Both the position numbers and the translations under genes were made by a program. A stretch of DNA of 64,000 bases from Candidatus Fermentibacteraceae bacterium (GTDB lineage Bacteria; Fermentibacterota; Fermentibacteria; Fermentibacterales; JCC-6): assembly GCA_016744855.1 (NCBI GenBank), contig JADGDO010000005.1, forward strand, positions 62,001 through 126,000, written 5' to 3'. Below, piece by piece: positions 1-64,000 of this stretch. The notes beneath the pieces were generated by a model that worked only from the letters and a program-made list of their open reading frames with translations, had not been told where the DNA came from and did no database searches. Numbering within the stretch: the stretch's first letter is position 1; each line of letters opens with the position of its first letter.

Positions 1-2
1 CT

Positions 3-551
3 CGCAGTGCCGATGAGGGAACTTCTGTATTCAGCGGTATGGAAGGCAAAAAAATTACCGGGGAAAGCTTTACCTTGTCTTCGTCTCTTTTCGGCGGTAG
101 ACCCGGAAACCCTTTCAATGGAGAAGGTCTTCCAGCTGAAGATGTGATGTGGTTTGATAAAGGTGTTTTGAAGAATCTCTCATGTGATCGATTCACCGCA
201 CAGAAAACCGGTAGATCACCTTTTTTCATTCCCAACACTATTGATATGGATGGTGGTGAAGGGTCAATAGAAGACCTTATAAGAGGCGTGGACAGAGGAA
301 TTCTTATCAGAAGGTTCTGGTACATAAGATTTGTAGATCAGAAAACAATGAAGCTTACCGGTATGACCCGAGATGGAGTATTTCTGGTTGAAAATGGGAA
401 AATAGTGAAGCCACTTAAGGACTTCCGCTGGAACTGGAGACCGCTTACACTCTTCTCAAACATACTTAACATTGGTGCACAGCAACGAAAAGGTGGAGGA
501 TTGATACCACCTGTCGTTATTGATAAGCAACACTACCCGTTTACTGATTAG
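3..551 (+). CDS. TldD/PmbA family protein, C-terminal part (5' truncated by window)
   Basis: The reading frame is open from the window edge, so the N-terminus lies outside. The visible ~180 residues match the C-terminal domain of the TldD/PmbA modulator family: a glycine-rich PGNPFNGEGLP stretch, an AQKTGRSP segment, then RFWYIRFVDQKTMKLTGMTR followed by an ENGKI segment. TldD/TldE proteins form a metalloprotease complex that degrades unfolded peptides or processes modified peptides; whether this copy is the TldD or the PmbA type cannot be told without the N-terminal metal motif. It ends 11 bases before the next gene and is probably co-transcribed with it. The first in-frame ATG visible (39) is internal to the domain and is not a credible start. 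Confidence 0.85.
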   Translation, partial: RSADEGTSVFSGMEGKKITGESFTLSSSLFGGRPGNPFNGEGLPAEDVMWFDKGVLKNLSCDRFTAQKTGRSPFFIPNTIDMDGGEGSIEDLIRGVDRGILIRRFWYIRFVDQKTMKLTGMTRDGVFLVENGKIVKPLKDFRWNWRPLTLFSNILNIGAQQRKGGGLIPPVVIDKQHYPFTD

Positions 552-562
552 AAGGGAGAACG

Positions 563-940
563 ATGGGTTACTTGGCGCTGAGCATTGGAGGGCTGTTTTT
601 TGTAGCCTTTCTTGTTGTAATACTTGATTCTTTCTTTCTGCATATAGGAGCGAAACTGGCTGGAGTTAACAGAGCTTCATTCGGAAAAGCGGTAAAGGCA
701 TCCATTGCCTGCGCTCTTTCAACACTTCTTCTGGCCATCCTGTTCTCATGGATTCCCATTGCAGGAACAGCTGCCGGTTTCCTGATTGGTCTGGGACTGA
801 CAATTCTGGTGCTTCAGGCGTCCTACTCTACTTCTTTCGGTAAAGCCTTTCTGCTCTGGATCTTCAATGTTGTAGCTCAGATTATTGCAGTTGTTCTGGG
901 TGCAGTTCTTTTCTCCAGTGTGCTTGCGTTCTTCAGCTGA
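563..940 (+). CDS. Small integral membrane protein of unknown function
   Basis: A 125-residue, strongly hydrophobic protein with about four predicted membrane segments (roughly residues 5-27, 45-65, 67-85 and 95-123). I do not recognise a family. It starts at an ATG with the purine-rich GAAGGGAGAACG just upstream and follows the TldD/PmbA-family gene by 11 bases, so the two are probably one transcript, ended by the hairpin at 951-983. No catalytic or binding motifs are visible. Confidence 0.7.
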   Translation: MGYLALSIGGLFFVAFLVVILDSFFLHIGAKLAGVNRASFGKAVKASIACALSTLLLAILFSWIPIAGTAAGFLIGLGLTILVLQASYSTSFGKAFLLWIFNVVAQIIAVVLGAVLFSSVLAFFS

Positions 941-950
941 ACCTAAAAAA

Positions 951-983
951 GGTGTGATGCTTCTGTTTGTGAAGCATCGCACC
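951..983. terminator. Bidirectional intrinsic terminator between convergent genes
   Basis: A 13-base stem (GGTGTGATGCTTC at 951-963, GAAGCATCGCACC at 971-983, one G-U type pair) encloses a 7-base loop. An A6 run lies directly to the left, giving a T run after the hairpin on the minus strand; to the right is a pyrimidine tract. It sits between the plus-strand membrane protein and the minus-strand exporter and should serve both. Confidence 0.85.
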
Positions 984-1008
984 TTCTCTCAAAATGCCAT
1001 ATGAAAGA

Positions 1009-3492
1009 CTAATCTCTAGTTTTACAGGGACACCTGTTCAGATTTTCCAGCAATTGCAGCAGAGCTGGAAGAAAGATCAGAGCGCTGAGCAGAGTTGAGG
1101 CAATGCCCAATACGGATATATAACCTATTGATCTTAAACCCGGATGCGAACTCAGAAGAGAACCTGAAAAACCTATCATTGTTGTTACAGAAGCCATTGC
1201 AACATGTTTTCCCGTTGTAGACAACACCTGTCTGATTGATCCAGGGCCAAGCTCAATGTATCGGTGTACAATATGAACACCAGCATCATTTCCAATTCCC
1301 AGTAGAACTGGTAGAACAATCATATTGTAAAAGTTAAGTTTGACACCGGTGGCCTGCATAAGAAGGAAAGTCCACAGCATACCGACAATCAACGGTGTCA
1401 ATGCCAGCAATGTCAGGTACATGTTTTTGAAATTGAGATACATTAGAAGCAGGACAAGAATAAATGTTGCAGAAATTATCCAGGAACTTTCCTTCTGTAG
1501 TAAACGCAGCATCTCTGCAGCGACGAGGGATGTGGAAGCAGCATAATATGTTGAACCATTCTCTAGCTCAATTTTACCTATTGATTTACTAAATGCTATT
1601 GAGTTTCGTCCGTCTGAGAGTCCCTGTTCGGGAAAAATCAGGATAAATGAGCCGAGGGACCCGTCTTTTGAGGTATACATGCCGGTTAGGTATTCGGGTA
1701 CATCAGAGAGTTGAATCGCTTGTGTCGTCTGGGCTGCTTGCCTCAGTCTCTGAACATCCTCCGTGTTGGCAATTCTGAAAAAAGGTCCATCCAACAGTTC
1801 TCGGATTTCCGCTAGATACCCAAGGCGTCTGGCCTGATCGACAGGGTTCGAAGGAAGTCTCTCCTGGAGAGCTTCAACAGCAAGAATTGTTGTATCGCTT
1901 TCAACTCTTCCCCTTAGGTTGGTCAGGAGGGGTTCGGTATCTTCATTCTCGTCTAGCAGAATAAATGCAGGGTTTCTGTAGTTCGATGTAGGATAAACGC
2001 GGCTGATTATTCGGTGTCTACTTTCATACTCCTCAAAAACCGGTTCGAGGGTATCAAAGTCATATTCAAAAGCAATACCGGGCGATAGAAAAAGAGCAAC
2101 TGTAACCGTGAGAAGACCTATCACAACAGTGGTCCCAGCCCCGCTAAAAGGCTTTTTCTCTATACTCTTTTGATGAGGAACTGAGGGCTTCAGTGAGAGA
2201 AGTGATGTTTTTTCAAACACAGCGAGAAGTGCAGGGAGGACAAACAGCATTGAAATCAAACCGAATATTATCCCTGTGGTCGCTATGAAGCCAAACTCGG
2301 AAAAACCTTTAAAATCAGCAAAGATGAGAACAAAAAGTGAAATGGCAGTTGTAAACCCTGCAATTGTTATAGCCTGACCCGAACTCTGAAAAGTTGTTAC
2401 AACAGATTCTTCAACAGACCCGCCTTCTGTTCGTTCCTCTGAATATCTTGCATAGAAGTGAATTCCATAATCTATGCTGAGACCAAACAAAATAAGACCA
2501 AGAATTGATGTCATTATGTTTAATGAGCCATATACCAGCTGAGCTAGACCAAAGGTCCAGAGAAGAGAAAGTATCAGAGGGATTCCTATCAGAGAGGCAA
2601 TAACTGGTATTCTGGTTATCAGTGTCAGAATTGTTCGAAAGTCGTTCTTCTTCTCTGCCTTGGCATAGTATGCTTTCACGAAAAAGTAGCCCGTTACCAG
2701 CAGAAGGATTACCACTACTCCAAGACCGAATGAGCTGGTTACTTCATTGGTTACAGTGTTTATCTCCACCATCTGCCGCTGCATTCGACCCCCCAGTACA
2801 ATTTCCATATCTGACTGGTAAAGGGTTGGATTGATAATTGTGGAAACAGAATCCAGCATGTTAAAAGCTTCTTCAATGTATCCGACGTTGGTCTGAGAAT
2901 TCGCAGGGTAGAATCGGAGAACCATCGTAAGACTGTCATCAGATATGGGATATTCCTTAACATCAATGTTTTCAAAGAAAGAACTTGTGTTAATGGCTAA
3001 ATCAGACTCGGAGGATCGCATCAAGTGCTCAAGTGATGTCATTTCAACCAGGAATTCGATAAGACCGGTCAGCTCTGAATCAGTAGCAAAGTAGAGTGCA
3101 TTACTTTCCATGAAGGAAGTGTCTCTTCGATAGTCCACTCTTGTGAAGTACGGTTCACCACCGGGTTGAACCTGCTCGAGAACCATCGGAATCAGATCTT
3201 CAGCAAATCGGCGATTCTCTTCGAAAGATGAGCTGGTTATAGCAACTGCTGCTGAGGTTTCTCCTCCTACTGTGGCGCGGAGCTCATGCATGGCTTGAAC
3301 TGTAGGATTATTTTCCGGTAGCAGGCTGGATATATCTGTATCAATTGATAGGTTTCTGCTGCTTAAAAAACCAAGTATTCCGAACAATACACCCATTGCT
3401 ATTATCAGCATTGGTTTTCTAACTGTAAACACAATAAGTGGTTTCAAAACACCAAAAAGAAGATCAACCGGAGAACGCTCTGATCTCTTCAT
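1009..3492 (-). CDS. RND superfamily (MMPL/HpnN-like) exporter
   Basis: An 827-residue inner-membrane transporter with the duplicated RND layout: one N-terminal membrane helix (about residues 29-47), a large periplasmic loop, a membrane block (about 255-425), a second periplasmic loop and a second block (about 690-815). Each block has the family's polar signature in TM4: LSIDYGIHFYARYSEE near residue 339 and GIGNDAGVHIVHRY near residue 736, the charged residues that couple to the proton gradient. This architecture is shared by MMPL, HpnN (hopanoid) and other lipid-like substrate exporters. No periplasmic adaptor or outer-membrane channel gene is adjacent, so the substrate is unknown. It stands alone between two terminator or operon boundaries. 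Confidence 0.85.
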   Translation of the reverse strand: MKRSERSPVDLLFGVLKPLIVFTVRKPMLIIAMGVLFGILGFLSSRNLSIDTDISSLLPENNPTVQAMHELRATVGGETSAAVAITSSSFEENRRFAEDLIPMVLEQVQPGGEPYFTRVDYRRDTSFMESNALYFATDSELTGLIEFLVEMTSLEHLMRSSESDLAINTSSFFENIDVKEYPISDDSLTMVLRFYPANSQTNVGYIEEAFNMLDSVSTIINPTLYQSDMEIVLGGRMQRQMVEINTVTNEVTSSFGLGVVVILLLVTGYFFVKAYYAKAEKKNDFRTILTLITRIPVIASLIGIPLILSLLWTFGLAQLVYGSLNIMTSILGLILFGLSIDYGIHFYARYSEERTEGGSVEESVVTTFQSSGQAITIAGFTTAISLFVLIFADFKGFSEFGFIATTGIIFGLISMLFVLPALLAVFEKTSLLSLKPSVPHQKSIEKKPFSGAGTTVVIGLLTVTVALFLSPGIAFEYDFDTLEPVFEEYESRHRIISRVYPTSNYRNPAFILLDENEDTEPLLTNLRGRVESDTTILAVEALQERLPSNPVDQARRLGYLAEIRELLDGPFFRIANTEDVQRLRQAAQTTQAIQLSDVPEYLTGMYTSKDGSLGSFILIFPEQGLSDGRNSIAFSKSIGKIELENGSTYYAASTSLVAAEMLRLLQKESSWIISATFILVLLLMYLNFKNMYLTLLALTPLIVGMLWTFLLMQATGVKLNFYNMIVLPVLLGIGNDAGVHIVHRYIELGPGSIRQVLSTTGKHVAMASVTTMIGFSGSLLSSHPGLRSIGYISVLGIASTLLSALIFLPALLQLLENLNRCPCKTRD

Positions 3493-3649
3493 GGTCTTGA
3501 TACCGTAGTAGAATTACAAAAATTTGGAAAATACAATAAAATGCAACAACTCAAGCTACCGATTGCTTTACCCCCGGGGAAGATTGTATTCCTTTTAGAC
3601 ACAGGCTGGAATATTGTGATGGATTGGCTAAAGAACAAACCTTGTGCTG

Positions 3650-4417
3650 TTACCACTCAAATCGCATGCCGAAGCAAGTTTCACCGCTTAGAGGTCTTAT
3701 CGGCTGCGTGTCCCGAAGGTAGTGCCTGAAGAAGATTGTAATGTCACCCACATCTGAGTGGTGCCTGCCGTAGATCTCCCCGAAATGCCTGCTGCTGGAG
3801 CCTCCATCTAGGTGGAAATAGAGATCCGAGTGCAAGATGGTTCCGTATACCATTTCCCGCGCTGACAAAAGTGCGTAGTTAACAGTTCCATGTAACGACC
3901 AGTCGAAAATGTGACCCTTCTGGAAAGTTGCATTTGAGGGTCTGTAGAATCCGATGTTTGCCTGATATTCGGGGACTGAGCCTGCAGGCAGAAAAACAGA
4001 GTGTTCTTCCATTCTGACATCAACATTGTTTGCAATGCCCAGTTTCAGGTTATTCATGTACTGACCGCTGGTATCCGCCATGTCAATGTTGTGAAAACAC
4101 TCGTGATCTGTGAACAGAGAAAAAAGCATGTTCTTGTAGTCCACACCAAAGAAGCCCCTTATGTTCCAGTGACCACCGTAAACATTGAAGGCGATATCTG
4201 ATTCTTTGCTGCTGGTACCCATGTAGGTATCCATTGCCAGACCCACTCCAAAGGTAACAGGACCATACTTCACCAGAGTGACCTGATCATTGATTTTTGT
4301 GTAGATGAATTGATCTTCATCCGGCTGAAAGAACATCCTTGGTTCAAGGAAGCCGTCATTGCTTCCCGGGAAAGAGAGATTCCAGCCGGATGTAAGAGCT
4401 AGCAGAAGGAGTAGCAT
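3650..4417 (-). CDS. Predicted outer-membrane beta-barrel protein, unknown function
   Basis: A 255-residue protein with a short hydrophobic N-terminus (MLLLLLALTSG, a probable signal peptide), alternating aromatic/polar stretches and the C-terminal end FGMRFEW, a terminal aromatic as expected for a Bam-assembled outer-membrane strand. I do not recognise the family. Its ATG lies 3 bases after the stop of the upstream thioredoxin-fold gene, so it is the last gene of the trx operon and translationally coupled to it. The coupling to disulfide chemistry is notable because its few cysteines do not form a CXXC motif. Confidence 0.6.
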   Translation of the reverse strand: MLLLLLALTSGWNLSFPGSNDGFLEPRMFFQPDEDQFIYTKINDQVTLVKYGPVTFGVGLAMDTYMGTSSKESDIAFNVYGGHWNIRGFFGVDYKNMLFSLFTDHECFHNIDMADTSGQYMNNLKLGIANNVDVRMEEHSVFLPAGSVPEYQANIGFYRPSNATFQKGHIFDWSLHGTVNYALLSAREMVYGTILHSDLYFHLDGGSSSRHFGEIYGRHHSDVGDITIFFRHYLRDTQPIRPLSGETCFGMRFEW

Positions 4418-4420
4418 CTT

Positions 4421-5029
4421 TTAACTCTCTGCTTGCATGTGTTTTTTCAGTCCTTCGACCAGGTAGGATTCAGGCTGTGCACCTTCGACAGCATAAGTTT
4501 CATTTATCACAGTTCTGGGAACACCCTGAACCTGATACTTAACTGAGAGTTCCTGGAATTCGTTTGCTTCTATTGCTTCTGCAACAACCCTGTCTGAGTA
4601 GGCTGCCATTCTGTGTGCAAGAACTACTGAGGGAGGGCAATGGGGGCAGGTTGGAGTGACAAACACTCTGATGTGAAGATCTTCCTGGAGGTTGTCCAGA
4701 AAAGATATGGTTTCCTCTGAGAGTGTGTTCTCGCTCCTGCCGCAGTCAATAATTCCTGTAAGCAGACTACTGAATTCATATCCTGAAGGAATACCTCTGA
4801 AGAGAACTCTTCCCGTGTCTCCAATGCTTAACGAAGGAAGCAAAGCACTTTCCTTTTTGGATTCTACAACATCTACTGAAAGCCGTGGGGAAAGCTCACT
4901 GAGTTCCGAGAGTATTGCTTCAGTTTCACATTCGCCCGGAGCTTTTGTGAGAGTCACAGTTACATCATCGGTCATCAGATCAAAGTGACCCTTGATTGCT
5001 GTTCTGTCTTCTTCTGACAGTAATGGCAT
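4421..5029 (-). CDS. Glutaredoxin-like protein (PDO/AhpF N-domain type, two thioredoxin folds)
   Basis: A 202-residue protein resembling protein disulfide oxidoreductases and the N-terminal domain of AhpF, which have two tandem thioredoxin folds. The C-terminal fold has the active site CPHC (about residues 127-130) in the context FVTPTCPHCP and the cis-proline region VQGVPRTVI. The N-terminal fold (about 1-110) keeps the general pattern but has no CXXC, as in AhpF. It is encoded just after trxB in the same operon and is probably reduced by that enzyme. Likely cytoplasmic, as no signal peptide is visible. Confidence 0.85.
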   Translation of the reverse strand: MPLLSEEDRTAIKGHFDLMTDDVTVTLTKAPGECETEAILSELSELSPRLSVDVVESKKESALLPSLSIGDTGRVLFRGIPSGYEFSSLLTGIIDCGRSENTLSEETISFLDNLQEDLHIRVFVTPTCPHCPPSVVLAHRMAAYSDRVVAEAIEANEFQELSVKYQVQGVPRTVINETYAVEGAQPESYLVEGLKKHMQAES

Positions 5030-5045
5030 TGTATACCTTCCTTAT

Positions 5046-6011
5046 CTATTCTTCATTCTGAATCAGATCAAACACAGCTGCCGAGGCTCTTGCCCCTTCA
5101 GATACTGCTGTTACGACCTGTCTGAATCCGTTATTTGTTACATCTCCTGCTGCAAAAACCCTTGGATTTGAAGTTCCAACTATGTTTCTTGTAAGAACTG
5201 CTTTTTTCTTATCCAGCTCAACCAGAGATACAAAGGGTTCCGTCGCAGGTATTGTACCTACATACAAAAAGACACCGTCAGTGTCTATGTGTTTTTTACC
5301 CTCTGGAGTGTCCAAAACTACACCAGTGACACCCATATCATCTCCGACAACTTCAGCCAGATGTGAGTTCCAGTAGGTTGCAACCTTCTTATGTTCTATT
5401 AGTTTTGTGGCAAGAAAAGGTTCCGCTCGAAGCTTATCTCTTCTGTGCACAAGGCCCAGCTCGGAAACCACGTGGGTTAGATGCAGGGCTTCCTTTACAG
5501 CACTGTCCCCACCTCCGACTACAATAGCCCTTTTGTTTTTGAAAAAAGGTGCATCACATGTTGCACAGAAGCTTACGCCTCGACCGTAGTACTTGCTTTC
5601 ACCGGGTACCCCGAGCGTTGCAGGGGCAGCACCTGTGGCAATTATCAGATAATCGGTAGTGTATTCAGCCGAATCTGTTTTTACAAGTATCTTGTCATTT
5701 TTCTCCACGGCAGTTTCAACAGTTTCCATATGGAAAACTGCACCGGCCTGGAGTGCCTGTTTTTTCATTGCATCGGTAAGATCTGATCCCGCTATCAGAG
5801 AAAAACCCGGATAGTTTTCTATTTCCGCAGTAAGAGCTGCCTGCCCACCCGGTTTCCAGCTCTCAAGAACAACATGTTTTATACCGTATCTTGCAGCATA
5901 CAAAGCTGCTGAAAGGGCGGCGGGGCCGCCACCGGCTATTACCAGTTGGTAAGAGTCTTCGCCTTTTTTGACCCCGCTATCTACCAATCCTACACTAACA
6001 TTGAAACTCAT
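5046..6011 (-). CDS. trxB: Thioredoxin reductase
   Basis: A 321-residue FAD/NADPH flavoprotein. Visible in order: an N-terminal FAD-binding GGGPAALSAALYAARYG, the redox-active CATC in the FCATCDAPFF context, a second Rossmann motif VVGGGDSAVKEA for NADPH, and the C-terminal FAD motif VFAAGDVTNNGFRQVVTAVSEG. This is the low-molecular-weight TrxB type. It follows trxA with no gap (stop at 6012, ATG at 6011), so the pair is coupled. It should reduce the adjacent thioredoxin and perhaps the glutaredoxin-like protein downstream. Confidence 0.95.
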   Translation of the reverse strand: MSFNVSVGLVDSGVKKGEDSYQLVIAGGGPAALSAALYAARYGIKHVVLESWKPGGQAALTAEIENYPGFSLIAGSDLTDAMKKQALQAGAVFHMETVETAVEKNDKILVKTDSAEYTTDYLIIATGAAPATLGVPGESKYYGRGVSFCATCDAPFFKNKRAIVVGGGDSAVKEALHLTHVVSELGLVHRRDKLRAEPFLATKLIEHKKVATYWNSHLAEVVGDDMGVTGVVLDTPEGKKHIDTDGVFLYVGTIPATEPFVSLVELDKKKAVLTRNIVGTSNPRVFAAGDVTNNGFRQVVTAVSEGARASAAVFDLIQNEE

Positions 6012-6338
6012 TTATAGAGTTCCAACAGCGAGAGCTTCAAGATCGCGCTTGAGAGAAGCTTTATCTTTGAAACCGACCATTCTGTCTATCTCTTTGCCAC
6101 CGTGGAAGATGATCATTGTTGGAACGCCTCTTACGCCAAACTGATTAGCTGCAGCAGGGTCTTTATCGATATCGACTGTGAGGATGTTAATCTTATCACT
6201 AAGCTCTGTTGTAAGCTTTGTAAGTACAGGGTGAAGCATTTTGCATGGTCCGCACCACTCGGCGCTGAAATCGATGAGAGTAAGCTTATCTGTGGCTTTT
6301 GTTTCCTCGGCTATTGTGTTTCCTGGTATAAGTCTCAT
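6012..6338 (-). CDS. trxA: Thioredoxin
   Basis: A 108-residue cytoplasmic thioredoxin with the canonical WCGPC active site at residues 28-32, the buried aspartate before it (LIDFSAEW), and the cis-proline motif VRGVPTMIIF. It is the first gene of a four-gene operon trxA-trxB-PDO-like-OMP. A plausible sigma70-type promoter lies 48-76 bases upstream. Length is typical of the family. Confidence 0.95.
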   Translation of the reverse strand: MRLIPGNTIAEETKATDKLTLIDFSAEWCGPCKMLHPVLTKLTTELSDKINILTVDIDKDPAAANQFGVRGVPTMIIFHGGKEIDRMVGFKDKASLKRDLEALAVGTL

Positions 6339-6385
6339 TAGAGGTACCTTTCTTTTTGAGTTGATAGTTTCTGTTTCAACACTGT

Positions 6386-6414
6386 AGCATATTGAATGCC
6401 TGTTCTATGGACAA
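6386..6414 (-). promoter_or_regulatory. Predicted promoter of the trx operon
   Basis: On the minus strand TTGTCC (6414-6409) is followed after 17 bases by TATGCT (6391-6386), a reasonable sigma70-like -35/-10 pair placed about 40 bases before the trxA start after allowing for the transcription start. Motif reading by eye only. Confidence 0.45.
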
Positions 6415-6548
6415 GCAGGATATATAAATAGAGACTCTATTTTTGTACGGTGTGTCAATTCGATCTCGAGGCTGGGCCTTTGTATTCTCTTCTTTGTTGT
6501 GTATTATGGCCGTTGCTGTGATAAACATCAGCAGAAAAGGAGGAGGAT

Positions 6549-6962
6549 ATGAAAGCAGTATTGATAGTAGCGTTTGCTGTAAGTACTATGATGGCGTTTG
6601 GTGTTCCCGGCGTTCCAGATGTACCTGATGTTCCAGATACCGATATTCCGGATTTTGAAATCCCTGGAATGGGACTTCTGGATGACATACAACTCAAGCT
6701 CGATGGACTCGTTCTTCAGGCAGACGAGTTAGGTGATTTGATTCCGGAACTTGCTGTTCTTGATGAACTTTCTCTAAAACTTGAGGAACTTCGAGATACA
6801 GATCCTGAAATTGAGATGCTTCAGGCAGAGATAGATACATTCAGGAATGATTTGGTCTCAGCAAGAGAAGAAATACAGACTATTTCTGACGACCTGCAGG
6901 CTGAAGTCGGTACATTACAGGCGACTGTTGATGAATTCAAAGATGGTTTACCAATTCAGTAG
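6549..6962 (+). CDS. Small secreted VPD-repeat coiled-coil protein
   Basis: A 137-residue protein starting at an ATG behind a strong AAGGAGGAGGAT ribosome site. Residues 1-18 form a signal peptide. Residues 19-40 are a proline/aspartate-rich repeat (VPGVPDVPDVPD, then DIPDFEIPG). Residues 45-130 have a heptad-like leucine/isoleucine pattern with many acidic residues, predicted to be a long coiled coil. The protein is highly acidic and has no cysteine. The gene is single, with its own terminator at 6977-7008. I do not recognise a family; a periplasmic or surface structural/adaptor role is a guess. Confidence 0.7.
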   Translation: MKAVLIVAFAVSTMMAFGVPGVPDVPDVPDTDIPDFEIPGMGLLDDIQLKLDGLVLQADELGDLIPELAVLDELSLKLEELRDTDPEIEMLQAEIDTFRNDLVSAREEIQTISDDLQAEVGTLQATVDEFKDGLPIQ

Positions 6963-6976
6963 AAAACAAGTACTTA

Positions 6977-7008
6977 AGGAGCCGGGTGTTTACCCGGCTC
7001 CTTTTTTT
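6977..7008 (+). terminator. Intrinsic terminator of the VPD-repeat gene
   Basis: Perfect 11-base stem AGGAGCCGGGT (6977-6987) with ACCCGGCTCCT (6992-7002), a 4-base loop and a following T6 run. It lies 15 bases after the stop codon at 6962. Confidence 0.95.
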
Positions 7009-7025
7009 GTAATTTTTTGTAATTC

Positions 7026-8381
7026 TCAGTAAGCTCCTGAACCTTCGATAACAACAGAGGGAGTAAGCATCAGAATTGCCAGATCCATCCAGATAGACCA
7101 GTTGTCAACATAATAGAGATCCAGTTTGACCATCTCATCGAATCCCAGATTGCTTCTCCCTGATATTTGCCAAACGCCTGTGACTCCCGGGATCGTATGA
7201 AGCCTTTTAAAGTCTCGTCTGCTGTATTCTTCTACCTCTTCGGGGAGTGGAGGACGAGGACCGACTAAGCTCATCTTGCCAGATAGCACATTGAAAAGTT
7301 GTGGTAACTCATCTATTGACCAGCGTCTGATAACTCTACCTGCTCCAGTCAGCCTGGGATCATTTTTTATCTTAAACAAGGGTCCCTTTGACTCATTTTT
7401 GTGGGCAAGAGCAGCTTTTTCCCTGTGCGCTCCGACATGCATGGAACGAAATTTAAGCATTTTAAAGGGTTTGTTTCTTTTGCCAAGCCTTGTTTGTTTA
7501 TAAAAAACAGGGAAGCCGGAATTTACAACAATAGCAATTGCTGTGAAGAGGAAAACTGGAGCCAAAAAAACAATAAATATTGAAGAGAGAATAATATCCA
7601 AAGCTCTTTTTAGCACGAGTCCCCAGCCGGAGAGTGGTGCCGGTACGGATTCAATTAGGGTTGTTCCTCCCATGTGAGCCACTCTTGCTGTAAGACTGAC
7701 AAGAGAGAAAACATCAGCCTGTATTTTATAGTGAACACCGAGTTTTTCACAAACAAGAATAACTGCTGATAGTTTTTCTGAAGGAAGCGAGTGGTCAGCA
7801 ATAACCAGCTCATCGATGGCTTCATCCTTAATCATTGCAGAAATTTCTTCCTCGGGTGTTATCGGATCAAGATAGTTAACAATTTTGTAATTCACCTGAG
7901 CTCTGTTTTCCATGAAACTGCCCAGCTGGTGAGCCTGGTCAGAGTAACCGAGAATAAGAACCCTGGAAGGAGATCCGGTTATGCTTCTGAGTCTTCTAAA
8001 CTGAGAGTGCCATAAACTGATTAGTAAAGCAGAAGCCGGGAAAGAAAAGAAAAGAACAAATCTCGAAAAGAAGAGTTGCCTTGTAATAAAAGTTGTTGCC
8101 AGGGTGAAGAGCACAGCCATCAAAGCCCCGCGAATTATTCCGGCAATTTCTTCAATCATGCCGAGACCGAACTCGCGTTTGTAAACTTCGAAAACGGCCA
8201 TGAAAGCCACCTGAACCGAGCCTAGAACCAGCCCAGTTAAGAAGTAATGATAGATTGAAAGTCTGAAATCAGAACCCATTACATCAGCTAGAAGTGAGTG
8301 CCGTACCCAGAACCCGCCCATAAAGATGATAGAGATAAGAACAATATCGGACAACGGAAGAAGCAAGTTCATTTTTTTCAT
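7026..8381 (-). CDS. Polyprenyl glycosylphosphotransferase (WcaJ/WbaP-type sugar transferase)
   Basis: A 451-residue inner-membrane enzyme that starts a lipid-linked glycan by moving a sugar phosphate from a nucleotide sugar to undecaprenyl phosphate. The N-terminal half has about four membrane helices and a CoA-binding-like Rossmann region (RVLILGYSDQAHQLG near residue 143). The C-terminal catalytic domain begins after the re-entrant helix (about 260-285) and shows the family motifs KFRSMHVGA, WSIDELPQLFNVLSG, MSLVGPRPPLP and PGVTGVWQISGRS. The downstream end meets the terminator of the convergent gene. It overlaps the upstream glycosyltransferase by 4 bases, so both act in exopolysaccharide or O-antigen assembly. 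Confidence 0.93.
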   Translation of the reverse strand: MKKMNLLLPLSDIVLISIIFMGGFWVRHSLLADVMGSDFRLSIYHYFLTGLVLGSVQVAFMAVFEVYKREFGLGMIEEIAGIIRGALMAVLFTLATTFITRQLFFSRFVLFFSFPASALLISLWHSQFRRLRSITGSPSRVLILGYSDQAHQLGSFMENRAQVNYKIVNYLDPITPEEEISAMIKDEAIDELVIADHSLPSEKLSAVILVCEKLGVHYKIQADVFSLVSLTARVAHMGGTTLIESVPAPLSGWGLVLKRALDIILSSIFIVFLAPVFLFTAIAIVVNSGFPVFYKQTRLGKRNKPFKMLKFRSMHVGAHREKAALAHKNESKGPLFKIKNDPRLTGAGRVIRRWSIDELPQLFNVLSGKMSLVGPRPPLPEEVEEYSRRDFKRLHTIPGVTGVWQISGRSNLGFDEMVKLDLYYVDNWSIWMDLAILMLTPSVVIEGSGAY

Positions 8382-9178
8382 TTGTCACCCCCTGGACCAG
8401 TATTGAATATCACAGAAGGATGCGAGATTATGAAACGAAGCATACTTTTCAGATGATAGTGCAGAGTTGTGCCACCCGAGGCACTTTCTCTCTGGCAGAC
8501 ATGACCTATCTCAGCATTCGGTAGGAACCATACTTCCATTTCAGATTGCCACGCTCTCCAGCACCACTCAACGTCCTCGAAATACAGAAAATACTTTTCA
8601 GACATTAAGCCAACCTGTCGACGCCCCTTTGTAGTCAACCACATTGCAGCACCTACCAGCCATTGGGTTCTAATTGGAGAGTCTGGAGAATTGTAACGGT
8701 TCATGTGGTCCGAGGCAATTGTGCTGCCCCATTTTGTTTTTGCAAGGGGAGTTCTCCTTGATATGATTACAGGTGGTCCGGGCCATGTTCTCGCTGTTGA
8801 TTGTCTTGCCCCGTTCTCGTCAACCATTGCCGGACCGATCAGTGCCGCTTCGGGGTGTTCTTTTTCAAATTTACCCAGCTCTGATACAGCTCCCGGCATT
8901 ACGGCAACATCCGGGTTCAGGAAAAAAAGACTACCTTCCTGAATAAGAGCAGCTCCAATATTGTTTGCCTTTGACAATCCAAGATTCTGTTCATTGATAA
9001 TAATTTTTACAGGTAAAGCGGATGCCCTGACTATTGCGATGGTGTTGTCTTTGGAGGCATTATCGACTATGACAACAGACGATGGTTTTTCGAGGGGGGG
9101 AAGCGCGATTAGAGACTCTAGAGCCCTGCCTATAACCTGCTCGCTGTTGTATGTCGTTATTATTGCTGACCATTTCAT
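8378..9178 (-). CDS. Family 2 glycosyltransferase (rhamnosyltransferase-like)
   Basis: About 266 residues of a GT-A fold enzyme: N-terminal WSAIITTYNSEQVIGRALES, a nucleotide-sugar region with VVIVDNASKDNT, FFLNPDVAV (the DXD-like element), and a C-terminal YFLYFEDVEWCWRAW motif typical of WbbL/rhamnosyltransferase-like GT2 proteins. A longer frame from a TTG at 9193 exists, but that codon abuts the terminator hairpin of the HU gene (9195-9222); the ATG at 9178 (MKWSAII) aligns better with the family. Translationally coupled to the next gene, the priming sugar transferase, so a role in surface polysaccharide assembly is likely. Donor and acceptor unknown. Confidence 0.88.
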   Translation of the reverse strand: MKWSAIITTYNSEQVIGRALESLIALPPLEKPSSVVIVDNASKDNTIAIVRASALPVKIIINEQNLGLSKANNIGAALIQEGSLFFLNPDVAVMPGAVSELGKFEKEHPEAALIGPAMVDENGARQSTARTWPGPPVIISRRTPLAKTKWGSTIASDHMNRYNSPDSPIRTQWLVGAAMWLTTKGRRQVGLMSEKYFLYFEDVEWCWRAWQSEMEVWFLPNAEIGHVCQRESASGGTTLHYHLKSMLRFIISHPSVIFNTGPGGDK

Positions 9179-9189
9179 ACTGTTAATAT

Positions 9190-9222
9190 ACAAAGAGGGA
9201 AGAGTCTTACGACCCTTCCCTC
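9190..9222 (-). terminator. Intrinsic terminator of the HU gene
   Basis: On the minus strand GAGGGAAGGGTC (9222-9211) pairs with GACTCTTCCCTC (9206-9195; one G-U pair) around a 4-base loop, followed by TTTGTATATT. It lies 20 bases beyond the HU stop codon. Confidence 0.85.
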
Positions 9223-9242
9223 AAAAGTATACTGAATTTGTA

Positions 9243-9515
9243 CTAGAGTGCCTTATCTTTAAGTGCTTTACCAGCCTTAAAGAATGGGACTTTCTTTGCA
9301 TCGTACATTCTTTTTTCTTTTGTTCCGGGAACAACACCCTCACGAGCAGCTCTTTCCTTCACACCGAATGTACCGAAACCGATAAGAGAGATTTTGTCTC
9401 CCTTTTCAATAACTGTGCTAACTCCGTCGATGAAGGCATCAACTGCTGCAGCTGCATCTTTCTTGGAAAGATCGGCTTTTTCTGCAACAAATCCGATAAG
9501 TTCTTTCTTGTTCAA
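9243..9515 (-). CDS. HU/IHF family DNA-binding protein
   Basis: A 90-residue nucleoid protein. The start is taken as TTG at 9515 (giving MNKKELIGFVAEKADLSKK), because this gives the standard HU length and has an AAAGGGG ribosome site upstream; the frame extends further upstream to 9557 but those residues do not belong to the fold. The body shows the helical dimer core and the DNA-binding beta arm: ISLIGFGTFGVKERAAREG, followed by KRMYDAKKVPFFKAGKALKD. Monocistronic: own promoter at 9568-9596 and terminator at 9190-9222. HU versus IHF cannot be separated here. Confidence 0.93.
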   Translation of the reverse strand: MNKKELIGFVAEKADLSKKDAAAAVDAFIDGVSTVIEKGDKISLIGFGTFGVKERAAREGVVPGTKEKRMYDAKKVPFFKAGKALKDKAL

Positions 9516-9567
9516 CCCCAAACCCCTTTCTCTTTGATTAACAACACAAAAACTCATTGACAGCTAA

Positions 9568-9596
9568 ACATTAGAGCAGAGAAACGCCTTTGTCAA
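9568..9596 (-). promoter_or_regulatory. Sigma70-like promoter of the HU gene
   Basis: On the minus strand a perfect -35 TTGACA (9596-9591), a 17-base spacer and TAATGT (9573-9568) as -10. Transcription would begin about 45 bases before the TTG start at 9515. Confidence 0.7.
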
Positions 9597-9611
9597 GTGT
9601 TCTATGTTATT

Positions 9612-11807
9612 TTAAAAACTACTTGTGTGCTGTTCTACCTTAACATCAGGGAAAGCTTTGATGTTGATCCGGAAGTAAAAGCCTGTATCAATATCAGAAA
9701 CATGACGTGTAAATATTGCTTCCCAGCTATCCAGATCGCGCATTATGGAATAGTCCTGGCTTATAAAATCACTATTAGTAATGTCGTAATAGGTTCTGTA
9801 AACAAGCGCCCATCTGGTAGTCAGGTCGATATTGACAGATAATCTCAACTTGTTAATGTCATCAATAGAACTGTAAAGAGTGGGAGTCCAGTTGTGTGAT
9901 AGATTCATGCGCCATGAGAGCGGCGTTTCAATATATCCCGAATCGGCCTGCATTGTGGGGTCATTCCCCGAAAGCTGAATGCTTGTTGTTAATGAAATAT
10001 TCTCTGTTTTTCCTGAATATGCGTTGTAAGAGCCGTTGATTCGTGATGAAATCCATGATGCAGGAGTAAGATTTAAACTTGCACTCAGAGGAGAGAACTT
10101 CTCTTCACTCTCTGTGTCAGGGTTCCAGCTGGAAGAAACTGCAAGCTCAGCCAGAGTTCTCCGTTCAATATTGCCTCTTCGTAGTCTTTTCCCCTCAAGA
10201 GTATTCAGCAGCGAAAAGGATACTGATGTGCCTGAGGAGGGAAGAGAGAAATCGCTGAATCGATAATAGAGAGAATCTGCGCTTTCTGTGTCATAAAAAT
10301 TCCCATCAAGAGAATAATACCGGTCAGGTGACCAGCTTGTTGAGATAGATGGAGAAATTGTGTGCCTGAGAACGGAGTAACCTCCGACGTTGGAAGAGAA
10401 CATTCCGTACATTTCAGTAGATAAAGAAATACCTATGGAATTGTGAATCCAACCGGGAAATCTGTTCCCCTGAAGGTCTCGGTCATACATTGTACCGGTT
10501 GCCTTTAACCAGGGTGATACTGCCAGAATGCCACCAATGCGGTTTGAGCCGCTCAGACTGGAGGATAGTTTAAAACCAGCATTGTAAAGTGAAGAGTCTT
10601 CCCACTCTGTTTTCTCAGTCAGATAGTGAGAATTGAAATTCCAGTAAAGGCTGTGCCATATATGCTGATCTGAAGGGTCAGCGGGTGTTTGAAAGAGGGG
10701 GGCCGAGGGGTAGGTATATCTGATGTCCGGTGAGGTTAACTCGGAAAGGGTCTCATTGTCAATCGTATCTGCCAGCGCATCTAGATACTCGGTGTACTCG
10801 ACGTTTAACTGGCCGCTGGCTCTTCCGATATTCCTTGAAAATGAGAGCCAGGATCTGAGTTGACCCTCCATCCTGTCCTGTGGGTTCTGCTGGGTCTCCT
10901 CGAGATATGATCGATCGCTGACAAAATTTCCAGTGAAGCGCAGCATTGTTCCATCTGGAAGTTCCTGAGTGTGCGATGATTCAAAGAGCCACCTGTCTCT
11001 GCTGTTTTCAAATTGGCGTCTCCACTGAATTCTGCTTCTTCCGCTAAGGATGTAGCGTAGATTATGTCTTTCTGTCATCGTAACCTGGAATCTGGTTTTC
11101 TCCATAAGATCAGAGCTGATGAGCAGGTCAATGTAATCTGAAAAGCCAAAATAGTAGCCTATTTTCCTTATGTATCTGCCATCACGCGAAGAAGAACCAA
11201 GTGTTGGAATCGTGAAGCCTGAAGATCTTCCACGTCTAATTGGAAATGCTGCATAGGGGAGCCAAAAAACGGGAGTATCCTGCACATACAGGATAACAGG
11301 TTTTGCAACTGCTTTATCATCCGGGTAAACTTTCATTACATCTGCCCAGAAATAGTAATCAAATGTGTCCTTCTCGCAAGATGTGAAAAGAACATTTGTG
11401 AGGTTGAATTCATCCCGGCTGAGCATTGTAACTGTTTCGCTGTGGTACTGAGCACCGTCAAAAAAGGATGTTGTAGCGAAAGTGCGTGCTGTAGAGGTAG
11501 GTAGATGATAGATTAAGGCTGTACCTGTTGCGCTTTCCCCACTGTCGGAAAGATCAACGTTCCCATTTGCGCGTACAGTTTCTTCCATAGACGAATAGTT
11601 GATTGTATCAGCAGCAATGCTCATCTGTTTGTGTCCGATGGTGGCATTTCCTGTTAAATGCAGGTCTTCTGAGGAGATGCTGAAAAGCAGAGAATCAGCA
11701 CCATAGGCCATTGATTGCATTGGAGCAACGGTAGTGGTGTCTTCCTGTGAAATCAAAAGAAGCATGCAGATACTAAGAATGCTCAGCATTGTCTGAAACC
11801 CATACAT
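9612..11807 (-). CDS. lptD: LPS-assembly protein LptD-like outer-membrane protein
   Basis: A 731-residue protein with an N-terminal signal sequence (LSILSICMLLLIS), an OstA/LptA-like periplasmic domain (about residues 35-130, with DLHLTGNATIGHKQ and RANGNVDLSDSGESATG) and a long C-terminal beta-barrel with conserved LptD-type blocks such as PVFWLPYAAFPIRRGRSSGF. LptD inserts lipopolysaccharide into the outer leaflet. Its presence, with the heptose genes at 19-20.4 kb, argues for an LPS-bearing diderm. It is somewhat shorter than proteobacterial LptD. The start overlaps the ROK kinase gene by about 25 bases. Confidence 0.87.
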   Translation of the reverse strand: MYGFQTMLSILSICMLLLISQEDTTTVAPMQSMAYGADSLLFSISSEDLHLTGNATIGHKQMSIAADTINYSSMEETVRANGNVDLSDSGESATGTALIYHLPTSTARTFATTSFFDGAQYHSETVTMLSRDEFNLTNVLFTSCEKDTFDYYFWADVMKVYPDDKAVAKPVILYVQDTPVFWLPYAAFPIRRGRSSGFTIPTLGSSSRDGRYIRKIGYYFGFSDYIDLLISSDLMEKTRFQVTMTERHNLRYILSGRSRIQWRRQFENSRDRWLFESSHTQELPDGTMLRFTGNFVSDRSYLEETQQNPQDRMEGQLRSWLSFSRNIGRASGQLNVEYTEYLDALADTIDNETLSELTSPDIRYTYPSAPLFQTPADPSDQHIWHSLYWNFNSHYLTEKTEWEDSSLYNAGFKLSSSLSGSNRIGGILAVSPWLKATGTMYDRDLQGNRFPGWIHNSIGISLSTEMYGMFSSNVGGYSVLRHTISPSISTSWSPDRYYSLDGNFYDTESADSLYYRFSDFSLPSSGTSVSFSLLNTLEGKRLRRGNIERRTLAELAVSSSWNPDTESEEKFSPLSASLNLTPASWISSRINGSYNAYSGKTENISLTTSIQLSGNDPTMQADSGYIETPLSWRMNLSHNWTPTLYSSIDDINKLRLSVNIDLTTRWALVYRTYYDITNSDFISQDYSIMRDLDSWEAIFTRHVSDIDTGFYFRINIKAFPDVKVEQHTSSF

Positions 11808-12661
11808 GCCGCCCCGAATGCTCCTGCTGTTGGTGAATCTTCAAGTAAGGAAACATTCCAGGGATGCTTGCATCGTTTATTGAATTCTTCTCTGGCGGAT
11901 GCCTCGAAGTGTTTCATTGCAGCAGACAATCCTCCTCCAATAAAGAACCCCTCCGGTGAAAAAGAGTTAGCAAGGTTTGCAAGGCCAATACCTACCCATC
12001 TGCCATATTCTCTGTAAGCCTCGATGGCCTGGGTATTGCCTTCTGAGGCCAGACGAGAGATTTCTCTCGGAGAGGCCTTAAGCCCCGCGACACGCGAGTA
12101 ATACCATTTCAAAGCATTCTTGCCGGCATACCTCTCCCAGCAACCGTCAGAGCCGCATACGCACGGTATACCGCCTTCTTTGACTGTTGTGTGACCGAAC
12201 TCACCTGCGTAACCTGACCCGTAGAGAATACTTCCATCGTTTATTATTGTTCCACCCACGCCGGTACCCAGAGTAATAAGAAGCCAAAGACCCTTGTTTG
12301 GTATAAGACCGGAGCTGATTGCGCCAACTGCAAAAACATTGCAGTCATTATCAACTGTTACCGGCACCTCAAGGTATTTCTCAAGAATTACACCAGCATT
12401 GATATCACTCCATAGTGGAAGATTGGGACTGAATCTTATTATTCCGCCTGCCTTGTGATCAATAAGACCGGCTGTACCAAGACCTGCAGAGAGAGGAGAT
12501 GAATCTTCTCTCTTGATGATTTCAGCTATCTTCCTGAGCACACTCAAGGGCTCGCAGTTTGGGCCGGTAGGGAGTGTTTCAACAATTTCGAAAACTCCAT
12601 TTACAATGCAGCCGATTTTCACGAATGATCCGCCTACATCAATACCCCAGGAGGCCTTCAT
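11783..12661 (-). CDS. ROK family sugar kinase (glucokinase-like)
   Basis: A 292-residue ROK protein: N-terminal ATP/phosphate loop WGIDVGGSFVKIG, a second phosphate motif LLITLGTGVGGTIIN, the catalytic/sugar region GEFGHTTV and the zinc-binding CVCGSDGCWERYAG, a ROK hallmark. There is no DNA-binding N-domain, so this is an enzyme rather than a repressor; glucose or N-acetyl-sugar phosphorylation is likely. A longer frame from ATG 12694 would overlap the upstream lipoprotein gene; ATG 12661 (MKASWGIDVGG) fits family alignments and avoids the overlap. Precedes lptD in a minus-strand operon. Confidence 0.9.
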   Translation of the reverse strand: MKASWGIDVGGSFVKIGCIVNGVFEIVETLPTGPNCEPLSVLRKIAEIIKREDSSPLSAGLGTAGLIDHKAGGIIRFSPNLPLWSDINAGVILEKYLEVPVTVDNDCNVFAVGAISSGLIPNKGLWLLITLGTGVGGTIINDGSILYGSGYAGEFGHTTVKEGGIPCVCGSDGCWERYAGKNALKWYYSRVAGLKASPREISRLASEGNTQAIEAYREYGRWVGIGLANLANSFSPEGFFIGGGLSAAMKHFEASAREEFNKRCKHPWNVSLLEDSPTAGAFGAACMGFRQC

Positions 12662-12668
12662 TGGTTTG

Positions 12669-14345
12669 CTACTCGATCCCAAGAATTTCTCCATCGATTA
12701 CAGTCATCATAGGCCAGGAAATTCTTGTTTCGGTATCATTACCAAGAACACATCTTCCTGATGCCCCATACCATGGTCCCATGGAAGAAAGCTTTCTTGC
12801 AATCCGACTTCTGGATGGATTTGATATCTGCTCCCAGGCATCAAGCAGCATGCTTGCTGCATCGTACCCCTGAGCTGCAATTGTGGTGGGCTCCTGTTCG
12901 TAGGACCTGTTGTAATTGTAGACGAATCTTGCGGTTTCGGGGTATAGAGATGCAAGGCCGAAAGCAACTGTAAAAACAGCGCCTTCAACATATTCACCAC
13001 CGTGTCGGAGTAGAAGATCATCATCCCAGCCTGAAGTACCGAACAAGGGGACTTCCAGACTGTAAAATTTTAGTTGAGGGGCAATCTGCACAGCATCCCA
13101 AGCAGAGACTGGGAGAAAAATAGCCTGCGGGGAGCTTGCTTTCAGTGAAGTGATTTGAGCTCTGAAATCAGTATCTCCGGGTTGATATCCTTGTGAGGAA
13201 ACCACAGTTCCCCCCATTCGTTCAACAACAGCTCTAAATTGTTCAGTTTCGCCCAAAGCCTGAGCCGTGTGTGGATAGATAATTCCAAAGCGGGTATATC
13301 CTTCGTTTCTAACAGCATATTCTGCTACGGCTGCTGCCTGGTTTCCGTCGCTAACAACCAATCTAAAAACGGGACTGCCTATGTTGTCTACATCTCCTGA
13401 AGTTGCTGTAGGAGAAAGAAGGGGAATGTCTTCCCTTTCGGCAATACTTGCAGCTGCAATTGTTGCCGAGCTGGTGAGTGGGCCGAGAATTGCAACGCAT
13501 GAAGGGTTCTCAGCAAGTGACTGCATCAGCTCAGTGAGCCTTGCAGGGCTACCCTGGGTGTCAAAGTCTACCAGTTCGGGCGAATTTGAGTGCATTTCAG
13601 AAAAACGATCAAATGCCAGATGAGCTCCCTGTGAAACCTGCTTTCCGTATGGAGATCCTTCTCCGGAAAGCGGCATAAGCAAAGCTATCCAGGTATCGCT
13701 CGCACTTCCTGCTTGTCCGTAATCAGGTCGACCCCACAAGCTGTGGGCTCCAGGGTATAGCCTGTCAATTTCCTCTCCATAGAGAGCTGCTCTGGAAATT
13801 TCTCCCGTTGCAGCAAACCTTTCTTCAAGTTGAAGCAGAACGTACAGTTCAAACCAACCTCTATCTCTGTAACCTGATAGAACATCAGTTCTAACGTGAG
13901 AAAGCTGTTCTCGACAGAGGTCAACGGCTACACCTGATCTGTATGAATCAAGGCTCTCAATGTCTAAAGAAGATAGAGTGTTCAAAGAAGAAGAAGGGGA
14001 AGACGTGGCTTCTATACGGGCTTTAAGAAGAAGTGCTCTTGCTTTTACGATGCGGTTTCCAGAATTTGTGTATCTTGAAACAATTGATAAAGCTTCTTCT
14101 TTTCTGGAAAGTTCAAAAAGGCTTTCTGCTCTTCCAACATCCCAGAGTGGAGCATCCGGGTTCGAGCCTTCTTCTTCGAGGGCTGAGGTAAAAAGCTCTA
14201 ATGCTCTCTCATAATCACCGTCCTGAATCTTCCTTTCGGCGAGAGAAGCCTTTTCAGAGGCTGTTGAGTTATCACCAATATCTCTCTGACAACCGGCAAA
14301 AAGAAGAAGAACCAGGAAGACAATAAAAATATTTCTAAACTTCAA
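12669..14345 (-). CDS. Lipoprotein with TPR-like N-terminus and periplasmic-binding fold (LpoA / ABC substrate-binding type)
   Basis: 558 residues. The start is chosen as TTG at 14345, where a G7 run sits 8 bases upstream and a clean lipoprotein signal results (FVLLLFAGC, lipidated Cys19); the frame extends upstream to a TTG at 14378. Residues about 25-190 are helical, with repeat-like segments (ADYERALELF-type pattern). Residues about 200-558 are a type I periplasmic-binding fold, with LIMPLSGEGSPYGKQVSQGA and AILGPLTSSATIAAASIAE. The same two-part layout is seen in LpoA, the activator of penicillin-binding proteins, while the C-terminal part alone resembles branched-chain amino acid binding proteins. 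No permease is nearby, so a cell-wall or envelope sensor role is favoured over transport. Confidence 0.8.
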   Translation of the reverse strand: MKFRNIFIVFLVLLLFAGCQRDIGDNSTASEKASLAERKIQDGDYERALELFTSALEEEGSNPDAPLWDVGRAESLFELSRKEEALSIVSRYTNSGNRIVKARALLLKARIEATSSPSSSLNTLSSLDIESLDSYRSGVAVDLCREQLSHVRTDVLSGYRDRGWFELYVLLQLEERFAATGEISRAALYGEEIDRLYPGAHSLWGRPDYGQAGSASDTWIALLMPLSGEGSPYGKQVSQGAHLAFDRFSEMHSNSPELVDFDTQGSPARLTELMQSLAENPSCVAILGPLTSSATIAAASIAEREDIPLLSPTATSGDVDNIGSPVFRLVVSDGNQAAAVAEYAVRNEGYTRFGIIYPHTAQALGETEQFRAVVERMGGTVVSSQGYQPGDTDFRAQITSLKASSPQAIFLPVSAWDAVQIAPQLKFYSLEVPLFGTSGWDDDLLLRHGGEYVEGAVFTVAFGLASLYPETARFVYNYNRSYEQEPTTIAAQGYDAASMLLDAWEQISNPSRSRIARKLSSMGPWYGASGRCVLGNDTETRISWPMMTVIDGEILGIE

Positions 14346-14435
14346 ATGGAATACCCCCCCAGGAGTTGAAAAGCTCAATTGATGCCATACACAATACTGG
14401 GAATATCACGTTCTCTTCCTGCAATGGCAACAAGA

Positions 14436-14462
14436 AAGGGGGTCCCACGGCGGGACCCCCTT
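14436..14462 (-). terminator. Intrinsic terminator after the SurA-like gene
   Basis: Stem AAGGGGGTCCC (14436-14446) with GGGACCCCCTT (14452-14462), loop of 5. On the minus strand it lies 21 bases after the stop at 14483 and is followed by TTTCTTG. It separates the foldase gene from the downstream lipoprotein gene. Confidence 0.85.
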
Positions 14463-14482
14463 AAAGAATACTGGGAATTTGT

Positions 14483-16495
14483 CTATTCGCCCGTTGGCTC
14501 TCCATCAATTTGGTCCACAGGGATAAATTCCTCAATGGGAATCTCCATGTTATCAATCATCCACTGTGCATCATCTGCAAGCTCGGATTCCGGATAGTCC
14601 TGAACAAGGGTACCGAACGCGGTTCTTGCAGAGTCGAAATCCTTAATCTGCTCACTGAATGTGAATCCGATAAGGAACTGTGCCTGGTCACATCTTTCGT
14701 TTTCCGGGTATCTGTTGAGGAAAAGCTTGAAATAGGTGATTGCAGTTTCCGGGTCTGTACCCATGGATTCCTGAGCCATTGTCATAAGGCTGTCTGCTCC
14801 AATTGAAACGCCGGGAAGGAAGGCATCCTCATTAATTTCAACTTCATATTTTTCTCTCAGCTGAGGGAAAATAGTGTTGTAGAGGTAATCATTGACAATT
14901 CCCGGTCTGAGTGCTGCCTGAATAGACTCTCTAACTTCCTCCAGAGGTTTTACTCCCTCTTCCAGTCTATCAGTTACTTTCAAAAGCGTAAGTCCTAGAT
15001 TTGTCTGAACCGGGCCGAATACAGTACCAGAGGCAGCTGCGTACATCTCAACAGCAAATTCAAGTTCTTCCGGGATATAAGGAAGAGGGGCATTGATCGG
15101 GATCCAACCGAGATCACCTGAGATTGTTGCTGTTGGAATGTGGGTTGAGTACTGCATGGCAGCCTCTTCAAAGGTCATTCCCTGTTCTAAGGCATCCAGA
15201 ACATCATTCATCTGAGGAGCTGAATCGGTGATAATTGCAGAAACCTTAATCTGAGAGTCTTGGCGATATATATCTCCAAGGTGATCTTCGTAGTAGGAGA
15301 CAATGTCTTCCTCTGCAACTTCTGCTGTTTCTACTATGTAGGTTTGGTAGTACTCCTGGATAAGTGCGCCCTTCATAGTTTCTTCAACCTGCTTCTGGGC
15401 TTGCTCAACCTGAACGACAACGGAACTATCCTGGTCGAAACCAGCTTCGACGGAAGCAAGTCTGATTAGTTCTCTTTCAATCATGCTGTCGAGTATCAGC
15501 TGTTTACCTTCCGGTGTTTCATAGCTTGATCTCTGATAGGGTGGAATTGCTTCAAGCTCAGTGTTGATCTGTTCTTCTGTAATAGGGTTTTCACCAATAA
15601 GGGCGTAAACACCGTCAACAGGAGTATCATTTACTGTTACCTGGTATGTTTCACGAAGTCCGGGCATGAATGTATTTCTGAAGAAATCATTAACCAGTGC
15701 CGGTGTCAGCATCTCTTCTATTGAGATTCTGACGTCATCAATTGAATCATAGGATTCCGGTCTTTGTTCTACTACCAAAAATATGTGTGTTCCGAGATTT
15801 GTCTCGTAAGGAGGGAGAATTGTACCCGGTTCAGTGTTAAGAAGAAGAGTGAGTAGTGCTTGATCTTCGCCGACGAAAGGAATATCAAGTTGCTCTCCGG
15901 TCCAACCGATGCTTCCACCCTGAGGAGCTGTTGCTGAATGCTCACTAAGCTGGATGGCAACAGAGTCAAACGGCATGCCGTTCGTAAGAAGAGCCTGTGC
16001 CTCTGCCAACTTAACGGTATTTTCACTGCTTATGAGAATGTGTGAGACCAGGGCAACAGGGTCATTTCTGTACTGCTCAATATTGTTTTGATAATAATCT
16101 TCAACAAGAGAATCAGGGATTACAACAGAATCGATAATCATGTTCTGATAAAAAACCTGGCCCATTGCTCTTGTTCTGACTTCATCTACCTGCTTCTCTG
16201 CGTCTCCTACCATAGCAAGAACTGTTGAGTCTTCAGTAAGTCCTGCATCTGTGGCTGCAAGAATCAGAAGCTCGCGCTCGATAATGTGATCGAGAAGAGC
16301 TCTTTTCCCGCGGAGAGATTCGAAAGAGGCACGCTGGTATGGAGGTATTCTCAATATCTCAGAGTCTATGTCTTCCATTGTAATAACAATCTCACCAATC
16401 CGGGCAACATCTTCTGCTCCAAGAGGGGCAGATCCGCAACCGGAGATGATAAATGACAAAGTAATTATAGAAAGGATGAGTAGCTTTTTCATCAC
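14483..16495 (-). CDS. Duplicated SurA/parvulin-like periplasmic peptidyl-prolyl isomerase with TPR tail
   Basis: A 670-residue lipoprotein (lipobox IISGC, Cys20). Two full SurA-like units follow one another: unit 1 about residues 27-300 and unit 2 about 305-575, each with a helical chaperone part (both contain IPPYQR followed by a LLDHIIEREL or ILDSMIEREL segment) and a parvulin rotamase part (GGSIGWTGEQLDIPF; SGDLGWIPINAPLPY). Residues about 590-665 look like tetratricopeptide repeats of the BamD/YbgF kind (ETAITYFKLFLNRYPENERC). It would fold or escort outer-membrane proteins in the periplasm. It overlaps rpoZ by 4 bases. Confidence 0.9.
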   Translation of the reverse strand: MMKKLLILSIITLSFIISGCGSAPLGAEDVARIGEIVITMEDIDSEILRIPPYQRASFESLRGKRALLDHIIERELLILAATDAGLTEDSTVLAMVGDAEKQVDEVRTRAMGQVFYQNMIIDSVVIPDSLVEDYYQNNIEQYRNDPVALVSHILISSENTVKLAEAQALLTNGMPFDSVAIQLSEHSATAPQGGSIGWTGEQLDIPFVGEDQALLTLLLNTEPGTILPPYETNLGTHIFLVVEQRPESYDSIDDVRISIEEMLTPALVNDFFRNTFMPGLRETYQVTVNDTPVDGVYALIGENPITEEQINTELEAIPPYQRSSYETPEGKQLILDSMIERELIRLASVEAGFDQDSSVVVQVEQAQKQVEETMKGALIQEYYQTYIVETAEVAEEDIVSYYEDHLGDIYRQDSQIKVSAIITDSAPQMNDVLDALEQGMTFEEAAMQYSTHIPTATISGDLGWIPINAPLPYIPEELEFAVEMYAAASGTVFGPVQTNLGLTLLKVTDRLEEGVKPLEEVRESIQAALRPGIVNDYLYNTIFPQLREKYEVEINEDAFLPGVSIGADSLMTMAQESMGTDPETAITYFKLFLNRYPENERCDQAQFLIGFTFSEQIKDFDSARTAFGTLVQDYPESELADDAQWMIDNMEIPIEEFIPVDQIDGEPTGE

Positions 16496-16731
16496 CTTTT
16501 TGCTCCTTGGTCAGTATGCTGATCTTCAGCTGTGGTATAAGAAATCAGTCCCTTTGCAAATTCAGCCATTGCTGCTTTTACCGAATTCTGCTGAGGATTT
16601 TGAATTTCCGGAATTAGACAGGGTGCACCGTCTCTCAATGCACGAACTCTTTTTGCCATTGCAAGTGCTAGCTTGTACTGATTCGTGCTTGCTGCAGAAA
16701 GATTCTCAACTCCTTCAAATGATTTCATCAT
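16492..16731 (-). CDS. rpoZ: RNA polymerase omega subunit
   Basis: A 79-residue omega subunit. The characteristic core is STNQYKLALAMAKRVRALRDG followed by NSVKAAMAEFAKGLISY. Two adjacent ATG codons (16731 and 16728) follow the GGAGG site; the second has the better spacing. Omega helps RNA polymerase assembly and can carry the ppGpp site. The gene precedes the SurA-like foldase with an ATGA-type 4-base overlap. Confidence 0.9.
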   Translation of the reverse strand: MMKSFEGVENLSAASTNQYKLALAMAKRVRALRDGAPCLIPEIQNPQQNSVKAAMAEFAKGLISYTTAEDQHTDQGAKR

Positions 16732-16798
16732 TGAACCTCCATCTATTAGTGTTGCATGTTATTGTCAGGATATAGCTCGGGCAATATACAAAAACATA

Positions 16799-16831
16799 CC
16801 CCGGAAGAGGGTAGTTGTTCCTCTTCCGGGG
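16799..16831 (-). terminator. Intrinsic terminator downstream of the conserved unknown gene
   Basis: Perfect 12-base stem CCCCGGAAGAGG (16799-16810) with CCTCTTCCGGGG (16820-16831), loop of 9. On the minus strand it is followed by TATGTTTTTG. It sits 21 bases beyond the stop at 16852 and isolates that gene from rpoZ. Confidence 0.8.
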
Positions 16832-16851
16832 TAATTCGGTTTATTCCGAGT

Positions 16852-17805
16852 CTATTCAGCCTCTTCTGGAGAGGTATAGTATTCTGTAAGAATTTCCCAC
16901 TTCGGTGGATTCACGAGGTCAACTTCTCTGAGCTCTGTCTTTACGTAACCAAGCTCTGTACGATCCCAGAGGCGAACAACTGCGATGTTGTCGTTGTCTC
17001 CTGCAAGAGCACCATCTGCTCTGCTTGGGAATTCAAGCGGGTGCTGGTAGGAAACCTCTACTCTTGATTCTTCGGGATCGGAAGTGGTGTAGGCTACAAA
17101 TGTCCATGTCTGTACATTGATTGAATCACCACGTGAGCGGCCTCTTCCATCTGGGTTTTCCCAGAATGTAAGAAGCGTATCTTCCATAACTTCAAATATA
17201 TACTCACCACCGAGAGGGTCGGAGAGTTCAAATACGTTAATCTCAAGGTTTGCCACATCGGTAGGTTTGATTATGGCTGGGTACCTTCCTGCGAGATAAG
17301 ATGCCTGTTCTTCACTGACTCTGATTAGTGCTGATCTTGAGACTTCTATTCTCTTGTTCTCAGCATACTGAGGGAAGGGTAATCTAGAAAATGTTACCAT
17401 CCAGTCGGCTTCCATGAAGAGAGAATCAGGGAAATCCTGTTCTATCAGTCCACCTACAACTCCACCATGTCTGTCGTGATTCGGGCAGGAAATGGCGAAT
17501 TGAGTACCAAGGGCAAGCTTGGGATCATAGTGGTACATCGAATCCACAAAACCAGCAGCACGAAGTGAAGGGCAGATAGCCATGGTGTCTACAAAAGCAC
17601 CGTAAACTAAGAGTGAATCAAGTGTGGGTGCCGGAGAACCATCATTCACGTACATGTGGTCAATATTGATCTTCGAAAGATCATACATCTGAGTTCTGCA
17701 GGCCTCGCGAGGAATTCTGTACATTTCAACCCGCTGGTTAATTCTGAAAATAAGTAAAACAGCAAGGAGTACAATCAGCACTCTCACAAGAACCTTTGAA
17801 CCCAT
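16852..17805 (-). CDS. Membrane-anchored protein of unknown function
   Basis: A 317-residue protein with one N-terminal membrane helix (about residues 6-22) and a large, probably periplasmic, acidic remainder. The start has a GGAGG site 7 bases upstream. Residues around 110-125 contain ISCPNHDRHGG, which recalls the cysteine/histidine element seen after the pseudopilin-like head in some secretion-related proteins, but I cannot assign a family. It is followed by its own terminator; YbbR and DUF3467 genes lie upstream on the same strand. Confidence 0.65.
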   Translation of the reverse strand: MGSKVLVRVLIVLLAVLLIFRINQRVEMYRIPREACRTQMYDLSKINIDHMYVNDGSPAPTLDSLLVYGAFVDTMAICPSLRAAGFVDSMYHYDPKLALGTQFAISCPNHDRHGGVVGGLIEQDFPDSLFMEADWMVTFSRLPFPQYAENKRIEVSRSALIRVSEEQASYLAGRYPAIIKPTDVANLEINVFELSDPLGGEYIFEVMEDTLLTFWENPDGRGRSRGDSINVQTWTFVAYTTSDPEESRVEVSYQHPLEFPSRADGALAGDNDNIAVVRLWDRTELGYVKTELREVDLVNPPKWEILTEYYTSPEEAE

Positions 17806-17915
17806 TTAGATCCCTCCGAAGGAATTGGTAATTAGTTTTTCGAACAGCCTTTTAACATCCATACTAATTTAAGACGTGCTCTCGCTCTCTGTCAATAACC
17901 CAACTGTAACATCAA

Positions 17916-18575
17916 TCAATTATCGATAACCGGCACAGCAGGCTCATAAAAACGAACCTGTACCAAACTCTCTGAGTATGCAACCATATCACTATCGAAA
18001 GCAAGTGATGCTGTGACCTGGCCGGAACTCGTATCTAACACCTCGGTAGATACACTGTCCATACGCAAAACTATTGAAGACGGGCCGGTAACTGTAACGC
18101 TTTTGGGTTCAACTGATAAGAAGCTGAATCTCGATGGAATTCCATCCAAACTTTGTACCGAAACCGGAAGCTCCCGGCTGATCAAGGTATCAATTGTTAT
18201 GGAAATCTGATCGGGAACAACCTTTGTTATTTCTAATGATCCCTGCAGAATTATGTCTGATGTTCCAAGGGTCACTGTTGTCAATCCCGGGAAAACACGA
18301 ATATTGCTGACAGGAATATTCCGACTGAGCTGTTTTAACGGTGAGTTTACCTGGTGATTGAGCATTTCAAGTCCCGAACCCCTGATATTGATAACAACCG
18401 AGTCTTCAGAATTCTCCATAACAAGGTATGCATCAGCAATATGCAGATTTATGGGAACCTTAACTTCTATTGAGAACTCTTCGCTTCCAATAGCAGCTCC
18501 CCATATAAGAATTCCGACCAGAAGAGCAAGAATGATCCGGCTGACTCTCTCAATACCCGGCTGTTCAGTCTTCAT
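17916..18575 (-). CDS. YbbR domain protein (CdaR-like)
   Basis: About 219 residues from ATG 18575 (MKTEQPGIERVSRIILAL); the frame extends upstream to 18677, but that part overlaps the DUF3467 gene and is not protein-like. One N-terminal membrane helix (RIILALLVGILIWGAAIG) and then two YbbR repeats facing the periplasm (VPINLHIADAYLV; VSVQSLDGIPSRFSFLSVEP then VTVTGPSSIV). In other bacteria YbbR proteins partner the diadenylate cyclase CdaA; no dac gene is visible here. It overlaps the preceding gene by 11 bases and is translationally coupled. Confidence 0.8.
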   Translation of the reverse strand: MKTEQPGIERVSRIILALLVGILIWGAAIGSEEFSIEVKVPINLHIADAYLVMENSEDSVVINIRGSGLEMLNHQVNSPLKQLSRNIPVSNIRVFPGLTTVTLGTSDIILQGSLEITKVVPDQISITIDTLISRELPVSVQSLDGIPSRFSFLSVEPKSVTVTGPSSIVLRMDSVSTEVLDTSSGQVTASLAFDSDMVAYSESLVQVRFYEPAVPVIDN

Positions 18576-18861
18576 TACCTGGAGTGTTGAAACCGATAGC
18601 GCTCTGTTCTCGCGATTCAGCGAGAGCACCATTCTTCTTTTCGTAAGTTTCAACCTGTTTCGATAGCTGAACAGCAAAAGCCTTGGCGGCGTGGGGTGAC
18701 ATTATTACCCTCGACTTGAGGCTTGCAGCTGAGCCCCCCGGCATTATCCGAGCAAAATCCAGCACAAATTCAGCTGCTGAAAAGGCTACCAGAACCATGT
18801 TACTGTAGGTTCCATCCGTATCCTCAGGTTTGACATTGATGCGTGGTCTTTGTTTTACCAT
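18565..18861 (-). CDS. DUF3467 family protein
   Basis: A 98-residue protein matching the small, widespread DUF3467 family: INVKPEDTDGTYSNMVLVAF, EFVLDFARIMPGG, then SRVIMSPHAAKAFAVQL. Function in the family is unknown. The start at ATG 18861 has a GGAGAT site; the frame continues upstream to 18915 without protein-like sequence. Coupled to the YbbR gene. Confidence 0.85.
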   Translation of the reverse strand: MVKQRPRINVKPEDTDGTYSNMVLVAFSAAEFVLDFARIMPGGSAASLKSRVIMSPHAAKAFAVQLSKQVETYEKKNGALAESREQSAIGFNTPGNED

Positions 18862-18976
18862 TATTTTATCTCCATCATTTTTGTTTTTCTGCCAGGTTGT
18901 ATGATCGAAGTGCACACATAATCATGCTCCTAGCATTCTATGAACTTTGACGATGGTCAAGGTTTGGAGGTAATAG

Positions 18977-19972
18977 TTGATTCCTGAAAGGAATACGAAC
19001 GATCTTCTTCTGAAATTCAGAGGGAAAAGAATACTTGTTATTGGTGACCTGGTTCTGGATCATTACCTGGAAGGCAGAGTCTCCAGAATATCTCCAGAAG
19101 CCCCAGTACCTGTTGTTACTCTCGGCAACGAGTGTGAAAGAAGTATTCCGGGGGGAGCTGCGAATGTAGCCATCAATGTTCTTTCTCTCGGAGGTATTCC
19201 CGTAATGGCTGGAGTCGTTGGTCATGACAGGAATGGAGACAAACTTCTCGGTCTTCTCTCGGAAGCCGGTGTGGACGTTGATGCTGTTGTTCATGACCAG
19301 GGGAGACCAACTACGGTAAAAACAAGGGTAATGGGTAGAAACCAACAACTCATGAGAATAGACAGGGAAGAAACACACCCGCTTTCGGAAGAGATGAATT
19401 CCCTGCTTATATCTAGAATAGATGCTGTTATTCCTAATGTTGATGCAATCATTCTGGAAGACTATGACAAGGGAGTTCTAACCGCAAATCTTATTGAACA
19501 TGTTATCAATTCAGCACGAGATAATCACAAATACATTGCTGTAGATCCAAAAGTGAGGAATTTCTGGAGCTACAACGATTGTGATCTATTCAAACCGAAT
19601 CGCCATGAGGCCGGGAATGCTCTCGGTATTGAGATAACTGGCATAGACATGGCTATTGAAGCAGCCAAGAAAATCCAGAAGCAACTTTCAGCAGAGGCAG
19701 TTCTCATTACTCTTGGCTCCCGTGGTTCGGTACTCGTTCACAGTCGGAATGAAGAACCGCAGCACCTGCCTACCGTTGCAAGACAAGTATTTGACGTCTC
19801 AGGTGCGGGTGATTCTGTTATTGCTGTAATGGGTCTTGCCGGGTCTTGCGGAATGACGGTAGCTGATGCAGCAAAGCTCGCAAATCTTGCAGCAGCAGCA
19901 GTTTGCTCAAAGCCAGGAGTGTACGCCGTGAAACCAGCGGATATTGTCAGGGAGGCTAGTAGATTTGTTTAA
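18977..19972 (+). CDS. rfaE1: D-glycero-beta-D-manno-heptose-7-phosphate kinase (RfaE domain I)
   Basis: A 331-residue PfkB/ribokinase-family kinase, corresponding to the N-terminal half of HldE. It phosphorylates heptose 7-phosphate at C1 for ADP-heptose, the LPS inner-core precursor. Visible: RILVIGDLVLDHYLEGRVSR, RSIPGGAANVAINV (first PfkB signature) and the C-terminal ATP/anion-hole motif DVSGAGDSVIA. Start is TTG 18977 with GGAGG 6 bases upstream. The adenylyltransferase half is encoded separately just downstream, overlapping by 8 bases. Confidence 0.93.
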   Translation: MIPERNTNDLLLKFRGKRILVIGDLVLDHYLEGRVSRISPEAPVPVVTLGNECERSIPGGAANVAINVLSLGGIPVMAGVVGHDRNGDKLLGLLSEAGVDVDAVVHDQGRPTTVKTRVMGRNQQLMRIDREETHPLSEEMNSLLISRIDAVIPNVDAIILEDYDKGVLTANLIEHVINSARDNHKYIAVDPKVRNFWSYNDCDLFKPNRHEAGNALGIEITGIDMAIEAAKKIQKQLSAEAVLITLGSRGSVLVHSRNEEPQHLPTVARQVFDVSGAGDSVIAVMGLAGSCGMTVADAAKLANLAAAAVCSKPGVYAVKPADIVREASRFV

Positions 19973-20444
19973 CCGAACTAAAAGAGTCCCGGTATGCAAT
20001 GCTGAGGATGCAGCTGCGTATGCTGATACTCAGAGGCAATCGGGGAAACTGATTGTGTTTACTAACGGGTGTTTTGATCTTATCCACCCTGGGCACCTTG
20101 AAATTCTTGAGCGCGCCCGGGAAATGGGCGACTGCCTTTTCGTCGGAGTGAACAGTGACGATTCTGTCGCAAGGCTCAAGGGTCCCACAAGACCAGTTCA
20201 ATCGCTTGAATGCCGTACTGCAATCCTTTCAAGTTTAAGATCTGTGGATTGTGTAATCCCTTTCTCTGAGGATACTCCACTGAAGTTGATCGAGAAGATA
20301 CTGCCCGATATCCTGGTAAAGGGAGGCGACTACACCACTGGTCAAGTCGTTGGTGGGGAAGTAGTAACTGCAAACGGTGGAAGAGTGGAAATAGTCCCAC
20401 TCCTCGAAGGTCACTCAACCACAGCCATTATCAGGAAGATCTGA
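19965..20444 (+). CDS. rfaE2: Heptose 1-phosphate adenylyltransferase (RfaE domain II)
   Basis: A 159-residue nucleotidyltransferase corresponding to the C-terminal half of HldE: FTNGCFDLIHPGHLEILERA with the catalytic HPGH, VGVNSDDSVARLKGPTRPV, and the C-terminal GHSTTAIIRKI. It joins AMP to heptose 1-phosphate. The start is taken as TTG 19965, 9 bases after GGGAGG and inside the end of the kinase gene; a longer frame from TTG 19944 is possible. Kinase and adenylyltransferase are separate proteins here, unlike E. coli. Confidence 0.93.
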   Translation: MFNRTKRVPVCNAEDAAAYADTQRQSGKLIVFTNGCFDLIHPGHLEILERAREMGDCLFVGVNSDDSVARLKGPTRPVQSLECRTAILSSLRSVDCVIPFSEDTPLKLIEKILPDILVKGGDYTTGQVVGGEVVTANGGRVEIVPLLEGHSTTAIIRKI

Positions 20445-21992
20445 ATGAACAGAAGAGATGCTGTCATTGTGCCGATCTGTTTTCTGATTCTCTGGGCCGC
20501 AATTACAATACCAATTCTTCTCTCTCCTCTGGGCCAGTTTCCAGTTATCGATGCTTCGTGGCACAATGCCTGGGCTGAAGAAATTGCAAATGGAAATATT
20601 TTTGTTTTCGCCCCCTATTTCAGAGCCCCGCTTTATCCGCTCGTTCTAGGGTCTGTGTATTCAATTACCGGAGGGTCGTATCTTTCTGGAGTGATTCTTA
20701 GTCTTTTGTTCGGTTTGTTTTCTGTACACATTATTCAAAAATCTGTGTTTTACCGGGCAGGCAGAATTCCCTCGCTCGTTGCTGCAGGTCTCTACATGCT
20801 CTACGGTGTAAGTACTTTTTACAGTTCAACCCTTCTTATTGCACCGATGTACTCTTTTCTAATTATTCTGTCATTCTTCTTGCTTGACCGGGAAGAACCG
20901 AATAAGTTGGGCTGGCTTTTTCTCGGGCTGGCAGCTGTCACACGCCCTGGAGCAATTCTGCTTTTCCCCCTCGCTCTGATTCTTTATCGCAAGGCTTGGA
21001 GAAGCAGTTGGATTCTCTTTGTTCCGGTGATCCTCGTTTGGATCATTAACTTTGCTCATGGCGACACGTCAACATTTATTTCTAGCCAAGGTGGAATCAA
21101 TTTCTACATTGGTAATGGTCCCGAGGCCGATGGTTATACTGCCTTTGCCCCTTCGGGAAGCGTTGCCCCGAGTGATTCACTTCCCTATCTCGATAATGTA
21201 TGGTGTTCCAGCTATGCCCCATTTGAGGGTGAAGAAGTGTTGCCCTCGGAAGTTTCTTCCTGGTGGGTCAATAAAACAATTAGCTATATCGCTGAACATC
21301 CCAGTGACTTTCTCTTTCTAACAGGAAAGAAAGTGATCTATCTGATTTCACCAGTTGCTGTTCCCAGTAATTATGATGTTTATTACTTTACGAAATATTC
21401 CCCGGTTCTGAAGATTCTTGTCGGTTCCCCTCAATTCCCTCTTTCCGGTCTTCTTATCTGGCTTATTCTGCCGGGCGCTCTTGCTGCTGGAAAGTTATCT
21501 CAGGGAGAAAGAAACACACTGCTTTGGATAGCATGTCTTGCTGTTGGAATAATTCCCTTTTTTGTTACAGCAAGATTCAGAATACCCATGCTTCCCCTCG
21601 TGGTTATATTACTTGTTCCCAGGGTTCTAAGGAATATTAAGAAAAGTGCTTTGCTCGCTCCCTTTGGCCTGGCCGCTGGTATGGGTCTTGCGTTGGCTAC
21701 TGCAGGTACGGTTGATACAGGGGGAGTTAACATGGCTTTTTACGATGGTATTGCCCATTTTCAGCAGGGAGATGAGCTCGGGGCAGAGGTTCTTTTACTC
21801 AAGGCAACAGAGGTTGCCTTTGAGAGAATTGATGGAATTGATCTGAATGGTGTTGATGCTTTGTATAATCTAGGTATTATCAGTATCAGAAGACGGGATA
21901 CAGAATCGGCGAGAATGTATTGGGAGATGGCTCTCGAAAGAAATCCAGGATTTGCTCCAGCCCGAGAAGGGCTGATGGGCTTGACCCGGTAA
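20445..21992 (+). CDS. GT-C fold membrane glycosyltransferase-like protein with TPR tail
   Basis: A 515-residue polytopic membrane protein of the PMT/ArnT-like (GT-C) type. After the first helix comes a periplasmic loop with acidic and aromatic residues (VIDASWHNAWAEEIANGN then APYFRAPLYPLVLG), then about ten helices and a periplasmic GGINFYIGNGPEADGYTAF segment. The C-terminal about 90 residues form a TPR-like region (ALYNLGIISIRRRDTESARM). It probably uses a lipid-linked sugar as donor. Its ATG overlaps the stop of the heptose gene region directly (TGAATG), so it may modify LPS or surface proteins. Related in layout to the gene at 27430-29013. Confidence 0.8.
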   Translation: MNRRDAVIVPICFLILWAAITIPILLSPLGQFPVIDASWHNAWAEEIANGNIFVFAPYFRAPLYPLVLGSVYSITGGSYLSGVILSLLFGLFSVHIIQKSVFYRAGRIPSLVAAGLYMLYGVSTFYSSTLLIAPMYSFLIILSFFLLDREEPNKLGWLFLGLAAVTRPGAILLFPLALILYRKAWRSSWILFVPVILVWIINFAHGDTSTFISSQGGINFYIGNGPEADGYTAFAPSGSVAPSDSLPYLDNVWCSSYAPFEGEEVLPSEVSSWWVNKTISYIAEHPSDFLFLTGKKVIYLISPVAVPSNYDVYYFTKYSPVLKILVGSPQFPLSGLLIWLILPGALAAGKLSQGERNTLLWIACLAVGIIPFFVTARFRIPMLPLVVILLVPRVLRNIKKSALLAPFGLAAGMGLALATAGTVDTGGVNMAFYDGIAHFQQGDELGAEVLLLKATEVAFERIDGIDLNGVDALYNLGIISIRRRDTESARMYWEMALERNPGFAPAREGLMGLTR

Positions 21993-22060
21993 TATGAAAT
22001 AACCATAAATCCCCTGATTCTCGTTAGGAAAATCACAAACTTTGTTACATGGAGGCTGTT

Positions 22061-24151
22061 TTGAATTTGAAATTATTGTTTGATTATTTTCCACCCATCG
22101 TTGCAATTCTCGCGGGTGTAGTTGCCTGGTTTATCTTTGTTTCAGTGAAGAAGAAGCCTGAGGGAACTGATAAGATGAAGAAACTTGCATCCATGATTCA
22201 CTCTGGTGCTATGACTTATCTTAAGACACAGTATAGAATTCTTCTAGTCTTTGTTCTGCTGGTTGCAATTCTTCTTTTCTTCGGTGTTAACAGAGCAACA
22301 TCTCTTGCTTTTGTTATAGGTGCTCTTTTCAGCATGATTGCCGGAGTTGCCGGTATGAGCGCAGCTACCATGGGTAATGTAAGAACCACTCATGCAGCTA
22401 GAAGCGGTATTTCTGAAGCTCTTTCAGTAGCATTTGGTAGTGGAAGTGTCATGGGATTCGCAGTTGCGGGTCTCGGTCTCTTAGGAGTTTCAGCTTTCTA
22501 TCTGATGTTCCATGAAATTGAAGTAGTAAAGGTATTCTTGCAGAATCTGCTTGGAATGGAAACAATAGATCTTAACAGTATCGCCGGATTCGGCATGGGT
22601 GCCAGCAGCATTGCCCTTTTCGCGAGAGTCGGCGGAGGTATCTTCACGAAGAGCGCTGACGTCGGTGCAGATCTGGTTGGTAAAATAGAGGCTGGTATTC
22701 CTGAAGACGATCCTCGAAACCCGGCAGTTATCGCTGATAATGTCGGCGACAATGTGGGTGATGTTGCGGGAATGGGAGCCGATTTGTTTGAATCGTTTGC
22801 CGGCTGTATCATTGCCGCTATTGTTCTTGCATTCAGTATGGATCTTACAGTTGTATCAGAACTTTTTACCGGTACTGCTGCAGACTTGGCACACATGGGA
22901 AAAACTTCTCTTATTGCTTTACCACTTGTGCTGGCAGCAGTTGGAACTCTTGCCAGTTTTGCCGGAGCCCTTTTTGTCAAGCTTTTCTGCAAAGGTTCGC
23001 CCCATGACGTCCTTCGCAATGCTACATTTATCAGTGCTGGGCTGGCTATTCTGTTTGCCTTCCTTGTTGTGAATGCACTCGGCATTTCAATCGGAGTGTT
23101 CTGGTCAATCACAGTAGGTGTTATTGCAGGAACAGCCATAGGTATTATCACCGAGTACTACACAAGCTCTAAACCCGTAAGACAAATTGCTCAAGCAACA
23201 AAAACAGGTCCTGCCACAACAATTATCGAGGGCATCGCAGTAGGTATGGAATCTACAGTTGGTCCTATTCTGTTTATTGTTGCTGCTATCCTTGTCAGTT
23301 ACCACTTCGCCGGTCTTTACGGTATAGCGCTTGCTGCTCTCGGGATGCTTATGAATGTGGGAATGACAATGTCTGTTGATGCATACGGCCCAGTTGCGGA
23401 CAACGCAGGTGGTATTGCTGAAATGGCCGGTCTTCCAGAGGAAGTTAGAGAGAGAACAGACAAGCTTGACGCTCTCGGTAACACAACAGCGGCGATGGGT
23501 AAGGGTTTTGCAATCGGCTCGGCAGCATTAACCTCCCTGGCTCTGTTCTCTGCTTATGCCGAAGTAACCGGCTTGTTTCAAGCAGGAATAAATATCCTGA
23601 ATCCAAATGTTGTTTCGGGATTATTCCTCGGCGGTCTTCTGCCATTTGTTTTTGCTTCAATAACGCTTCGTGCAGTTGGTAAAACTGCGATGAAAATGGT
23701 TGAAGAGGTTAGGCGACAGTTCCGTGATATCAAGGGTCTCATGGAGGGAACTGCTGACCCTGAGACCGAGAAATGTGTTGATATCGCAACAAAAGGCGCT
23801 TTGCATGAAATGATTTTACCCGGAGTAATGGCTCTTGTTGTACCGGTAATTGTTTATTTCGGTTTCGGTGACAGTGGTCCTGAAACTCTCGGAGGCCTTC
23901 TTGCCGGTTCAATAGTAACAGGTGTTCTACTTGCTATTTTCATGTCAAACAGTGGTGGAGCATGGGATAACGCAAAAAAATATATAGAAGCAGGAAACAT
24001 GGGCGGAAAAGGTTCTCCCAGCCATGATGCTGCTGTTATGGGAGATACTGTTGGTGACCCCTTCAAAGACACAAGCGGTCCATCTCTTAACATCCTTATA
24101 AAACTCATGACAGTTGTTGCCCTTGTTCTTGCACAGGTTCAACTGGGCTGA
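22061..24151 (+). CDS. hppA: Membrane-bound proton/sodium-pumping pyrophosphatase, K+-dependent type
   Basis: About 697 residues with 15-16 membrane helices. Visible signatures include [20 protein letters not shown] (pyrophosphate site), [20 protein letters not shown], and near the C-terminus [19 protein letters not shown]. The residue that sets potassium dependence is alanine in [10 protein letters not shown], as in K+-dependent enzymes (K+-independent ones have lysine). Whether H+ or Na+ is pumped I cannot tell. Start: TTG 22061 has a GGAGG 5 bases before it, better than the ATG at 22049, which itself contains that ribosome site. It couples pyrophosphate from biosynthesis to an ion gradient, useful in low-energy anaerobic growth. 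Confidence 0.95.
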
Positions 24152-24173
24152 TACAAAAGAAAGGTAGTTTATT

Positions 24174-24416
24174 ATGAGCGAGATACTTGAATTCAACGAA
24201 GAAAATGTAATAGCGAAGCTTCAGGAAGTGCGTCCTATGCTTCAGGCTGATGGCGGAGATATAGAGTTCGTAGCAATAGTTGACAAAGTAGTTCAGGTAA
24301 GACTTCAGGGTTCTTGCAGTGGGTGTGCTTTTGCTACAATGACTCTCCAGTTCGGTGTGGAGAAAACTCTTAAAAAGTATTTCCCGGAAATGGAGCGGGT
24401 TGAAAACTTACAGTAA
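24174..24416 (+). CDS. NifU-like C-terminal domain protein (Fe-S carrier)
   Basis: An 80-residue stand-alone Nfu domain: VRPMLQADGGDIEFVAIVD and the cluster-binding CSGC in LQGSCSGCAFATMTLQFGVE. It would bind a [4Fe-4S] cluster between dimers and deliver it to client enzymes; this window has many (XDH, hydrogenase, radical SAM, BioB). It follows hppA by 22 bases and overlaps the start of rsmB. Confidence 0.9.
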   Translation: MSEILEFNEENVIAKLQEVRPMLQADGGDIEFVAIVDKVVQVRLQGSCSGCAFATMTLQFGVEKTLKKYFPEMERVENLQ

Positions 24417-25599
24417 CAGTAAGGGAGCTGCTTCAAGAATTCAGGCATGTCTTTTATTGAGAGGGAGCTCGGAACAGCTCCCTCTTTCTTCGGCGGACAT
24501 GGCATTTGCCACCAGAATGCATCGGGAAGCAGTGATATGGCGCAAGAGGATTGATTACGCATTAAGTAAGTATGTCAACAAACCACTGGAAACACTGGAT
24601 GCTGATATTCTGTGCAGTCTGAGAATAGGTGCCGTGCAACTGTTAATCCTTAGAACTCCTGCTCATGCTGCTGTTTCTTCGACAGTTGAAGCGCACAGTA
24701 GCCGGAAAACAAGAGGGTTGGTAAATGCCGTTCTCCGTAAAATTGCAGCACACAGTGAGAAAGATCTTCCCCTTCATGTTAAGTATTCCCATCCCGAGGA
24801 ACTCGTTAGCAGGTGGATAACTCGATACGGTGAAAGCCTAACTGAAAAACTTCTTGACTGGAACAACCAGCCTCCACCACTTGGCGGATACGCTTTCGGG
24901 AAAATACCTATCAATACCCTTCCGGGCTCATATCTCGAGCGCTACAGAAAGATTGAGAGACATGGTGCGATCAAACTTCCTGGGAATTTCTACATTCAGG
25001 ACGAGTCCGCTGCTCTAGTCGGGCAGGGAATGGCGAAACTTCCGGGTAGCAATGTTCTGGAGGTTGGTGCAGCACCCGGTGGCAAAACTGCTCACCTTAA
25101 TGGGACTGGTTTTATTGTTTCAATGGACAGGAAACGTAAGCGTATGGAACGCTGGTTGGAAAATTATGATCGAATGGAATGGATTGATTGTTTTCCCATT
25201 GCAGCAGACTGCACCACTCTGCCCTTCTCAGACCAGTTTGATAAAGTGATTGTGGATGCTCCATGCACCAATACGGGTGTTTACCGAAGGAGATTCGATG
25301 CCAGGTGGAACTGGACACCCAGGCTTGAGGAGGGTCTTGTAGCTATTCAGAGAAACATGCTTCAAGATTCATCAAAAGCAGTAAAACCTGGAGGAATCCT
25401 AGTTTATTCTACCTGCAGTATTGAACCATCGGAAAACTCGGAAGCAGTACGCTTTTTTGAGGAAAAGAATTCTATTTTCGAGAGAATTCCGTTCCCAGCT
25501 CCGAAATCTCTCCTTACCAGTGGAGGATTCCTATCAATTTTTCCTCCTGAAGTAGGTCTGGATGGATTATTTGCTGCCTGCTGGAAACGAAAAAGCTGA
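24400..25599 (+). CDS. rsmB: 16S rRNA (cytosine-967-C5) methyltransferase RsmB
   Basis: 399 residues. N-terminal NusB-like RNA-binding domain (about 1-130; RMHREAVIWRKRIDYAL, TPAHAAVSSTVEAH, RGLVNAVLRKIA) and C-terminal methyltransferase: SAM loop VLEVGAAPGGKTAHL, DAPCTNTGVYRRR (motif IV, with Thr-Asn in place of the usual Ser-Gly) and the catalytic cysteine in VYSTCSIEPSEN. Start chosen at TTG 24400, which has a GGAG site 6 bases upstream and overlaps the end of the nfu gene; a GTG at 24355 lies further inside that gene. Confidence 0.9.
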   Translation: MKTYSNSKGAASRIQACLLLRGSSEQLPLSSADMAFATRMHREAVIWRKRIDYALSKYVNKPLETLDADILCSLRIGAVQLLILRTPAHAAVSSTVEAHSSRKTRGLVNAVLRKIAAHSEKDLPLHVKYSHPEELVSRWITRYGESLTEKLLDWNNQPPPLGGYAFGKIPINTLPGSYLERYRKIERHGAIKLPGNFYIQDESAALVGQGMAKLPGSNVLEVGAAPGGKTAHLNGTGFIVSMDRKRKRMERWLENYDRMEWIDCFPIAADCTTLPFSDQFDKVIVDAPCTNTGVYRRRFDARWNWTPRLEEGLVAIQRNMLQDSSKAVKPGGILVYSTCSIEPSENSEAVRFFEEKNSIFERIPFPAPKSLLTSGGFLSIFPPEVGLDGLFAACWKRKS

Positions 25600-25612
25600 A
25601 AGGGTCAAACTA

Positions 25613-26572
25613 ATGAAACCGGAGGCAGTTTTTGTAATTCTATTACTAGTACTGCTTCCGACGTTCTGTTTTCTTTTTCCGATATTTCCCTTTACTAGTC
25701 CATCACCACTCATCATGTTTTTACAGCCGGCAGCAGCGTTTCTCACCCTTTGGGGAACGTACAAACTTGGGAAAATGCTCTCAAGTGAAATCACCGGGTG
25801 GTTTTCTGCATTTGCTCTTCTTCTCAGCCCCATATTTCTTTTACAGACATCTGCTCACGTGACTGAAAGCATTGCAACAGCTGCAGTCGTGTGGTCGTTG
25901 TATTTTTGTGCCGGTAAGAAGTACATAATTGCCTCTCTTCTGGCCGTTTCCTCGCTAGCAATTATTGTTTTTTCAATGAGTAAATCCTTTCCACTGTGTC
26001 TGCACAATCCAGCCATTGCCCAGACCAGTGCATCATTGCTATCGCAAAAATTCAGGTTGTTTGTAGCTTTTCTTGTCTCCAGTGATTACAGATGGCTTCC
26101 ACTTACGGTGGCTTTGGCCGGGATGATGAGGGGAACGGGTCGTGATAAGGAAAGAAGATTACTGCCATTTGTTTTTATCCTTCTTTTCCCATCACTTTTT
26201 TCAACGGAAGGAATTGCATTCCAGTTCTTCACAGCACTTTTGTTGATGGTCTATGCTGTTCGTGAAAGACTTGTTGTTGGGACGCTGTTCAGAGTGTTTA
26301 TTCTACTACCACTGTGTTTTGTTCTACTTAACTCTCTTGCCGTTCCGTTCTCACAGAGTTCATCTTCCAACCTATACAGGCATATCATCCCTGCATATCC
26401 GGTTATTGTTTTAGGTTCAACTGTTATGCTTTTTAAGTATTATGCTCGAAAAACAGCCATTGTAATCTGTTTAATTTCTATTCTCTTTTCTTTCTCAACT
26501 CTCAGATCTAGGCAGGTTGATTCTGCAGATATTTCCGTTTCTCAGAATGAGTTTTCCATTTATTCACGGTAG
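25613..26572 (+). CDS. Polytopic membrane protein, possibly a degenerate GT-C protein
   Basis: About 319 residues with roughly eight hydrophobic helices. ATG 25613 with GAAAGG upstream is preferred to ATG 25562, which lies inside rsmB. It resembles the membrane part of GT-C glycosyltransferases (YRHIIPAYPVIVLG near the C-terminus recalls the RYIIPAFP element), but the N-terminal acidic catalytic loop of GT-C enzymes is not seen. No family assigned. Encoded 13 bases after rsmB. Confidence 0.6.
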   Translation: MKPEAVFVILLLVLLPTFCFLFPIFPFTSPSPLIMFLQPAAAFLTLWGTYKLGKMLSSEITGWFSAFALLLSPIFLLQTSAHVTESIATAAVVWSLYFCAGKKYIIASLLAVSSLAIIVFSMSKSFPLCLHNPAIAQTSASLLSQKFRLFVAFLVSSDYRWLPLTVALAGMMRGTGRDKERRLLPFVFILLFPSLFSTEGIAFQFFTALLLMVYAVRERLVVGTLFRVFILLPLCFVLLNSLAVPFSQSSSSNLYRHIIPAYPVIVLGSTVMLFKYYARKTAIVICLISILFSFSTLRSRQVDSADISVSQNEFSIYSR

Positions 26573-26640
26573 ATTGATCATGTTTCAGTACAATTCATTC
26601 AAGAAATGTTCTTGAGAGCTGGTTGTTTGTTGTTAGATTA

Positions 26641-26683
26641 AGTAGGGTAGACCACTCTTGACTTGAGAGAAGTGTTCTACTTA
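26641..26683 (+). other. Imperfect hairpin in the leader of the GT2 gene
   Basis: AAGTAG (26641-26646) pairs with CTACTT (26678-26683), with a further CACTC/GAGAAGTG-like pairing inside. It lies in the 139-base gap before the glycosyltransferase at 26712. No T run follows, so it is not a standard terminator. It may be an mRNA leader structure or chance. Confidence 0.3.
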
Positions 26684-26711
26684 GTTTCCGGAAATAAATT
26701 CTGGGGGGACA

Positions 26712-27410
26712 ATGATTAAGAAGTACTCGGTGGGTTTGGTCATACCAGCCCATAATGAGGAAGCTGGAATTCCAGCAGTTTTGGAAATGGTTCCGGATCA
26801 GGTAGACAAGGTTTTTGTTGTAGCAAATTGCTGTACCGATAATACGGTAGCAGTTGCTGAGAAATATGGAGCCATCGTTATTGATCAGCCAATAAAGGGA
26901 TATGGGAGCGCTTACAAAGCAGGATTTGCTGTTGTCGATACAGACATAGTCTGTACAGCCGATGCTGATGGTACATATCCAGTTCAGGATATTCCCAGAC
27001 TAATTGAAGATATGCTGGAAAACCAGCTTGACTTTATCTCTGTCAGACGCATACCAGACGACCATTCAGGAACCTTAAACAACATTATGCGATTTGGTGG
27101 GAATGTTATTCTTACTACTTTCACAATGCTTCTATACTTCAGAAAAATAATGGACAGTCAGTCCGGCATGTGGGTATTTCATAGAAGGATTCTTGATAAG
27201 GTTAATTTAACAAGTGACGGCATGCCATTCTCAGAGGAATTGAAGATTGAAGTATGGAATAATAAAAACATTTCATGTGCCGAAAGAAGCGTACCTTTTA
27301 GTTATTCCAGCAGAGTAGGGAAGGCAAAGCTTAATCTTTGGCGAGATGGTTTCAGAAATCTTCTTTTTCTTTTTGCAAAGCGATTCGGTATCCCAATGAC
27401 CGGAGCATAA
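26712..27410 (+). CDS. Family 2 glycosyltransferase (dolichol/polyprenol-phosphate mannose synthase-like)
   Basis: A 232-residue GT-A enzyme: VGLVIPAHNEEAGIPAVLEM, CCTDNTVAVAEKYGA, and the metal-binding DADGTYPVQDIPRL, as in DPM1-like enzymes that charge polyprenyl phosphate with a sugar. There is no C-terminal membrane pair. Ribosome site GGGGGG 5 bases before the ATG. Such an enzyme would supply the lipid-linked donor for the two GT-C proteins encoded on either side (20445-21992 and 27430-29013). Confidence 0.88.
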   Translation: MIKKYSVGLVIPAHNEEAGIPAVLEMVPDQVDKVFVVANCCTDNTVAVAEKYGAIVIDQPIKGYGSAYKAGFAVVDTDIVCTADADGTYPVQDIPRLIEDMLENQLDFISVRRIPDDHSGTLNNIMRFGGNVILTTFTMLLYFRKIMDSQSGMWVFHRRILDKVNLTSDGMPFSEELKIEVWNNKNISCAERSVPFSYSSRVGKAKLNLWRDGFRNLLFLFAKRFGIPMTGA

Positions 27411-27429
27411 TCTGAATTGATAATTGATG

Positions 27430-29013
27430 TTAGTCAAGCTCTTCGAGCAATCTTGTATGATAATCAACTCTGTCCTGCATGTTATATGCCCTTAGTATCC
27501 TCACAGCTTCCATTCTTGCATAAACTGAAGTAGTTGATCCTGGAGGAGACGCTTCAGCAGCTTCCTCGAAGAGTGAGAGCGCGAGAATATAGTTCCCCAT
27601 GTTATATGCCTTTACGGCCCTGTTGTATACGTACTGACCTTCTGGCACTCCCGGTGTCGGCCAGAAAAAACCTGAAGTCATTAAAAGCAAACTAAAAACT
27701 ACCACAGCTATTGCTCGTTTTGGATTTGTTTTCATTTTTTTAAGAAGTAAAGAAAACCCAGCAGCTCCAGCAGCCAGAGAAACAGGGATAGCTGGAATCC
27801 AATATCTTTCTGAATGGAAGAAGCAGAGAGTTGTAACAAGTGCAATAATAAGGGGAAGAGATAACCCGAACCCTTTTTTCCCCAAAATGAAGAGTGATAG
27901 AACTCCGATAACAATGCAGAGCATCAGCAGATATCTTGGTAGAACCAGATGACTCAAAGAATTATCTGCATCAATATCTCTTTCAAGATCGAAGTAGGAA
28001 TCGAATGGAGTATATCCAAAGAAGGCCCCCAATTTTATTCCCAGCAATCTAATCTCAGCAGAAGGATTTTTAATAATCCAATTCAGAGCTTTTTCAAGCC
28101 AGAACTTGTTTGCTTCTGAGCTTGATGTATATCCGTTCTCAGCAGCAACTCTTGCACCCACCATGTGTATATCTTCACTTGGAGTTTCAATTAGACCAAA
28201 CTCTGCAATCGGAGGACCAAAACCAGAAGCTCCCTCTGCATGACCTTGAACAAGGTTGACCCCAAGGGAAGAGGCAAAAGGAGTAAAAACTCCCTTTTGC
28301 GAATGATGGTAAAAAGAAAGAACCAGTAGTGGAATCAAGAGGCCAAAGAGCATTGCTGCAACATTTTTGTACTGCTTTTCTCTGATTTTACTCCAGACAG
28401 AGAAGAGGCCTAGAAGTATATAGGGAGGTCTTAGCCCTGCAATGATACCCGAGATAAAACCATGTAGAAAAGAAGTGTTGCCCTTTGAACTTCTCTTTAG
28501 TTCGAACAATGCCCAGACTGCTATTAGCATGGCTAGAAGAGAAACCGGCAGTAAAGCCAGCTCATACAACGCAGCTGGAGCATAGAAGAGCCATAGAAGC
28601 GCACCAAGGCACGCTAAGATCTTTGAAGCACCTGATTTGTATGCAAGGAGATAAGTAAGAAAAGCAGAAGCTATGCCAAATCCGGATTGGAATGCGAATA
28701 CGGCAATGTTCTGCAATTTTGAAGCATATACAGGTACCAGCAGTAAGATGTAGAGAGGACTTGCAAAGGAGAAAGCATCTCCTGACTCAGCTCCTGTAAG
28801 CAGAGCCCTCGCGCATTCTTCAAATCTGGATGCAGCAAGTGTAGGAAAATATGTAAGCATAGTTTCAGTTGATGAAGAAATACCAGAAAGAAGATGTGGA
28901 ATTCTTGAGAGTAATCCTGCTACTAGAATGATACCTAACCACAACATATTGTCTTTAATGAAATGCGGTAACAATTTAGTTCTATTGTTATTCTCTGTAC
29001 CCATAAACTCCAC
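27430..29013 (-). CDS. GT-C fold membrane glycosyltransferase-like protein with TPR tail (paralog)
   Basis: About 527 residues, with about ten helices and the same plan as the protein at 20445-21992: first periplasmic loop, a central SSLGVNLVQGHAEGASGFGP segment matching GGINFYIGNGPEADGYTAF of the paralog, a late SERYWIPAIPVSLAAG element and a C-terminal TPR-like tail (YNMGNYILALSLFEEAAEA). It probably transfers a sugar from a lipid donor in the periplasm. Start may be GTG 29013 or ATG 29004; the GTGGAG between them could serve as ribosome site for the latter. Convergent with the GT2 gene. Confidence 0.78.
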   Translation of the reverse strand: MEFMGTENNNRTKLLPHFIKDNMLWLGIILVAGLLSRIPHLLSGISSSTETMLTYFPTLAASRFEECARALLTGAESGDAFSFASPLYILLLVPVYASKLQNIAVFAFQSGFGIASAFLTYLLAYKSGASKILACLGALLWLFYAPAALYELALLPVSLLAMLIAVWALFELKRSSKGNTSFLHGFISGIIAGLRPPYILLGLFSVWSKIREKQYKNVAAMLFGLLIPLLVLSFYHHSQKGVFTPFASSLGVNLVQGHAEGASGFGPPIAEFGLIETPSEDIHMVGARVAAENGYTSSSEANKFWLEKALNWIIKNPSAEIRLLGIKLGAFFGYTPFDSYFDLERDIDADNSLSHLVLPRYLLMLCIVIGVLSLFILGKKGFGLSLPLIIALVTTLCFFHSERYWIPAIPVSLAAGAAGFSLLLKKMKTNPKRAIAVVVFSLLLMTSGFFWPTPGVPEGQYVYNRAVKAYNMGNYILALSLFEEAAEASPPGSTTSVYARMEAVRILRAYNMQDRVDYHTRLLEELD

Positions 29014-29312
29014 TTTGATAGTACTTGCGTAAGGCTAATTCTCAGTACTGTGAACAAGTTATTATGCAAGCAGTAACACTGTTAAGAAGGTGATTTGCGT
29101 TCGACTATTCCACAGAAATACTATAGCATTATCATCTGAAAAAGAAAAGATCGTCATGAATGAAAATACTGCAAGAATGTATCCAATCATTATTGACCAT
29201 ATTGTAACGTCAGGTTTTCAATGGAAGCAAGTTTTATATTAATCTCTGTGATATGCAGCTAACAACTTTAAGAGTTGTTCATGGTTATTTTTCTCATGCA
29301 GGAAGTGTGTAA
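29014..29312. other. 299-base intergenic region between divergent genes
   Basis: AT-rich, with no protein-like frame and no tRNA. A 7-base hairpin AACAACT/AGTTGTT (29261-29279) precedes a T-rich stretch just before the next gene; it could be a weak terminator or leader hairpin. Promoters for both flanking genes should lie here but none is clear by eye. Confidence 0.4.
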
Positions 29313-29660
29313 GTGATAAAAAAATATAATAACCTTAGCTTTGCAGTTGGAATCCCCGGACTGCTGATTCAATTTTACGGTACAGTTATCAATTCGCCTG
29401 TACTTCAGTTAGCCGGTTCCGCTGTTCTTATTGTTGCCTTCTATTTTTATGCAGCAGCAAAAAACAGACATCGTGCATTCTGTCTTTTCGGTCTCCTGTC
29501 TATCATAGGTCTCCTCGTCCTGGCAAGCCTGAAAGATAAATCTGGTTCTGACGAAGTAATGCCTGAAAAGGTTAATTCAAAGGGATTTCTGATAATAATA
29601 GCAATTCTGGTTTTTCTCGTTTTTCTAATACCTTTTCTTAACAGCCTTATAAATCACTGA
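29313..29660 (+). CDS. Small membrane protein of unknown function
   Basis: 115 residues with about four hydrophobic helices (roughly 9-27, 29-47, 53-70, 90-111) and a short charged loop between the third and fourth. GTG start. It overlaps the 3' end of the convergent xdhC by 7 bases. Not recognised. Confidence 0.55.
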   Translation: MIKKYNNLSFAVGIPGLLIQFYGTVINSPVLQLAGSAVLIVAFYFYAAAKNRHRAFCLFGLLSIIGLLVLASLKDKSGSDEVMPEKVNSKGFLIIIAILVFLVFLIPFLNSLINH

Positions 29661-30571
29661 CTACTTCTATTCAGCACCATAATGATTTCAGCAGCAATGC
29701 TAACTGCAATTTCAGCAGGTGTATGGCTTGAAATACTGATTCCTATAGGAGTGTGTATTCCCTCGAGATCTTCATCCTCGAAACCGAGTGATTTCATTTC
29801 GGCTAGTATGTGTTTCCCGGTTGCACGGCTACCCATCATCCCGAGGTAGCTGAGTTTCTTGGGTAGCATCTGCCTGAGAACGGTTGAATCTGCTCCATGA
29901 GACGCTGTCATTATTACTACGATTGCGTTGCTCTCTTCAGGTACCAGTGAGGCTACTTCTTCGTAGCTCATCACTATCCGTTTCCATGCAGCTGTATTTT
30001 CTTTCATAGTCCATACAAGCTCTCGGTCATCGATTATTACAACACGCATGTCGAGTGAGTTAAGTACAGGAGTAAGAGCCAGGCTGCAATGTCCTCCTCC
30101 AAAAATGTAAACCACCGGAGGAGGTGTAAGTTCTTCGGTGTATTCCCATGCGCCACCCGAGATGTGCAGTTTGTTTGACCCGGGAGAGTCGTCCAGTAGA
30201 AGAAGTCCGTTCTCACTTACAAGAATACCAAGCTTTCCATCAAGAGGTTGTTTTGAATTTGAAGACGGGATAAGGATGATTTTTTGCCTGCCCGAACAGA
30301 CCATCCCGCTTCTCTCATGAGGCTCCCCTTTAGCTGTGTGATCGAATGACAAAATGCTGGGTTTTTCTTCGCCGCTTGTGAGCATATTACGAGCCGCCTG
30401 AATTACCCTGTGTTCCATTGCCCCCCCGCCTACTGATCCGATACAGGCGCCGTCTGGAGGTACTATCATCTTAAATCCTACTCTGCCAGGGCAGCTTCCA
30501 TAGGTCTCAGCTACAATGCAGAGAACAGATTTAAGGGGTGTAGAACTAAGAAATAGATCGAGATGTTTCAT
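29654..30571 (-). CDS. xdhC: XdhC-family molybdenum cofactor insertion/sulfuration protein
   Basis: A 305-residue XdhC/CoxI protein. N-terminal domain: SVLCIVAETYGSCPGRVGFK and GSVGGGAMEHRVIQAA. C-terminal Rossmann domain: VVYIFGGGHCSLALTPVL, VVIIDDRE, and the YLGMMGSRATGKHI element. XdhC binds molybdopterin cofactor, helps its sulfuration and hands it to xanthine dehydrogenase. The start is ATG 30571, overlapping the stop of the upstream membrane-protein gene by 4 bases (ATGA); a long frame extends upstream to 30877 but runs antisense-like through that gene. Confidence 0.92.
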   Translation of the reverse strand: MKHLDLFLSSTPLKSVLCIVAETYGSCPGRVGFKMIVPPDGACIGSVGGGAMEHRVIQAARNMLTSGEEKPSILSFDHTAKGEPHERSGMVCSGRQKIILIPSSNSKQPLDGKLGILVSENGLLLLDDSPGSNKLHISGGAWEYTEELTPPPVVYIFGGGHCSLALTPVLNSLDMRVVIIDDRELVWTMKENTAAWKRIVMSYEEVASLVPEESNAIVVIMTASHGADSTVLRQMLPKKLSYLGMMGSRATGKHILAEMKSLGFEDEDLEGIHTPIGISISSHTPAEIAVSIAAEIIMVLNRSSQ

Positions 30572-31029
30572 TTGAATATCACACTGCTTAATGCATAGTA
30601 AACTGCCATTAGAGATGAGAAGATTGCACTGGAGAAGAAACGCCAGTTGAGCGGTATTTTGTTTTGTATCATGTAGTTTGCTGCGAATGCTACCGGCAGG
30701 TTTACAGCAAATGATTTGAGGACAATACTTAGGAGAGACCATTGAATTAATGAGATCTGTCCGGAGAATAACAGAATAAAAATAAGATGCCGGGCGATCC
30801 AGAGAGGATTGAAGTAGGCCATAGCCATAAGGGTCCGCTTCATTCCTTTGTATCTGGCATTGATAAATGAAAACCACGCTGGGATTTCAAGTGAGTAGAG
30901 AAGCCCACCTACCAGCATCATTCCGAATAGTCTGGTCAGTGAAAATTCATTAAGTACCAAGGCTGCTATGGTGTCTCCGAGAGGGTAGATGATGAGCCCT
31001 CTTAGTACGTTGGAGCGGGTGTACTTCAT
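30568..31029 (-). CDS. Four-helix membrane protein embedded in the xanthine dehydrogenase operon
   Basis: 153 residues with about four membrane helices. I see a distant similarity of pattern to the Mpv17/PMP22 family (YPLGDTIAALVL, YSLEIPAWFSFI and a final NWRFFSSAIFSSLMAVYYAL helix), but this is not a firm assignment. It overlaps xdhB upstream and xdhC downstream by 4 bases each, so it is translationally coupled into the operon and presumably made with the dehydrogenase. It might aid substrate uptake or membrane localisation; that is inference. Confidence 0.7.
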   Translation of the reverse strand: MKYTRSNVLRGLIIYPLGDTIAALVLNEFSLTRLFGMMLVGGLLYSLEIPAWFSFINARYKGMKRTLMAMAYFNPLWIARHLIFILLFSGQISLIQWSLLSIVLKSFAVNLPVAFAANYMIQNKIPLNWRFFSSAIFSSLMAVYYALSSVIFK

Positions 31030-33293
31030 TTCGTCTTTTCTGTTGACAGAGCCATAAGAACCCTTTCGGGAGTCATGGGTGCAACGTATCCTGGGGATGC
31101 ATGTGAGTTGTAAGCTTTCATTGCTTCATGTATAGCAAACCAGCTTCCTATTCCGTACATAAATGGTGGTTCTCCGATGGCTTTAGAGCCTTTCAGACCT
31201 ACTCCATTCTCAAGCTGTTCGCCCTCTGAGAAGATAATTTTGACTTCACTTGGTGCAAAACTTATATCGGGTACTTTGTATGTTGCAAGGGCATCTGCAA
31301 GAAGACGTTTCGAACCTTTGTCCCATGCAAGTTCTTCCATGGTCACCCATCCAATTCCCTGAAGAAGAGCTCCTTCAACCTGCCCCAGGTCTATAAGCGG
31401 ATTTAGCTGGTTTCCTGAGTGATGAACAATAGAGACCTTATCAATCTTGTATATGCCCAGAAGGCAGTCCACCGTAACCTCTGTAACGGCAGTACCTGAA
31501 ACATGGTATGCAAAAGGTCTTCCTTTTTCCTTAGTTTTATCAAAGTGTATTCCGGGTGTTGCATAATGTGCACTACTTGAAAGAGCCGTTCTGTTCATGT
31601 ATGCTGCTTTTACAAGCTGTTCCCAGGAAAGATCAGTTTGTCCAGAGTGGTTCCAGACAGCTGAGTTCTTCAGAGTAAGTTTATCTGCTTTACAGTGAAG
31701 CACCTTTCCTGCAACTTCAAGAAGCCTCCCCTTGATCTCCTTGCAGGCATTCGATGCAGCATTCCCGTTCATATCAGCACCGGAACTCGCAGCTGTGGGC
31801 GATGTGTTTGCCGTTCTAGAAGTATTTGTTGACTCGACTCTCGTCCTTTCAACAGGAATAGAGAATACCTCTGCTGCAATTTGCCTTATTCTGGAGTTTA
31901 CACCCTGACCCATTTCAACAGCACCCGTGCTTATTCCCACACTTCCGTCAGTGTACACATGAACCAGAGCATTCGCCTGGTTCAGAAATGTTGTGGTGAA
32001 GGAAATTCCGAAACAAACAGGCATCACAGAAAGGCCCTTTTTGAAGTATCTGTGGTTGGAGTTGTATTCTTCGATATTGTGCTTTGTCTCTTTGAAGTCA
32101 GCAAGCTTTTCAGCAAGAGCCCAGGAGCTTCTTACCTCGTCGCATGTGTATTCCATCCCATACGGAAAAGTATCTCCCTTGCCGAGCAAGTTTGCTTTCT
32201 GAATTACTTCAACGGGAATGCCTGTTTCCATGGATGCTTTGTGGATTGCTGCTTCCATGACGAACATAGCCTGAGGGCCACCGAAACCTCTGAATGCTGT
32301 ATTTGGTGCAATATTTGTGCGGCAGCAATAACCTGTGGCAAAAACATTTGGAACGAAATAGCTTGATGTGCTATGGAAAAGGGTTCTCTCCAGAATTGCC
32401 GTAGAAAGGTCTGAAACCGCTCCGCTGTTCTGAAAGTAGTTAACTTTCCACGCAAGGATTTTTCCCTGATCATCCAGGCCGATTGTAAAATCGCTGGAAT
32501 AGGGATGTCTCTTTCCTGTATTTATCAGGTCTTCGTGCCTTTTGAGTACTAATCTTACCGGTCTTCCAGTAAGATGGGTACCAAGAGCAGCCATCACAGC
32601 CCAGGGAGTTGCCTGATCCTCTTTCCCTCCGAATGCCCCGCCCAATCGTAGAACATCGACCTGTACTAGGTGGATAGGTATTCCAAGAACTCTCGCTGCA
32701 ATCTTCTGAACATACGAGGGGCTCTGAGTAGAAGATGTAATATGAACTGTGTTTTCTCCAGGAAGACAGAGAGCACTCTGTGTTTCAAGATAAAGGTGTT
32801 CCTGTCCGCCTGTTTCGGCGGTTCCATTAACAACATAGGAACAGTCCTTGATGGCTTTTTCGATATTGCCACACGAGAAAGTTCTCGGTGGTACAATGAG
32901 ATCACCTCTTTCGGCAGCTTCTCTGGGGTCAATAACAGCATCCAGCTCATCTATTTCGATTGAAATGGATTTGATTGCCTCGTAAGCCTGCCCTCTTGTT
33001 TCAGCAAGCACGACTGCAACAGGTTCCCCAATGAAATGGACAGTATCCTCAGCAAGAAGAGGTTCATCCATTACAATGTTGCCGATCTCATTTTCTCCGG
33101 GAATATGCTCTGCAGTAATGACTTTTATCACGCCTGAGAGCTTCTCTGCAGTTGAAACATCGAGAGATACAATTTTGCCGTGAGCAGATGGCGATGTGAA
33201 CACTGCTGCGTGAAGAGTTCCTTCAGGCTCAGGAATGTCTCCTGTAAATATAGATTTACCTTTCACATGAAGCTTAGCGTCAAAGTGCTTCAT
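31026..33293 (-). CDS. xdhB: Xanthine dehydrogenase, molybdopterin-binding subunit
   Basis: A 755-residue subunit of the xanthine oxidase family. Active-site features characteristic of true xanthine dehydrogenases are present: GGQEHLYLETQ (substrate-contact glutamate), GGAFGGKEDQ, the arginine in TAFRGFGGPQAMFVMEA, GAVEMGQGVNSRIRQIAAE, and the catalytic-base glutamate in GSKAIGEPPFMYGIG. It oxidises hypoxanthine/xanthine using Mo (or W) cofactor. Overlaps the Fe-S/FAD subunit gene by 14 bases. Subunit naming differs between organisms. Confidence 0.94.
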   Translation of the reverse strand: MKHFDAKLHVKGKSIFTGDIPEPEGTLHAAVFTSPSAHGKIVSLDVSTAEKLSGVIKVITAEHIPGENEIGNIVMDEPLLAEDTVHFIGEPVAVVLAETRGQAYEAIKSISIEIDELDAVIDPREAAERGDLIVPPRTFSCGNIEKAIKDCSYVVNGTAETGGQEHLYLETQSALCLPGENTVHITSSTQSPSYVQKIAARVLGIPIHLVQVDVLRLGGAFGGKEDQATPWAVMAALGTHLTGRPVRLVLKRHEDLINTGKRHPYSSDFTIGLDDQGKILAWKVNYFQNSGAVSDLSTAILERTLFHSTSSYFVPNVFATGYCCRTNIAPNTAFRGFGGPQAMFVMEAAIHKASMETGIPVEVIQKANLLGKGDTFPYGMEYTCDEVRSSWALAEKLADFKETKHNIEEYNSNHRYFKKGLSVMPVCFGISFTTTFLNQANALVHVYTDGSVGISTGAVEMGQGVNSRIRQIAAEVFSIPVERTRVESTNTSRTANTSPTAASSGADMNGNAASNACKEIKGRLLEVAGKVLHCKADKLTLKNSAVWNHSGQTDLSWEQLVKAAYMNRTALSSSAHYATPGIHFDKTKEKGRPFAYHVSGTAVTEVTVDCLLGIYKIDKVSIVHHSGNQLNPLIDLGQVEGALLQGIGWVTMEELAWDKGSKRLLADALATYKVPDISFAPSEVKIIFSEGEQLENGVGLKGSKAIGEPPFMYGIGSWFAIHEAMKAYNSHASPGYVAPMTPERVLMALSTEKTK

Positions 33294-34647
33294 TTGAAAG
33301 CCCCCTGGTAAGATGAGCCCGTACTTGAGCCCTGAGCAGATTTATCTTGTATTTTTTAGAACCGCGTACATCACTTATTGGTGATACTTCACTTTCAGCT
33401 ATACTGCATGCTTCTGAAATAGTCTTTTCCGAAAGAGTTCTCCCCATCAGATACTCGCTTGTACCTGTAAGCAGAAGTGGAAAAGGCGCTACCCCCCCAG
33501 CCGATATCCGAACAGCAATAACAACATTCTCTTCTACTCTTATGAGCATTGAAGAATTAACACTTGCGATGTCGAGATATTCGCGTTTAGCGACTTTGAG
33601 AGAAGAGAGTATTGTTCCTGGTTCCGGGGTCGGGAAAGAAATTTCTGTGAGGATTTCATCCGGGAGCATATCAAGTTTTTTGTAACCCAGATAGAATTCA
33701 CTCAGAGGTATTGATCTTTCTGAAAAGCAGAGAGTTGCTTTAAGAGCCAGAAAAGTAATGGCAATGTCTGCAATCGGTGAGGCGTTTACAATGTTTCCAC
33801 CAACAGTTGCTCTTGATCTGATCTGAGTAGAGGAGACCTTTAAGAGAAATTTTTCCAGATTTGGAAATAAATCTGAGATTACAGCCGATTCGCGAAGCTG
33901 CTTGAAGGTTACTGCAGCACCGATAGTGACAGTTTTGCCATCAGTAACTATCTGTTTGATAGATTTCTCCTTGGAAAGAAACCTTGGGTGCTCTGTTGAA
34001 AGTTTGTCGCTTGAGTGCACGTAAATATCTGTACCTCCTGCAACAAGAGAGTCTTCTGCTCTTACGCTCTGTGGCGGTAGTTCCTTCAATCTTTTCTCAA
34101 TCGAGGTGAAATAGGCTGGAATATGTCCCTCTTCTATCAGCATTTCTAGACGATTTTCCCATTCCGCAGGTAGTGTGCTGATGACACTGTTAACTGCTCT
34201 CTTTACAGCAATGTAGCCGGTGCAACGGCAAATGTTTCCGTCCAGAGACTCCATCGCAGAGGAAACAGAGAGGGTGGCTGAGCCAAGTAAACACCCGGTG
34301 AGACTCATTATCATCCCTGGAGTGCAAAACCCACACTGAGAAGCGGCCTCATCGTAAAATGACTGTTGAAAAGGAGTCAATTCAATTCCTGTGGTTAACC
34401 CTTCTATTGTTACTAGGTGACAACCGGCGACTTCCCCAATAGGAAGAAGGCAGGAGCAGACAGATGAATACTCTATTCCATTTATACCGGGTTTGCCGAG
34501 AACGACGGTACATGCTCCGCAGTCACCTTCTCTGCATCCCTCTTTTGTACCCTTCAGACCCGACTGAGCCCTTAGCCAGTCAAGAACTGGAAGCCCTCCG
34601 GAGCAGTCGGGAAAAACTTCCCTGTTGTTACAGATAAACGAGATCAT
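33280..34647 (-). CDS. xdhA: Xanthine dehydrogenase, Fe-S/FAD subunit
   Basis: A 455-residue fusion. N-terminal plant-type [2Fe-2S] ligands KEGCREGDCGACTVV (with a further Cys downstream), second [2Fe-2S] domain QCGFCTPGMIMSL and CRCTGYIAV, then an FAD domain (about 195-455) with SLVAGGTDIYVHS and TVGGNIVNASPIADIA. It carries electrons from the Mo subunit to NAD+. First gene of the operon, ATG 34647 with AAGGAGG upstream. Divergently transcribed from tupA. Confidence 0.94.
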   Translation of the reverse strand: MISFICNNREVFPDCSGGLPVLDWLRAQSGLKGTKEGCREGDCGACTVVLGKPGINGIEYSSVCSCLLPIGEVAGCHLVTIEGLTTGIELTPFQQSFYDEAASQCGFCTPGMIMSLTGCLLGSATLSVSSAMESLDGNICRCTGYIAVKRAVNSVISTLPAEWENRLEMLIEEGHIPAYFTSIEKRLKELPPQSVRAEDSLVAGGTDIYVHSSDKLSTEHPRFLSKEKSIKQIVTDGKTVTIGAAVTFKQLRESAVISDLFPNLEKFLLKVSSTQIRSRATVGGNIVNASPIADIAITFLALKATLCFSERSIPLSEFYLGYKKLDMLPDEILTEISFPTPEPGTILSSLKVAKREYLDIASVNSSMLIRVEENVVIAVRISAGGVAPFPLLLTGTSEYLMGRTLSEKTISEACSIAESEVSPISDVRGSKKYKINLLRAQVRAHLTRGLSNEAL

Positions 34648-34812
34648 ATTTCCTCCTTAACTAACAATAACTCAAATACTTCTCTGGGGGTACTCCCGCC
34701 CTTGTAAACAGGGCTTCTAGAGGGTTGTGCAGGTTTAACATAACGGATATATTCCTCTCCTGATCCAGTGTTATACAGCCGTTAACCCAAATCCCAAAGG
34801 AGTTCCGAAGAG
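34648..34812. promoter_or_regulatory. Divergent control region between the xdh and tup operons
   Basis: A 165-base gap holding the start regions of both operons. Visible structure: a GCCCT/AGGGC hairpin (34698-34714) and a longer arm TAACGG (34741-34746) with CCGTTA (34779-34784), flanked by GGTT/AACC pairing, on the tupA leader side. This could be an RNA leader controlling the transporter or a regulator site. I could not match it to a known molybdenum/tungsten cofactor riboswitch by eye. Confidence 0.35.
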
Positions 34813-35718
34813 ATGATGAAGTCACTTGCTCTCTCCCTTTTTCTACTTGTTTTTGTCCTGGCCGGGTGCAGCGAGGAATCGCAGCCGATCGAGACCGCTG
34901 AAGTAGATACAGCAGTTGAAGAAGTTACCGAGTCCGGTGCCGTTGTGCCAATGGCACGAGTTGAACGTCTTCGCGTTGCAACTACAACAAGTCTCTATGA
35001 TACAGGTCTCTGGGGCTACCTCGAGCCAATGTTTGAAGAACAGTACGATGTAGAACTGGATGTTCTTTATGCAGGAACCGGTAAGGCTATTGACTGGGGC
35101 AAACGTGGTGATGTTGATGTTATTACAGTTCACTCCAGAAGCAGAGAAGAAGCTTTTGTTACAGAGGGTTACGGTGTCGAACGAGTGCCTTTTGCTTTCA
35201 ATTATTTCCTTATTGTAGGACCGGAAGAAGATCCCGCAGGTATCGCAGGTATGAGTCCCGAGGATGCTCTGACTGCTCTGATGAATAATGGTGAAGCAGT
35301 TTTTGTTAGCAGGGGAGATGATTCAGGAACTCACGGTAAGGAAAAATCAATCTGGACAGCAGCCGGTTTCGACTATGACGAAGATGTACGCACTGCAGGA
35401 GCATGGTATGTTGAAGGTGGAAGCGGCATGGGACCCACTCTTGTTATGGCTAACGAGATGCAGGGTTACACCCTTTCAGATATTGGAACCTACCTCGCTT
35501 ATCAGGGTGACCTGGACCTTGTACCGGTTGTAGATCAGGGAGATGCTCTTCTTAATGTCTACTCAGTACTTCAGGTTGAAACATCCAAGAATCCTGAGTT
35601 AGCTTTCGCTCTTGTTGACTTCCTGACTTCTGCTGAAGTACAGCAGCTTATTGGCGACTACGGTGTAGATGCATACGGTATGCAGCTTTTCACCCCTTGC
35701 GCCGGAGAAGCTCTTTAG
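34813..35718 (+). CDS. tupA: Tungstate ABC transporter, substrate-binding lipoprotein
   Basis: A 301-residue lipoprotein (LVFVLAGC lipobox, Cys19, then an acidic linker) of the TupA type: ATTTSLYDTGLWGYLEPMFE, GTGKAIDWGKRGDVDVITVH, and the oxyanion-binding SRGDDSGTHGKEKSIW. It captures tungstate (perhaps molybdate) in the periplasm for TupBC. First gene of tupABC, facing the xdh operon. Confidence 0.92.
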   Translation: MMKSLALSLFLLVFVLAGCSEESQPIETAEVDTAVEEVTESGAVVPMARVERLRVATTTSLYDTGLWGYLEPMFEEQYDVELDVLYAGTGKAIDWGKRGDVDVITVHSRSREEAFVTEGYGVERVPFAFNYFLIVGPEEDPAGIAGMSPEDALTALMNNGEAVFVSRGDDSGTHGKEKSIWTAAGFDYDEDVRTAGAWYVEGGSGMGPTLVMANEMQGYTLSDIGTYLAYQGDLDLVPVVDQGDALLNVYSVLQVETSKNPELAFALVDFLTSAEVQQLIGDYGVDAYGMQLFTPCAGEAL

Positions 35719-35726
35719 GAGAATAA

Positions 35727-36422
35727 TTGTCTCATTTGTTTGAAGCCTTCAGTATTGCCCTCAGGATGATCGTATCCGGTGATCCGGGTGTTTTCAGTAT
35801 TGCTCTCCGAACACTACTGATTGCTTCAGTATCCACCCTTCTCGCGACACTTCTGTTTGTGCCGCTTGGTTGTTTGATTAATTTCAGCAGTTTTAAAGGT
35901 AAGCGCCTTGCTGTTGGTTTTGTTCAGACTATGTACAGCGTGCCCACGGTTTTCGTGGGCATGCTTGTTTTTCTGATGATCTCCAGAAGTGGACCTCTTG
36001 GTGGTTTGGAGCTGCTATTCAGCCCATGGGCTATCATTCTTGGCGAGGTAGTTCTGATCGCACCAATAATTACCGGTCTAACGATCTCCGCTCTTCAGAG
36101 TACCGGCAAAGGCCTGGAGGATACTGCGGTTGCTCTCGGAGGAGGGCGCAGAACCGTCATTCTGAAGGTTCTTTCTGAGGCAAAATACACGATGCTTACT
36201 TCGGTGCTTATGGGGTTTGGAAGAGCGGTTTCTGAAGTCGGTGTTGCCATTATGGTAGGGGGAAACATTGCCGGTTATACCAGAACCCTTACCACTGCTA
36301 TAGCGCTGGGCGTTGGTAAAGGAGAAACTGCACCTTCAATTGCTCTCGGACTGATACTTCTTTCTCTTGCTTTGATTGTCAGTATTATCGTTAATCTTCT
36401 CCAGCACGGTGGGCGAAAATGA
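35727..36422 (+). CDS. tupB: Tungstate ABC transporter permease
   Basis: A 231-residue inner-membrane permease with about five to six helices and the ABC-coupling EAA-type loop GLEDTAVALGGGRRTVILKV. TTG start with AGGAGA upstream. Overlaps tupC by 4 bases. Confidence 0.9.
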   Translation: MSHLFEAFSIALRMIVSGDPGVFSIALRTLLIASVSTLLATLLFVPLGCLINFSSFKGKRLAVGFVQTMYSVPTVFVGMLVFLMISRSGPLGGLELLFSPWAIILGEVVLIAPIITGLTISALQSTGKGLEDTAVALGGGRRTVILKVLSEAKYTMLTSVLMGFGRAVSEVGVAIMVGGNIAGYTRTLTTAIALGVGKGETAPSIALGLILLSLALIVSIIVNLLQHGGRK

Positions 36423-37468
36423 TTCTGCAGTTGAAGAATATTCAGCAGAAGAAAAACGGAAATAAAATACTAAAGGGCGTTTCTATTGATGTGCCGGAGG
36501 GCTCTTTTTTCGTACTTATGGGTCCGACAGGCTGTGGCAAAACAAGCCTCCTGAGAATTGCTGGGCTGCTCGATAGTCCTTCTTCAGGTGATATTATCTT
36601 TAAAGGGAAGAAGCTTACCTCTAGGAAAAAGGAACTTCTTCATACCAGAAGACAGATTGCTTCTATGTTTCAGAGTCCTGTGATGTTTAGAGGTTCTGTC
36701 TCTTCAAATGTCGGGTGGGGACTCAAGATAAGGGGAATCAAAAAACCGGAGATAGCCAGCCGCACAGAAAAGGTACTCGAGTTTGTAGGGCTTAGTGGTT
36801 TCGCTGAGAGAGATGCTTCAACCCTCTCTGGAGGGGAAAGGCGCAGAACAGCTCTTGCCAGAGCGCTTGTACTTGAACCGGAACTACTAATCTTAGATGA
36901 ACCCGGTACCTCTCTTGATCCTGCTTTCAAACGCGATCTTCTCAAAAGAATAAAAGAAATCCACTTGCAAACCGGTACCACTTTCGTGATGGCTACCCAT
37001 GATTTTACCGATGCTCTTGCAGTGGGAACTATGGGCGCTGTGATGCGGAATGGTCTGATAGAGCAATCCGGAATGATGGACGACATTCTCTTTAAGCCGG
37101 AAAGCAGATTTATGGCTTCTTTCACCGGTGTACGAAACATTTTTCCTGCAGATTTTGCAGGAACTGAAGCATGTGTAAGGCAACTCACCATCACACATTC
37201 AGGAATTAAACAGGGTCACGGTTTTCTTGCTATTCCACCGGAGGTAATAGTTCTCTCCCTTGCCCCGAACCTCACGAGCGAGCGCAATCGGTTCAATGGT
37301 ACGGTGAAATCAATAGAGAGAAATGGGACCAACTGGGATGTTACCGTTGAGGTTTCCGACATTCCGATAATTGTAGCTATAACTACTGGAGCTCTCGAGG
37401 AACTTGAAATAGCCCCCGGCACTGACATTCATCTTTCTTTTAAGGCCAGTGCAGTTCATGTTTTTTGA
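36419..37468 (+). CDS. tupC: Tungstate ABC transporter ATPase
   Basis: A 349-residue ATPase: Walker A MGPTGCGKTSL, Q-loop FQSPVMF, signature LSGGERRRTALARAL, Walker B LLILDEPGTSLD and switch histidine ATHDF. Residues about 265-349 form a TOBE-like C-terminal regulatory domain (FNGTVKSIERNGTNWDVTVE), as in molybdate/tungstate importers. Last gene of tupABC. Confidence 0.92.
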   Translation: MILQLKNIQQKKNGNKILKGVSIDVPEGSFFVLMGPTGCGKTSLLRIAGLLDSPSSGDIIFKGKKLTSRKKELLHTRRQIASMFQSPVMFRGSVSSNVGWGLKIRGIKKPEIASRTEKVLEFVGLSGFAERDASTLSGGERRRTALARALVLEPELLILDEPGTSLDPAFKRDLLKRIKEIHLQTGTTFVMATHDFTDALAVGTMGAVMRNGLIEQSGMMDDILFKPESRFMASFTGVRNIFPADFAGTEACVRQLTITHSGIKQGHGFLAIPPEVIVLSLAPNLTSERNRFNGTVKSIERNGTNWDVTVEVSDIPIIVAITTGALEELEIAPGTDIHLSFKASAVHVF

Positions 37469-37541
37469 AGTTCATGCTATGATGTTTATAATTGCCTGAG
37501 TTCCGTTCCAGATTCACAAAAACCACAAACATTGAAAATTC

Positions 37542-38039
37542 ATGCTCCCAAAGAAAGAAGGTTTACGGTTGCTTGATATCTACATTGATGCAGATGCATG
37601 TCCGGTAAAGCAGGAGATATACAGGGTAGCTACACGCTACGGACTGGATGTAATACTTGTGTCGAACTCCTGGATGCGTTTGCCTGAATCAAGCCGAATT
37701 AAACTTGTTGTGGTGGACAAAGGAGCGGACGTAGCAGATGACTGGATCGTTGAAAATGTTGCTCCGAATGATATTGTTGTTTCAGGTGATATCCCTCTTG
37801 CATCAAGATGTCTTAAAAAAGGTGCACTGGTTATTGGCAACACCGGTCGTCCCTTCACCGATGACAACATAGGCAATGCTCTATCACTAAGAAATCTTCT
37901 CGCTGACCTCCGGGAACAGGGAGTCATGACATCGGGACCAAAACCCTTCTCAAAAAAGGATCGGTCAAGATTTCTACAGGCTCTCGATGAAGCTATTGTT
38001 AAAATCCAGAGAGCAAATAAGATAAATTCCTACCGCTGA
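37542..38039 (+). CDS. UPF0178/YaiI family protein (DUF188)
   Basis: A 165-residue member of the YaiI/YqxD family: IYIDADACPVKQEIYRVA, VVDKGADVADDWIVEN, DIVVSGDIPLASRCL and NTGRPFTDDNIGNAL. The conserved acidic residues look like a PIN-like nuclease or metal site, but function is not established. Start may be ATG 37542 or a TTG nine codons later. Confidence 0.88.
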   Translation: MLPKKEGLRLLDIYIDADACPVKQEIYRVATRYGLDVILVSNSWMRLPESSRIKLVVVDKGADVADDWIVENVAPNDIVVSGDIPLASRCLKKGALVIGNTGRPFTDDNIGNALSLRNLLADLREQGVMTSGPKPFSKKDRSRFLQALDEAIVKIQRANKINSYR

Positions 38040-38178
38040 CGAACATTTCTTGCTGAAACTGCTTCTCGAATTTGCACTTTGCCTTACAGTAAAATCACAA
38101 TTGTATCCCTATTAACCTTGTGGACTCTCAACCTTTTGTGCTATAAATAAGAGGTAACACAAGATAGGAGGGCTTCAG

Positions 38179-39117
38179 ATGGCGAACAGAAATCCCGTAC
38201 AGAGTTTTATGCGAGGTCTTATCAGGCTGGTTATTTTCGTTCCATTGTGGATGATTTTTGTCTTTCCTTACTTTAGCGGCAGATTCAAACTGGGCGGATC
38301 TACTGTCTGGGCTGTATTGATTACAATTGCAATATTCTGGTTTGCTAATCTCTTTGCCAAAATGGTTTATGTACTTCCTCAGTGGCAGAGAATGGTTCTT
38401 CTGCGACTTGGAAAGTCAGTCGGGGCACGTGGACCAGGTTTTTTCCTTATTCCACCATTCATCTATTCGGTAGCCAGAATTGTTGATATAAGAATCACAA
38501 CCTACGAGGTGAAAGCAACTAAGACCCTCACAAAAGACAATATTCCGATTGACGTAACAGCTGCAGTTGAGCTTGAAGTGGAAGACCCGGAAAAAGCTGT
38601 GATTGACGTGCAGAACTACTGGAAAACAACAGAGTGGGTTTCTATGGAAGCTCTAAAAAGCACAATCGGTGGAAACAATCTCAGACCCCTGCTCAGTGAA
38701 ACAGATCGAATTGCCGATGAGCTAAAAGCAGGTATCGACAAGGCAGCTTCGGATTTTGGCGTGAATGTTCGAGCGGTTAGAATCACCGACGTTGGCACAC
38801 CTCAATCACTTGTCGAAGAACTGGCGGTAATCGCAAGAGCTGAAAGATCAGCTAAAGCAAAGGTTATTCAGGCAAAAGCGGAATTAGTTGTAGCGGACTC
38901 TTTAGCCAAAGCATCAGAAATGTTTGCCAATTTGCCTAATGCTATGGAGTTGAGGCAGATTCAAGCACTCCTGGACATATCAAAAGAGGAGGGTAGCATG
39001 GTTATTGTTTACCCTTTGAATAGCAGGATGGGAGAACAGATTGCCTCAGCTACCGCTGGTAATCAGGCCAAGATGCATGGAGGCATAAAAAATACTATAG
39101 TGAATAGCCCGGAATAG
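38179..39117 (+). CDS. SPFH/band 7 protein (slipin, bacterial stomatin)
   Basis: A 312-residue protein with an N-terminal hydrophobic hairpin (about 18-65) and a band 7 domain: YVLPQWQRMVLLRLGKS, PGFFLIPPFIYSVARIVD, LTKDNIPIDVTAAVELEVED. A C-terminal helical oligomerisation segment follows (AERSAKAKVIQAKAEL). Slipins scaffold membrane microdomains; they are often encoded beside NfeD, but no such gene is adjacent. Ribosome site AGGAGG. A hairpin at 39144-39178 probably ends the transcript. Confidence 0.92.
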   Translation: MANRNPVQSFMRGLIRLVIFVPLWMIFVFPYFSGRFKLGGSTVWAVLITIAIFWFANLFAKMVYVLPQWQRMVLLRLGKSVGARGPGFFLIPPFIYSVARIVDIRITTYEVKATKTLTKDNIPIDVTAAVELEVEDPEKAVIDVQNYWKTTEWVSMEALKSTIGGNNLRPLLSETDRIADELKAGIDKAASDFGVNVRAVRITDVGTPQSLVEELAVIARAERSAKAKVIQAKAELVVADSLAKASEMFANLPNAMELRQIQALLDISKEEGSMVIVYPLNSRMGEQIASATAGNQAKMHGGIKNTIVNSPE

Positions 39118-39143
39118 ATTCAGACTTTATTTGTCAATAAGTT

Positions 39144-39182
39144 GGTCCAGATGACATCGATCAGGTGCTATCTGGACCTTTA
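39144..39182 (+). terminator. Probable terminator after the slipin gene
   Basis: Perfect 9-base stem GGTCCAGAT (39144-39152) / ATCTGGACC (39170-39178) followed by TTTA. Loop of 17 bases and short T run make it a weak terminator by eye. Confidence 0.5.
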
Positions 39183-39305
39183 CTGTTTGCGTTATAGACA
39201 GATGGTGGGCTTGAGAGTATTGTTCGGAGTAGGATCAGTTTTACAGATCAATCACTATTCCGGTATGACAACCCCGCGTCAATCCGAGAAGACGGAGGAA
39301 TTGGC

Positions 39306-40814
39306 GTGTTTAGAATCTTTTCAAATTTGTTGTTAGCAGTTCTTATGATTGGTGTAATCTCATCTGTTTCTTTTGGTTATGATGCCGAGAGTTGGGATGA
39401 CCATCCAGCTCTTCAAGATTTTCAGCTTTCTGAAGGTGATCTCCCTGATGTTCTATATCTTGTCAGAACACGAGGAAATCTACCTAACCTCAGCGGCATT
39501 ACTCTTCACAGTCAGTTGGATGGTTTATTTCTCATCTCAGGTGATGAGGGTACAGTATTACAGCTAAATCTAATGGGGTGCTCCGTTTTTCCAATTCATA
39601 GGCTTGAACGCGATCAGCTATCAAATCCTACCCGCAAATGGACTGAATTAACTGAAACGAACCCTCTTGTCGAGCAGATGGTTGCACAGGTGAATTGGGA
39701 AGGGATCAGTAGCAAAATTCAGCAGCTGGTAGATTATGAGACCAGATTCAGTATGGCAAGTAATCATTTTGAAGTCGTGGATGGATTAATGGATATATTT
39801 GTCAGCTACTCCTTTACACCTACTCAATTCTCATACGAATATGATGGTATAACTTTATGGAACGTGGTTGCAACTCAAACTGGAACTGTATATCCCGATT
39901 CATTTATTGTCGTCTGCGGTCACTTTGATTCTATTAGTAATGATCCTTATGTATCCGCTCCCGGAGCTGATGATAACGGAACCGGTACAGCAACTGTCTT
40001 AACTGTTGCAGAGATCCTCTCCCAATATGACTTTGAGTATTCTATCAAATACATTTGTTTCAGCGGTGAAGAACAGGGCCTCAAGGGAAGCCAGGCTTAC
40101 GCTGTTTGGGCTGCGCAAAACAATTTAGCAATTGTTGGAGTCCTTAACTTTGATATGCTCGGATACTGGGAGCCAGGTGTTGAGGCAGATCTGGAAATTG
40201 AAGCAAACGAATCATCTGAATGGTTTGCTCAGGCGATACTGAATGCTGCCGATTTGTATACTGATGCTTCGTATGAGCTGCATGTTTACAACGGTGCCTG
40301 GTGGGGTGATCATGCATCATTCTGGGCTGAAGGATATACTGCTGTTAACCATGAGGAAGCTTGGGACTGGGGTGATCCTGATTTTAACCCCTATTATCAC
40401 AGTACCAGTGATTTGATGACTTACATCGGTGAAGACTTCATGGTAGACAATGTTCGAATTGCTGTAGCAGCTATAGCAACTCTTGCAGTTCCATTACCAG
40501 TGTCAGGAGTAAACTCTTTCAACTCTGAAGTAGGATTCAATCACAACCTGATGGGCAACCCAAATCCCTTCACCCAGACGATTGAATTCAATGTTACTGG
40601 TTTGCCACAACTACAAAATGCTCGGATTGCTGTTTACAACTTACGTGGTGACATAATACAGATGTTGGATGTAACCCTTATAGATGGCAAGGGGAATTCA
40701 CAATGGACTGTGGATGCCGCTTCAGCAATACCGCTCAGCTCAGGAGCTTATTTTGCTGTAGTTGAGGGGCTTGAGTGCTCGTCAGTACCGCTGAAAATAA
40801 TGTATATCCATTAG
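39306..40814 (+). CDS. Secreted M28-family zinc aminopeptidase with C-terminal sorting domain
   Basis: 502 residues. GTG start 8 bases after GGAGG, signal peptide (LLLAVLMIGVISSVSFG), then an M28 peptidase domain (about 140-400) with zinc ligands in order: His in VVCGHFDSIS, Asp in GADDNGTG, the catalytic and ligand glutamates in FSGEEQG, Asp in NFDMLGY, and His in YYHSTSD. Residues about 415-502 are a FlgD-like/Por-type C-terminal sorting domain (GNPNPFTQTIEFNV, ARIAVYNLRGDI, SSGAYFAVVEG), which directs export across the outer membrane in FCB-type bacteria. No secretion machinery is in the window. Confidence 0.92.
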   Translation: MFRIFSNLLLAVLMIGVISSVSFGYDAESWDDHPALQDFQLSEGDLPDVLYLVRTRGNLPNLSGITLHSQLDGLFLISGDEGTVLQLNLMGCSVFPIHRLERDQLSNPTRKWTELTETNPLVEQMVAQVNWEGISSKIQQLVDYETRFSMASNHFEVVDGLMDIFVSYSFTPTQFSYEYDGITLWNVVATQTGTVYPDSFIVVCGHFDSISNDPYVSAPGADDNGTGTATVLTVAEILSQYDFEYSIKYICFSGEEQGLKGSQAYAVWAAQNNLAIVGVLNFDMLGYWEPGVEADLEIEANESSEWFAQAILNAADLYTDASYELHVYNGAWWGDHASFWAEGYTAVNHEEAWDWGDPDFNPYYHSTSDLMTYIGEDFMVDNVRIAVAAIATLAVPLPVSGVNSFNSEVGFNHNLMGNPNPFTQTIEFNVTGLPQLQNARIAVYNLRGDIIQMLDVTLIDGKGNSQWTVDAASAIPLSSGAYFAVVEGLECSSVPLKIMYIH

Positions 40815-40822
40815 AATCTGTT

Positions 40823-41662
40823 TTATCGAGTATCCAAAGACTGAGCCTTTTGAAGGAGGTAAACATCCTGGAATGTATCGGGGGAACCAGAGGCTAGGAA
40901 AGTAAGTACTTTCATTTCAGAGCTAAGAATGGTTCTGAAGTGACTTTCAGGATTATAAGCCAGACAGTAAATAGTACCTGAGTATTCAGGTTCTTTAACA
41001 ACCATGTTGCCTTTGTTGAATTCGATTTCTTCCGATTCAGTCAATTCATCTGTTCGGTTACTTCCCTTTACGGTAACTAGCAAAAGACCACCTGGTTTTA
41101 TAACTCGACATAGCTCGTTGATCCAATGCTTCTGAAGATCCTCCGTGAAATGTCCGAAGACTGCTACTGAATAAGCAAAGTCAAAATAGTTATCTGCATA
41201 AACTAACTTTGATTCCAGTTTGTGGGTGGTGAAGCATCCAAAAGAGAGGTTTCTGATACACCAGTTGATCAGCTCTTTGGAGCTGTCTGTACCATGAATT
41301 TCCAGTCCACTGAGATTGTTTAAGTGTCTTGTCAGTCGACCGCAGCCACATCCAAAATCGAGAATTCTCTCCATGCTTTCTATCTTCTTATCATTCTGTT
41401 CAAGGATGTGACGAATGGAAGCAGAGCCTATTTCACCGGAGGAATAGTAATGGTTGGGATCGTAGCTGACAGTAACGGGAAAACAGAGGCGTGGAGATGG
41501 AAGAGGAATTCCATCTGGTGCAAGCTTCTCATGCTTTTTCATGCTCCAGATAAAATTTTTCCAGTGTCCAGTTAGTTTCCTGAAGAAACATCTTGATATG
41601 CGCAAAAGGTGAAGCGACTCAAGGGCAGATCCAATAAGTCTCCTCATTCTATTCTGGCTCAT
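40823..41662 (-). CDS. SAM-dependent class I methyltransferase
   Basis: 279 residues; a Rossmann methyltransferase with motif I ILDFGCGCGRLTRHL (about residue 97) and a Methyltransf_11-type DFAYSVAVFGHFTED and RVIKPGGLLLVTVKG. The N-terminal about 80 residues are basic, without a known domain. Overlaps the upstream radical SAM gene by 14 bases. A joint role in modifying a peptide or glycan is inferred; the substrate is unknown. Confidence 0.85.
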   Translation of the reverse strand: MSQNRMRRLIGSALESLHLLRISRCFFRKLTGHWKNFIWSMKKHEKLAPDGIPLPSPRLCFPVTVSYDPNHYYSSGEIGSASIRHILEQNDKKIESMERILDFGCGCGRLTRHLNNLSGLEIHGTDSSKELINWCIRNLSFGCFTTHKLESKLVYADNYFDFAYSVAVFGHFTEDLQKHWINELCRVIKPGGLLLVTVKGSNRTDELTESEEIEFNKGNMVVKEPEYSGTIYCLAYNPESHFRTILSSEMKVLTFLASGSPDTFQDVYLLQKAQSLDTR

Positions 41663-42923
41663 TTAGAGATATTGAACCAAGAGCAGAATTCAGCTCAATG
41701 CTGGAGTTCAGAATCTTCCCAAAATAAGCAACAGGATCGTAAGTGTGATTGTTGAGCAGCGGTGAATCGAGAAGGGAACGAACGTGTTTTGAAATCGCAT
41801 AAGCATCCTGATATTTACCGCTGCGGTACAGCTTCCAGCCCAGGTTGATGGTTTCCTGCATTTCCTTTTTATCCAATTGATAGAAATCCGTTGTTACTAT
41901 AGTGTCTCCATTGCTGCTTGATCTCGTCTTCTGCCAGATCCCTCGGATCACGCAGTAAAGTTTGGGATTTCTTTTGAGAAGTTGACACACTTTCTGCCGA
42001 CCTTTTAGGGATGAAAGCGAATCTACTTTAATGCTTTTCTTTGGAATACCAAGGGTAAGGAGACAATTTCTGAGCTCTACTGTCGAAGTCAATTTAGTAG
42101 ACCACATGCCTTTATGTGTAAAAATGAACCTCAGTTCGTTAACCCCAAATTTTCTGGCAGTCTCATAAGCCAAGCTCAATTGAGATGGATCATCATTATG
42201 ATTGAAAAGAATGTAGCGCCAAACAGTACGAACAGATGAACCTGATGCTTCGGTGAAAGATTTCATGTAGTTTAGAGCCCTGGAATAGTTTCCACCAACT
42301 CGATACTTTTCGTAGCTCTCCTGACTTGTACCATCTATCGAGAACTGAATCAAATTTAGACCTGAAGAGACTTGATCCAGACTGAAATTACCATGCGCAT
42401 TTGTTATCATGGAGATAAATGAAGATGGATAGTATTCTCTCGCCAATCTAATCAACAGCCAGAGATCCTCGTTCATCAAGGGCTCACCATGCCCGGAGAA
42501 GTCGAATGATCGAATATCTATCGACTTGCTGGTAAAGCTTTTAAGTATCCTCTCAAACACCACTGGTGTCAGAGTGTCAGGAGGATCCAATCTCATTCGC
42601 TCCTCAGGAGTTGCGCATGCTTTACAGCGAAGTAAACACTTCGAGGTTGGTTCAACCTGTATGACATTGACTATTTTGCTGTTATAGCGTGAGGAATTGC
42701 CCAGCGATAAGCAAAAACACCCTGGGCAGGTTTCCGGAAATGGAAGCGAGTCATGAATAAGTTTGCGCGCTATTAGTTCTCTGGGAGATCTATCCCAATC
42801 TGGATATGGACTACTTGTGTGCGTCTTATAGCCATGCAGAACAAGATCACTCCCAGCGTCATCCCAACAAACAATTTTACCATTAGCTCTTAAAAAAAGA
42901 CTGTCAACACTTGGGCAGTGCAC
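41649..42923 (-). CDS. Radical SAM protein with N-terminal SPASM-like region
   Basis: 424 residues. The radical SAM domain (about 85-290) has CX3CX2C in SKCLLRCKACATPEE, then FDFSGHGEPLMNEDLW, and NLIQFSIDGTSQESYEKYR, resembling the SPASM/Twitch subgroup. Unusually, the SPASM-like cysteine region lies before it: HCPSVDSLFLRANGKIVCWD followed near residues 60-72 by CPGCFC, instead of after the radical domain. The C-terminal about 100 residues are helical and TPR-like (KLYRSGKYQDAYAISKHVRS). GTG start. Coupled to the methyltransferase gene. Confidence 0.8.
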   Translation of the reverse strand: MHCPSVDSLFLRANGKIVCWDDAGSDLVLHGYKTHTSSPYPDWDRSPRELIARKLIHDSLPFPETCPGCFCLSLGNSSRYNSKIVNVIQVEPTSKCLLRCKACATPEERMRLDPPDTLTPVVFERILKSFTSKSIDIRSFDFSGHGEPLMNEDLWLLIRLAREYYPSSFISMITNAHGNFSLDQVSSGLNLIQFSIDGTSQESYEKYRVGGNYSRALNYMKSFTEASGSSVRTVWRYILFNHNDDPSQLSLAYETARKFGVNELRFIFTHKGMWSTKLTSTVELRNCLLTLGIPKKSIKVDSLSSLKGRQKVCQLLKRNPKLYCVIRGIWQKTRSSSNGDTIVTTDFYQLDKKEMQETINLGWKLYRSGKYQDAYAISKHVRSLLDSPLLNNHTYDPVAYFGKILNSSIELNSALGSISLNEPE

Positions 42924-42969
42924 GAAGGTACCCTATCCTTTCAGAACAAAAATGTTGACATTCAGCTGC

Positions 42970-44037
42970 TCATGTTAACAGAGGTTCTGCTTCACCGGTC
43001 AATTCCTGAATCAGCTCTTCAACACTGAGGATTTTATCAATTCTGGTCACGTTCTGACCACACATGGGAAATCCCTCATCAAGTTGTCCTCTGTATGAAT
43101 TGAGTAAAGCAAGTGCAATGCAGTAATTAGCTTTATCAGCATCACATGTGATTAGACATTTGTAGAAGCATTTAAACTTCTGCTTTGCGCCAAAACTTTC
43201 TTCTACAAAGGGGGTCTTTATTACTCTTGCAGGAAGACCTACCGGAGAAAGAATTACAGCAACATCGTCTTCTTTTGCATCTATGTAAGACTGCTTGTAT
43301 TCTTCTGAAACATCACATTCTTCAGTTGCCACAAAGCGAGTACCCATCTGAACGCCGCTTGCTCCCATATTGAGGAATCTTGCAAGATCTGCACCAGAGT
43401 AGACGCCACCAGCTGCTATAACCGGGATTTTTCTACCGGCTTGCTGCTCATACTTTTCTGCGACAACGAGTGTTTCTTTAACGAGGGTATCAAGGTCGGA
43501 GGCTGTTCCATCAAGAAGATCATTCAGTTTGAAACCGAGATGGCCTCCTGCCATGGGCCCCTCTACAACGATTGCATCAGGAAATCTTGAATACTTTTTA
43601 AACCATGATCTGCAGATAACATCAGCAGCACGGCCTGACGAAATAATAGGTACAAGTTTCATGTTTGAGTCACCGGCAAATTCCGGTAACCGCAATGGAA
43701 GACCGGCTCCTGCAAAGAGAACATCAACACCCTCTTTTGCACAGGTTTTTACCATATCACCGAAAGTTGTCAGAGCGACCATTACATTAACACCGACAGC
43801 AAGACCCTGCTCTTTTACCTTTCTTATCTCGGCAGCAAGAGCCTGCTGAGATCTTTCAAGGTATGGGATTGAGGTATCCATTTCCTCGCCCAGGCCGACA
43901 CTTGCAATAACACCCAACCCACCCGCACGAGAAACAGCGGAGGCAAGAGAAGCCTTTGAAACAGAGACTCCCATTCCCCCCTGAATAACAGGGTAGCGAA
44001 CTATAAGATCACCGATTTTAAGACTCGGTATTTTCAT
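42970..44037 (-). CDS. NPD/nitronate monooxygenase-like FMN protein
   Basis: About 355 residues: TIM-barrel of the 2-nitropropane dioxygenase / FabK-like family, with VIQGGMGVSVSKASLASAVS, GGLGVIASVGLG, the FMN-phosphate region GGVYSGADLARFLNMGASG then VQMGTRFVATEE. It may oxidise nitronates or reduce enoyl-ACP (FabK). No fatty-acid genes adjoin, so the assignment stays at family level. ATG 44037 (MKIPSLKIG) with AGAAGGG upstream is chosen over an upstream ATG at 44127. Confidence 0.85.
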   Translation of the reverse strand: MKIPSLKIGDLIVRYPVIQGGMGVSVSKASLASAVSRAGGLGVIASVGLGEEMDTSIPYLERSQQALAAEIRKVKEQGLAVGVNVMVALTTFGDMVKTCAKEGVDVLFAGAGLPLRLPEFAGDSNMKLVPIISSGRAADVICRSWFKKYSRFPDAIVVEGPMAGGHLGFKLNDLLDGTASDLDTLVKETLVVAEKYEQQAGRKIPVIAAGGVYSGADLARFLNMGASGVQMGTRFVATEECDVSEEYKQSYIDAKEDDVAVILSPVGLPARVIKTPFVEESFGAKQKFKCFYKCLITCDADKANYCIALALLNSYRGQLDEGFPMCGQNVTRIDKILSVEELIQELTGEAEPLLT

Positions 44038-44363
44038 TAGAACCCTTCTGGCATAGGAAAAATATATTGCTTTAACGTGTACTATCAGGGTTAATGGCTC
44101 TATTAAGCAATCCTGACAGACACACATTTACTGCTACTTAATTCAATTTTCAAGTATCAAAAAAACCAACAAGTGAAAATACAACAATACGCCATAAATT
44201 ACAACAGCTGAGAGTGAAAAAACAGCTCATCAGCATTGGCTGCAGGAAGAGATCGTTTTGCCCTCATCTCTATCTGATAATGAAAGTGTTTTATTCAACT
44301 GTAGAATTATCTTTGCTTTCGCTCTTCAATTTTGTATCATTACTATACTGAAATGGAGAAAAA
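44038..44363. other. 326-base intergenic region upstream of the adenosine deaminases
   Basis: AT-rich, without a protein-like frame or RNA gene. Near the 3' end TTGCTT (44313-44318) and TATCAT (44335-44340), 16 bases apart, could be a promoter for the deaminase pair, with GGAG 7 bases before the ATG at 44364. Nothing else recognised. Confidence 0.35.
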
Positions 44364-45572
44364 ATGAAAATAACAAGAGAACTCATTGAGAAGCTACCTA
44401 AAACAGACCTTCACCTACACTTGGATGGGTCTATCAGGATAAGTACTCTTATTGAACTAGCTAAAGAAAGCAATATAGAATTGCCTTCATATACAGTAGA
44501 AGGCCTGAAGGAAACTGTTTTTAAGGACAATTACAATGATCTGGAGGATTATTTAAAGGGGTTCGGTTATACCTGTTCAGTGATGCGCACCAGAGAAAAC
44601 ATAGAGAGAATTGCTTACGAGCTTGCCCTCGATAATCAGAATGAGGGGGTGCGCTATATAGAGGTTAGGTACGCACCTCAATTGCATGCCGGTGGAAACA
44701 TGACAATGCTGGAAACTATTGAAGCCGTTGATGCCGGCCTTTCAAGGGCAAAGCTTGAGTTTAACAACCGTGTGGAAGTTTCTTCAGGTGATGAGCCCCC
44801 ATTCGAGTACGGAATAATTACCTGCGCGATGCGCTACTTCAACAAGCACTTTTCTACCTATTACAGTGATATTGTCTCAGTGCACTCATACTCCGATGAG
44901 GATAAGATTTTTGGACTCGCCTCGTTGGAAATGGTGGGGGCCTCAGTTAAAGCAAGAAGAGAATTGGGGCTGCCTGTCGTGGGAGTTGACCTGGCAGGTC
45001 CCGAGAAGGGGAATCCACCGGTTCATCACAGGGAAGCCTATATGCATGCTCAGCGGAATTTCCTGAACAAAACAGTACATGCAGGCGAAGCCTATGGCCC
45101 GGAAAGCATTTTTCAGGCTATTACAGAGCTAGGTGCTGACCGTATAGGACACGCTACCTCTCTCTTTAATCCTTCAATTATCACAGACCCCTTAATTCTC
45201 AACAGAGATTTGTACATCAATGATCTGGTTCAATTTATTGCAAACCGGAGAATTACTCTGGAGGTCTGTCTTACTTCAAACATGCAGACTGATCCGAAAC
45301 TTCTTAGGCTCGAGGACCACCCCTTCCGCATGATGCTGGAAAACAAGTTATCCTGTTCGATTTGCACAGACAACAGAACAGTTTCTCATACCACTGTTAC
45401 AGATGAGGTCTACAAGGCAGTGAAAGCCTTCAACCTCTCTCTGAATGATGTCAAAACTCTTATGGTCTACGGGTTTAAGCGCAGCTTTTTCCCCCATGCA
45501 TACAGGGAAAAAAGGACTTATGTCAGACAGTGCATGAATTACTTCGAAAAGGTAGTAAGTGAGTTTGTCTGA
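44364..45572 (+). CDS. Adenosine deaminase (copy 1)
   Basis: A 402-residue adenosine deaminase-family protein. Zinc/substrate motifs: LPKTDLHLHLDGS (two His and the ribose-contact Asp), the Zn His and catalytic Glu in KTVHAGEAYGPES, GHATSLF, and the Asp site CTDNRTVSHTT. The TDNR form, with Asn after the Zn Asp, is known in actinobacterial-type enzymes. Converts adenosine to inosine, feeding hypoxanthine and the xanthine dehydrogenase nearby. First of a tandem pair of close paralogs. Confidence 0.9.
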   Translation: MKITRELIEKLPKTDLHLHLDGSIRISTLIELAKESNIELPSYTVEGLKETVFKDNYNDLEDYLKGFGYTCSVMRTRENIERIAYELALDNQNEGVRYIEVRYAPQLHAGGNMTMLETIEAVDAGLSRAKLEFNNRVEVSSGDEPPFEYGIITCAMRYFNKHFSTYYSDIVSVHSYSDEDKIFGLASLEMVGASVKARRELGLPVVGVDLAGPEKGNPPVHHREAYMHAQRNFLNKTVHAGEAYGPESIFQAITELGADRIGHATSLFNPSIITDPLILNRDLYINDLVQFIANRRITLEVCLTSNMQTDPKLLRLEDHPFRMMLENKLSCSICTDNRTVSHTTVTDEVYKAVKAFNLSLNDVKTLMVYGFKRSFFPHAYREKRTYVRQCMNYFEKVVSEFV

Positions 45573-45599
45573 CAAATACCATTGGGAAAAACTTCCGCT

Positions 45600-46808
45600 A
45601 TGAAAATTACACGTGAATTGATCAGACGACTTCCTAAAACAGATCTTCATGTTCATCTTGGTGGATCTGTACGCCTGGAAACCCTTATTGATCTGGCGGT
45701 AGCTGACGGAATAGAACTTCCCTCATATACCGTTCAAGGGTTGAAAGAAACTGTTTTTAAAGAAACGTACAGAGATCTTGAAGAGTATCTGAAGTGCTTT
45801 GTCTATCCCGGGGCAGTCATGCAGAAAGCTGATAATCTTGCAAGAATAGCCTATGAACTGGCTATTGATAATCAGAATGAAGGGGTCCGCTACCTTGAAG
45901 CTAGATTTGCACCACAGCGATATGCAGGTGGTGAAATGGACATTCATCAGGTGCTGGATGCTGTTAACGAAGGTTTGAGCCGCGCAAAAAAGGAATTCAA
46001 CAGCCGAGAATCAATTGCAGCCGGCAGCGAGCCCCCATTTGACTATGGAATTATTGCTTGTGCAATGCGCTACTTCACCCATGATTCATCATGTTATTAC
46101 AGAAACCTTTATTCAGTTCATTCCCATTCAACACCGGATAGAATTGTCGGGCTAGCCTCTTTTGAGCTGGCTGGAGCAGTAGTCAAGGCCAGACGGGAGC
46201 GGGGAGTTCCAGTTGTTGCAATTGATATCGCCGGCCGGGAGAAGGGTTATCCACCTATTCACCACAGTGAAGCTTACGCTCTTGCTCAGCGCAACTACAT
46301 AAATAAAACCGTGCATGCGGGTGAGGCATACGGCCCTGAAAGCATTTTTCAGGCTGTTACAGAGTTAGGTGCCGACAGGATAGGGCACGCTACTTCACTG
46401 TTTAGTGCCGAGTTGATAAGCGATCCTTCTGTTATTGATAAGCAGAGGTATGTTGATGACTTGGCAGGATTTATAGCAGATAGAAGAGTAACTATAGAAG
46501 TTTGTCTCTCTTCTAACATGCAGACTGCTCCGGAACTGCATCGTATTGAAGATCATCCATTTCGTAAAATGATGGAGAAAAGGTTATCATGTACAATTTG
46601 TACAGACAACCGAACTGTTTCTCACACAACGGTTACCGACGAAATTTACAAAGCAGTGAAGGCATTCAATCTCTCTTCAGCTCAGCTTAAAAACCTTGTA
46701 GCATACGGTTTCAAACGAAGTTTTTACCCGCACACTTATGAGCAGAAAAGAAGCTATGTAAAGCAGTGTATGGACTACTTCGAGAAAATTATCGCTGCTC
46801 CAGTTTGA
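45600..46808 (+). CDS. Adenosine deaminase-like protein (copy 2, tandem paralog)
   Basis: A 402-residue paralog of the preceding gene with closely similar length and motifs: KTVHAGEAYGPES, GHATSLF, CTDNRTVSHTT. In the first motif it reads LPKTDLHVHLGGS: the Asp of HXHLDG is Gly. In mouse ADA that Asp contacts the ribose 5'-OH. ATG 45600 aligns with copy 1; a TTG at 45582 is possible. Its last 20 bases overlap the convergent gene at 46789. It may deaminate a different purine compound. Confidence 0.85.
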   Translation: MKITRELIRRLPKTDLHVHLGGSVRLETLIDLAVADGIELPSYTVQGLKETVFKETYRDLEEYLKCFVYPGAVMQKADNLARIAYELAIDNQNEGVRYLEARFAPQRYAGGEMDIHQVLDAVNEGLSRAKKEFNSRESIAAGSEPPFDYGIIACAMRYFTHDSSCYYRNLYSVHSHSTPDRIVGLASFELAGAVVKARRERGVPVVAIDIAGREKGYPPIHHSEAYALAQRNYINKTVHAGEAYGPESIFQAVTELGADRIGHATSLFSAELISDPSVIDKQRYVDDLAGFIADRRVTIEVCLSSNMQTAPELHRIEDHPFRKMMEKRLSCTICTDNRTVSHTTVTDEIYKAVKAFNLSSAQLKNLVAYGFKRSFYPHTYEQKRSYVKQCMDYFEKIIAAPV

Positions 46809-47697
46809 CAGCACCCAGGAAAAGCCTCTCGTACTCAACCTCTCTGTCGTCGGAAGTCTCAAGATGAATTGTACTGATCTCGCTATTGTATTCCTCCGGT
46901 ATGGGGAAAACAAGCCAGAAAGAGCCTTCTTCTGTGAATGCAGGCTTCCAGGTCTCCCACAGAGCTGTGATCTCACTGGTCTTAAACCGTGAACCAGCCC
47001 AGCGGCAGAAAGTTTCGGGTATGAGCTGAGGGTCCAGTTCACCACCCATTGAAAAATCAAACGGGATGAATTCATCCTCTCTTATTTCCACAGGTGTCAC
47101 TCCGTATGGCGTGAAGAATAGTCCTTCAACAATTTCGTCTCCGGTGAAAACAGGTAATCTGTCTGGATTCCACTCCAGGAAGTTGTCTGCGAAACCGGAA
47201 TTTACAGTACACTCGTAATACAAAAAGTTCTCTGTGATTCCTGTGTTCTGATTGTAAAGAGAAAGAGAGGGAACAGCTCTCCAGTATTCTGTAGCCCAGG
47301 CGAATGGACCATTGTACATTCCGGGTTGTTCAACCTTTTCTACCATTCTTTCTGTTTCTTCAAATCCTGTATTACCGGAGACAGAGCTCAGATTCCATTC
47401 AGCTGTTTCATTTTCCAGAACATCAGGATCGGGGTAGATGGTTGTAAAAGTCTCACCGGTTCCGACCTTAACGGTAAATGTACCGTAAAAGGGCTCACCG
47501 TGTATCCAGACTACCGGTGCTTCAGCACACATATCCATATCGTTGTACATCTCTGCATCATTCCACGGGCTTCCACAGATAAGCGGGTCGTGGGTTTCAT
47601 CAAAAACAACAACACCCCACTCATGAACAAAGTTTTCTGCAGAGCTTCCTTCGTAGGCAATAGAAGTATCAACCAGCATCGCAACTATTGGTATCAT
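46789..47697 (-). CDS. Predicted secreted protein, HEWG-motif family (copy A)
   Basis: A 302-residue protein with a weak signal-like N-terminus and a GGAGG site 4 bases before the ATG. It is a clear paralog of the next gene upstream: shared blocks include VHEWGVVVF near residue 28, VVWIHGEPF near residue 62, FLYYECTVN, LFFTPYGV, EITALWETWKPAF, and a similar C-terminus (YERLFLGAVKL). A remote likeness to planctomycete/myxobacterial proteins that begin with a HEWGTF-type motif is recalled from memory only. No known domain or catalytic site; function unknown. Convergent overlap of 20 bases with the deaminase. Confidence 0.72.
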   Translation of the reverse strand: MIPIVAMLVDTSIAYEGSSAENFVHEWGVVVFDETHDPLICGSPWNDAEMYNDMDMCAEAPVVWIHGEPFYGTFTVKVGTGETFTTIYPDPDVLENETAEWNLSSVSGNTGFEETERMVEKVEQPGMYNGPFAWATEYWRAVPSLSLYNQNTGITENFLYYECTVNSGFADNFLEWNPDRLPVFTGDEIVEGLFFTPYGVTPVEIREDEFIPFDFSMGGELDPQLIPETFCRWAGSRFKTSEITALWETWKPAFTEEGSFWLVFPIPEEYNSEISTIHLETSDDREVEYERLFLGAVKLEQR

Positions 47698-47742
47698 AAT
47701 TCCTCCGTTCGGTCTCTTGATCCTTTGTAAGCTTTTAAGCAG

Positions 47743-48630
47743 CTATTCCGAGAAACTGAGTTTTACGGCTCCAAGGTAAAATCTTTCGTATTGCACTACT
47801 CGTTCCTCTGGAAAATCAAGACTGATATTGCTTATTTCATTGTGGTAGTTCCTCGGGACAGGGAATACAAGCCAGTATGAGTCTTCTTCACAGAATACAG
47901 GTTCCCATGTCTCCCACAGTGCAGTTATCTCCGAAGGCTTCAACCGGGTATTTGTCCAGCGGAGAATAGTGTTTGGTGCAATTTCAGGATCCAGCAATCC
48001 GCCCAGGTCAAAAGTGTATGGAACAAACTCACCCTGCTTTATCTCTACTGCTATTGCTCCGACAGGTGTAAAGAACAGAGCTTCCTGAACCTCATCTCCT
48101 GTGAACTGCGGGTTTCCAGTTTCACTCCAGCTGAAGAAATGGTCTGCAAAGTCCTGATTGACTTCACATTCGTAGTAGAGGAAACCCTCGGTTATAGCTG
48201 CACTGGCCTGGAACAATGGAAGTGACGGGACACTTCGCCAATGGTCAATAGCCCACCCGAAAGGCCCTTCGTAGTGGTTTTCGAGCGGGTTCCGATGAGT
48301 TGTCTCTGCAGAGGCAATGTCCCATTCTGCTACACCAGTGGCAGCTCTGTCAGGAACCGGGTAGGTGAATGTGATTGCCTGCTCACCTGTAGAGACAACA
48401 AAGGTTGCCTCCGAAAATGGTTCTCCGTGGATCCAGACTATGGGAGCAAATGCTTCAATGACAGGAGGTTCGTAATCGGGATACAGATCAAGATTTTTCC
48501 AGGCACCTCCGCAGACATGTGAGTTGTTCTGTTTAAAAACGACTACACCCCACTCGTGAACATGATTCTGAACATCAGCCGGAACAATTTCGTAGCAATC
48601 TGCAAAAAGCAGCAAGCCGATAAGTAACAT
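47743..48630 (-). CDS. Predicted secreted protein, HEWG-motif family (copy B)
   Basis: A 295-residue paralog of copy A. Start ATG 48630 (MLLIGLLLFADCYEI) has GAAGGGAG upstream and gives a signal peptide; a longer frame from 48651 is less likely. Shared motifs: VHEWGVVVF, IVWIHGEPF, FLYYECEVN, ALFFTPVGA, EITALWETWEPVF. The mature part is acidic and aromatic-rich and looks like a beta-rich extracytoplasmic domain. The gene lies 42 bases after the RlmN-like gene on the same strand and may belong to the same transcript. Confidence 0.72.
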   Translation of the reverse strand: MLLIGLLLFADCYEIVPADVQNHVHEWGVVVFKQNNSHVCGGAWKNLDLYPDYEPPVIEAFAPIVWIHGEPFSEATFVVSTGEQAITFTYPVPDRAATGVAEWDIASAETTHRNPLENHYEGPFGWAIDHWRSVPSLPLFQASAAITEGFLYYECEVNQDFADHFFSWSETGNPQFTGDEVQEALFFTPVGAIAVEIKQGEFVPYTFDLGGLLDPEIAPNTILRWTNTRLKPSEITALWETWEPVFCEEDSYWLVFPVPRNYHNEISNISLDFPEERVVQYERFYLGAVKLSFSE

Positions 48631-48672
48631 AATTCTCCCTTCGTTATTCAATATACACAGGGAGTCAGCCGA

Positions 48673-49623
48673 TTATTCCGGAAGCTCGTTTATGGGATAG
48701 GTATATCCTTCTTGCATTTCACTATCAGAATCAACATGAGCTTTTAGGTACTGACCGCAATTGCTTCCGATTTTGTTTTCTTCCTGCTCTCCGATACTGA
48801 GTATTACACTGTAACCAGCGCTTCTAATTTTTTCCACAAGTTCAATTCGTTCTTCACCCGAAGCCGGGTCTATGTGGGAAGAGAGGTTGTTCAACTGAGC
48901 GCGGTATGTTGGATTCAGCGGTGTAATCTTTATCAGAAAAAGATCAGGATGAAAGTACTTCTTAAGCACAACAGGTTCCAATGGTGAGCCTTTTGCAAGT
49001 GCGAAGTTCAGAGTAATCTTGCGATCACCGGTGGAATAAAAGTTTCTGCCATAATCTGCTATTTCAGCCATGCTCCAGCTGTCTACCGGTATTATCTGTC
49101 TTCGAAGAATCGGGTCTGTTGTGTGCAGTGAGAATTGAAGCTGGAAGTTGCCTTTTGAATAAAGATCACGCTTTACTCTGAGTAGATTCTCAAAAAAGCT
49201 ATCGGTTCCACGGGGAGCAACAGTCGATATCGAGGGCATAAACCCTGGAGCATCTATTCTGCCCGGAAGATCTCTAAGAACATCAATGACTGAAGGATTT
49301 AATGCAGGTTCTCCCATTCTTGCAAATTGAACTTTGAATTGTTGAGAGGGAACTTTCATATCCGGGAAACGCCTGCGGATCATCATTTCAATCTGCTGGG
49401 TTATCTGAAGAGCAGTCAGTTTTCCGTTGTATTCAGCACCAGCATCGCACATGGAGCATCCAACCGGGCAACCGAACAGAGTTGAAACCAGTAGAACCCA
49501 CTTTTGATCAATGGGCAAAGGGGGCTGTACCGATTCAGCACATTCTACGCGCAATCCATTTTTGTATTCAACAATGTACACTCTGGCCAGATCATCTCTG
49601 CCACTGGAAGCAATAACCTTCAT
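48673..49623 (-). CDS. RlmN/Cfr-like radical SAM protein lacking the N-terminal domain
   Basis: 316 residues. The whole core resembles RlmN/Cfr: CPVGCSMCDAG (CX3CX2C), LTALQITQQIE, GEPALNP, SLHTTDPILRRQIIPV, IKITPLNPTYRAQ, and the late cysteine in GSNCGQYLKAH. The position of RlmN Cys118, seven residues before the first cluster cysteine, is leucine (WVLLVSTLFGC). The N-terminal accessory domain is also absent. A straightforward rRNA methyltransferase role is doubtful. Its ATG follows the stop of the flavoprotein gene with no gap. Confidence 0.82.
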   Translation of the reverse strand: MKVIASSGRDDLARVYIVEYKNGLRVECAESVQPPLPIDQKWVLLVSTLFGCPVGCSMCDAGAEYNGKLTALQITQQIEMMIRRRFPDMKVPSQQFKVQFARMGEPALNPSVIDVLRDLPGRIDAPGFMPSISTVAPRGTDSFFENLLRVKRDLYSKGNFQLQFSLHTTDPILRRQIIPVDSWSMAEIADYGRNFYSTGDRKITLNFALAKGSPLEPVVLKKYFHPDLFLIKITPLNPTYRAQLNNLSSHIDPASGEERIELVEKIRSAGYSVILSIGEQEENKIGSNCGQYLKAHVDSDSEMQEGYTYPINELPE

Positions 49624-50433
49624 CTATAGGTCTCCGTATCTCTTTAGATATTTTACAGTTTTCATCGCTGCTTCAACCCCGTTGCCTACTGCTATTGAAG
49701 CCTGCCGATATTTTCCGTTTATACAGTCACCGCACATATGGAATGAACCGTCTTCAGGTGGCGAAGATAACAGTTTTTCAGAAATGATATCAAGTTCAGC
49801 AACTCTTCCAAATGCAACAACAATCAAATCTTCATCATAGCTTGCAGGAAGGTTATTAATATGTAAAGTGATTTTCCCGTTTTGCTGAACTTTGCGAAGA
49901 AGGTGTGGAACAGCCTTTGAGAAATCACCTCTGCTGTAAACATTTACTGTGTACCTGGAGCTTAGAGTCATTGCATAGTCGAGAGCCGCATCCCCTCCTC
50001 CGAGGACTGCAATTTGTTCACCATGGAAGTCCGCAGGATTTTTTACATCGTAGCGAATCCTGGCTTCTTCTATTCCCGGAATCACAGTGGTTACCGGAAC
50101 AGTTCCCGATGCCACAATCACACTGAAGGCTCTGGTACTAATACCCCTATCTGATTTTATCTTATAAATGGAATCTGTTCGGTCAATTAGGGTAACTTCA
50201 CTTCTCATAAGTCTGTCCGGAAGAGGAAATCTTCCAATGAGCTCCCTGCCAGATATTCCTTCAGGAACACCAGGAAAATTGATTACAGAGCATGCATTCA
50301 GAAATAGTCCTCCGGGCTCATCCCGTTCGAAAACCAGCGGATCTATACCATAGAGCTTCAATTGCCTGGCAGCAGCAAGGCCAGCCGGGCCACAGCCTAT
50401 TATGACTACTTTTTCCGTAGAACTAGTATTCAC
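49624..50433 (-). CDS. Thioredoxin-reductase-like FAD/NAD(P) flavoprotein without CXXC
   Basis: 269 residues. N-terminal FAD Rossmann VVIIGCGPAGLAAARQL, the GGLFLNACSVINFPGVPEG region as in TrxB-like enzymes, second nucleotide motif IAVLGGGDAALDYAMTL, and the C-terminal FAD motif FHMCGDCINGKYRQASIAVG. The redox CXXC between the two nucleotide regions is missing; a Cys-Gly-Asp-Cys near the C-terminus is probably part of the FAD motif. It may pass electrons from NAD(P)H to a partner, plausibly the radical SAM protein encoded immediately after it. Confidence 0.83.
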   Translation of the reverse strand: MNTSSTEKVVIIGCGPAGLAAARQLKLYGIDPLVFERDEPGGLFLNACSVINFPGVPEGISGRELIGRFPLPDRLMRSEVTLIDRTDSIYKIKSDRGISTRAFSVIVASGTVPVTTVIPGIEEARIRYDVKNPADFHGEQIAVLGGGDAALDYAMTLSSRYTVNVYSRGDFSKAVPHLLRKVQQNGKITLHINNLPASYDEDLIVVAFGRVAELDIISEKLLSSPPEDGSFHMCGDCINGKYRQASIAVGNGVEAAMKTVKYLKRYGDL

Positions 50434-51079
50434 AGATTGTCCTCATGCCCTTTAGAAGTGCTGAAACACAGGTAGGTTCGGCAAAACCGTGGGCCAGATT
50501 AACAGTAGTCGACCGGTGCAGTTCGCTGTTCACAGTTGCTGTTCCATTTACCGGCATAATAACTCTGTACCCTCTCACAAAAGCCGATCTGGCGGTTGTT
50601 TCACAACAGAGATTTGTCATTACTCCTGTAATAACAATAGTATTTATCTGAAGCTCCTCAAGTCTGCTTTGAAGGGAGGTTCTGTAAAATGCATCGTATT
50701 GTGGTTTTTCAATAATTTCCGCGTGTGATGTGTCGAAAGCACTGCATATCTCGCTTAGCGGGTTGTCGCGCGTTATCACATCTCTCCACCAACGACCCAT
50801 CATGTCGGCGTTTTCTGCTGTGTTGAGATGTTTTGTGAAAATAACAGGCAACTCGAGTCGATCAAATTCCGCTACGAGTGTTTGTAACACTGGAACAAGC
50901 TCTGGAGCAGAGGGAATAAATGCGTGCGATTCTGGAGAAATAAAGAAATCCTGCATATCCAGCACCAGAAGTGCAAGACCATTTGTGTCCAGCTCTTCAA
51001 TTGTGTTGTCGCAGAGCCCCTGCAAATCAATTGAGTCCCAGTAGTTTTCTTTCAACATCTCTCCATCCACTAAAGACAT
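50423..51079 (-). CDS. Isochorismatase-like cysteine hydrolase
   Basis: About 218 residues with the family triad: Asp in LLVLDMQDFF, Lys in EKPQYDAF, Cys in VMTNLCCETTARSAF. Members include nicotinamidases, isochorismatases and N-carbamoyl hydrolases; substrate undetermined here. Start is uncertain: ATG 51079 overlaps the end of bioA by 10 bases and has GAAGGA directly upstream; ATG 51106 and 51058 are alternatives. It overlaps the flavoprotein gene by 11 bases. Its place at the tail of the biotin operon suggests co-expression, not a biotin role. Confidence 0.85.
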   Translation of the reverse strand: MSLVDGEMLKENYWDSIDLQGLCDNTIEELDTNGLALLVLDMQDFFISPESHAFIPSAPELVPVLQTLVAEFDRLELPVIFTKHLNTAENADMMGRWWRDVITRDNPLSEICSAFDTSHAEIIEKPQYDAFYRTSLQSRLEELQINTIVITGVMTNLCCETTARSAFVRGYRVIMPVNGTATVNSELHRSTTVNLAHGFAEPTCVSALLKGMRTICEY

Positions 51080-52374
51080 TCCTTCAGGCAGTCCCCGAAT
51101 ATACAAAGCATTTCCTTCATATCAGTGGCGCTGGTTAGAAGAGGCGGCCAGAGGTACACAACTGAGCCAAGTGGTCTGATAATCAGACCCTTCTGAAGGG
51201 ACATCTCTGCAATTCTTGAAGCAGTACTGGCGCCTCCGCCGTCTTGTGAAATTTCCAGAGAACTCATGCAACCGAGAGTTGTGGAATTGTGAACTCCCGG
51301 AAATTCTCTGAACTCTCTGAATGCACCCGCAAGCAGAGTCGCAGGAGTTTTGCTCTGTTCAATAACATTTTCATTCTTGAATACCTCAAGCGCTGCAATC
51401 GCTGCCGCGGAAGCTAAGGGATTACCAGAAAATGTATGACCGTGATAGAAGGTCGTGTCTCTGAGTGAAGTTGGGCGAAAGGATTCAAATATTTCCGGGC
51501 TGGTGATAACAGCACTCATTGGCAGATAACCACCGGTAAGAGATTTCCCTGTTACCATTAAATCGGGTTGTATTTCCGCTAGGTCCGAAGCGAACATCTC
51601 GCCTGTTCTACCGAACCCTACCGCTATTTCGTCCAGAATAAGCAGTACATCCAGTTCGGTACAGAGTTTTCTCAAAAGAGTTACATATCCAGGGGGGTAA
51701 ATCCTGATCCCGGCAGCACCCTGACAGACAGGTTCAATAATGACAGCAGCAGTAGTTTCTGCATTTTCCCTAAGAAGCTGTTCCATATCACTGAAACACT
51801 GCAAAGAACAGTTGTTTTCGAAGGGGCAATGGAAGCAATGAGGCGCTGCTGCCTGGAGTGATCTATTAACTACATGCTCGATCGGTCTGTGGAACCGTGG
51901 CAGGAAACCAAGACCTACTGTTCCCAATGTGTCACCGTGATAAGCCCCGGAAAGAGAGACTATATTTTTTTTCTCAGGTTCTCCCAGATTCCACCAATAC
52001 TGTATGGATATCCGAAGTGCAGCTTCCACGCCACTCGCACCATCTGAAGCATAATAGACACGGTTCAGCGTTCCGGGTGCTATTGCCGAAAGCATTTCAG
52101 AGAGCTTAATTATGCCGGTGTGAGACATTCCGCCTGTAATGCTGTGCTGCAACGTAAGAGCTTGCTGCACAACAGAGTTTACAATATGCGGATGGCTGTG
52201 CCCAAGGTTTACGCACCACCATGAGCTAATACCATCCAGGTATTCTTTACCGGTTGTGTCTTTTAGTCTGACTCCACTTGCACTAGCGATTACAGGGAAC
52301 TCGGTTTTCTCAAATTTAGTAATGTCTGTGTATGGATGCCACAGGTGCTGAAGATCAGTTTTCCTGTAATTCAT
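51070..52374 (-). CDS. bioA: Adenosylmethionine-8-amino-7-oxononanoate aminotransferase
   Basis: A 434-residue class III aminotransferase. The BioA-specific N-terminus HLWHPYTDITKF and GISSWWCVNLGHSHP are present; ASDGASGVEAALRIS binds PLP phosphate, LLILDEIAVGFGRTG contains the PLP aspartate, and the PLP lysine is in VTGKSLTGGYLPMSAVI. Makes 7,8-diaminopelargonate with SAM as amino donor. Overlaps bioD by 20 bases. Confidence 0.95.
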   Translation of the reverse strand: MNYRKTDLQHLWHPYTDITKFEKTEFPVIASASGVRLKDTTGKEYLDGISSWWCVNLGHSHPHIVNSVVQQALTLQHSITGGMSHTGIIKLSEMLSAIAPGTLNRVYYASDGASGVEAALRISIQYWWNLGEPEKKNIVSLSGAYHGDTLGTVGLGFLPRFHRPIEHVVNRSLQAAAPHCFHCPFENNCSLQCFSDMEQLLRENAETTAAVIIEPVCQGAAGIRIYPPGYVTLLRKLCTELDVLLILDEIAVGFGRTGEMFASDLAEIQPDLMVTGKSLTGGYLPMSAVITSPEIFESFRPTSLRDTTFYHGHTFSGNPLASAAAIAALEVFKNENVIEQSKTPATLLAGAFREFREFPGVHNSTTLGCMSSLEISQDGGGASTASRIAEMSLQKGLIIRPLGSVVYLWPPLLTSATDMKEMLCIFGDCLKECL

Positions 52375-53056
52375 CAGACAATTTTCCTTTCAGCTTTGCA
52401 CCGATATCTGCAAAAGATTGACTCGGAAACAGACCCGGTGAATAAGGTACCTCTCCAAGTATTTCTACTCTCCCATATTCTTGGATTGCCTGTGTATTGC
52501 TTTTGCTTATGAGTTTAGAAGGGGGGGACGTGTGATTGATAACTACGCCTGCAACATCAAGTCCTGCATTCAGTAAAGCTGATATTGAAAGAAGTGTGTG
52601 ATTTATCGTACCGAGTTTATCTGATGAGACTAAAACCACAGGCCACCCCAGCTCAACCATTAAACTCAGCATTGTTTTACCATTCCCCAGCGGAACAAGA
52701 ATTCCACCAGCTCCTTCGGCTACAACACATTCGAAATCAGATTTTAGTTCAATCAAACCGGTAACCATTTCAGAAAGATTAATCTGACAGTCAGCCAATT
52801 CGCTGGCCAGGTGGGGAGAGCAGGCAGGAACGAATCTAAGGGGGCAGAGCTTTCGTAACACAATCTCATTGAAAGAGAGCCCCGCTATCTGGAGAGAATA
52901 GATCAGATCCTCTGGAATATCGTTAACGCAACCTGTCTGAACGGGCTTTGCTGGCACAGCATTAACTCCTGAATCAACAAGAAACTTTGTTATTCCTGCT
53001 GCTATAAATGTCTTCCCGACATCGGTATCTGTTCCCGTGATAAAGACAGATTTCAT
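52355..53056 (-). CDS. bioD: Dethiobiotin synthetase
   Basis: A 233-residue P-loop protein: FITGTDTDVGKTFIAAGI, PAKPVQTGC, VAEGAGGILVPLGNG and VLVSSDKLGTINHTLLSI. Closes the ureido ring of dethiobiotin using CO2 and ATP. ATGA-type 4-base overlap with bioC. Confidence 0.95.
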   Translation of the reverse strand: MKSVFITGTDTDVGKTFIAAGITKFLVDSGVNAVPAKPVQTGCVNDIPEDLIYSLQIAGLSFNEIVLRKLCPLRFVPACSPHLASELADCQINLSEMVTGLIELKSDFECVVAEGAGGILVPLGNGKTMLSLMVELGWPVVLVSSDKLGTINHTLLSISALLNAGLDVAGVVINHTSPPSKLISKSNTQAIQEYGRVEILGEVPYSPGLFPSQSFADIGAKLKGKLSDELQEN

Positions 53057-53853
53057 GTTTTGTCTCCTGATGCTGTTATGAAATGAATTTTATAGGTTGC
53101 AGGAACAGCTCCTGAATTGTCACCGTATTCTGAACTGTAATGGCTGAATGCTTTTCTCAGCATTCCGGGTAAAATGGTAGAAGCACCAGTGTGCCCGGAG
53201 AGAGATGCACCGATCCCACGCACGGCTCGAAGAGCATCAATGGGTGATTTGTACTGTACCCTGAAGCTTCTCGTGAAGGAAGAGCCCACATGAAAACCAG
53301 CCTTACGAAAAATGCAGTCCCAATCATCGCCTGATTTGTAATTCAGAGAGTCCCATCTGCTCTCTGTTTCATTGAAGCTGTTCTCCAGTTCACCGAGCAT
53401 ACCCCTGACAGGAATTGCATGAACAGTTGTTCCTCCGGGATTCAGCAGAGAATGGAGCTCTTGAACGAATTGTTCAGGGTTTTTCAACCACTGCAAAGCA
53501 CAACTCGAGACTGCCAGGTCATACCTTGATGTTGATTTCAGCTCTTCAAAATCGAGCAGAGTATGAGATATTTTTTGCGTGGGTGGAATCTTGTTTCTGC
53601 AGGCACTAACCATTCCGGGGGCACCATCTGTAAAATTTTTTGAAGCATCCGGGAATAATTCAGTCAGTCCCGAAGAAAGAATTCCTGTTCCACAGCCGAG
53701 CTCAATCAGTTTATCTGGATTCAAATTCTTTAGAATATTAAGCAGATCGTTTGCTATCAGTCGGTGGTGCTTAGCATGGCAGTCATATACTGGAGCTGCT
53801 TCAGAAAACCTTAGCAGTACAGATTTGCTGTCAGGAGTTAATACGTTTCTCAA
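53053..53853 (-). CDS. bioC: Malonyl-ACP O-methyltransferase
   Basis: A 266-residue SAM methyltransferase of the BioC type: LIELGCGTGILSSGL (motif I), DLAVSSCALQWLKNPEQF and GVRGIG-like late region (RAVRGIGASLSGH). It caps malonyl-ACP as a methyl ester so the fatty-acid machinery can build pimeloyl-ACP. It overlaps the esterase gene upstream by 23 bases, a typical partnership. Confidence 0.9.
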   Translation of the reverse strand: MRNVLTPDSKSVLLRFSEAAPVYDCHAKHHRLIANDLLNILKNLNPDKLIELGCGTGILSSGLTELFPDASKNFTDGAPGMVSACRNKIPPTQKISHTLLDFEELKSTSRYDLAVSSCALQWLKNPEQFVQELHSLLNPGGTTVHAIPVRGMLGELENSFNETESRWDSLNYKSGDDWDCIFRKAGFHVGSSFTRSFRVQYKSPIDALRAVRGIGASLSGHTGASTILPGMLRKAFSHYSSEYGDNSGAVPATYKIHFITASGDKT

Positions 53854-54490
53854 GCTCCATCACCCCCTCAATTATCAGATCAGGATGAGTCAAAGGAAGC
53901 AGATGGCCTGCTCCCTCCACTGGAATGACTGAAGCAGAGCCGCTAAAAAATCTATCTGCAATGTACGTGGAGCATTCGAAAGGGATTATCTGATCATGAG
54001 TTCCATGGATCAGCATAACCGGTAGAGATCTCGTTGGTTTAACCACTTTCTTAAACATGAAATCAAGCCCTTGTTGCAGCTCTTCCAGCGAGAAATCAAA
54101 GGACTGATTTATCAGAAGAGGAAGATTATCTCGAGTTGCTCCACATTCTCTGAAGAAAGATTTAAGGTACCCGGTTCGACTTTTCAGAAGCATTGAGGTT
54201 ATTTCTGATAAGGCAGAAGGTTTTACTCCCGGTCTGCATTGTGCTTCTGAGGATGCTATGCAGCACATTGAAGAAACCAGAATCAATCCCTTTATTTCAG
54301 TAATATTGAGCATTTCAAGAGCGAGCTGTCCACCCAGTGACCATCCAACAACAATGCAGGAAGCCGGAAGATCTGTAGAACCTGAAATAATATCGTTCCA
54401 TTCCAGAAAATGAATAGGATAACCGATATTACGGATGCTATCCCAGACATGACTCGAAGTTGCCCAGCCGCTGATAAATACGATTTCCAT
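53831..54490 (-). CDS. bioH: Alpha/beta hydrolase, BioH-like pimeloyl-ACP methyl ester esterase
   Basis: A 219-residue alpha/beta hydrolase with nucleophile motif GWSLGG (Ser), acid in LIHGTHDQIIPF (Asp) and base in VEGAGHLLPLTH (His). Position between bioF and bioC in a biotin operon makes it the probable esterase that frees pimeloyl-ACP from its methyl ester, like BioH; sequence alone does not separate it from BioG-type or other esterases. Confidence 0.78.
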   Translation of the reverse strand: MEIVFISGWATSSHVWDSIRNIGYPIHFLEWNDIISGSTDLPASCIVVGWSLGGQLALEMLNITEIKGLILVSSMCCIASSEAQCRPGVKPSALSEITSMLLKSRTGYLKSFFRECGATRDNLPLLINQSFDFSLEELQQGLDFMFKKVVKPTRSLPVMLIHGTHDQIIPFECSTYIADRFFSGSASVIPVEGAGHLLPLTHPDLIIEGVMELEKRINS

Positions 54491-54492
54491 GG

Positions 54493-55596
54493 TCAGTCTG
54501 CCTTCAAAAGAGAAATGACCTGCATCGCATCTTCCATTGAGTGACTCAGGGTTAAGGAGAACCTCAGACGAGCAGTACCTTCGGGCACTGTTGGTGGCCT
54601 GATTGCAACAGCAAGAATACCTGCTCTTTCAAAAGACTTTGACAGGGTGACTGCTTTTGAGTTTCCCCCCACTTTCACCGGTACAATCTGAGAATTTGAG
54701 TTGCAGGTATCAAAACCCAGTTCGTTAAGTCTGTTTCTAAACTGCGCAGCTTTGTTTAGCAGGGGCAGACCCATACTCGGGGTTGAATCAAGAATCTCCA
54801 GAGCACCCAGGGCTGCAGCCGTTGCAGCGGGTGGAAGTCCCGTGGTGTAAACAAAGCTTCGAGAACGGTTAACTAAGTATTCTCTTGTAGGTGCCGTGCA
54901 TGCTGCAAAGCCGCCGTAGCTTCCCAGAGCTTTGCTTAAGGTTCCAGTAATGATATCCGGGACGATACCAAGACTTTTACAAATACCGCCTCCCTGACCA
55001 AATACACCAATGGCATGTGCTTCATCTACCACAAGAATGCAGTCTTCAGAACGGGCCAGTTTGTGTATCTCCAAGAGGGGAGCAATGTCGCCGTTCATGC
55101 TGAAAACAGAGTCTGTTACTATGAATTTCTGCCCACTGCTGTTGTCTGAACAAATAAGATCAGAAAGATGTTCGATGTTGCAGTGTCGGTACCTTTTTAC
55201 AGTGGCTCTGGAAGCCGAAGCCCCGTCGATCAGGCTTGCATGATTGAGTTTGTCAGAAAAAATGACATCACCTCGAACGGAAAGTGCAGTTAACACCCCC
55301 ATATTTGTCAGGAAACCGCTTCCGAAGACAAGAGCAGTTTCCATTCCTGTTATTTTTGCAAGTTTTTCTTCCAGTTCCTCGTGGAGAGAAAGATTTCCTG
55401 CCATAAGGCGGGAGCCTCCAGCTCCTGTTCCGAATTGCTCCACAGCCTCGATGGCTCTTTTTTTAACGAGTGGGTGAGAGGATAGATTGAGATAGTCGTT
55501 TGTAGAGAAATTCAGAAACTCTCCGGTATGAAGTCTCAGTTCTCGAATGAGACCTTGATTTTCAAGTTTTTTCATTGATTCAATCAGGGTCTTCAT
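54493..55596 (-). CDS. bioF: 8-amino-7-oxononanoate synthase
   Basis: A 367-residue PLP enzyme: FGTGAGGSRLMAGN, LVFGSGFLTNMGVLTAL, DEAHAIGVFGQGG, and the PLP lysine in TGTLSKALGSYGGF. Condenses pimeloyl-ACP with alanine. Overlaps bioB by 4 bases. Confidence 0.95.
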   Translation of the reverse strand: MKTLIESMKKLENQGLIRELRLHTGEFLNFSTNDYLNLSSHPLVKKRAIEAVEQFGTGAGGSRLMAGNLSLHEELEEKLAKITGMETALVFGSGFLTNMGVLTALSVRGDVIFSDKLNHASLIDGASASRATVKRYRHCNIEHLSDLICSDNSSGQKFIVTDSVFSMNGDIAPLLEIHKLARSEDCILVVDEAHAIGVFGQGGGICKSLGIVPDIITGTLSKALGSYGGFAACTAPTREYLVNRSRSFVYTTGLPPAATAAALGALEILDSTPSMGLPLLNKAAQFRNRLNELGFDTCNSNSQIVPVKVGGNSKAVTLSKSFERAGILAVAIRPPTVPEGTARLRFSLTLSHSMEDAMQVISLLKAD

Positions 55597-56480
55597 ACAC
55601 TGAACCCTGTACTCAGGATGAGGTCAAGATCATCCTCATACTGACTACCTGTTGTCGTGAGCAGTGTACCAGTCATGATTCCTGTTACTCCGAATGAAAA
55701 CATTTTTTCAGCCATTTCACCAAGACTGTGCCGCCCGGCACAAATTCTCAATTCAGCAGTGGGGTTCACCATCCTGAACATTCCGATAATGCGGAGCAGT
55801 TTATCCTCTGTAAGATTCTCGTCTTTAACAGCGGCTCCTTTGACAGGCACAAAGAAATTAAGAGCAATTGAATCAACCTCAAGTTCTCGAAGAGAGAAGG
55901 CCAGGTCAACTCGATCCTCATCGGATTCCCCGATGCCGATGATTCCACCTGAGCAAACAGACATTCCTGCAAGCTTAGCCCTTCTTACTGTCATTGCCCT
56001 GTCTTCCCAACTATGCGTTGTACATATAGAGGGAAAGAAAGAGGCAGAAGTCTCAAGATTATGATGGTACCGGGATACGCCGGCAGCATGAAGCTTTTTA
56101 AGATTGCTGAATGAAAGGATTCCTAGAGAAGCACACACAGGGCAGTATCCGCTTCCAGCTGAAGCAGCTTCGCAAATTGTTTCAAAATCGACACCATCCA
56201 AGCCTCTGCCACTTGTAACCATTGAGAATCTGTGGATGCCTGCGTCTGAAGTTGAGCGGTGCTCATCAATGATTTCATGGAGATTCTTCATCGGACTTCC
56301 ACTGCTGCCTGCCTGTGCGCAGAAGGCACAATCTTCAGAACAGTCTCCATTCTTCGCATTAAGAATTGCGCATAATTCAACTTTGTTACCAAATTTTTCT
56401 GATCGCTTTATGCTGCACATGTTTTCGATTTCATCTAAGGGGAGAATAGAGAGAATGTCATGTGCTGTCTGTCTAGTCAT
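55593..56480 (-). CDS. bioB: Biotin synthase
   Basis: A 295-residue radical SAM enzyme: CSEDCAFCAQ (CX3CX2C for the [4Fe-4S] cluster), SRYHHNLETSASFF, SVCSGGIIGIGES and LRICAGRHSLGEM, which contains the conserved arginine of the [2Fe-2S] site region. Inserts sulfur into dethiobiotin. Somewhat shorter than the E. coli enzyme (about 346). Overlaps birA by 8 bases. Confidence 0.95.
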   Translation of the reverse strand: MTRQTAHDILSILPLDEIENMCSIKRSEKFGNKVELCAILNAKNGDCSEDCAFCAQAGSSGSPMKNLHEIIDEHRSTSDAGIHRFSMVTSGRGLDGVDFETICEAASAGSGYCPVCASLGILSFSNLKKLHAAGVSRYHHNLETSASFFPSICTTHSWEDRAMTVRRAKLAGMSVCSGGIIGIGESDEDRVDLAFSLRELEVDSIALNFFVPVKGAAVKDENLTEDKLLRIIGMFRMVNPTAELRICAGRHSLGEMAEKMFSFGVTGIMTGTLLTTTGSQYEDDLDLILSTGFSV

Positions 56481-57243
56481 TTGTATTCCATTTCAGGTAT
56501 TGTGCTTCAAGGTTTTCCAGTAAATCTGCAGTGAGTTCAGCTCTGGAAAGCATTTTGCCGGTAAGAGAGAATAGTGAATCAGATTTGGTATCAGACTCGA
56601 AGTGAGAAACGTTGAGGCCGATTCCTACAGCCATATGGTAAATTCTACCTATTTCTCCGCAAACCTCACAAAGAACGCCACCAAGTTTTTTCTGGCCGCA
56701 CCAGAGACCGTAATCACTTATTCTGAAGTTGTGTTCAGGGAAAAAGTTATATACACTCATCTTGAGAGAGCTGACAGCAAGGTCAGCGATTTCACAGGCT
56801 CGATGCAAGGCTACTGGTGGTTTTACAACAACAGATAAGTACAGATTGTTTCCAGGAGGGCTTGACCAAATCCCACCGCCTCTTGCTCTTCCTGCTGACT
56901 GCCTGTCAGCCGTTACCACCGTACCGGAGGGAGCTCCTGTTCGGCCAAGAATCATAGCTCTTTCGTTTGTTGATGTTATCAAAGAGTGATACTCGATTTT
57001 TTTTCCAATGAATGATGTATTCAATACTGAAGAAAGTACTTCAGAAGAGGGAGTATCCGGTAAAGATATTAATCTGTAACCCTTGTTTGTACAGGCATTG
57101 ATTTCAAAACCCATACTGCGGAGTTTTTTTATTCTTTTCCAGACTGAAGCCCTGCTGACTTCAAGACTCCCGGCAATTTCCTCACCGGAGATAAAACCTT
57201 CTGAGCTTTTAAGTATTCTTACAAGCGGAGCTAAAGATGGCAT
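56473..57243 (-). CDS. birA: Biotin-protein ligase / biotin operon repressor BirA (bifunctional)
   Basis: 256 residues. N-terminal winged-helix DNA-binding domain (about 1-60; SGEEIAGSLEVSRASVWKRI) and a biotin ligase domain. Ligase motifs are atypical: the biotin-loop GRGRRGR is GRARGGG (in AGRARGGGIWSS), and KWPND is replaced by RISDY, while KKLGGVLCEV is kept. Likely represses its own operon through the operator at 57301-57331. First gene of the biotin operon, AGGAGG 5 bases before the ATG. The weakened motifs leave ligase activity uncertain. Confidence 0.85.
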   Translation of the reverse strand: MPSLAPLVRILKSSEGFISGEEIAGSLEVSRASVWKRIKKLRSMGFEINACTNKGYRLISLPDTPSSEVLSSVLNTSFIGKKIEYHSLITSTNERAMILGRTGAPSGTVVTADRQSAGRARGGGIWSSPPGNNLYLSVVVKPPVALHRACEIADLAVSSLKMSVYNFFPEHNFRISDYGLWCGQKKLGGVLCEVCGEIGRIYHMAVGIGLNVSHFESDTKSDSLFSLTGKMLSRAELTADLLENLEAQYLKWNTND

Positions 57244-57300
57244 ATCGACCTCCTGGAAAGATATTTTCTGCGCCGCCGAAAATGAAGAAACTGAACTAAA

Positions 57301-57331
57301 TTGTCAACCAGAAGAAATGAACGGTTTACAA
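57301..57331. promoter_or_regulatory. BirA operator upstream of the biotin operon
   Basis: TTGTCAACC (57301-57309), 13-base spacer, GGTTTACAA (57323-57331): inverted repeat with 8 of 9 matching positions. It matches the known BirA site pattern (TTGTAAACC, spacer, GGTTTACAA). On the minus strand TTGACA (57307-57302) inside the operator could be the -35 of the operon, so BirA binding would block transcription; the -10 is weak. It sits 58 bases before the birA start. Confidence 0.8.
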
Positions 57332-57699
57332 TAGTAACTCGCTGCCCTAACATTCCAATAATCCTAACTATGTTGCCGTATTCAGTGGGTAGAAAGTTAG
57401 AAAGGTACAACTCAGTTAAGATACTGCAAACGTAAGCAATACAGTCACATAGAGTCCTTTAGGTAGGTGCTTGTCAGGTGTTGGTTTTTCCTGCATAATC
57501 CGATATTGTAATTATGGTGTTTCGGGTTCCTGCGCGGATGTTATTGGCTCAATATAGCATCACCATTTTGTTGGTGGAGCAGCTCATCCCTTTGCAGGCC
57601 GAAGCTCCCTGTATATGGTTGTTTATTCAAGATCCGGTACCTGATACCAAATGGCCTTTAATTTAAAATAATGACAGTGATTATGACAGAAATAGAGAA

Positions 57700-57731
57700 G
57701 TAAAAAAAACCAGAACGATAGCGTTTTCTGG
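57700..57731 (-). terminator. Orphan terminator-like hairpin
   Basis: On the minus strand CCAG (57731-57728) pairs with CTGG (57713-57710) and inner AACG with CGTT (with a 2-base bulge), followed by T8 (57709-57702). No annotated minus-strand gene precedes it, so it could end an antisense or short RNA transcript, or protect against read-through towards birA. Confidence 0.55.
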
Positions 57732-57895
57732 CGGGATGGGGGCTCAAACAAGCCGGAATCAAAGACTGTGAAAACAGCTGAGAAGTTAACAGTAATTACG
57801 GGAAGTCGATCATTATCATAAATAAGAGTGGTTGATTATGTATCGTTTCCGGAATTGGTTGTTTCGTACACTCATGACAAAGAGCTGAGGTAATT

Positions 57896-59713
57896 ATGGC
57901 AGAAAATCTAGAAAAAGCCATCAGGGAAATTTGTGAGCTTAACGGTAATGATCATACGCGGATGATGGATATTGTTCGCGAAGTTCAGCAGCGTTTTGGT
58001 CGCGTTTCCAGTGAGGCGATGGATTTTATCGCAGATGCGGTAAATTCCCACCGTGTGGAAGTTGAGAGCGTAGTTTCGTTCTACTCCTTCCTTTCAGAAA
58101 AACAAAAGGGCAAATTTGTAATCCGTCTGTGTAACGATGTCATCGACAAAATGCACGGTGTGGATAATGTTGCTCAGGCATTCAGAGAAGAACTTGGCAT
58201 TGATTTCGGAGAATCTACTCCCGATGGAAAGTTTACTCTCGAATGGACTGCATGCATTGGAATGTGCGACCAGGCACCAGCTGCACTGGTAAATGATAAG
58301 ATGATTACAAGACTCTCCACTGACTCAGCAAGAGAGATAATCAAATCTCTCAAGGCTAATGGAGACGAAAACCGCCTGACACACCTACTTGGTGACGGCA
58401 ACAATGCTAATCTTCTTGTAAACTCCATGGTAAACAATAACATACGCGAAGAAGGACCGGTAATTTTCGCTAAGCTTGACGCTGGAAAGGCTCTTCATAA
58501 AGCCCTTGCAATGTCTGCTGTTGAGGTTATCAAGGATGTAAAGACAGCACGTCTTCGCGGTCGCGGCGGAGCCGGATTCCCAACAGGTATGAAATGGGAA
58601 TTCACCCGCGCTGCTGAAGGTGACGAGAAAGTTGTTATCTGTAACGCTGATGAGGGCGAGCCAGGAACATTCAAGGATCGCGTTGTTCTCACAGAAAGAC
58701 CTGACCTGATGTTTGAGGGTATGACAATTGCTGGATACGCAATTGGCGCTCAGACTGGTGTTGTCTATCTCAGAGCAGAATATGCTTATCTCAGAGCTTT
58801 CCTTGAGAGTGTTCTCGCAGATCGCAGAAACAACAATCTGCTTGGAAATAACATTCTCGGCAAAGAGGGTTTCAACTTCGATATCAGAATTCAGATGGGT
58901 GCAGGCGCATACATCTGTGGAGAAGAAACTGCTCTTATCAGCTCCTGTGAAGGGCTTAGAGGTGATCCTAAGAATCGTCCTCCATTTCCGGCACAGAAGG
59001 GCTATTTAGCCAATCCTACTTCAGTGAACAATGTAGAAACATTCTGCTGCGTTGCACAGATTCTTGATAAGGGTGCAGGCTGGTTTGCCGAAATGGGATC
59101 AACAGGATCCACCGGCACAAAGCTTCTCAGCATCTCCGGAGATTGTACAAGACCCGGAGTTTATGAGCTTCCATTCGGTATCCTGGTAGGCGACATGCTC
59201 GAAAAAGCCGGCGCTGAGAATCCATATGCAGTTCAGGTTGGCGGACCTTCAGGACAGCTGATCGGTAAGGCTGATTTCCAGAGGACAATTTGCTACGATG
59301 ACGTTGCAACTGGCGGATCAGTAATGATCTTTAACGAGGATCGTAATCCACTTGAGATCGCACACGAGTTCATGGAATTCTTCTGCGAGGAGAGCTGTGG
59401 TTACTGTACTCCATGCCGTGCAGGTAATGAGCTGATCAAAGAGCGCCTTGAAGTAATCATGAAGGGTGAAGGTACTCCAGAGGATCTCGACTATCTTGAG
59501 CAGCTTGGCAAGACTGTAGCTGTTTCCAGTCGTTGTGGTCTGGGACAGACTTCTCCCAACCCTGTTCTTTCTTCATTGAAGAATTTCCGCGGCGAGTATG
59601 AAAAACTTGTTAAGGAAAACAAGGATGGTATGCAGCGCACCTTTGACATTCACAAGGCACTTGCCACAGGTGAAGAACTTCAGGGACGTAAGTCCGTGAT
59701 TTACGCTGACTAA
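57896..59713 (+). CDS. hoxF: NAD-reducing [NiFe] hydrogenase, diaphorase subunit HoxF (HoxE-like domain fused)
   Basis: 605 residues, the length of Ralstonia HoxF. N-terminal about 150 residues are a NuoE/HoxE-like thioredoxin-fold domain with the cysteine pattern reduced to C, C and C (RLCNDVIDKM, TACIGMCDQAP). Then the FMN/NADH domain: RLRGRGGAGFPTGMKWEF, CNADEGEPGTFKDR, GAGAYICGEETAL, and the [4Fe-4S] ligands CGYCTPCRAG plus the later Cys in SSRCGLGQTSP. It oxidises or reduces NAD(H). First gene of hoxFUYHW. Confidence 0.95.
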   Translation: MAENLEKAIREICELNGNDHTRMMDIVREVQQRFGRVSSEAMDFIADAVNSHRVEVESVVSFYSFLSEKQKGKFVIRLCNDVIDKMHGVDNVAQAFREELGIDFGESTPDGKFTLEWTACIGMCDQAPAALVNDKMITRLSTDSAREIIKSLKANGDENRLTHLLGDGNNANLLVNSMVNNNIREEGPVIFAKLDAGKALHKALAMSAVEVIKDVKTARLRGRGGAGFPTGMKWEFTRAAEGDEKVVICNADEGEPGTFKDRVVLTERPDLMFEGMTIAGYAIGAQTGVVYLRAEYAYLRAFLESVLADRRNNNLLGNNILGKEGFNFDIRIQMGAGAYICGEETALISSCEGLRGDPKNRPPFPAQKGYLANPTSVNNVETFCCVAQILDKGAGWFAEMGSTGSTGTKLLSISGDCTRPGVYELPFGILVGDMLEKAGAENPYAVQVGGPSGQLIGKADFQRTICYDDVATGGSVMIFNEDRNPLEIAHEFMEFFCEESCGYCTPCRAGNELIKERLEVIMKGEGTPEDLDYLEQLGKTVAVSSRCGLGQTSPNPVLSSLKNFRGEYEKLVKENKDGMQRTFDIHKALATGEELQGRKSVIYAD

Positions 59714-59727
59714 GAAAGGGTCCTAAT

Positions 59728-60444
59728 ATGAGCGATAAAATAAAGTTCACCATTGATGGAGTCGAGGTTGAAGCCACACCCGGTCAGACCATCATGCAGG
59801 CTGCTGATGAAGCCGGAGTTTATATTCCGCGTCTTTGTGCACACAAAGATTTGCTTCCTTTCGGTAGCTGCCGTGTTTGTACCGTAATGGTAAACGACCG
59901 ACCTCAGGCAGCTTGTACACAGCCAGTGTCAGCCGGGATGTCTGTTGAAAGTGAAACCGAGGAGATTCGCCAGATCCGCGTAAATCTCATTGAAATGCTT
60001 TTTGTTGAGGGCAATCACTACTGTCCATTCTGCGAAAAGAGCGGTAACTGTGAGCTTCAGGCACTCGGTTACAGACTCGGTATGTTGGCTCCCAAGTATC
60101 CATACATGTTTAATAAGCATGATGTAGATGCAAGTCATCCTGATATTTACATTGATCACAACCGTTGCATCCTTTGTGCAAGGTGTGTTCGTTCCTCCAA
60201 GGAACTCGATGGTAAGAATGTTTTCCAGTTTGTCGGACGCGGAATTCACAAAAAAGTGGCTTTCAACTCAGACACTAATTTAGGTGCTACGGATGTTTCA
60301 GTAACAGACAAAGCTATTGAGAACTGCCCTGTTGGTGCCATTCTCAAGAAGGGTGTCGGTTATTCCGTACCTATTGGAAAACGTATGTATGACACCCAGC
60401 CGATCGGGTCTGATATTGAGGCTCGCAAAGCTACAGCTAAGTAA
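59728..60444 (+). CDS. hoxU: Hydrogenase diaphorase subunit HoxU
   Basis: 238 residues, equivalent to the N-terminal part of NuoG. [2Fe-2S] ligands C...GSCRVCTVMV and C in AACTQPV, then HX3CX2CX5C in NHYCPFCEKSGNCELQ, and a [4Fe-4S] ferredoxin-like motif CILCARCVRSS with the later Cys in ENCPVGAIL. It carries electrons between HoxF and the hydrogenase module. 14 bases after hoxF. Confidence 0.95.
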   Translation: MSDKIKFTIDGVEVEATPGQTIMQAADEAGVYIPRLCAHKDLLPFGSCRVCTVMVNDRPQAACTQPVSAGMSVESETEEIRQIRVNLIEMLFVEGNHYCPFCEKSGNCELQALGYRLGMLAPKYPYMFNKHDVDASHPDIYIDHNRCILCARCVRSSKELDGKNVFQFVGRGIHKKVAFNSDTNLGATDVSVTDKAIENCPVGAILKKGVGYSVPIGKRMYDTQPIGSDIEARKATAK

Positions 60445-60461
60445 GGTTGAGGTTATAGATT

Positions 60462-61007
60462 ATGGCAAAACCAAAAATAGCTACCGCATCACTCGCAGGA
60501 TGCTTCGGTTGTCATATGTCTCTACTGGACATAGATGATCGTATTCTGACTCTTGTTGATCTGGTAGACTTTGACAAGTCACCTGTTGACGATATCAAGA
60601 AGTTCACTGGTCGTTGTGCTGTTGGTCTGATCGAGGGCGGATGCTGCAACGAGGAGAATGTTCACAATCTTCAGTATTTCCGGGAGAACTGTGACATTCT
60701 TATTTCAGTTGGCGAATGTGCGATTATGGGTGGAATTCCAGCCATGCGTAACACAATTCCACTGAAAGAATGTCTTGATGAAGCTTACCTGAACGGACCA
60801 ACCGTTTACAATCCAAGTGGAAATATTCCCGGGGACAAAGAACTTCCATTGATTTTGGATAAGGTCTATCCTTGCCACGAAGTGGTCAAGATGGACTATC
60901 ATCTGCCAGGTTGTCCCCCGAGCGCAGATCTTTTGTGGGAGGCACTGGTCGCATTGCTTGAGAACAAGCCAATGGACCTGCCTTATGAAGTCATCAAGTA
61001 TGATTGA
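60462..61007 (+). CDS. hoxY: [NiFe] hydrogenase small subunit HoxY
   Basis: A 181-residue small subunit of the short, bidirectional (group 3d) type. Proximal [4Fe-4S] ligands: CFGCHMS, Cys in VGECAIMGG and Cys in LPGCPPSAD. No twin-arginine signal, so it is cytoplasmic. 17 bases after hoxU. Confidence 0.95.
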   Translation: MAKPKIATASLAGCFGCHMSLLDIDDRILTLVDLVDFDKSPVDDIKKFTGRCAVGLIEGGCCNEENVHNLQYFRENCDILISVGECAIMGGIPAMRNTIPLKECLDEAYLNGPTVYNPSGNIPGDKELPLILDKVYPCHEVVKMDYHLPGCPPSADLLWEALVALLENKPMDLPYEVIKYD

Positions 61008-61024
61008 TATTAAGGAGGATCACC

Positions 61025-62455
61025 TTGGGTGTAACTAACAAGGTTGTTATAGAGCCGGTGACCAGGGTCGAAGGACATGGAAAGGTCACTATACTGCTCG
61101 ATGAGAATGGACAGGTTACCAGAGCTCGTTTGCACATTGTTGAGTTTCGCGGATTTGAACGCTTTATTCAGGGCCGCCCTTACTGGGAAGTCCCGGTAAC
61201 AGTTCAGCGTCTTTGCGGTATCTGCCCGGTGTCACATCACCTTGCAGCAGCAAAAGCTATGGATGTTATCGTCGGTGCAGACAAGTTGACTCCAACTGCA
61301 GAAAAAATGCGTCGCCTGATGCATTACGGTCAGATGTACCAGTCACACGCACTTCACTTTTTCCACCTGGTTTCTCCTGATGTTCTCTTCGGCTTCGATG
61401 CCGATCCGGCAATCAGAAACGTTATCGGTGTGATTAAGAAATTCCCTGAACTTGCAGTACAGGGTGTTATGATGCGTAAATTTGGTCAGGAAATTATCAA
61501 GGTTACTGCTGGTAAGAAGATTCACGGTACCGGTGCAATCCCCGGTGGAATCAACAAAAATCTCAGCATTGCCGAACGTGATTCCCTTCTCAAGGATATT
61601 GACCAGCAGATCGAGTGGTCTCGTGGTGCTCTTGCTATTGCAAAGAACTACACTATTGAGAACCTTGGCGAACTCGCTGACTTCGGATCATTCGATTCCA
61701 ACCACCTTTCTCTTATCAGAGAAGATGGAGCCATGGATCTCTATGATGGCGGTATCAGAATGATTGATTCACAGGGTAATAAGGTCATTGATCACTTCAA
61801 TTACCAAAACTACTCTGATATTATTGCTGAAGAGGTAAGAGACTGGTCATACATGAAATTCCCCTTTGTTAAAGACCTTGGAGTTGACAAGGGTTGGTAC
61901 CGCGTAGGACCTCTTGCTCGCGTTAATACAGCTGACTTTATTGATACCCCTGAAGCAGAACTTGCTCGTCAGGAATTCATGGCCGTTACTGGTGGAAAAC
62001 CCAATAACATCACCATGGCTTACCACTGGGCAAGAATGATTGAAGTACTTCACTCAGCGGAGAAAATCAAAGCTCTCCTTCTTGATGAAGATCTTCAGGG
62101 TGAGGACCTTGTTGTTAAGGGTGAGCGTCGTTCTGAAGGTGTTGGCCTCATTGAGGCACCTCGCGGAACACTTTTCCACCACTATAAGGTGAATGAAGAC
62201 GATCAGGTAACAATGTGTAACCTTATTGTTTCCACCACCAGCAACAATGTACCTATGAATCTTGCAGTTGAAGGCGTTGCTAAGAAATATCTCTCCGGTA
62301 ACGAGATTACCGAGGGACTTCTTAACCGTGTTGAAGTTGCAATCAGAGCCTACGATCCGTGTCTTTCCTGTGCAACTCATGCACTCGGCAAGATGCCCCT
62401 TACGGTTAGTGTCGTAGACCATGATGGTCAGATTGTTGACAAGAAGTCAACCTGA
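61025..62455 (+). CDS. hoxH: [NiFe] hydrogenase large subunit HoxH
   Basis: About 476 residues, starting at TTG 61025 with a perfect AAGGAGG 8 bases upstream. Ni-Fe ligands: N-terminal RLCGICPVSHH (L1) and C-terminal DPCLSCATH (L2). The 24 residues after the final His (ALGKMPLTVSVVDHDGQIVD and four more) are the tail removed by HoxW during maturation. The sequence is of the NAD-linked cytoplasmic type. One base overlap with hoxW. Confidence 0.96.
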   Translation: MGVTNKVVIEPVTRVEGHGKVTILLDENGQVTRARLHIVEFRGFERFIQGRPYWEVPVTVQRLCGICPVSHHLAAAKAMDVIVGADKLTPTAEKMRRLMHYGQMYQSHALHFFHLVSPDVLFGFDADPAIRNVIGVIKKFPELAVQGVMMRKFGQEIIKVTAGKKIHGTGAIPGGINKNLSIAERDSLLKDIDQQIEWSRGALAIAKNYTIENLGELADFGSFDSNHLSLIREDGAMDLYDGGIRMIDSQGNKVIDHFNYQNYSDIIAEEVRDWSYMKFPFVKDLGVDKGWYRVGPLARVNTADFIDTPEAELARQEFMAVTGGKPNNITMAYHWARMIEVLHSAEKIKALLLDEDLQGEDLVVKGERRSEGVGLIEAPRGTLFHHYKVNEDDQVTMCNLIVSTTSNNVPMNLAVEGVAKKYLSGNEITEGLLNRVEVAIRAYDPCLSCATHALGKMPLTVSVVDHDGQIVDKKST

Positions 62456-62949
62456 TGACTGGATGCAGTAAGAAAGTTCTTGTTTTTGGATATGGAAACC
62501 CCGGCCGTCTTGACGACGGCCTGGGGCCCATGTTCGCCGATGAAATGGAAAAACTCCAATTCGACTGCGTTACGGTTGATTCCAATTATCAGCTTGCTGT
62601 CGAAGATGCTGCTGCAATTGCCGAACACGATATTGTCGTGTTTGTTGATGCTGATGTATCCGGACCCGAGCCTTTCCATTTTGACCATGTGGTCCCCAAA
62701 GAGCACATGAGCTTTTCTTCACACAGTATCAGTACTGATGCGTTGATGGCTATGGCAGAGGATCTGCTTTCAAGCAAAGCTGAAGCTTATATACTTGGCA
62801 TTAGAGGATATGAGTTTAATGAGTTTGAAGAGCGGATATCTCCGAAGGCGAAAAAGAATCTCGATGAAGCACTTTCTTTTATGAAGAAAGCGCTTGAAGA
62901 TTGCGATTTTGCAAAGTATGTGAGCCGGTTTGGAACAGAAAACCGGTAA
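62455..62949 (+). CDS. hoxW: Hydrogenase maturation endopeptidase HoxW
   Basis: 164 residues; family features VFGYGNPGRLDDGLGP (Ni-sensing Glu position replaced by Asp/Arg context, Asp retained), VFVDADVSG and the FSSHSIST segment. Cleaves the HoxH C-terminal tail after nickel insertion. Start overlaps the hoxH stop by one base. Confidence 0.88.
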   Translation: MTGCSKKVLVFGYGNPGRLDDGLGPMFADEMEKLQFDCVTVDSNYQLAVEDAAAIAEHDIVVFVDADVSGPEPFHFDHVVPKEHMSFSSHSISTDALMAMAEDLLSSKAEAYILGIRGYEFNEFEERISPKAKKNLDEALSFMKKALEDCDFAKYVSRFGTENR

Positions 62950-62996
62950 ATATAAATGCACCTTTAGAACCGTGCAGATCGAAATGAGGATAAGTT

Positions 62997-63374
62997 ATGA
63001 AAGATGGAAAACACGTTATTCTGTGCGTCGATGATGACTCTGATATGCTTGATGCTATACAGATTCTTGTTGAGAGTCTGGGTCACACCGTTGTTTGTGC
63101 TTCCAGTGCAGAAGAAGGACTCAAGAAGTTCAAGTCGGAAAGTCCTGACCTTATCATTGCAGATTTGATGATGGAAGAAGTCGATTCCGGAACCGGGCTC
63201 GCCAGAGATCTTAAGCTCGCTGGATGCAAAGTGCCGGTTTATCTTCTTAGTTCTGTTGGCGATGCTCTCAGAAACAATGCAGACTACGCAGAGCTTTCTC
63301 TTACAGGAGTCTTCCAGAAACCGATTCAACCGGAAGTTCTTGCAAGAACACTCAAGAAGGAGCTCGGAGCCTGA
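62997..63374 (+). CDS. Stand-alone response regulator receiver domain
   Basis: A 125-residue CheY-like receiver: acidic pocket VDDDSDM, phospho-acceptor Asp in LIIADLMMEE, switch Ser/Thr in YLLSSVGD and Lys in VFQKPIQPE. There is no output domain. It lies within the hydrogenase operon, 47 bases after hoxW and overlapping the start of hypF. It may tune hydrogenase activity or maturation by a phospho-relay or protein contact; no kinase is encoded nearby. Confidence 0.9.
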   Translation: MKDGKHVILCVDDDSDMLDAIQILVESLGHTVVCASSAEEGLKKFKSESPDLIIADLMMEEVDSGTGLARDLKLAGCKVPVYLLSSVGDALRNNADYAELSLTGVFQKPIQPEVLARTLKKELGA

Positions 63375-64000
63375 CAGATACCTTTATTCGTCTGACAGTT
63401 GATCTCAGCGGTATTCTGCAGGGTGTCGGTTTCAGACCGACAATGGCCAGAATTATGGCCGCTGCAAAGCTGACAGGCTGGGTCAGAAATCAGTCAGGAA
63501 CGGTTCGTCTTGTTATCGATGGCTCACTTGAAGCTGTAGATAGCTTTGTTAAAAGTTTACCTGAAGAACTCCCTCCTAAGGCTCGCCTGGAGGGAGTTCA
63601 AGTCGTTAGTAGAATTGTAATTCAAAAAACAGATGTTGCCCCTCTCTTCAGAATTCTCGAGAGTTCAGCCGGTGATTCTATGCGAATTTCAATTCCCGCC
63701 GACCTTGCCATGTGCAAAGATTGCCGTTCGGAAGTATTCAACCCCGATTCCAGATTTTACAAATATCCTTTTACAACATGTACCAACTGCGGTCCCCGGT
63801 ATACAGTTGTTGAATCAATGCCTTATGACAGGGAAAGAACGGCTCTAAAAGAGTTTCCTCTCTGTGAGGAGTGTAACTCGGAGTATACCGATCCTTTAGA
63901 CAGGCGTTTCCATGCTGAAAGTATTGCATGCCCTGTTTGTGGACCTGAACTTACGCTCAGCGATTCAAACGGGAATATCGTTCCTGTGAGCGACCCTCTA
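63371..64000 (+). CDS. hypF: Carbamoyltransferase HypF, N-terminal part (3' truncated by window)
   Basis: The frame is open from the CTG at 63371 to the window end (210 codons) and encodes the HypF start: acylphosphatase domain (LTDTFIRLTVDLSGILQGVG, FRPTMARIMAA, GWVRNQSG) and the zinc-finger region CKDCRSEVF, CTNCGPRYT, CEECNSEYTDP, CPVCGPE. It transfers carbamoyl to HypE to make the Fe-cyanide ligands of hydrogenase. No ATG, GTG or TTG precedes the acylphosphatase motif in frame. The best start is CTG 63371, with AAGGAG 8 bases upstream, overlapping the receiver stop by 4 bases. Confidence 0.92.
   Translation, partial: MTDTFIRLTVDLSGILQGVGFRPTMARIMAAAKLTGWVRNQSGTVRLVIDGSLEAVDSFVKSLPEELPPKARLEGVQVVSRIVIQKTDVAPLFRILESSAGDSMRISIPADLAMCKDCRSEVFNPDSRFYKYPFTTCTNCGPRYTVVESMPYDRERTALKEFPLCEECNSEYTDPLDRRFHAESIACPVCGPELTLSDSNGNIVPVSDPL

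Follow-up and report, generated by a model that had tools for sequence, protein, structure and literature searches.

Three genes at one locus

The window (the whole 64,000-nucleotide stretch of DNA analysed here, from a Fermentibacterota assembly of 3.24 Mb) contains three tightly packed genes on the minus strand, which an initial, sequence-only reading had picked out as a coupled module. The first gene (50423..51079) encodes an isochorismatase-fold cysteine hydrolase of 218 amino acids, assigned by its open reading frame and a match to PF00857, and has an alternative, longer TTG start at 51106. The second (49624..50433), which opens with GTG, encodes a 269-amino-acid thioredoxin-reductase-like FAD/NAD(P)H flavoprotein without a CXXC motif (TIGR01292 and Pyr_redox matches), and the third (48673..49623) a radical SAM protein of 316 amino acids that lacks the N-terminal domain and is of RlmN/Cfr type. 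All three are real open reading frames, arranged as first described: the hydrolase gene shares its last 11 nucleotides with the start of the flavoprotein gene, and the ATG of the radical SAM gene directly abuts the flavoprotein stop codon.

Immediately upstream of the module, on the same strand, lie the biotin genes bioB-bioF-bioH-like-bioC-bioD-bioA (51070..56480, NCBIfam matches). Directly downstream are tandem paralogues of 302 amino acids, about 47% identical (46789-47697 and 47743-48651, minus strand), for which no Pfam family scored above its cut-off; one to three copies of this gene are found in other loci of Candidatus Sabulitectum, the source of the named loci nearest to that in the window. 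Two tandem, similar genes of about 400 codons on the plus strand (44364-45572 and 45582-46808) appear by eye to encode adenosine-deaminase-type hydrolases.

A radical SAM subfamily apart from RlmN and Cfr

An alignment was built of 23 diverse members of the radical SAM subfamily and 14 RlmN/Cfr-type proteins, the latter mostly from other genomes. The RlmN landmarks recognised in the window protein, including the late CGQ cysteine, are kept throughout the subfamily: the [4Fe-4S]-binding CX3CX2C motif (CPVGCSMC in the window; Cys52/Cys56/Cys59, 49447..49470, minus strand) is intact in 23/23 members, and the column of Cys289 (in GSNCGQ; codon 48757..48759, minus strand), which is that of the methyl-carrying Cys355 of RlmN and Cys338 of Cfr, is cysteine in all 23 and in 14/14 RlmN-type proteins. 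The RlmN Glu105 and Asn312 columns are also common to both groups. At RlmN Cys118 (Cfr Cys105) the alignment splits cleanly. The window protein has Leu45 here (codon 49489..49491, minus strand), as had been proposed, and a profile alignment to the Cfr structure likewise places Leu45 at Cfr Cys105; the column is aliphatic in every subfamily member (Ile in 16, Val in three, Leu in two and Met in two), versus cysteine in all 14 RlmN/Cfr-type proteins. No RlmN/Cfr-type sequence with leucine at Cys118 was seen.

The first cluster cysteine is preceded by a median of 52 residues in the subfamily versus 128 in RlmN-type proteins, subfamily members starting about 75 residues later than RlmN; thus the N-terminal HhH2-type RNA-binding domain is absent, as the window protein had first suggested. 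Mean net charge is -2 in the subfamily versus +7 in RlmN-type proteins, the loop before the late cysteine has Glu in place of the Gly/Arg of RlmN (the invariant Glu282 standing in for Gly), and other basic positions of RlmN are substituted. Residues invariant in the subfamily that RlmN lacks are CDAG, K97, Q99, R102, N206, K232 and E282.

With the TIGR00048 model for RlmN the window protein scores 36.1 bits (cut-off 290), and with the CfrAB model 32.3 bits (cut-off 530). In a phylogenetic tree a branch supported at 100/100 separates the subfamily from RlmN/Cfr, and among 385 genomes no match scored between the two groups except for contig-end fragments, with the proviso that members were gathered by high score and intermediates could have escaped. 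By sequence profile, the only PDB relatives are RlmN and Cfr. A structure model of the protein was poor (pLDDT 61); a fold search with it placed Cfr third with no match at E<0.001, and we draw no structural claim from this low-confidence model. A plasmid search gave matches of RlmN and Cfr(C) type only. At one locus (L055, genome G027) the radical SAM gene lies in two frames near residue 55, by a frameshift or an assembly error.

A full-length RlmN (356 bits) is encoded elsewhere in the same genome as the window, so the module gene is not the cell's RlmN. Together with the aliphatic Cys118 column and the missing RNA-binding domain, this supports the original suggestion that the reaction is not the standard A2503 methylation. 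Since two defining features of RlmN and Cfr fail, the protein should be named neither RlmN nor Cfr, even if it may partly work like them.

The partner enzymes

The flavoprotein scores 102.7 bits with TIGR01292, below the cut-off of 343, while Pfam Pyr_redox families score above theirs. Its family keeps GxGPxG, the NAD(P) motif and Arg168. The absence of the thioredoxin reductase CXXC, noted at first for the window protein, extends to the family as a whole: no conserved cysteine pair occurs anywhere among 32 members, which rules out disulfide reduction of the thioredoxin reductase kind. The window flavoprotein has a CGDC near residue 234, which falls at the FAD-binding GD motif and is not a conserved feature of the family.

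The hydrolase scores 125.8 bits with PF00857 (cut-off 27). Its triad is Asp41, Lys125 and Cys158 (codons 50959-50957, 50707-50705 and 50608-50606, minus strand); the columns of Lys125, Cys158, His84 and His188 are invariant in 24 diverse members, and Asp41 is found in nearly all. Among proteins of solved structure, those closest to it in sequence are EntB, a Pseudomonas cysteine hydrolase, YecD and RutB, and a fold search with a low-confidence model returned RutB, triuret/biuret hydrolase, YecD and EntB. Hydrolase and flavoprotein alike fall below the cut-off of every named NCBIfam equivalog.

Conservation and co-occurrence of the trio

Within the Fermentibacterota, 38 of 42 genomes gave some match to the radical SAM protein; 33 of these have a clear subfamily member, and the rest are RlmN. 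The order hydrolase, flavoprotein, radical SAM is kept in the loci examined in this phylum, including two genomes of another family. Outside it, a search of about 340 genomes with an alignment as query found strong matches (at least 240 bits) in 24 genomes from roughly 19 families, with the same gene order and strand in their flanks. In the Thermotogota the trio is present in 45 of 103 genomes, among them those that we take to be Thermotoga maritima MSB8 (G480), T. petrophila, Fervidobacterium nodosum and Kosmotoga olearia. A 4-nucleotide overlap between the flavoprotein gene and the radical SAM gene is common. Dozens of genomes share this gene order, far more than chance would give, and the proposal of a coupled module is borne out in the Fermentibacterota, the Thermotogota and about 17 further families.

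Profiles of the hydrolase and the flavoprotein were run against 20 genomes. Each of the 16 that carry the radical SAM gene has a hydrolase scoring at least 195 bits and, bar a contig break in G312, a module-type flavoprotein next to the radical SAM gene. In five or six of the 16 (G044, G175, G177, G144, G458 and perhaps G312) the hydrolase gene is present but unlinked. The four genomes without the radical SAM gene, a small set in which one (G031) is 79% complete, have no hydrolase at E 1e-10, and their flavoproteins score only at the level of ordinary thioredoxin reductases. Pairwise divergences of the three proteins are correlated (r = 0.75-0.84). The matched presence and absence and the correlated divergences are strong evidence that the trio is one functional unit. 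Loss of the neighbours in relatives, which would have told against coupling, is not what we see: close and distant relatives keep them, and split operons retain the hydrolase elsewhere.

Clustering of all neighbouring genes revealed no fourth partner recurring across distant loci, and inspection by eye of the neighbours of unlinked hydrolase genes suggested no extra one. Several loci depart from the usual arrangement. In L148 (G480) the flavoprotein gene is separated from the radical SAM gene by a TnpB-like transposon gene on the opposite strand (6519-7763, minus), which interrupts the operon. In L147, presumably from T. petrophila, the same position holds a gene for a 190-amino-acid glyoxalase-II-like protein of metallo-beta-lactamase fold (6350-6922, minus), possibly a fourth enzyme in that genus only. 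In L157 and L173, from two lineages, the hydrolase gene has been inverted and now flanks the radical SAM gene on its opposite side, still adjacent. Two further candidates were discarded: an apparent flavoprotein-radical SAM fusion in L161 is an out-of-frame read-through, the flavoprotein lying in another frame, and a seemingly stand-alone radical SAM gene in G161 is an artefact of open reading frame selection, the trio there being intact.

Genomic context

The module had been suggested as a possible undescribed enzyme system placed at the end of the biotin operon. As far as the literature and databases could be searched, it is indeed undescribed, but the biotin address does not generalise: biotin genes lie beside the module only in Ca. 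Sabulitectum loci, and in other genera and phyla the neighbours are different, including recG/lipS2, rpoA/L17, tyrosyl-tRNA synthetase and an AcrB-type transporter, as well as a selD-like gene and thiamine-type genes (named by eye). A function in biotin metabolism was rejected on these grounds. A function in lipoate metabolism was rejected as well, because LipS2 (80/103 genomes) and the trio (45/103) are independent in the Thermotogota, each occurring without the other, and one genus carries the trio yet lacks LipS2. No riboswitch was found near the module with Rfam, and no neighbour, riboswitch or fusion in the loci examined indicates a pathway.

A proposed pathway and its alternatives

In RlmN and Cfr, the late cysteine is methylated by SAM, the 5'-deoxyadenosyl radical takes a hydrogen from the methyl group, and the radical thus formed attacks adenine at C2 or C8; Cys118 (Cys105 in Cfr) takes the C2 or C8 proton and is needed for breakdown of the crosslink, and without it the enzyme remains crosslinked to the RNA (PMC9692996; PMC13001441). 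The module enzyme retains all that the opening steps require and is missing the residue that the closing one needs.

The three genes appear to encode a single, small metabolic system that is passed on intact; their coupling is well supported, and for substrate and chemistry we infer the following scheme. We hold it to be nearly an even call that the module forms an undescribed pathway for a small molecule, with the flavoprotein supplying electrons to an enzyme of RlmN type and this enzyme passing on a one-carbon unit carried by its late cysteine, in the absence of a Cys118 base. The substrate would be a small molecule or small conjugate and not rRNA or tRNA, as argued from the loss of Cys118, the absent N-terminal domain, the negative charge and the glutamate before the late cysteine; a small RNA or a protein substrate would still be compatible with loss of the N-terminal domain alone. 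The hydrolase would make or trim an amide or ureido group on the substrate, and the flavoprotein would pass electrons from NAD(P)H to the [4Fe-4S] cluster, directly or via ferredoxin or flavodoxin. The radical SAM enzyme would load the methyl group of SAM onto Cys289, a methylation that is putative in that conservation of the residue does not prove methyl loading. The 5'-deoxyadenosyl radical would then take a hydrogen from methyl-Cys289, and the Cys-S-CH2 radical would add to the substrate as in RlmN. With an aliphatic residue in place of the Cys118 base, resolution of the adduct would have to take another route, for example through the substrate's own proton or leaving group, an external thiol, or reduction, and the product is probably not that of a simple RlmN-style aromatic C-H methylation through a cysteine base.

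The flavoprotein is an obvious candidate for electron donor, and donation to the [4Fe-4S] cluster is plausible given two precedents for flavoprotein partners of radical SAM enzymes: LipT, encoded beside LipS1/S2, is a proposed electron-supplying flavoprotein (PMC10332631), and a flavodoxin-superfamily protein serves the HmuW operon (PMC10404700). It could instead act on a metabolite, as a catalytic pathway enzyme that oxidises or reduces a small molecule, with the radical SAM enzyme drawing on a general flavodoxin or ferredoxin. Many metabolite-acting enzymes are built on the thioredoxin reductase fold, and a dedicated donor is the exception among radical SAM enzymes. However, the tightest adjacency is that of the flavoprotein with the radical SAM gene, seen in the 4-nucleotide overlaps, and where the hydrolase is unlinked the flavoprotein stays with the radical SAM gene (in the loci examined, bar the one contig break). 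We regard a catalytic role as less likely than not.

A less probable alternative departs from the favoured scheme at Cys289, which would be a hydrogen-atom donor and not a methyl carrier; the enzyme would be a small-molecule epimerase, reductase or lyase that reuses the RlmN fold, with the flavoprotein re-reducing the thiyl radical and the cluster. A single extra active-site cysteine is the pattern of radical SAM epimerases, the subfamily has one conserved active-site cysteine besides those of the cluster, and a dedicated reductase would suit thiyl radical re-reduction. Yet the CGQ signature of RlmN/Cfr and the Glu105 and Asn312 columns are kept, which favours retained methyl loading.

We think it quite improbable that the protein modifies a new RNA target, the partner proteins supplying substrate binding in place of the N-terminal domain. 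All solved homologues do modify RNA, and Thermotoga RNAs carry uncharacterised modifications. Against this, the N-terminal domain is lost, the net charge is negative and Arg/Lys near the late cysteine has given way to Glu; neither partner has an RNA-binding fold, an amidase would have no obvious role, and a true RlmN is present in the same genome. Finally, the idea that the genes are accidental neighbours or part of the biotin pathway, prompted by their position directly after bioA in the window and after lipS2 in one Thermotogota family, is already refuted by the conserved order and co-occurrence, the trio being found in many phyla amid unrelated neighbours and, in the Thermotogota, occurring without LipS2 just as LipS2 occurs without the trio.

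Returning to the small-molecule scheme, we tentatively suggest that the module may represent a new functional class of radical SAM enzymes: an RlmN-derived methyl-cysteine enzyme that acts on a small molecule without a resolving cysteine and whose product is not a methylated nucleobase, within an undescribed three-enzyme pathway of diverse bacteria including Thermotoga. Such products would be methylene-linked, reductively released or otherwise one-carbon in nature.

Comparison with known systems

The trio is genuine and conserved. Its individual folds are known; the trio itself is undescribed within the reach of the searches. We found no curated family, solved structure or paper for it; in a literature search that missed most subscription journals, radical SAM, RlmN and isochorismatase together returned nothing, and other combinations nothing relevant.

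The hydrolase shares its fold and Asp-Lys-Cys triad with RutB, biuret/triuret hydrolase, YecD and EntB, but falls short of every named NCBIfam equivalog and forms its own group, tied to the radical SAM gene. Similarly, the flavoprotein has the FAD and NAD(P)H domains and motifs of thioredoxin reductase and the related ferredoxin/flavodoxin-NADP reductases; unlike thioredoxin reductase, it has no redox CXXC, is shorter (about 260-310 amino acids) and scores far under the family cut-off. A parallel is found in the LipS1/LipS2-LipT lipoyl synthase system, where an FAD/NAD(P)H partner is likewise proposed as the electron source of radical SAM enzymes (PMC10332631), but LipS1 and LipS2 are biotin-synthase-like and not RlmN-like, no hydrolase is involved, and LipS2 and the trio occur independently.

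RlmN and Cfr, the two prominent class A radical SAM methylases, each require a pair of cysteines and a substrate made of RNA. The module protein shares with them the radical SAM core, CX3CX2C, Glu105, Asn312 and the late cysteine, and differs in having neither Cys118/Cys105 nor the N-terminal HhH2 RNA-binding domain, in being acidic rather than basic, in its own invariant residues and in its two partner enzymes. The module thus presents the class with one cysteine and the RNA-binding domain removed and the enzyme tied to an amidase-like hydrolase and a reductase. As such, it opens the role of the second cysteine and the range of the class A reaction to direct tests, for which a cultured organism offers heat-stable proteins, and the module may reveal a missing metabolic step borne by many genomes under generic gene names.
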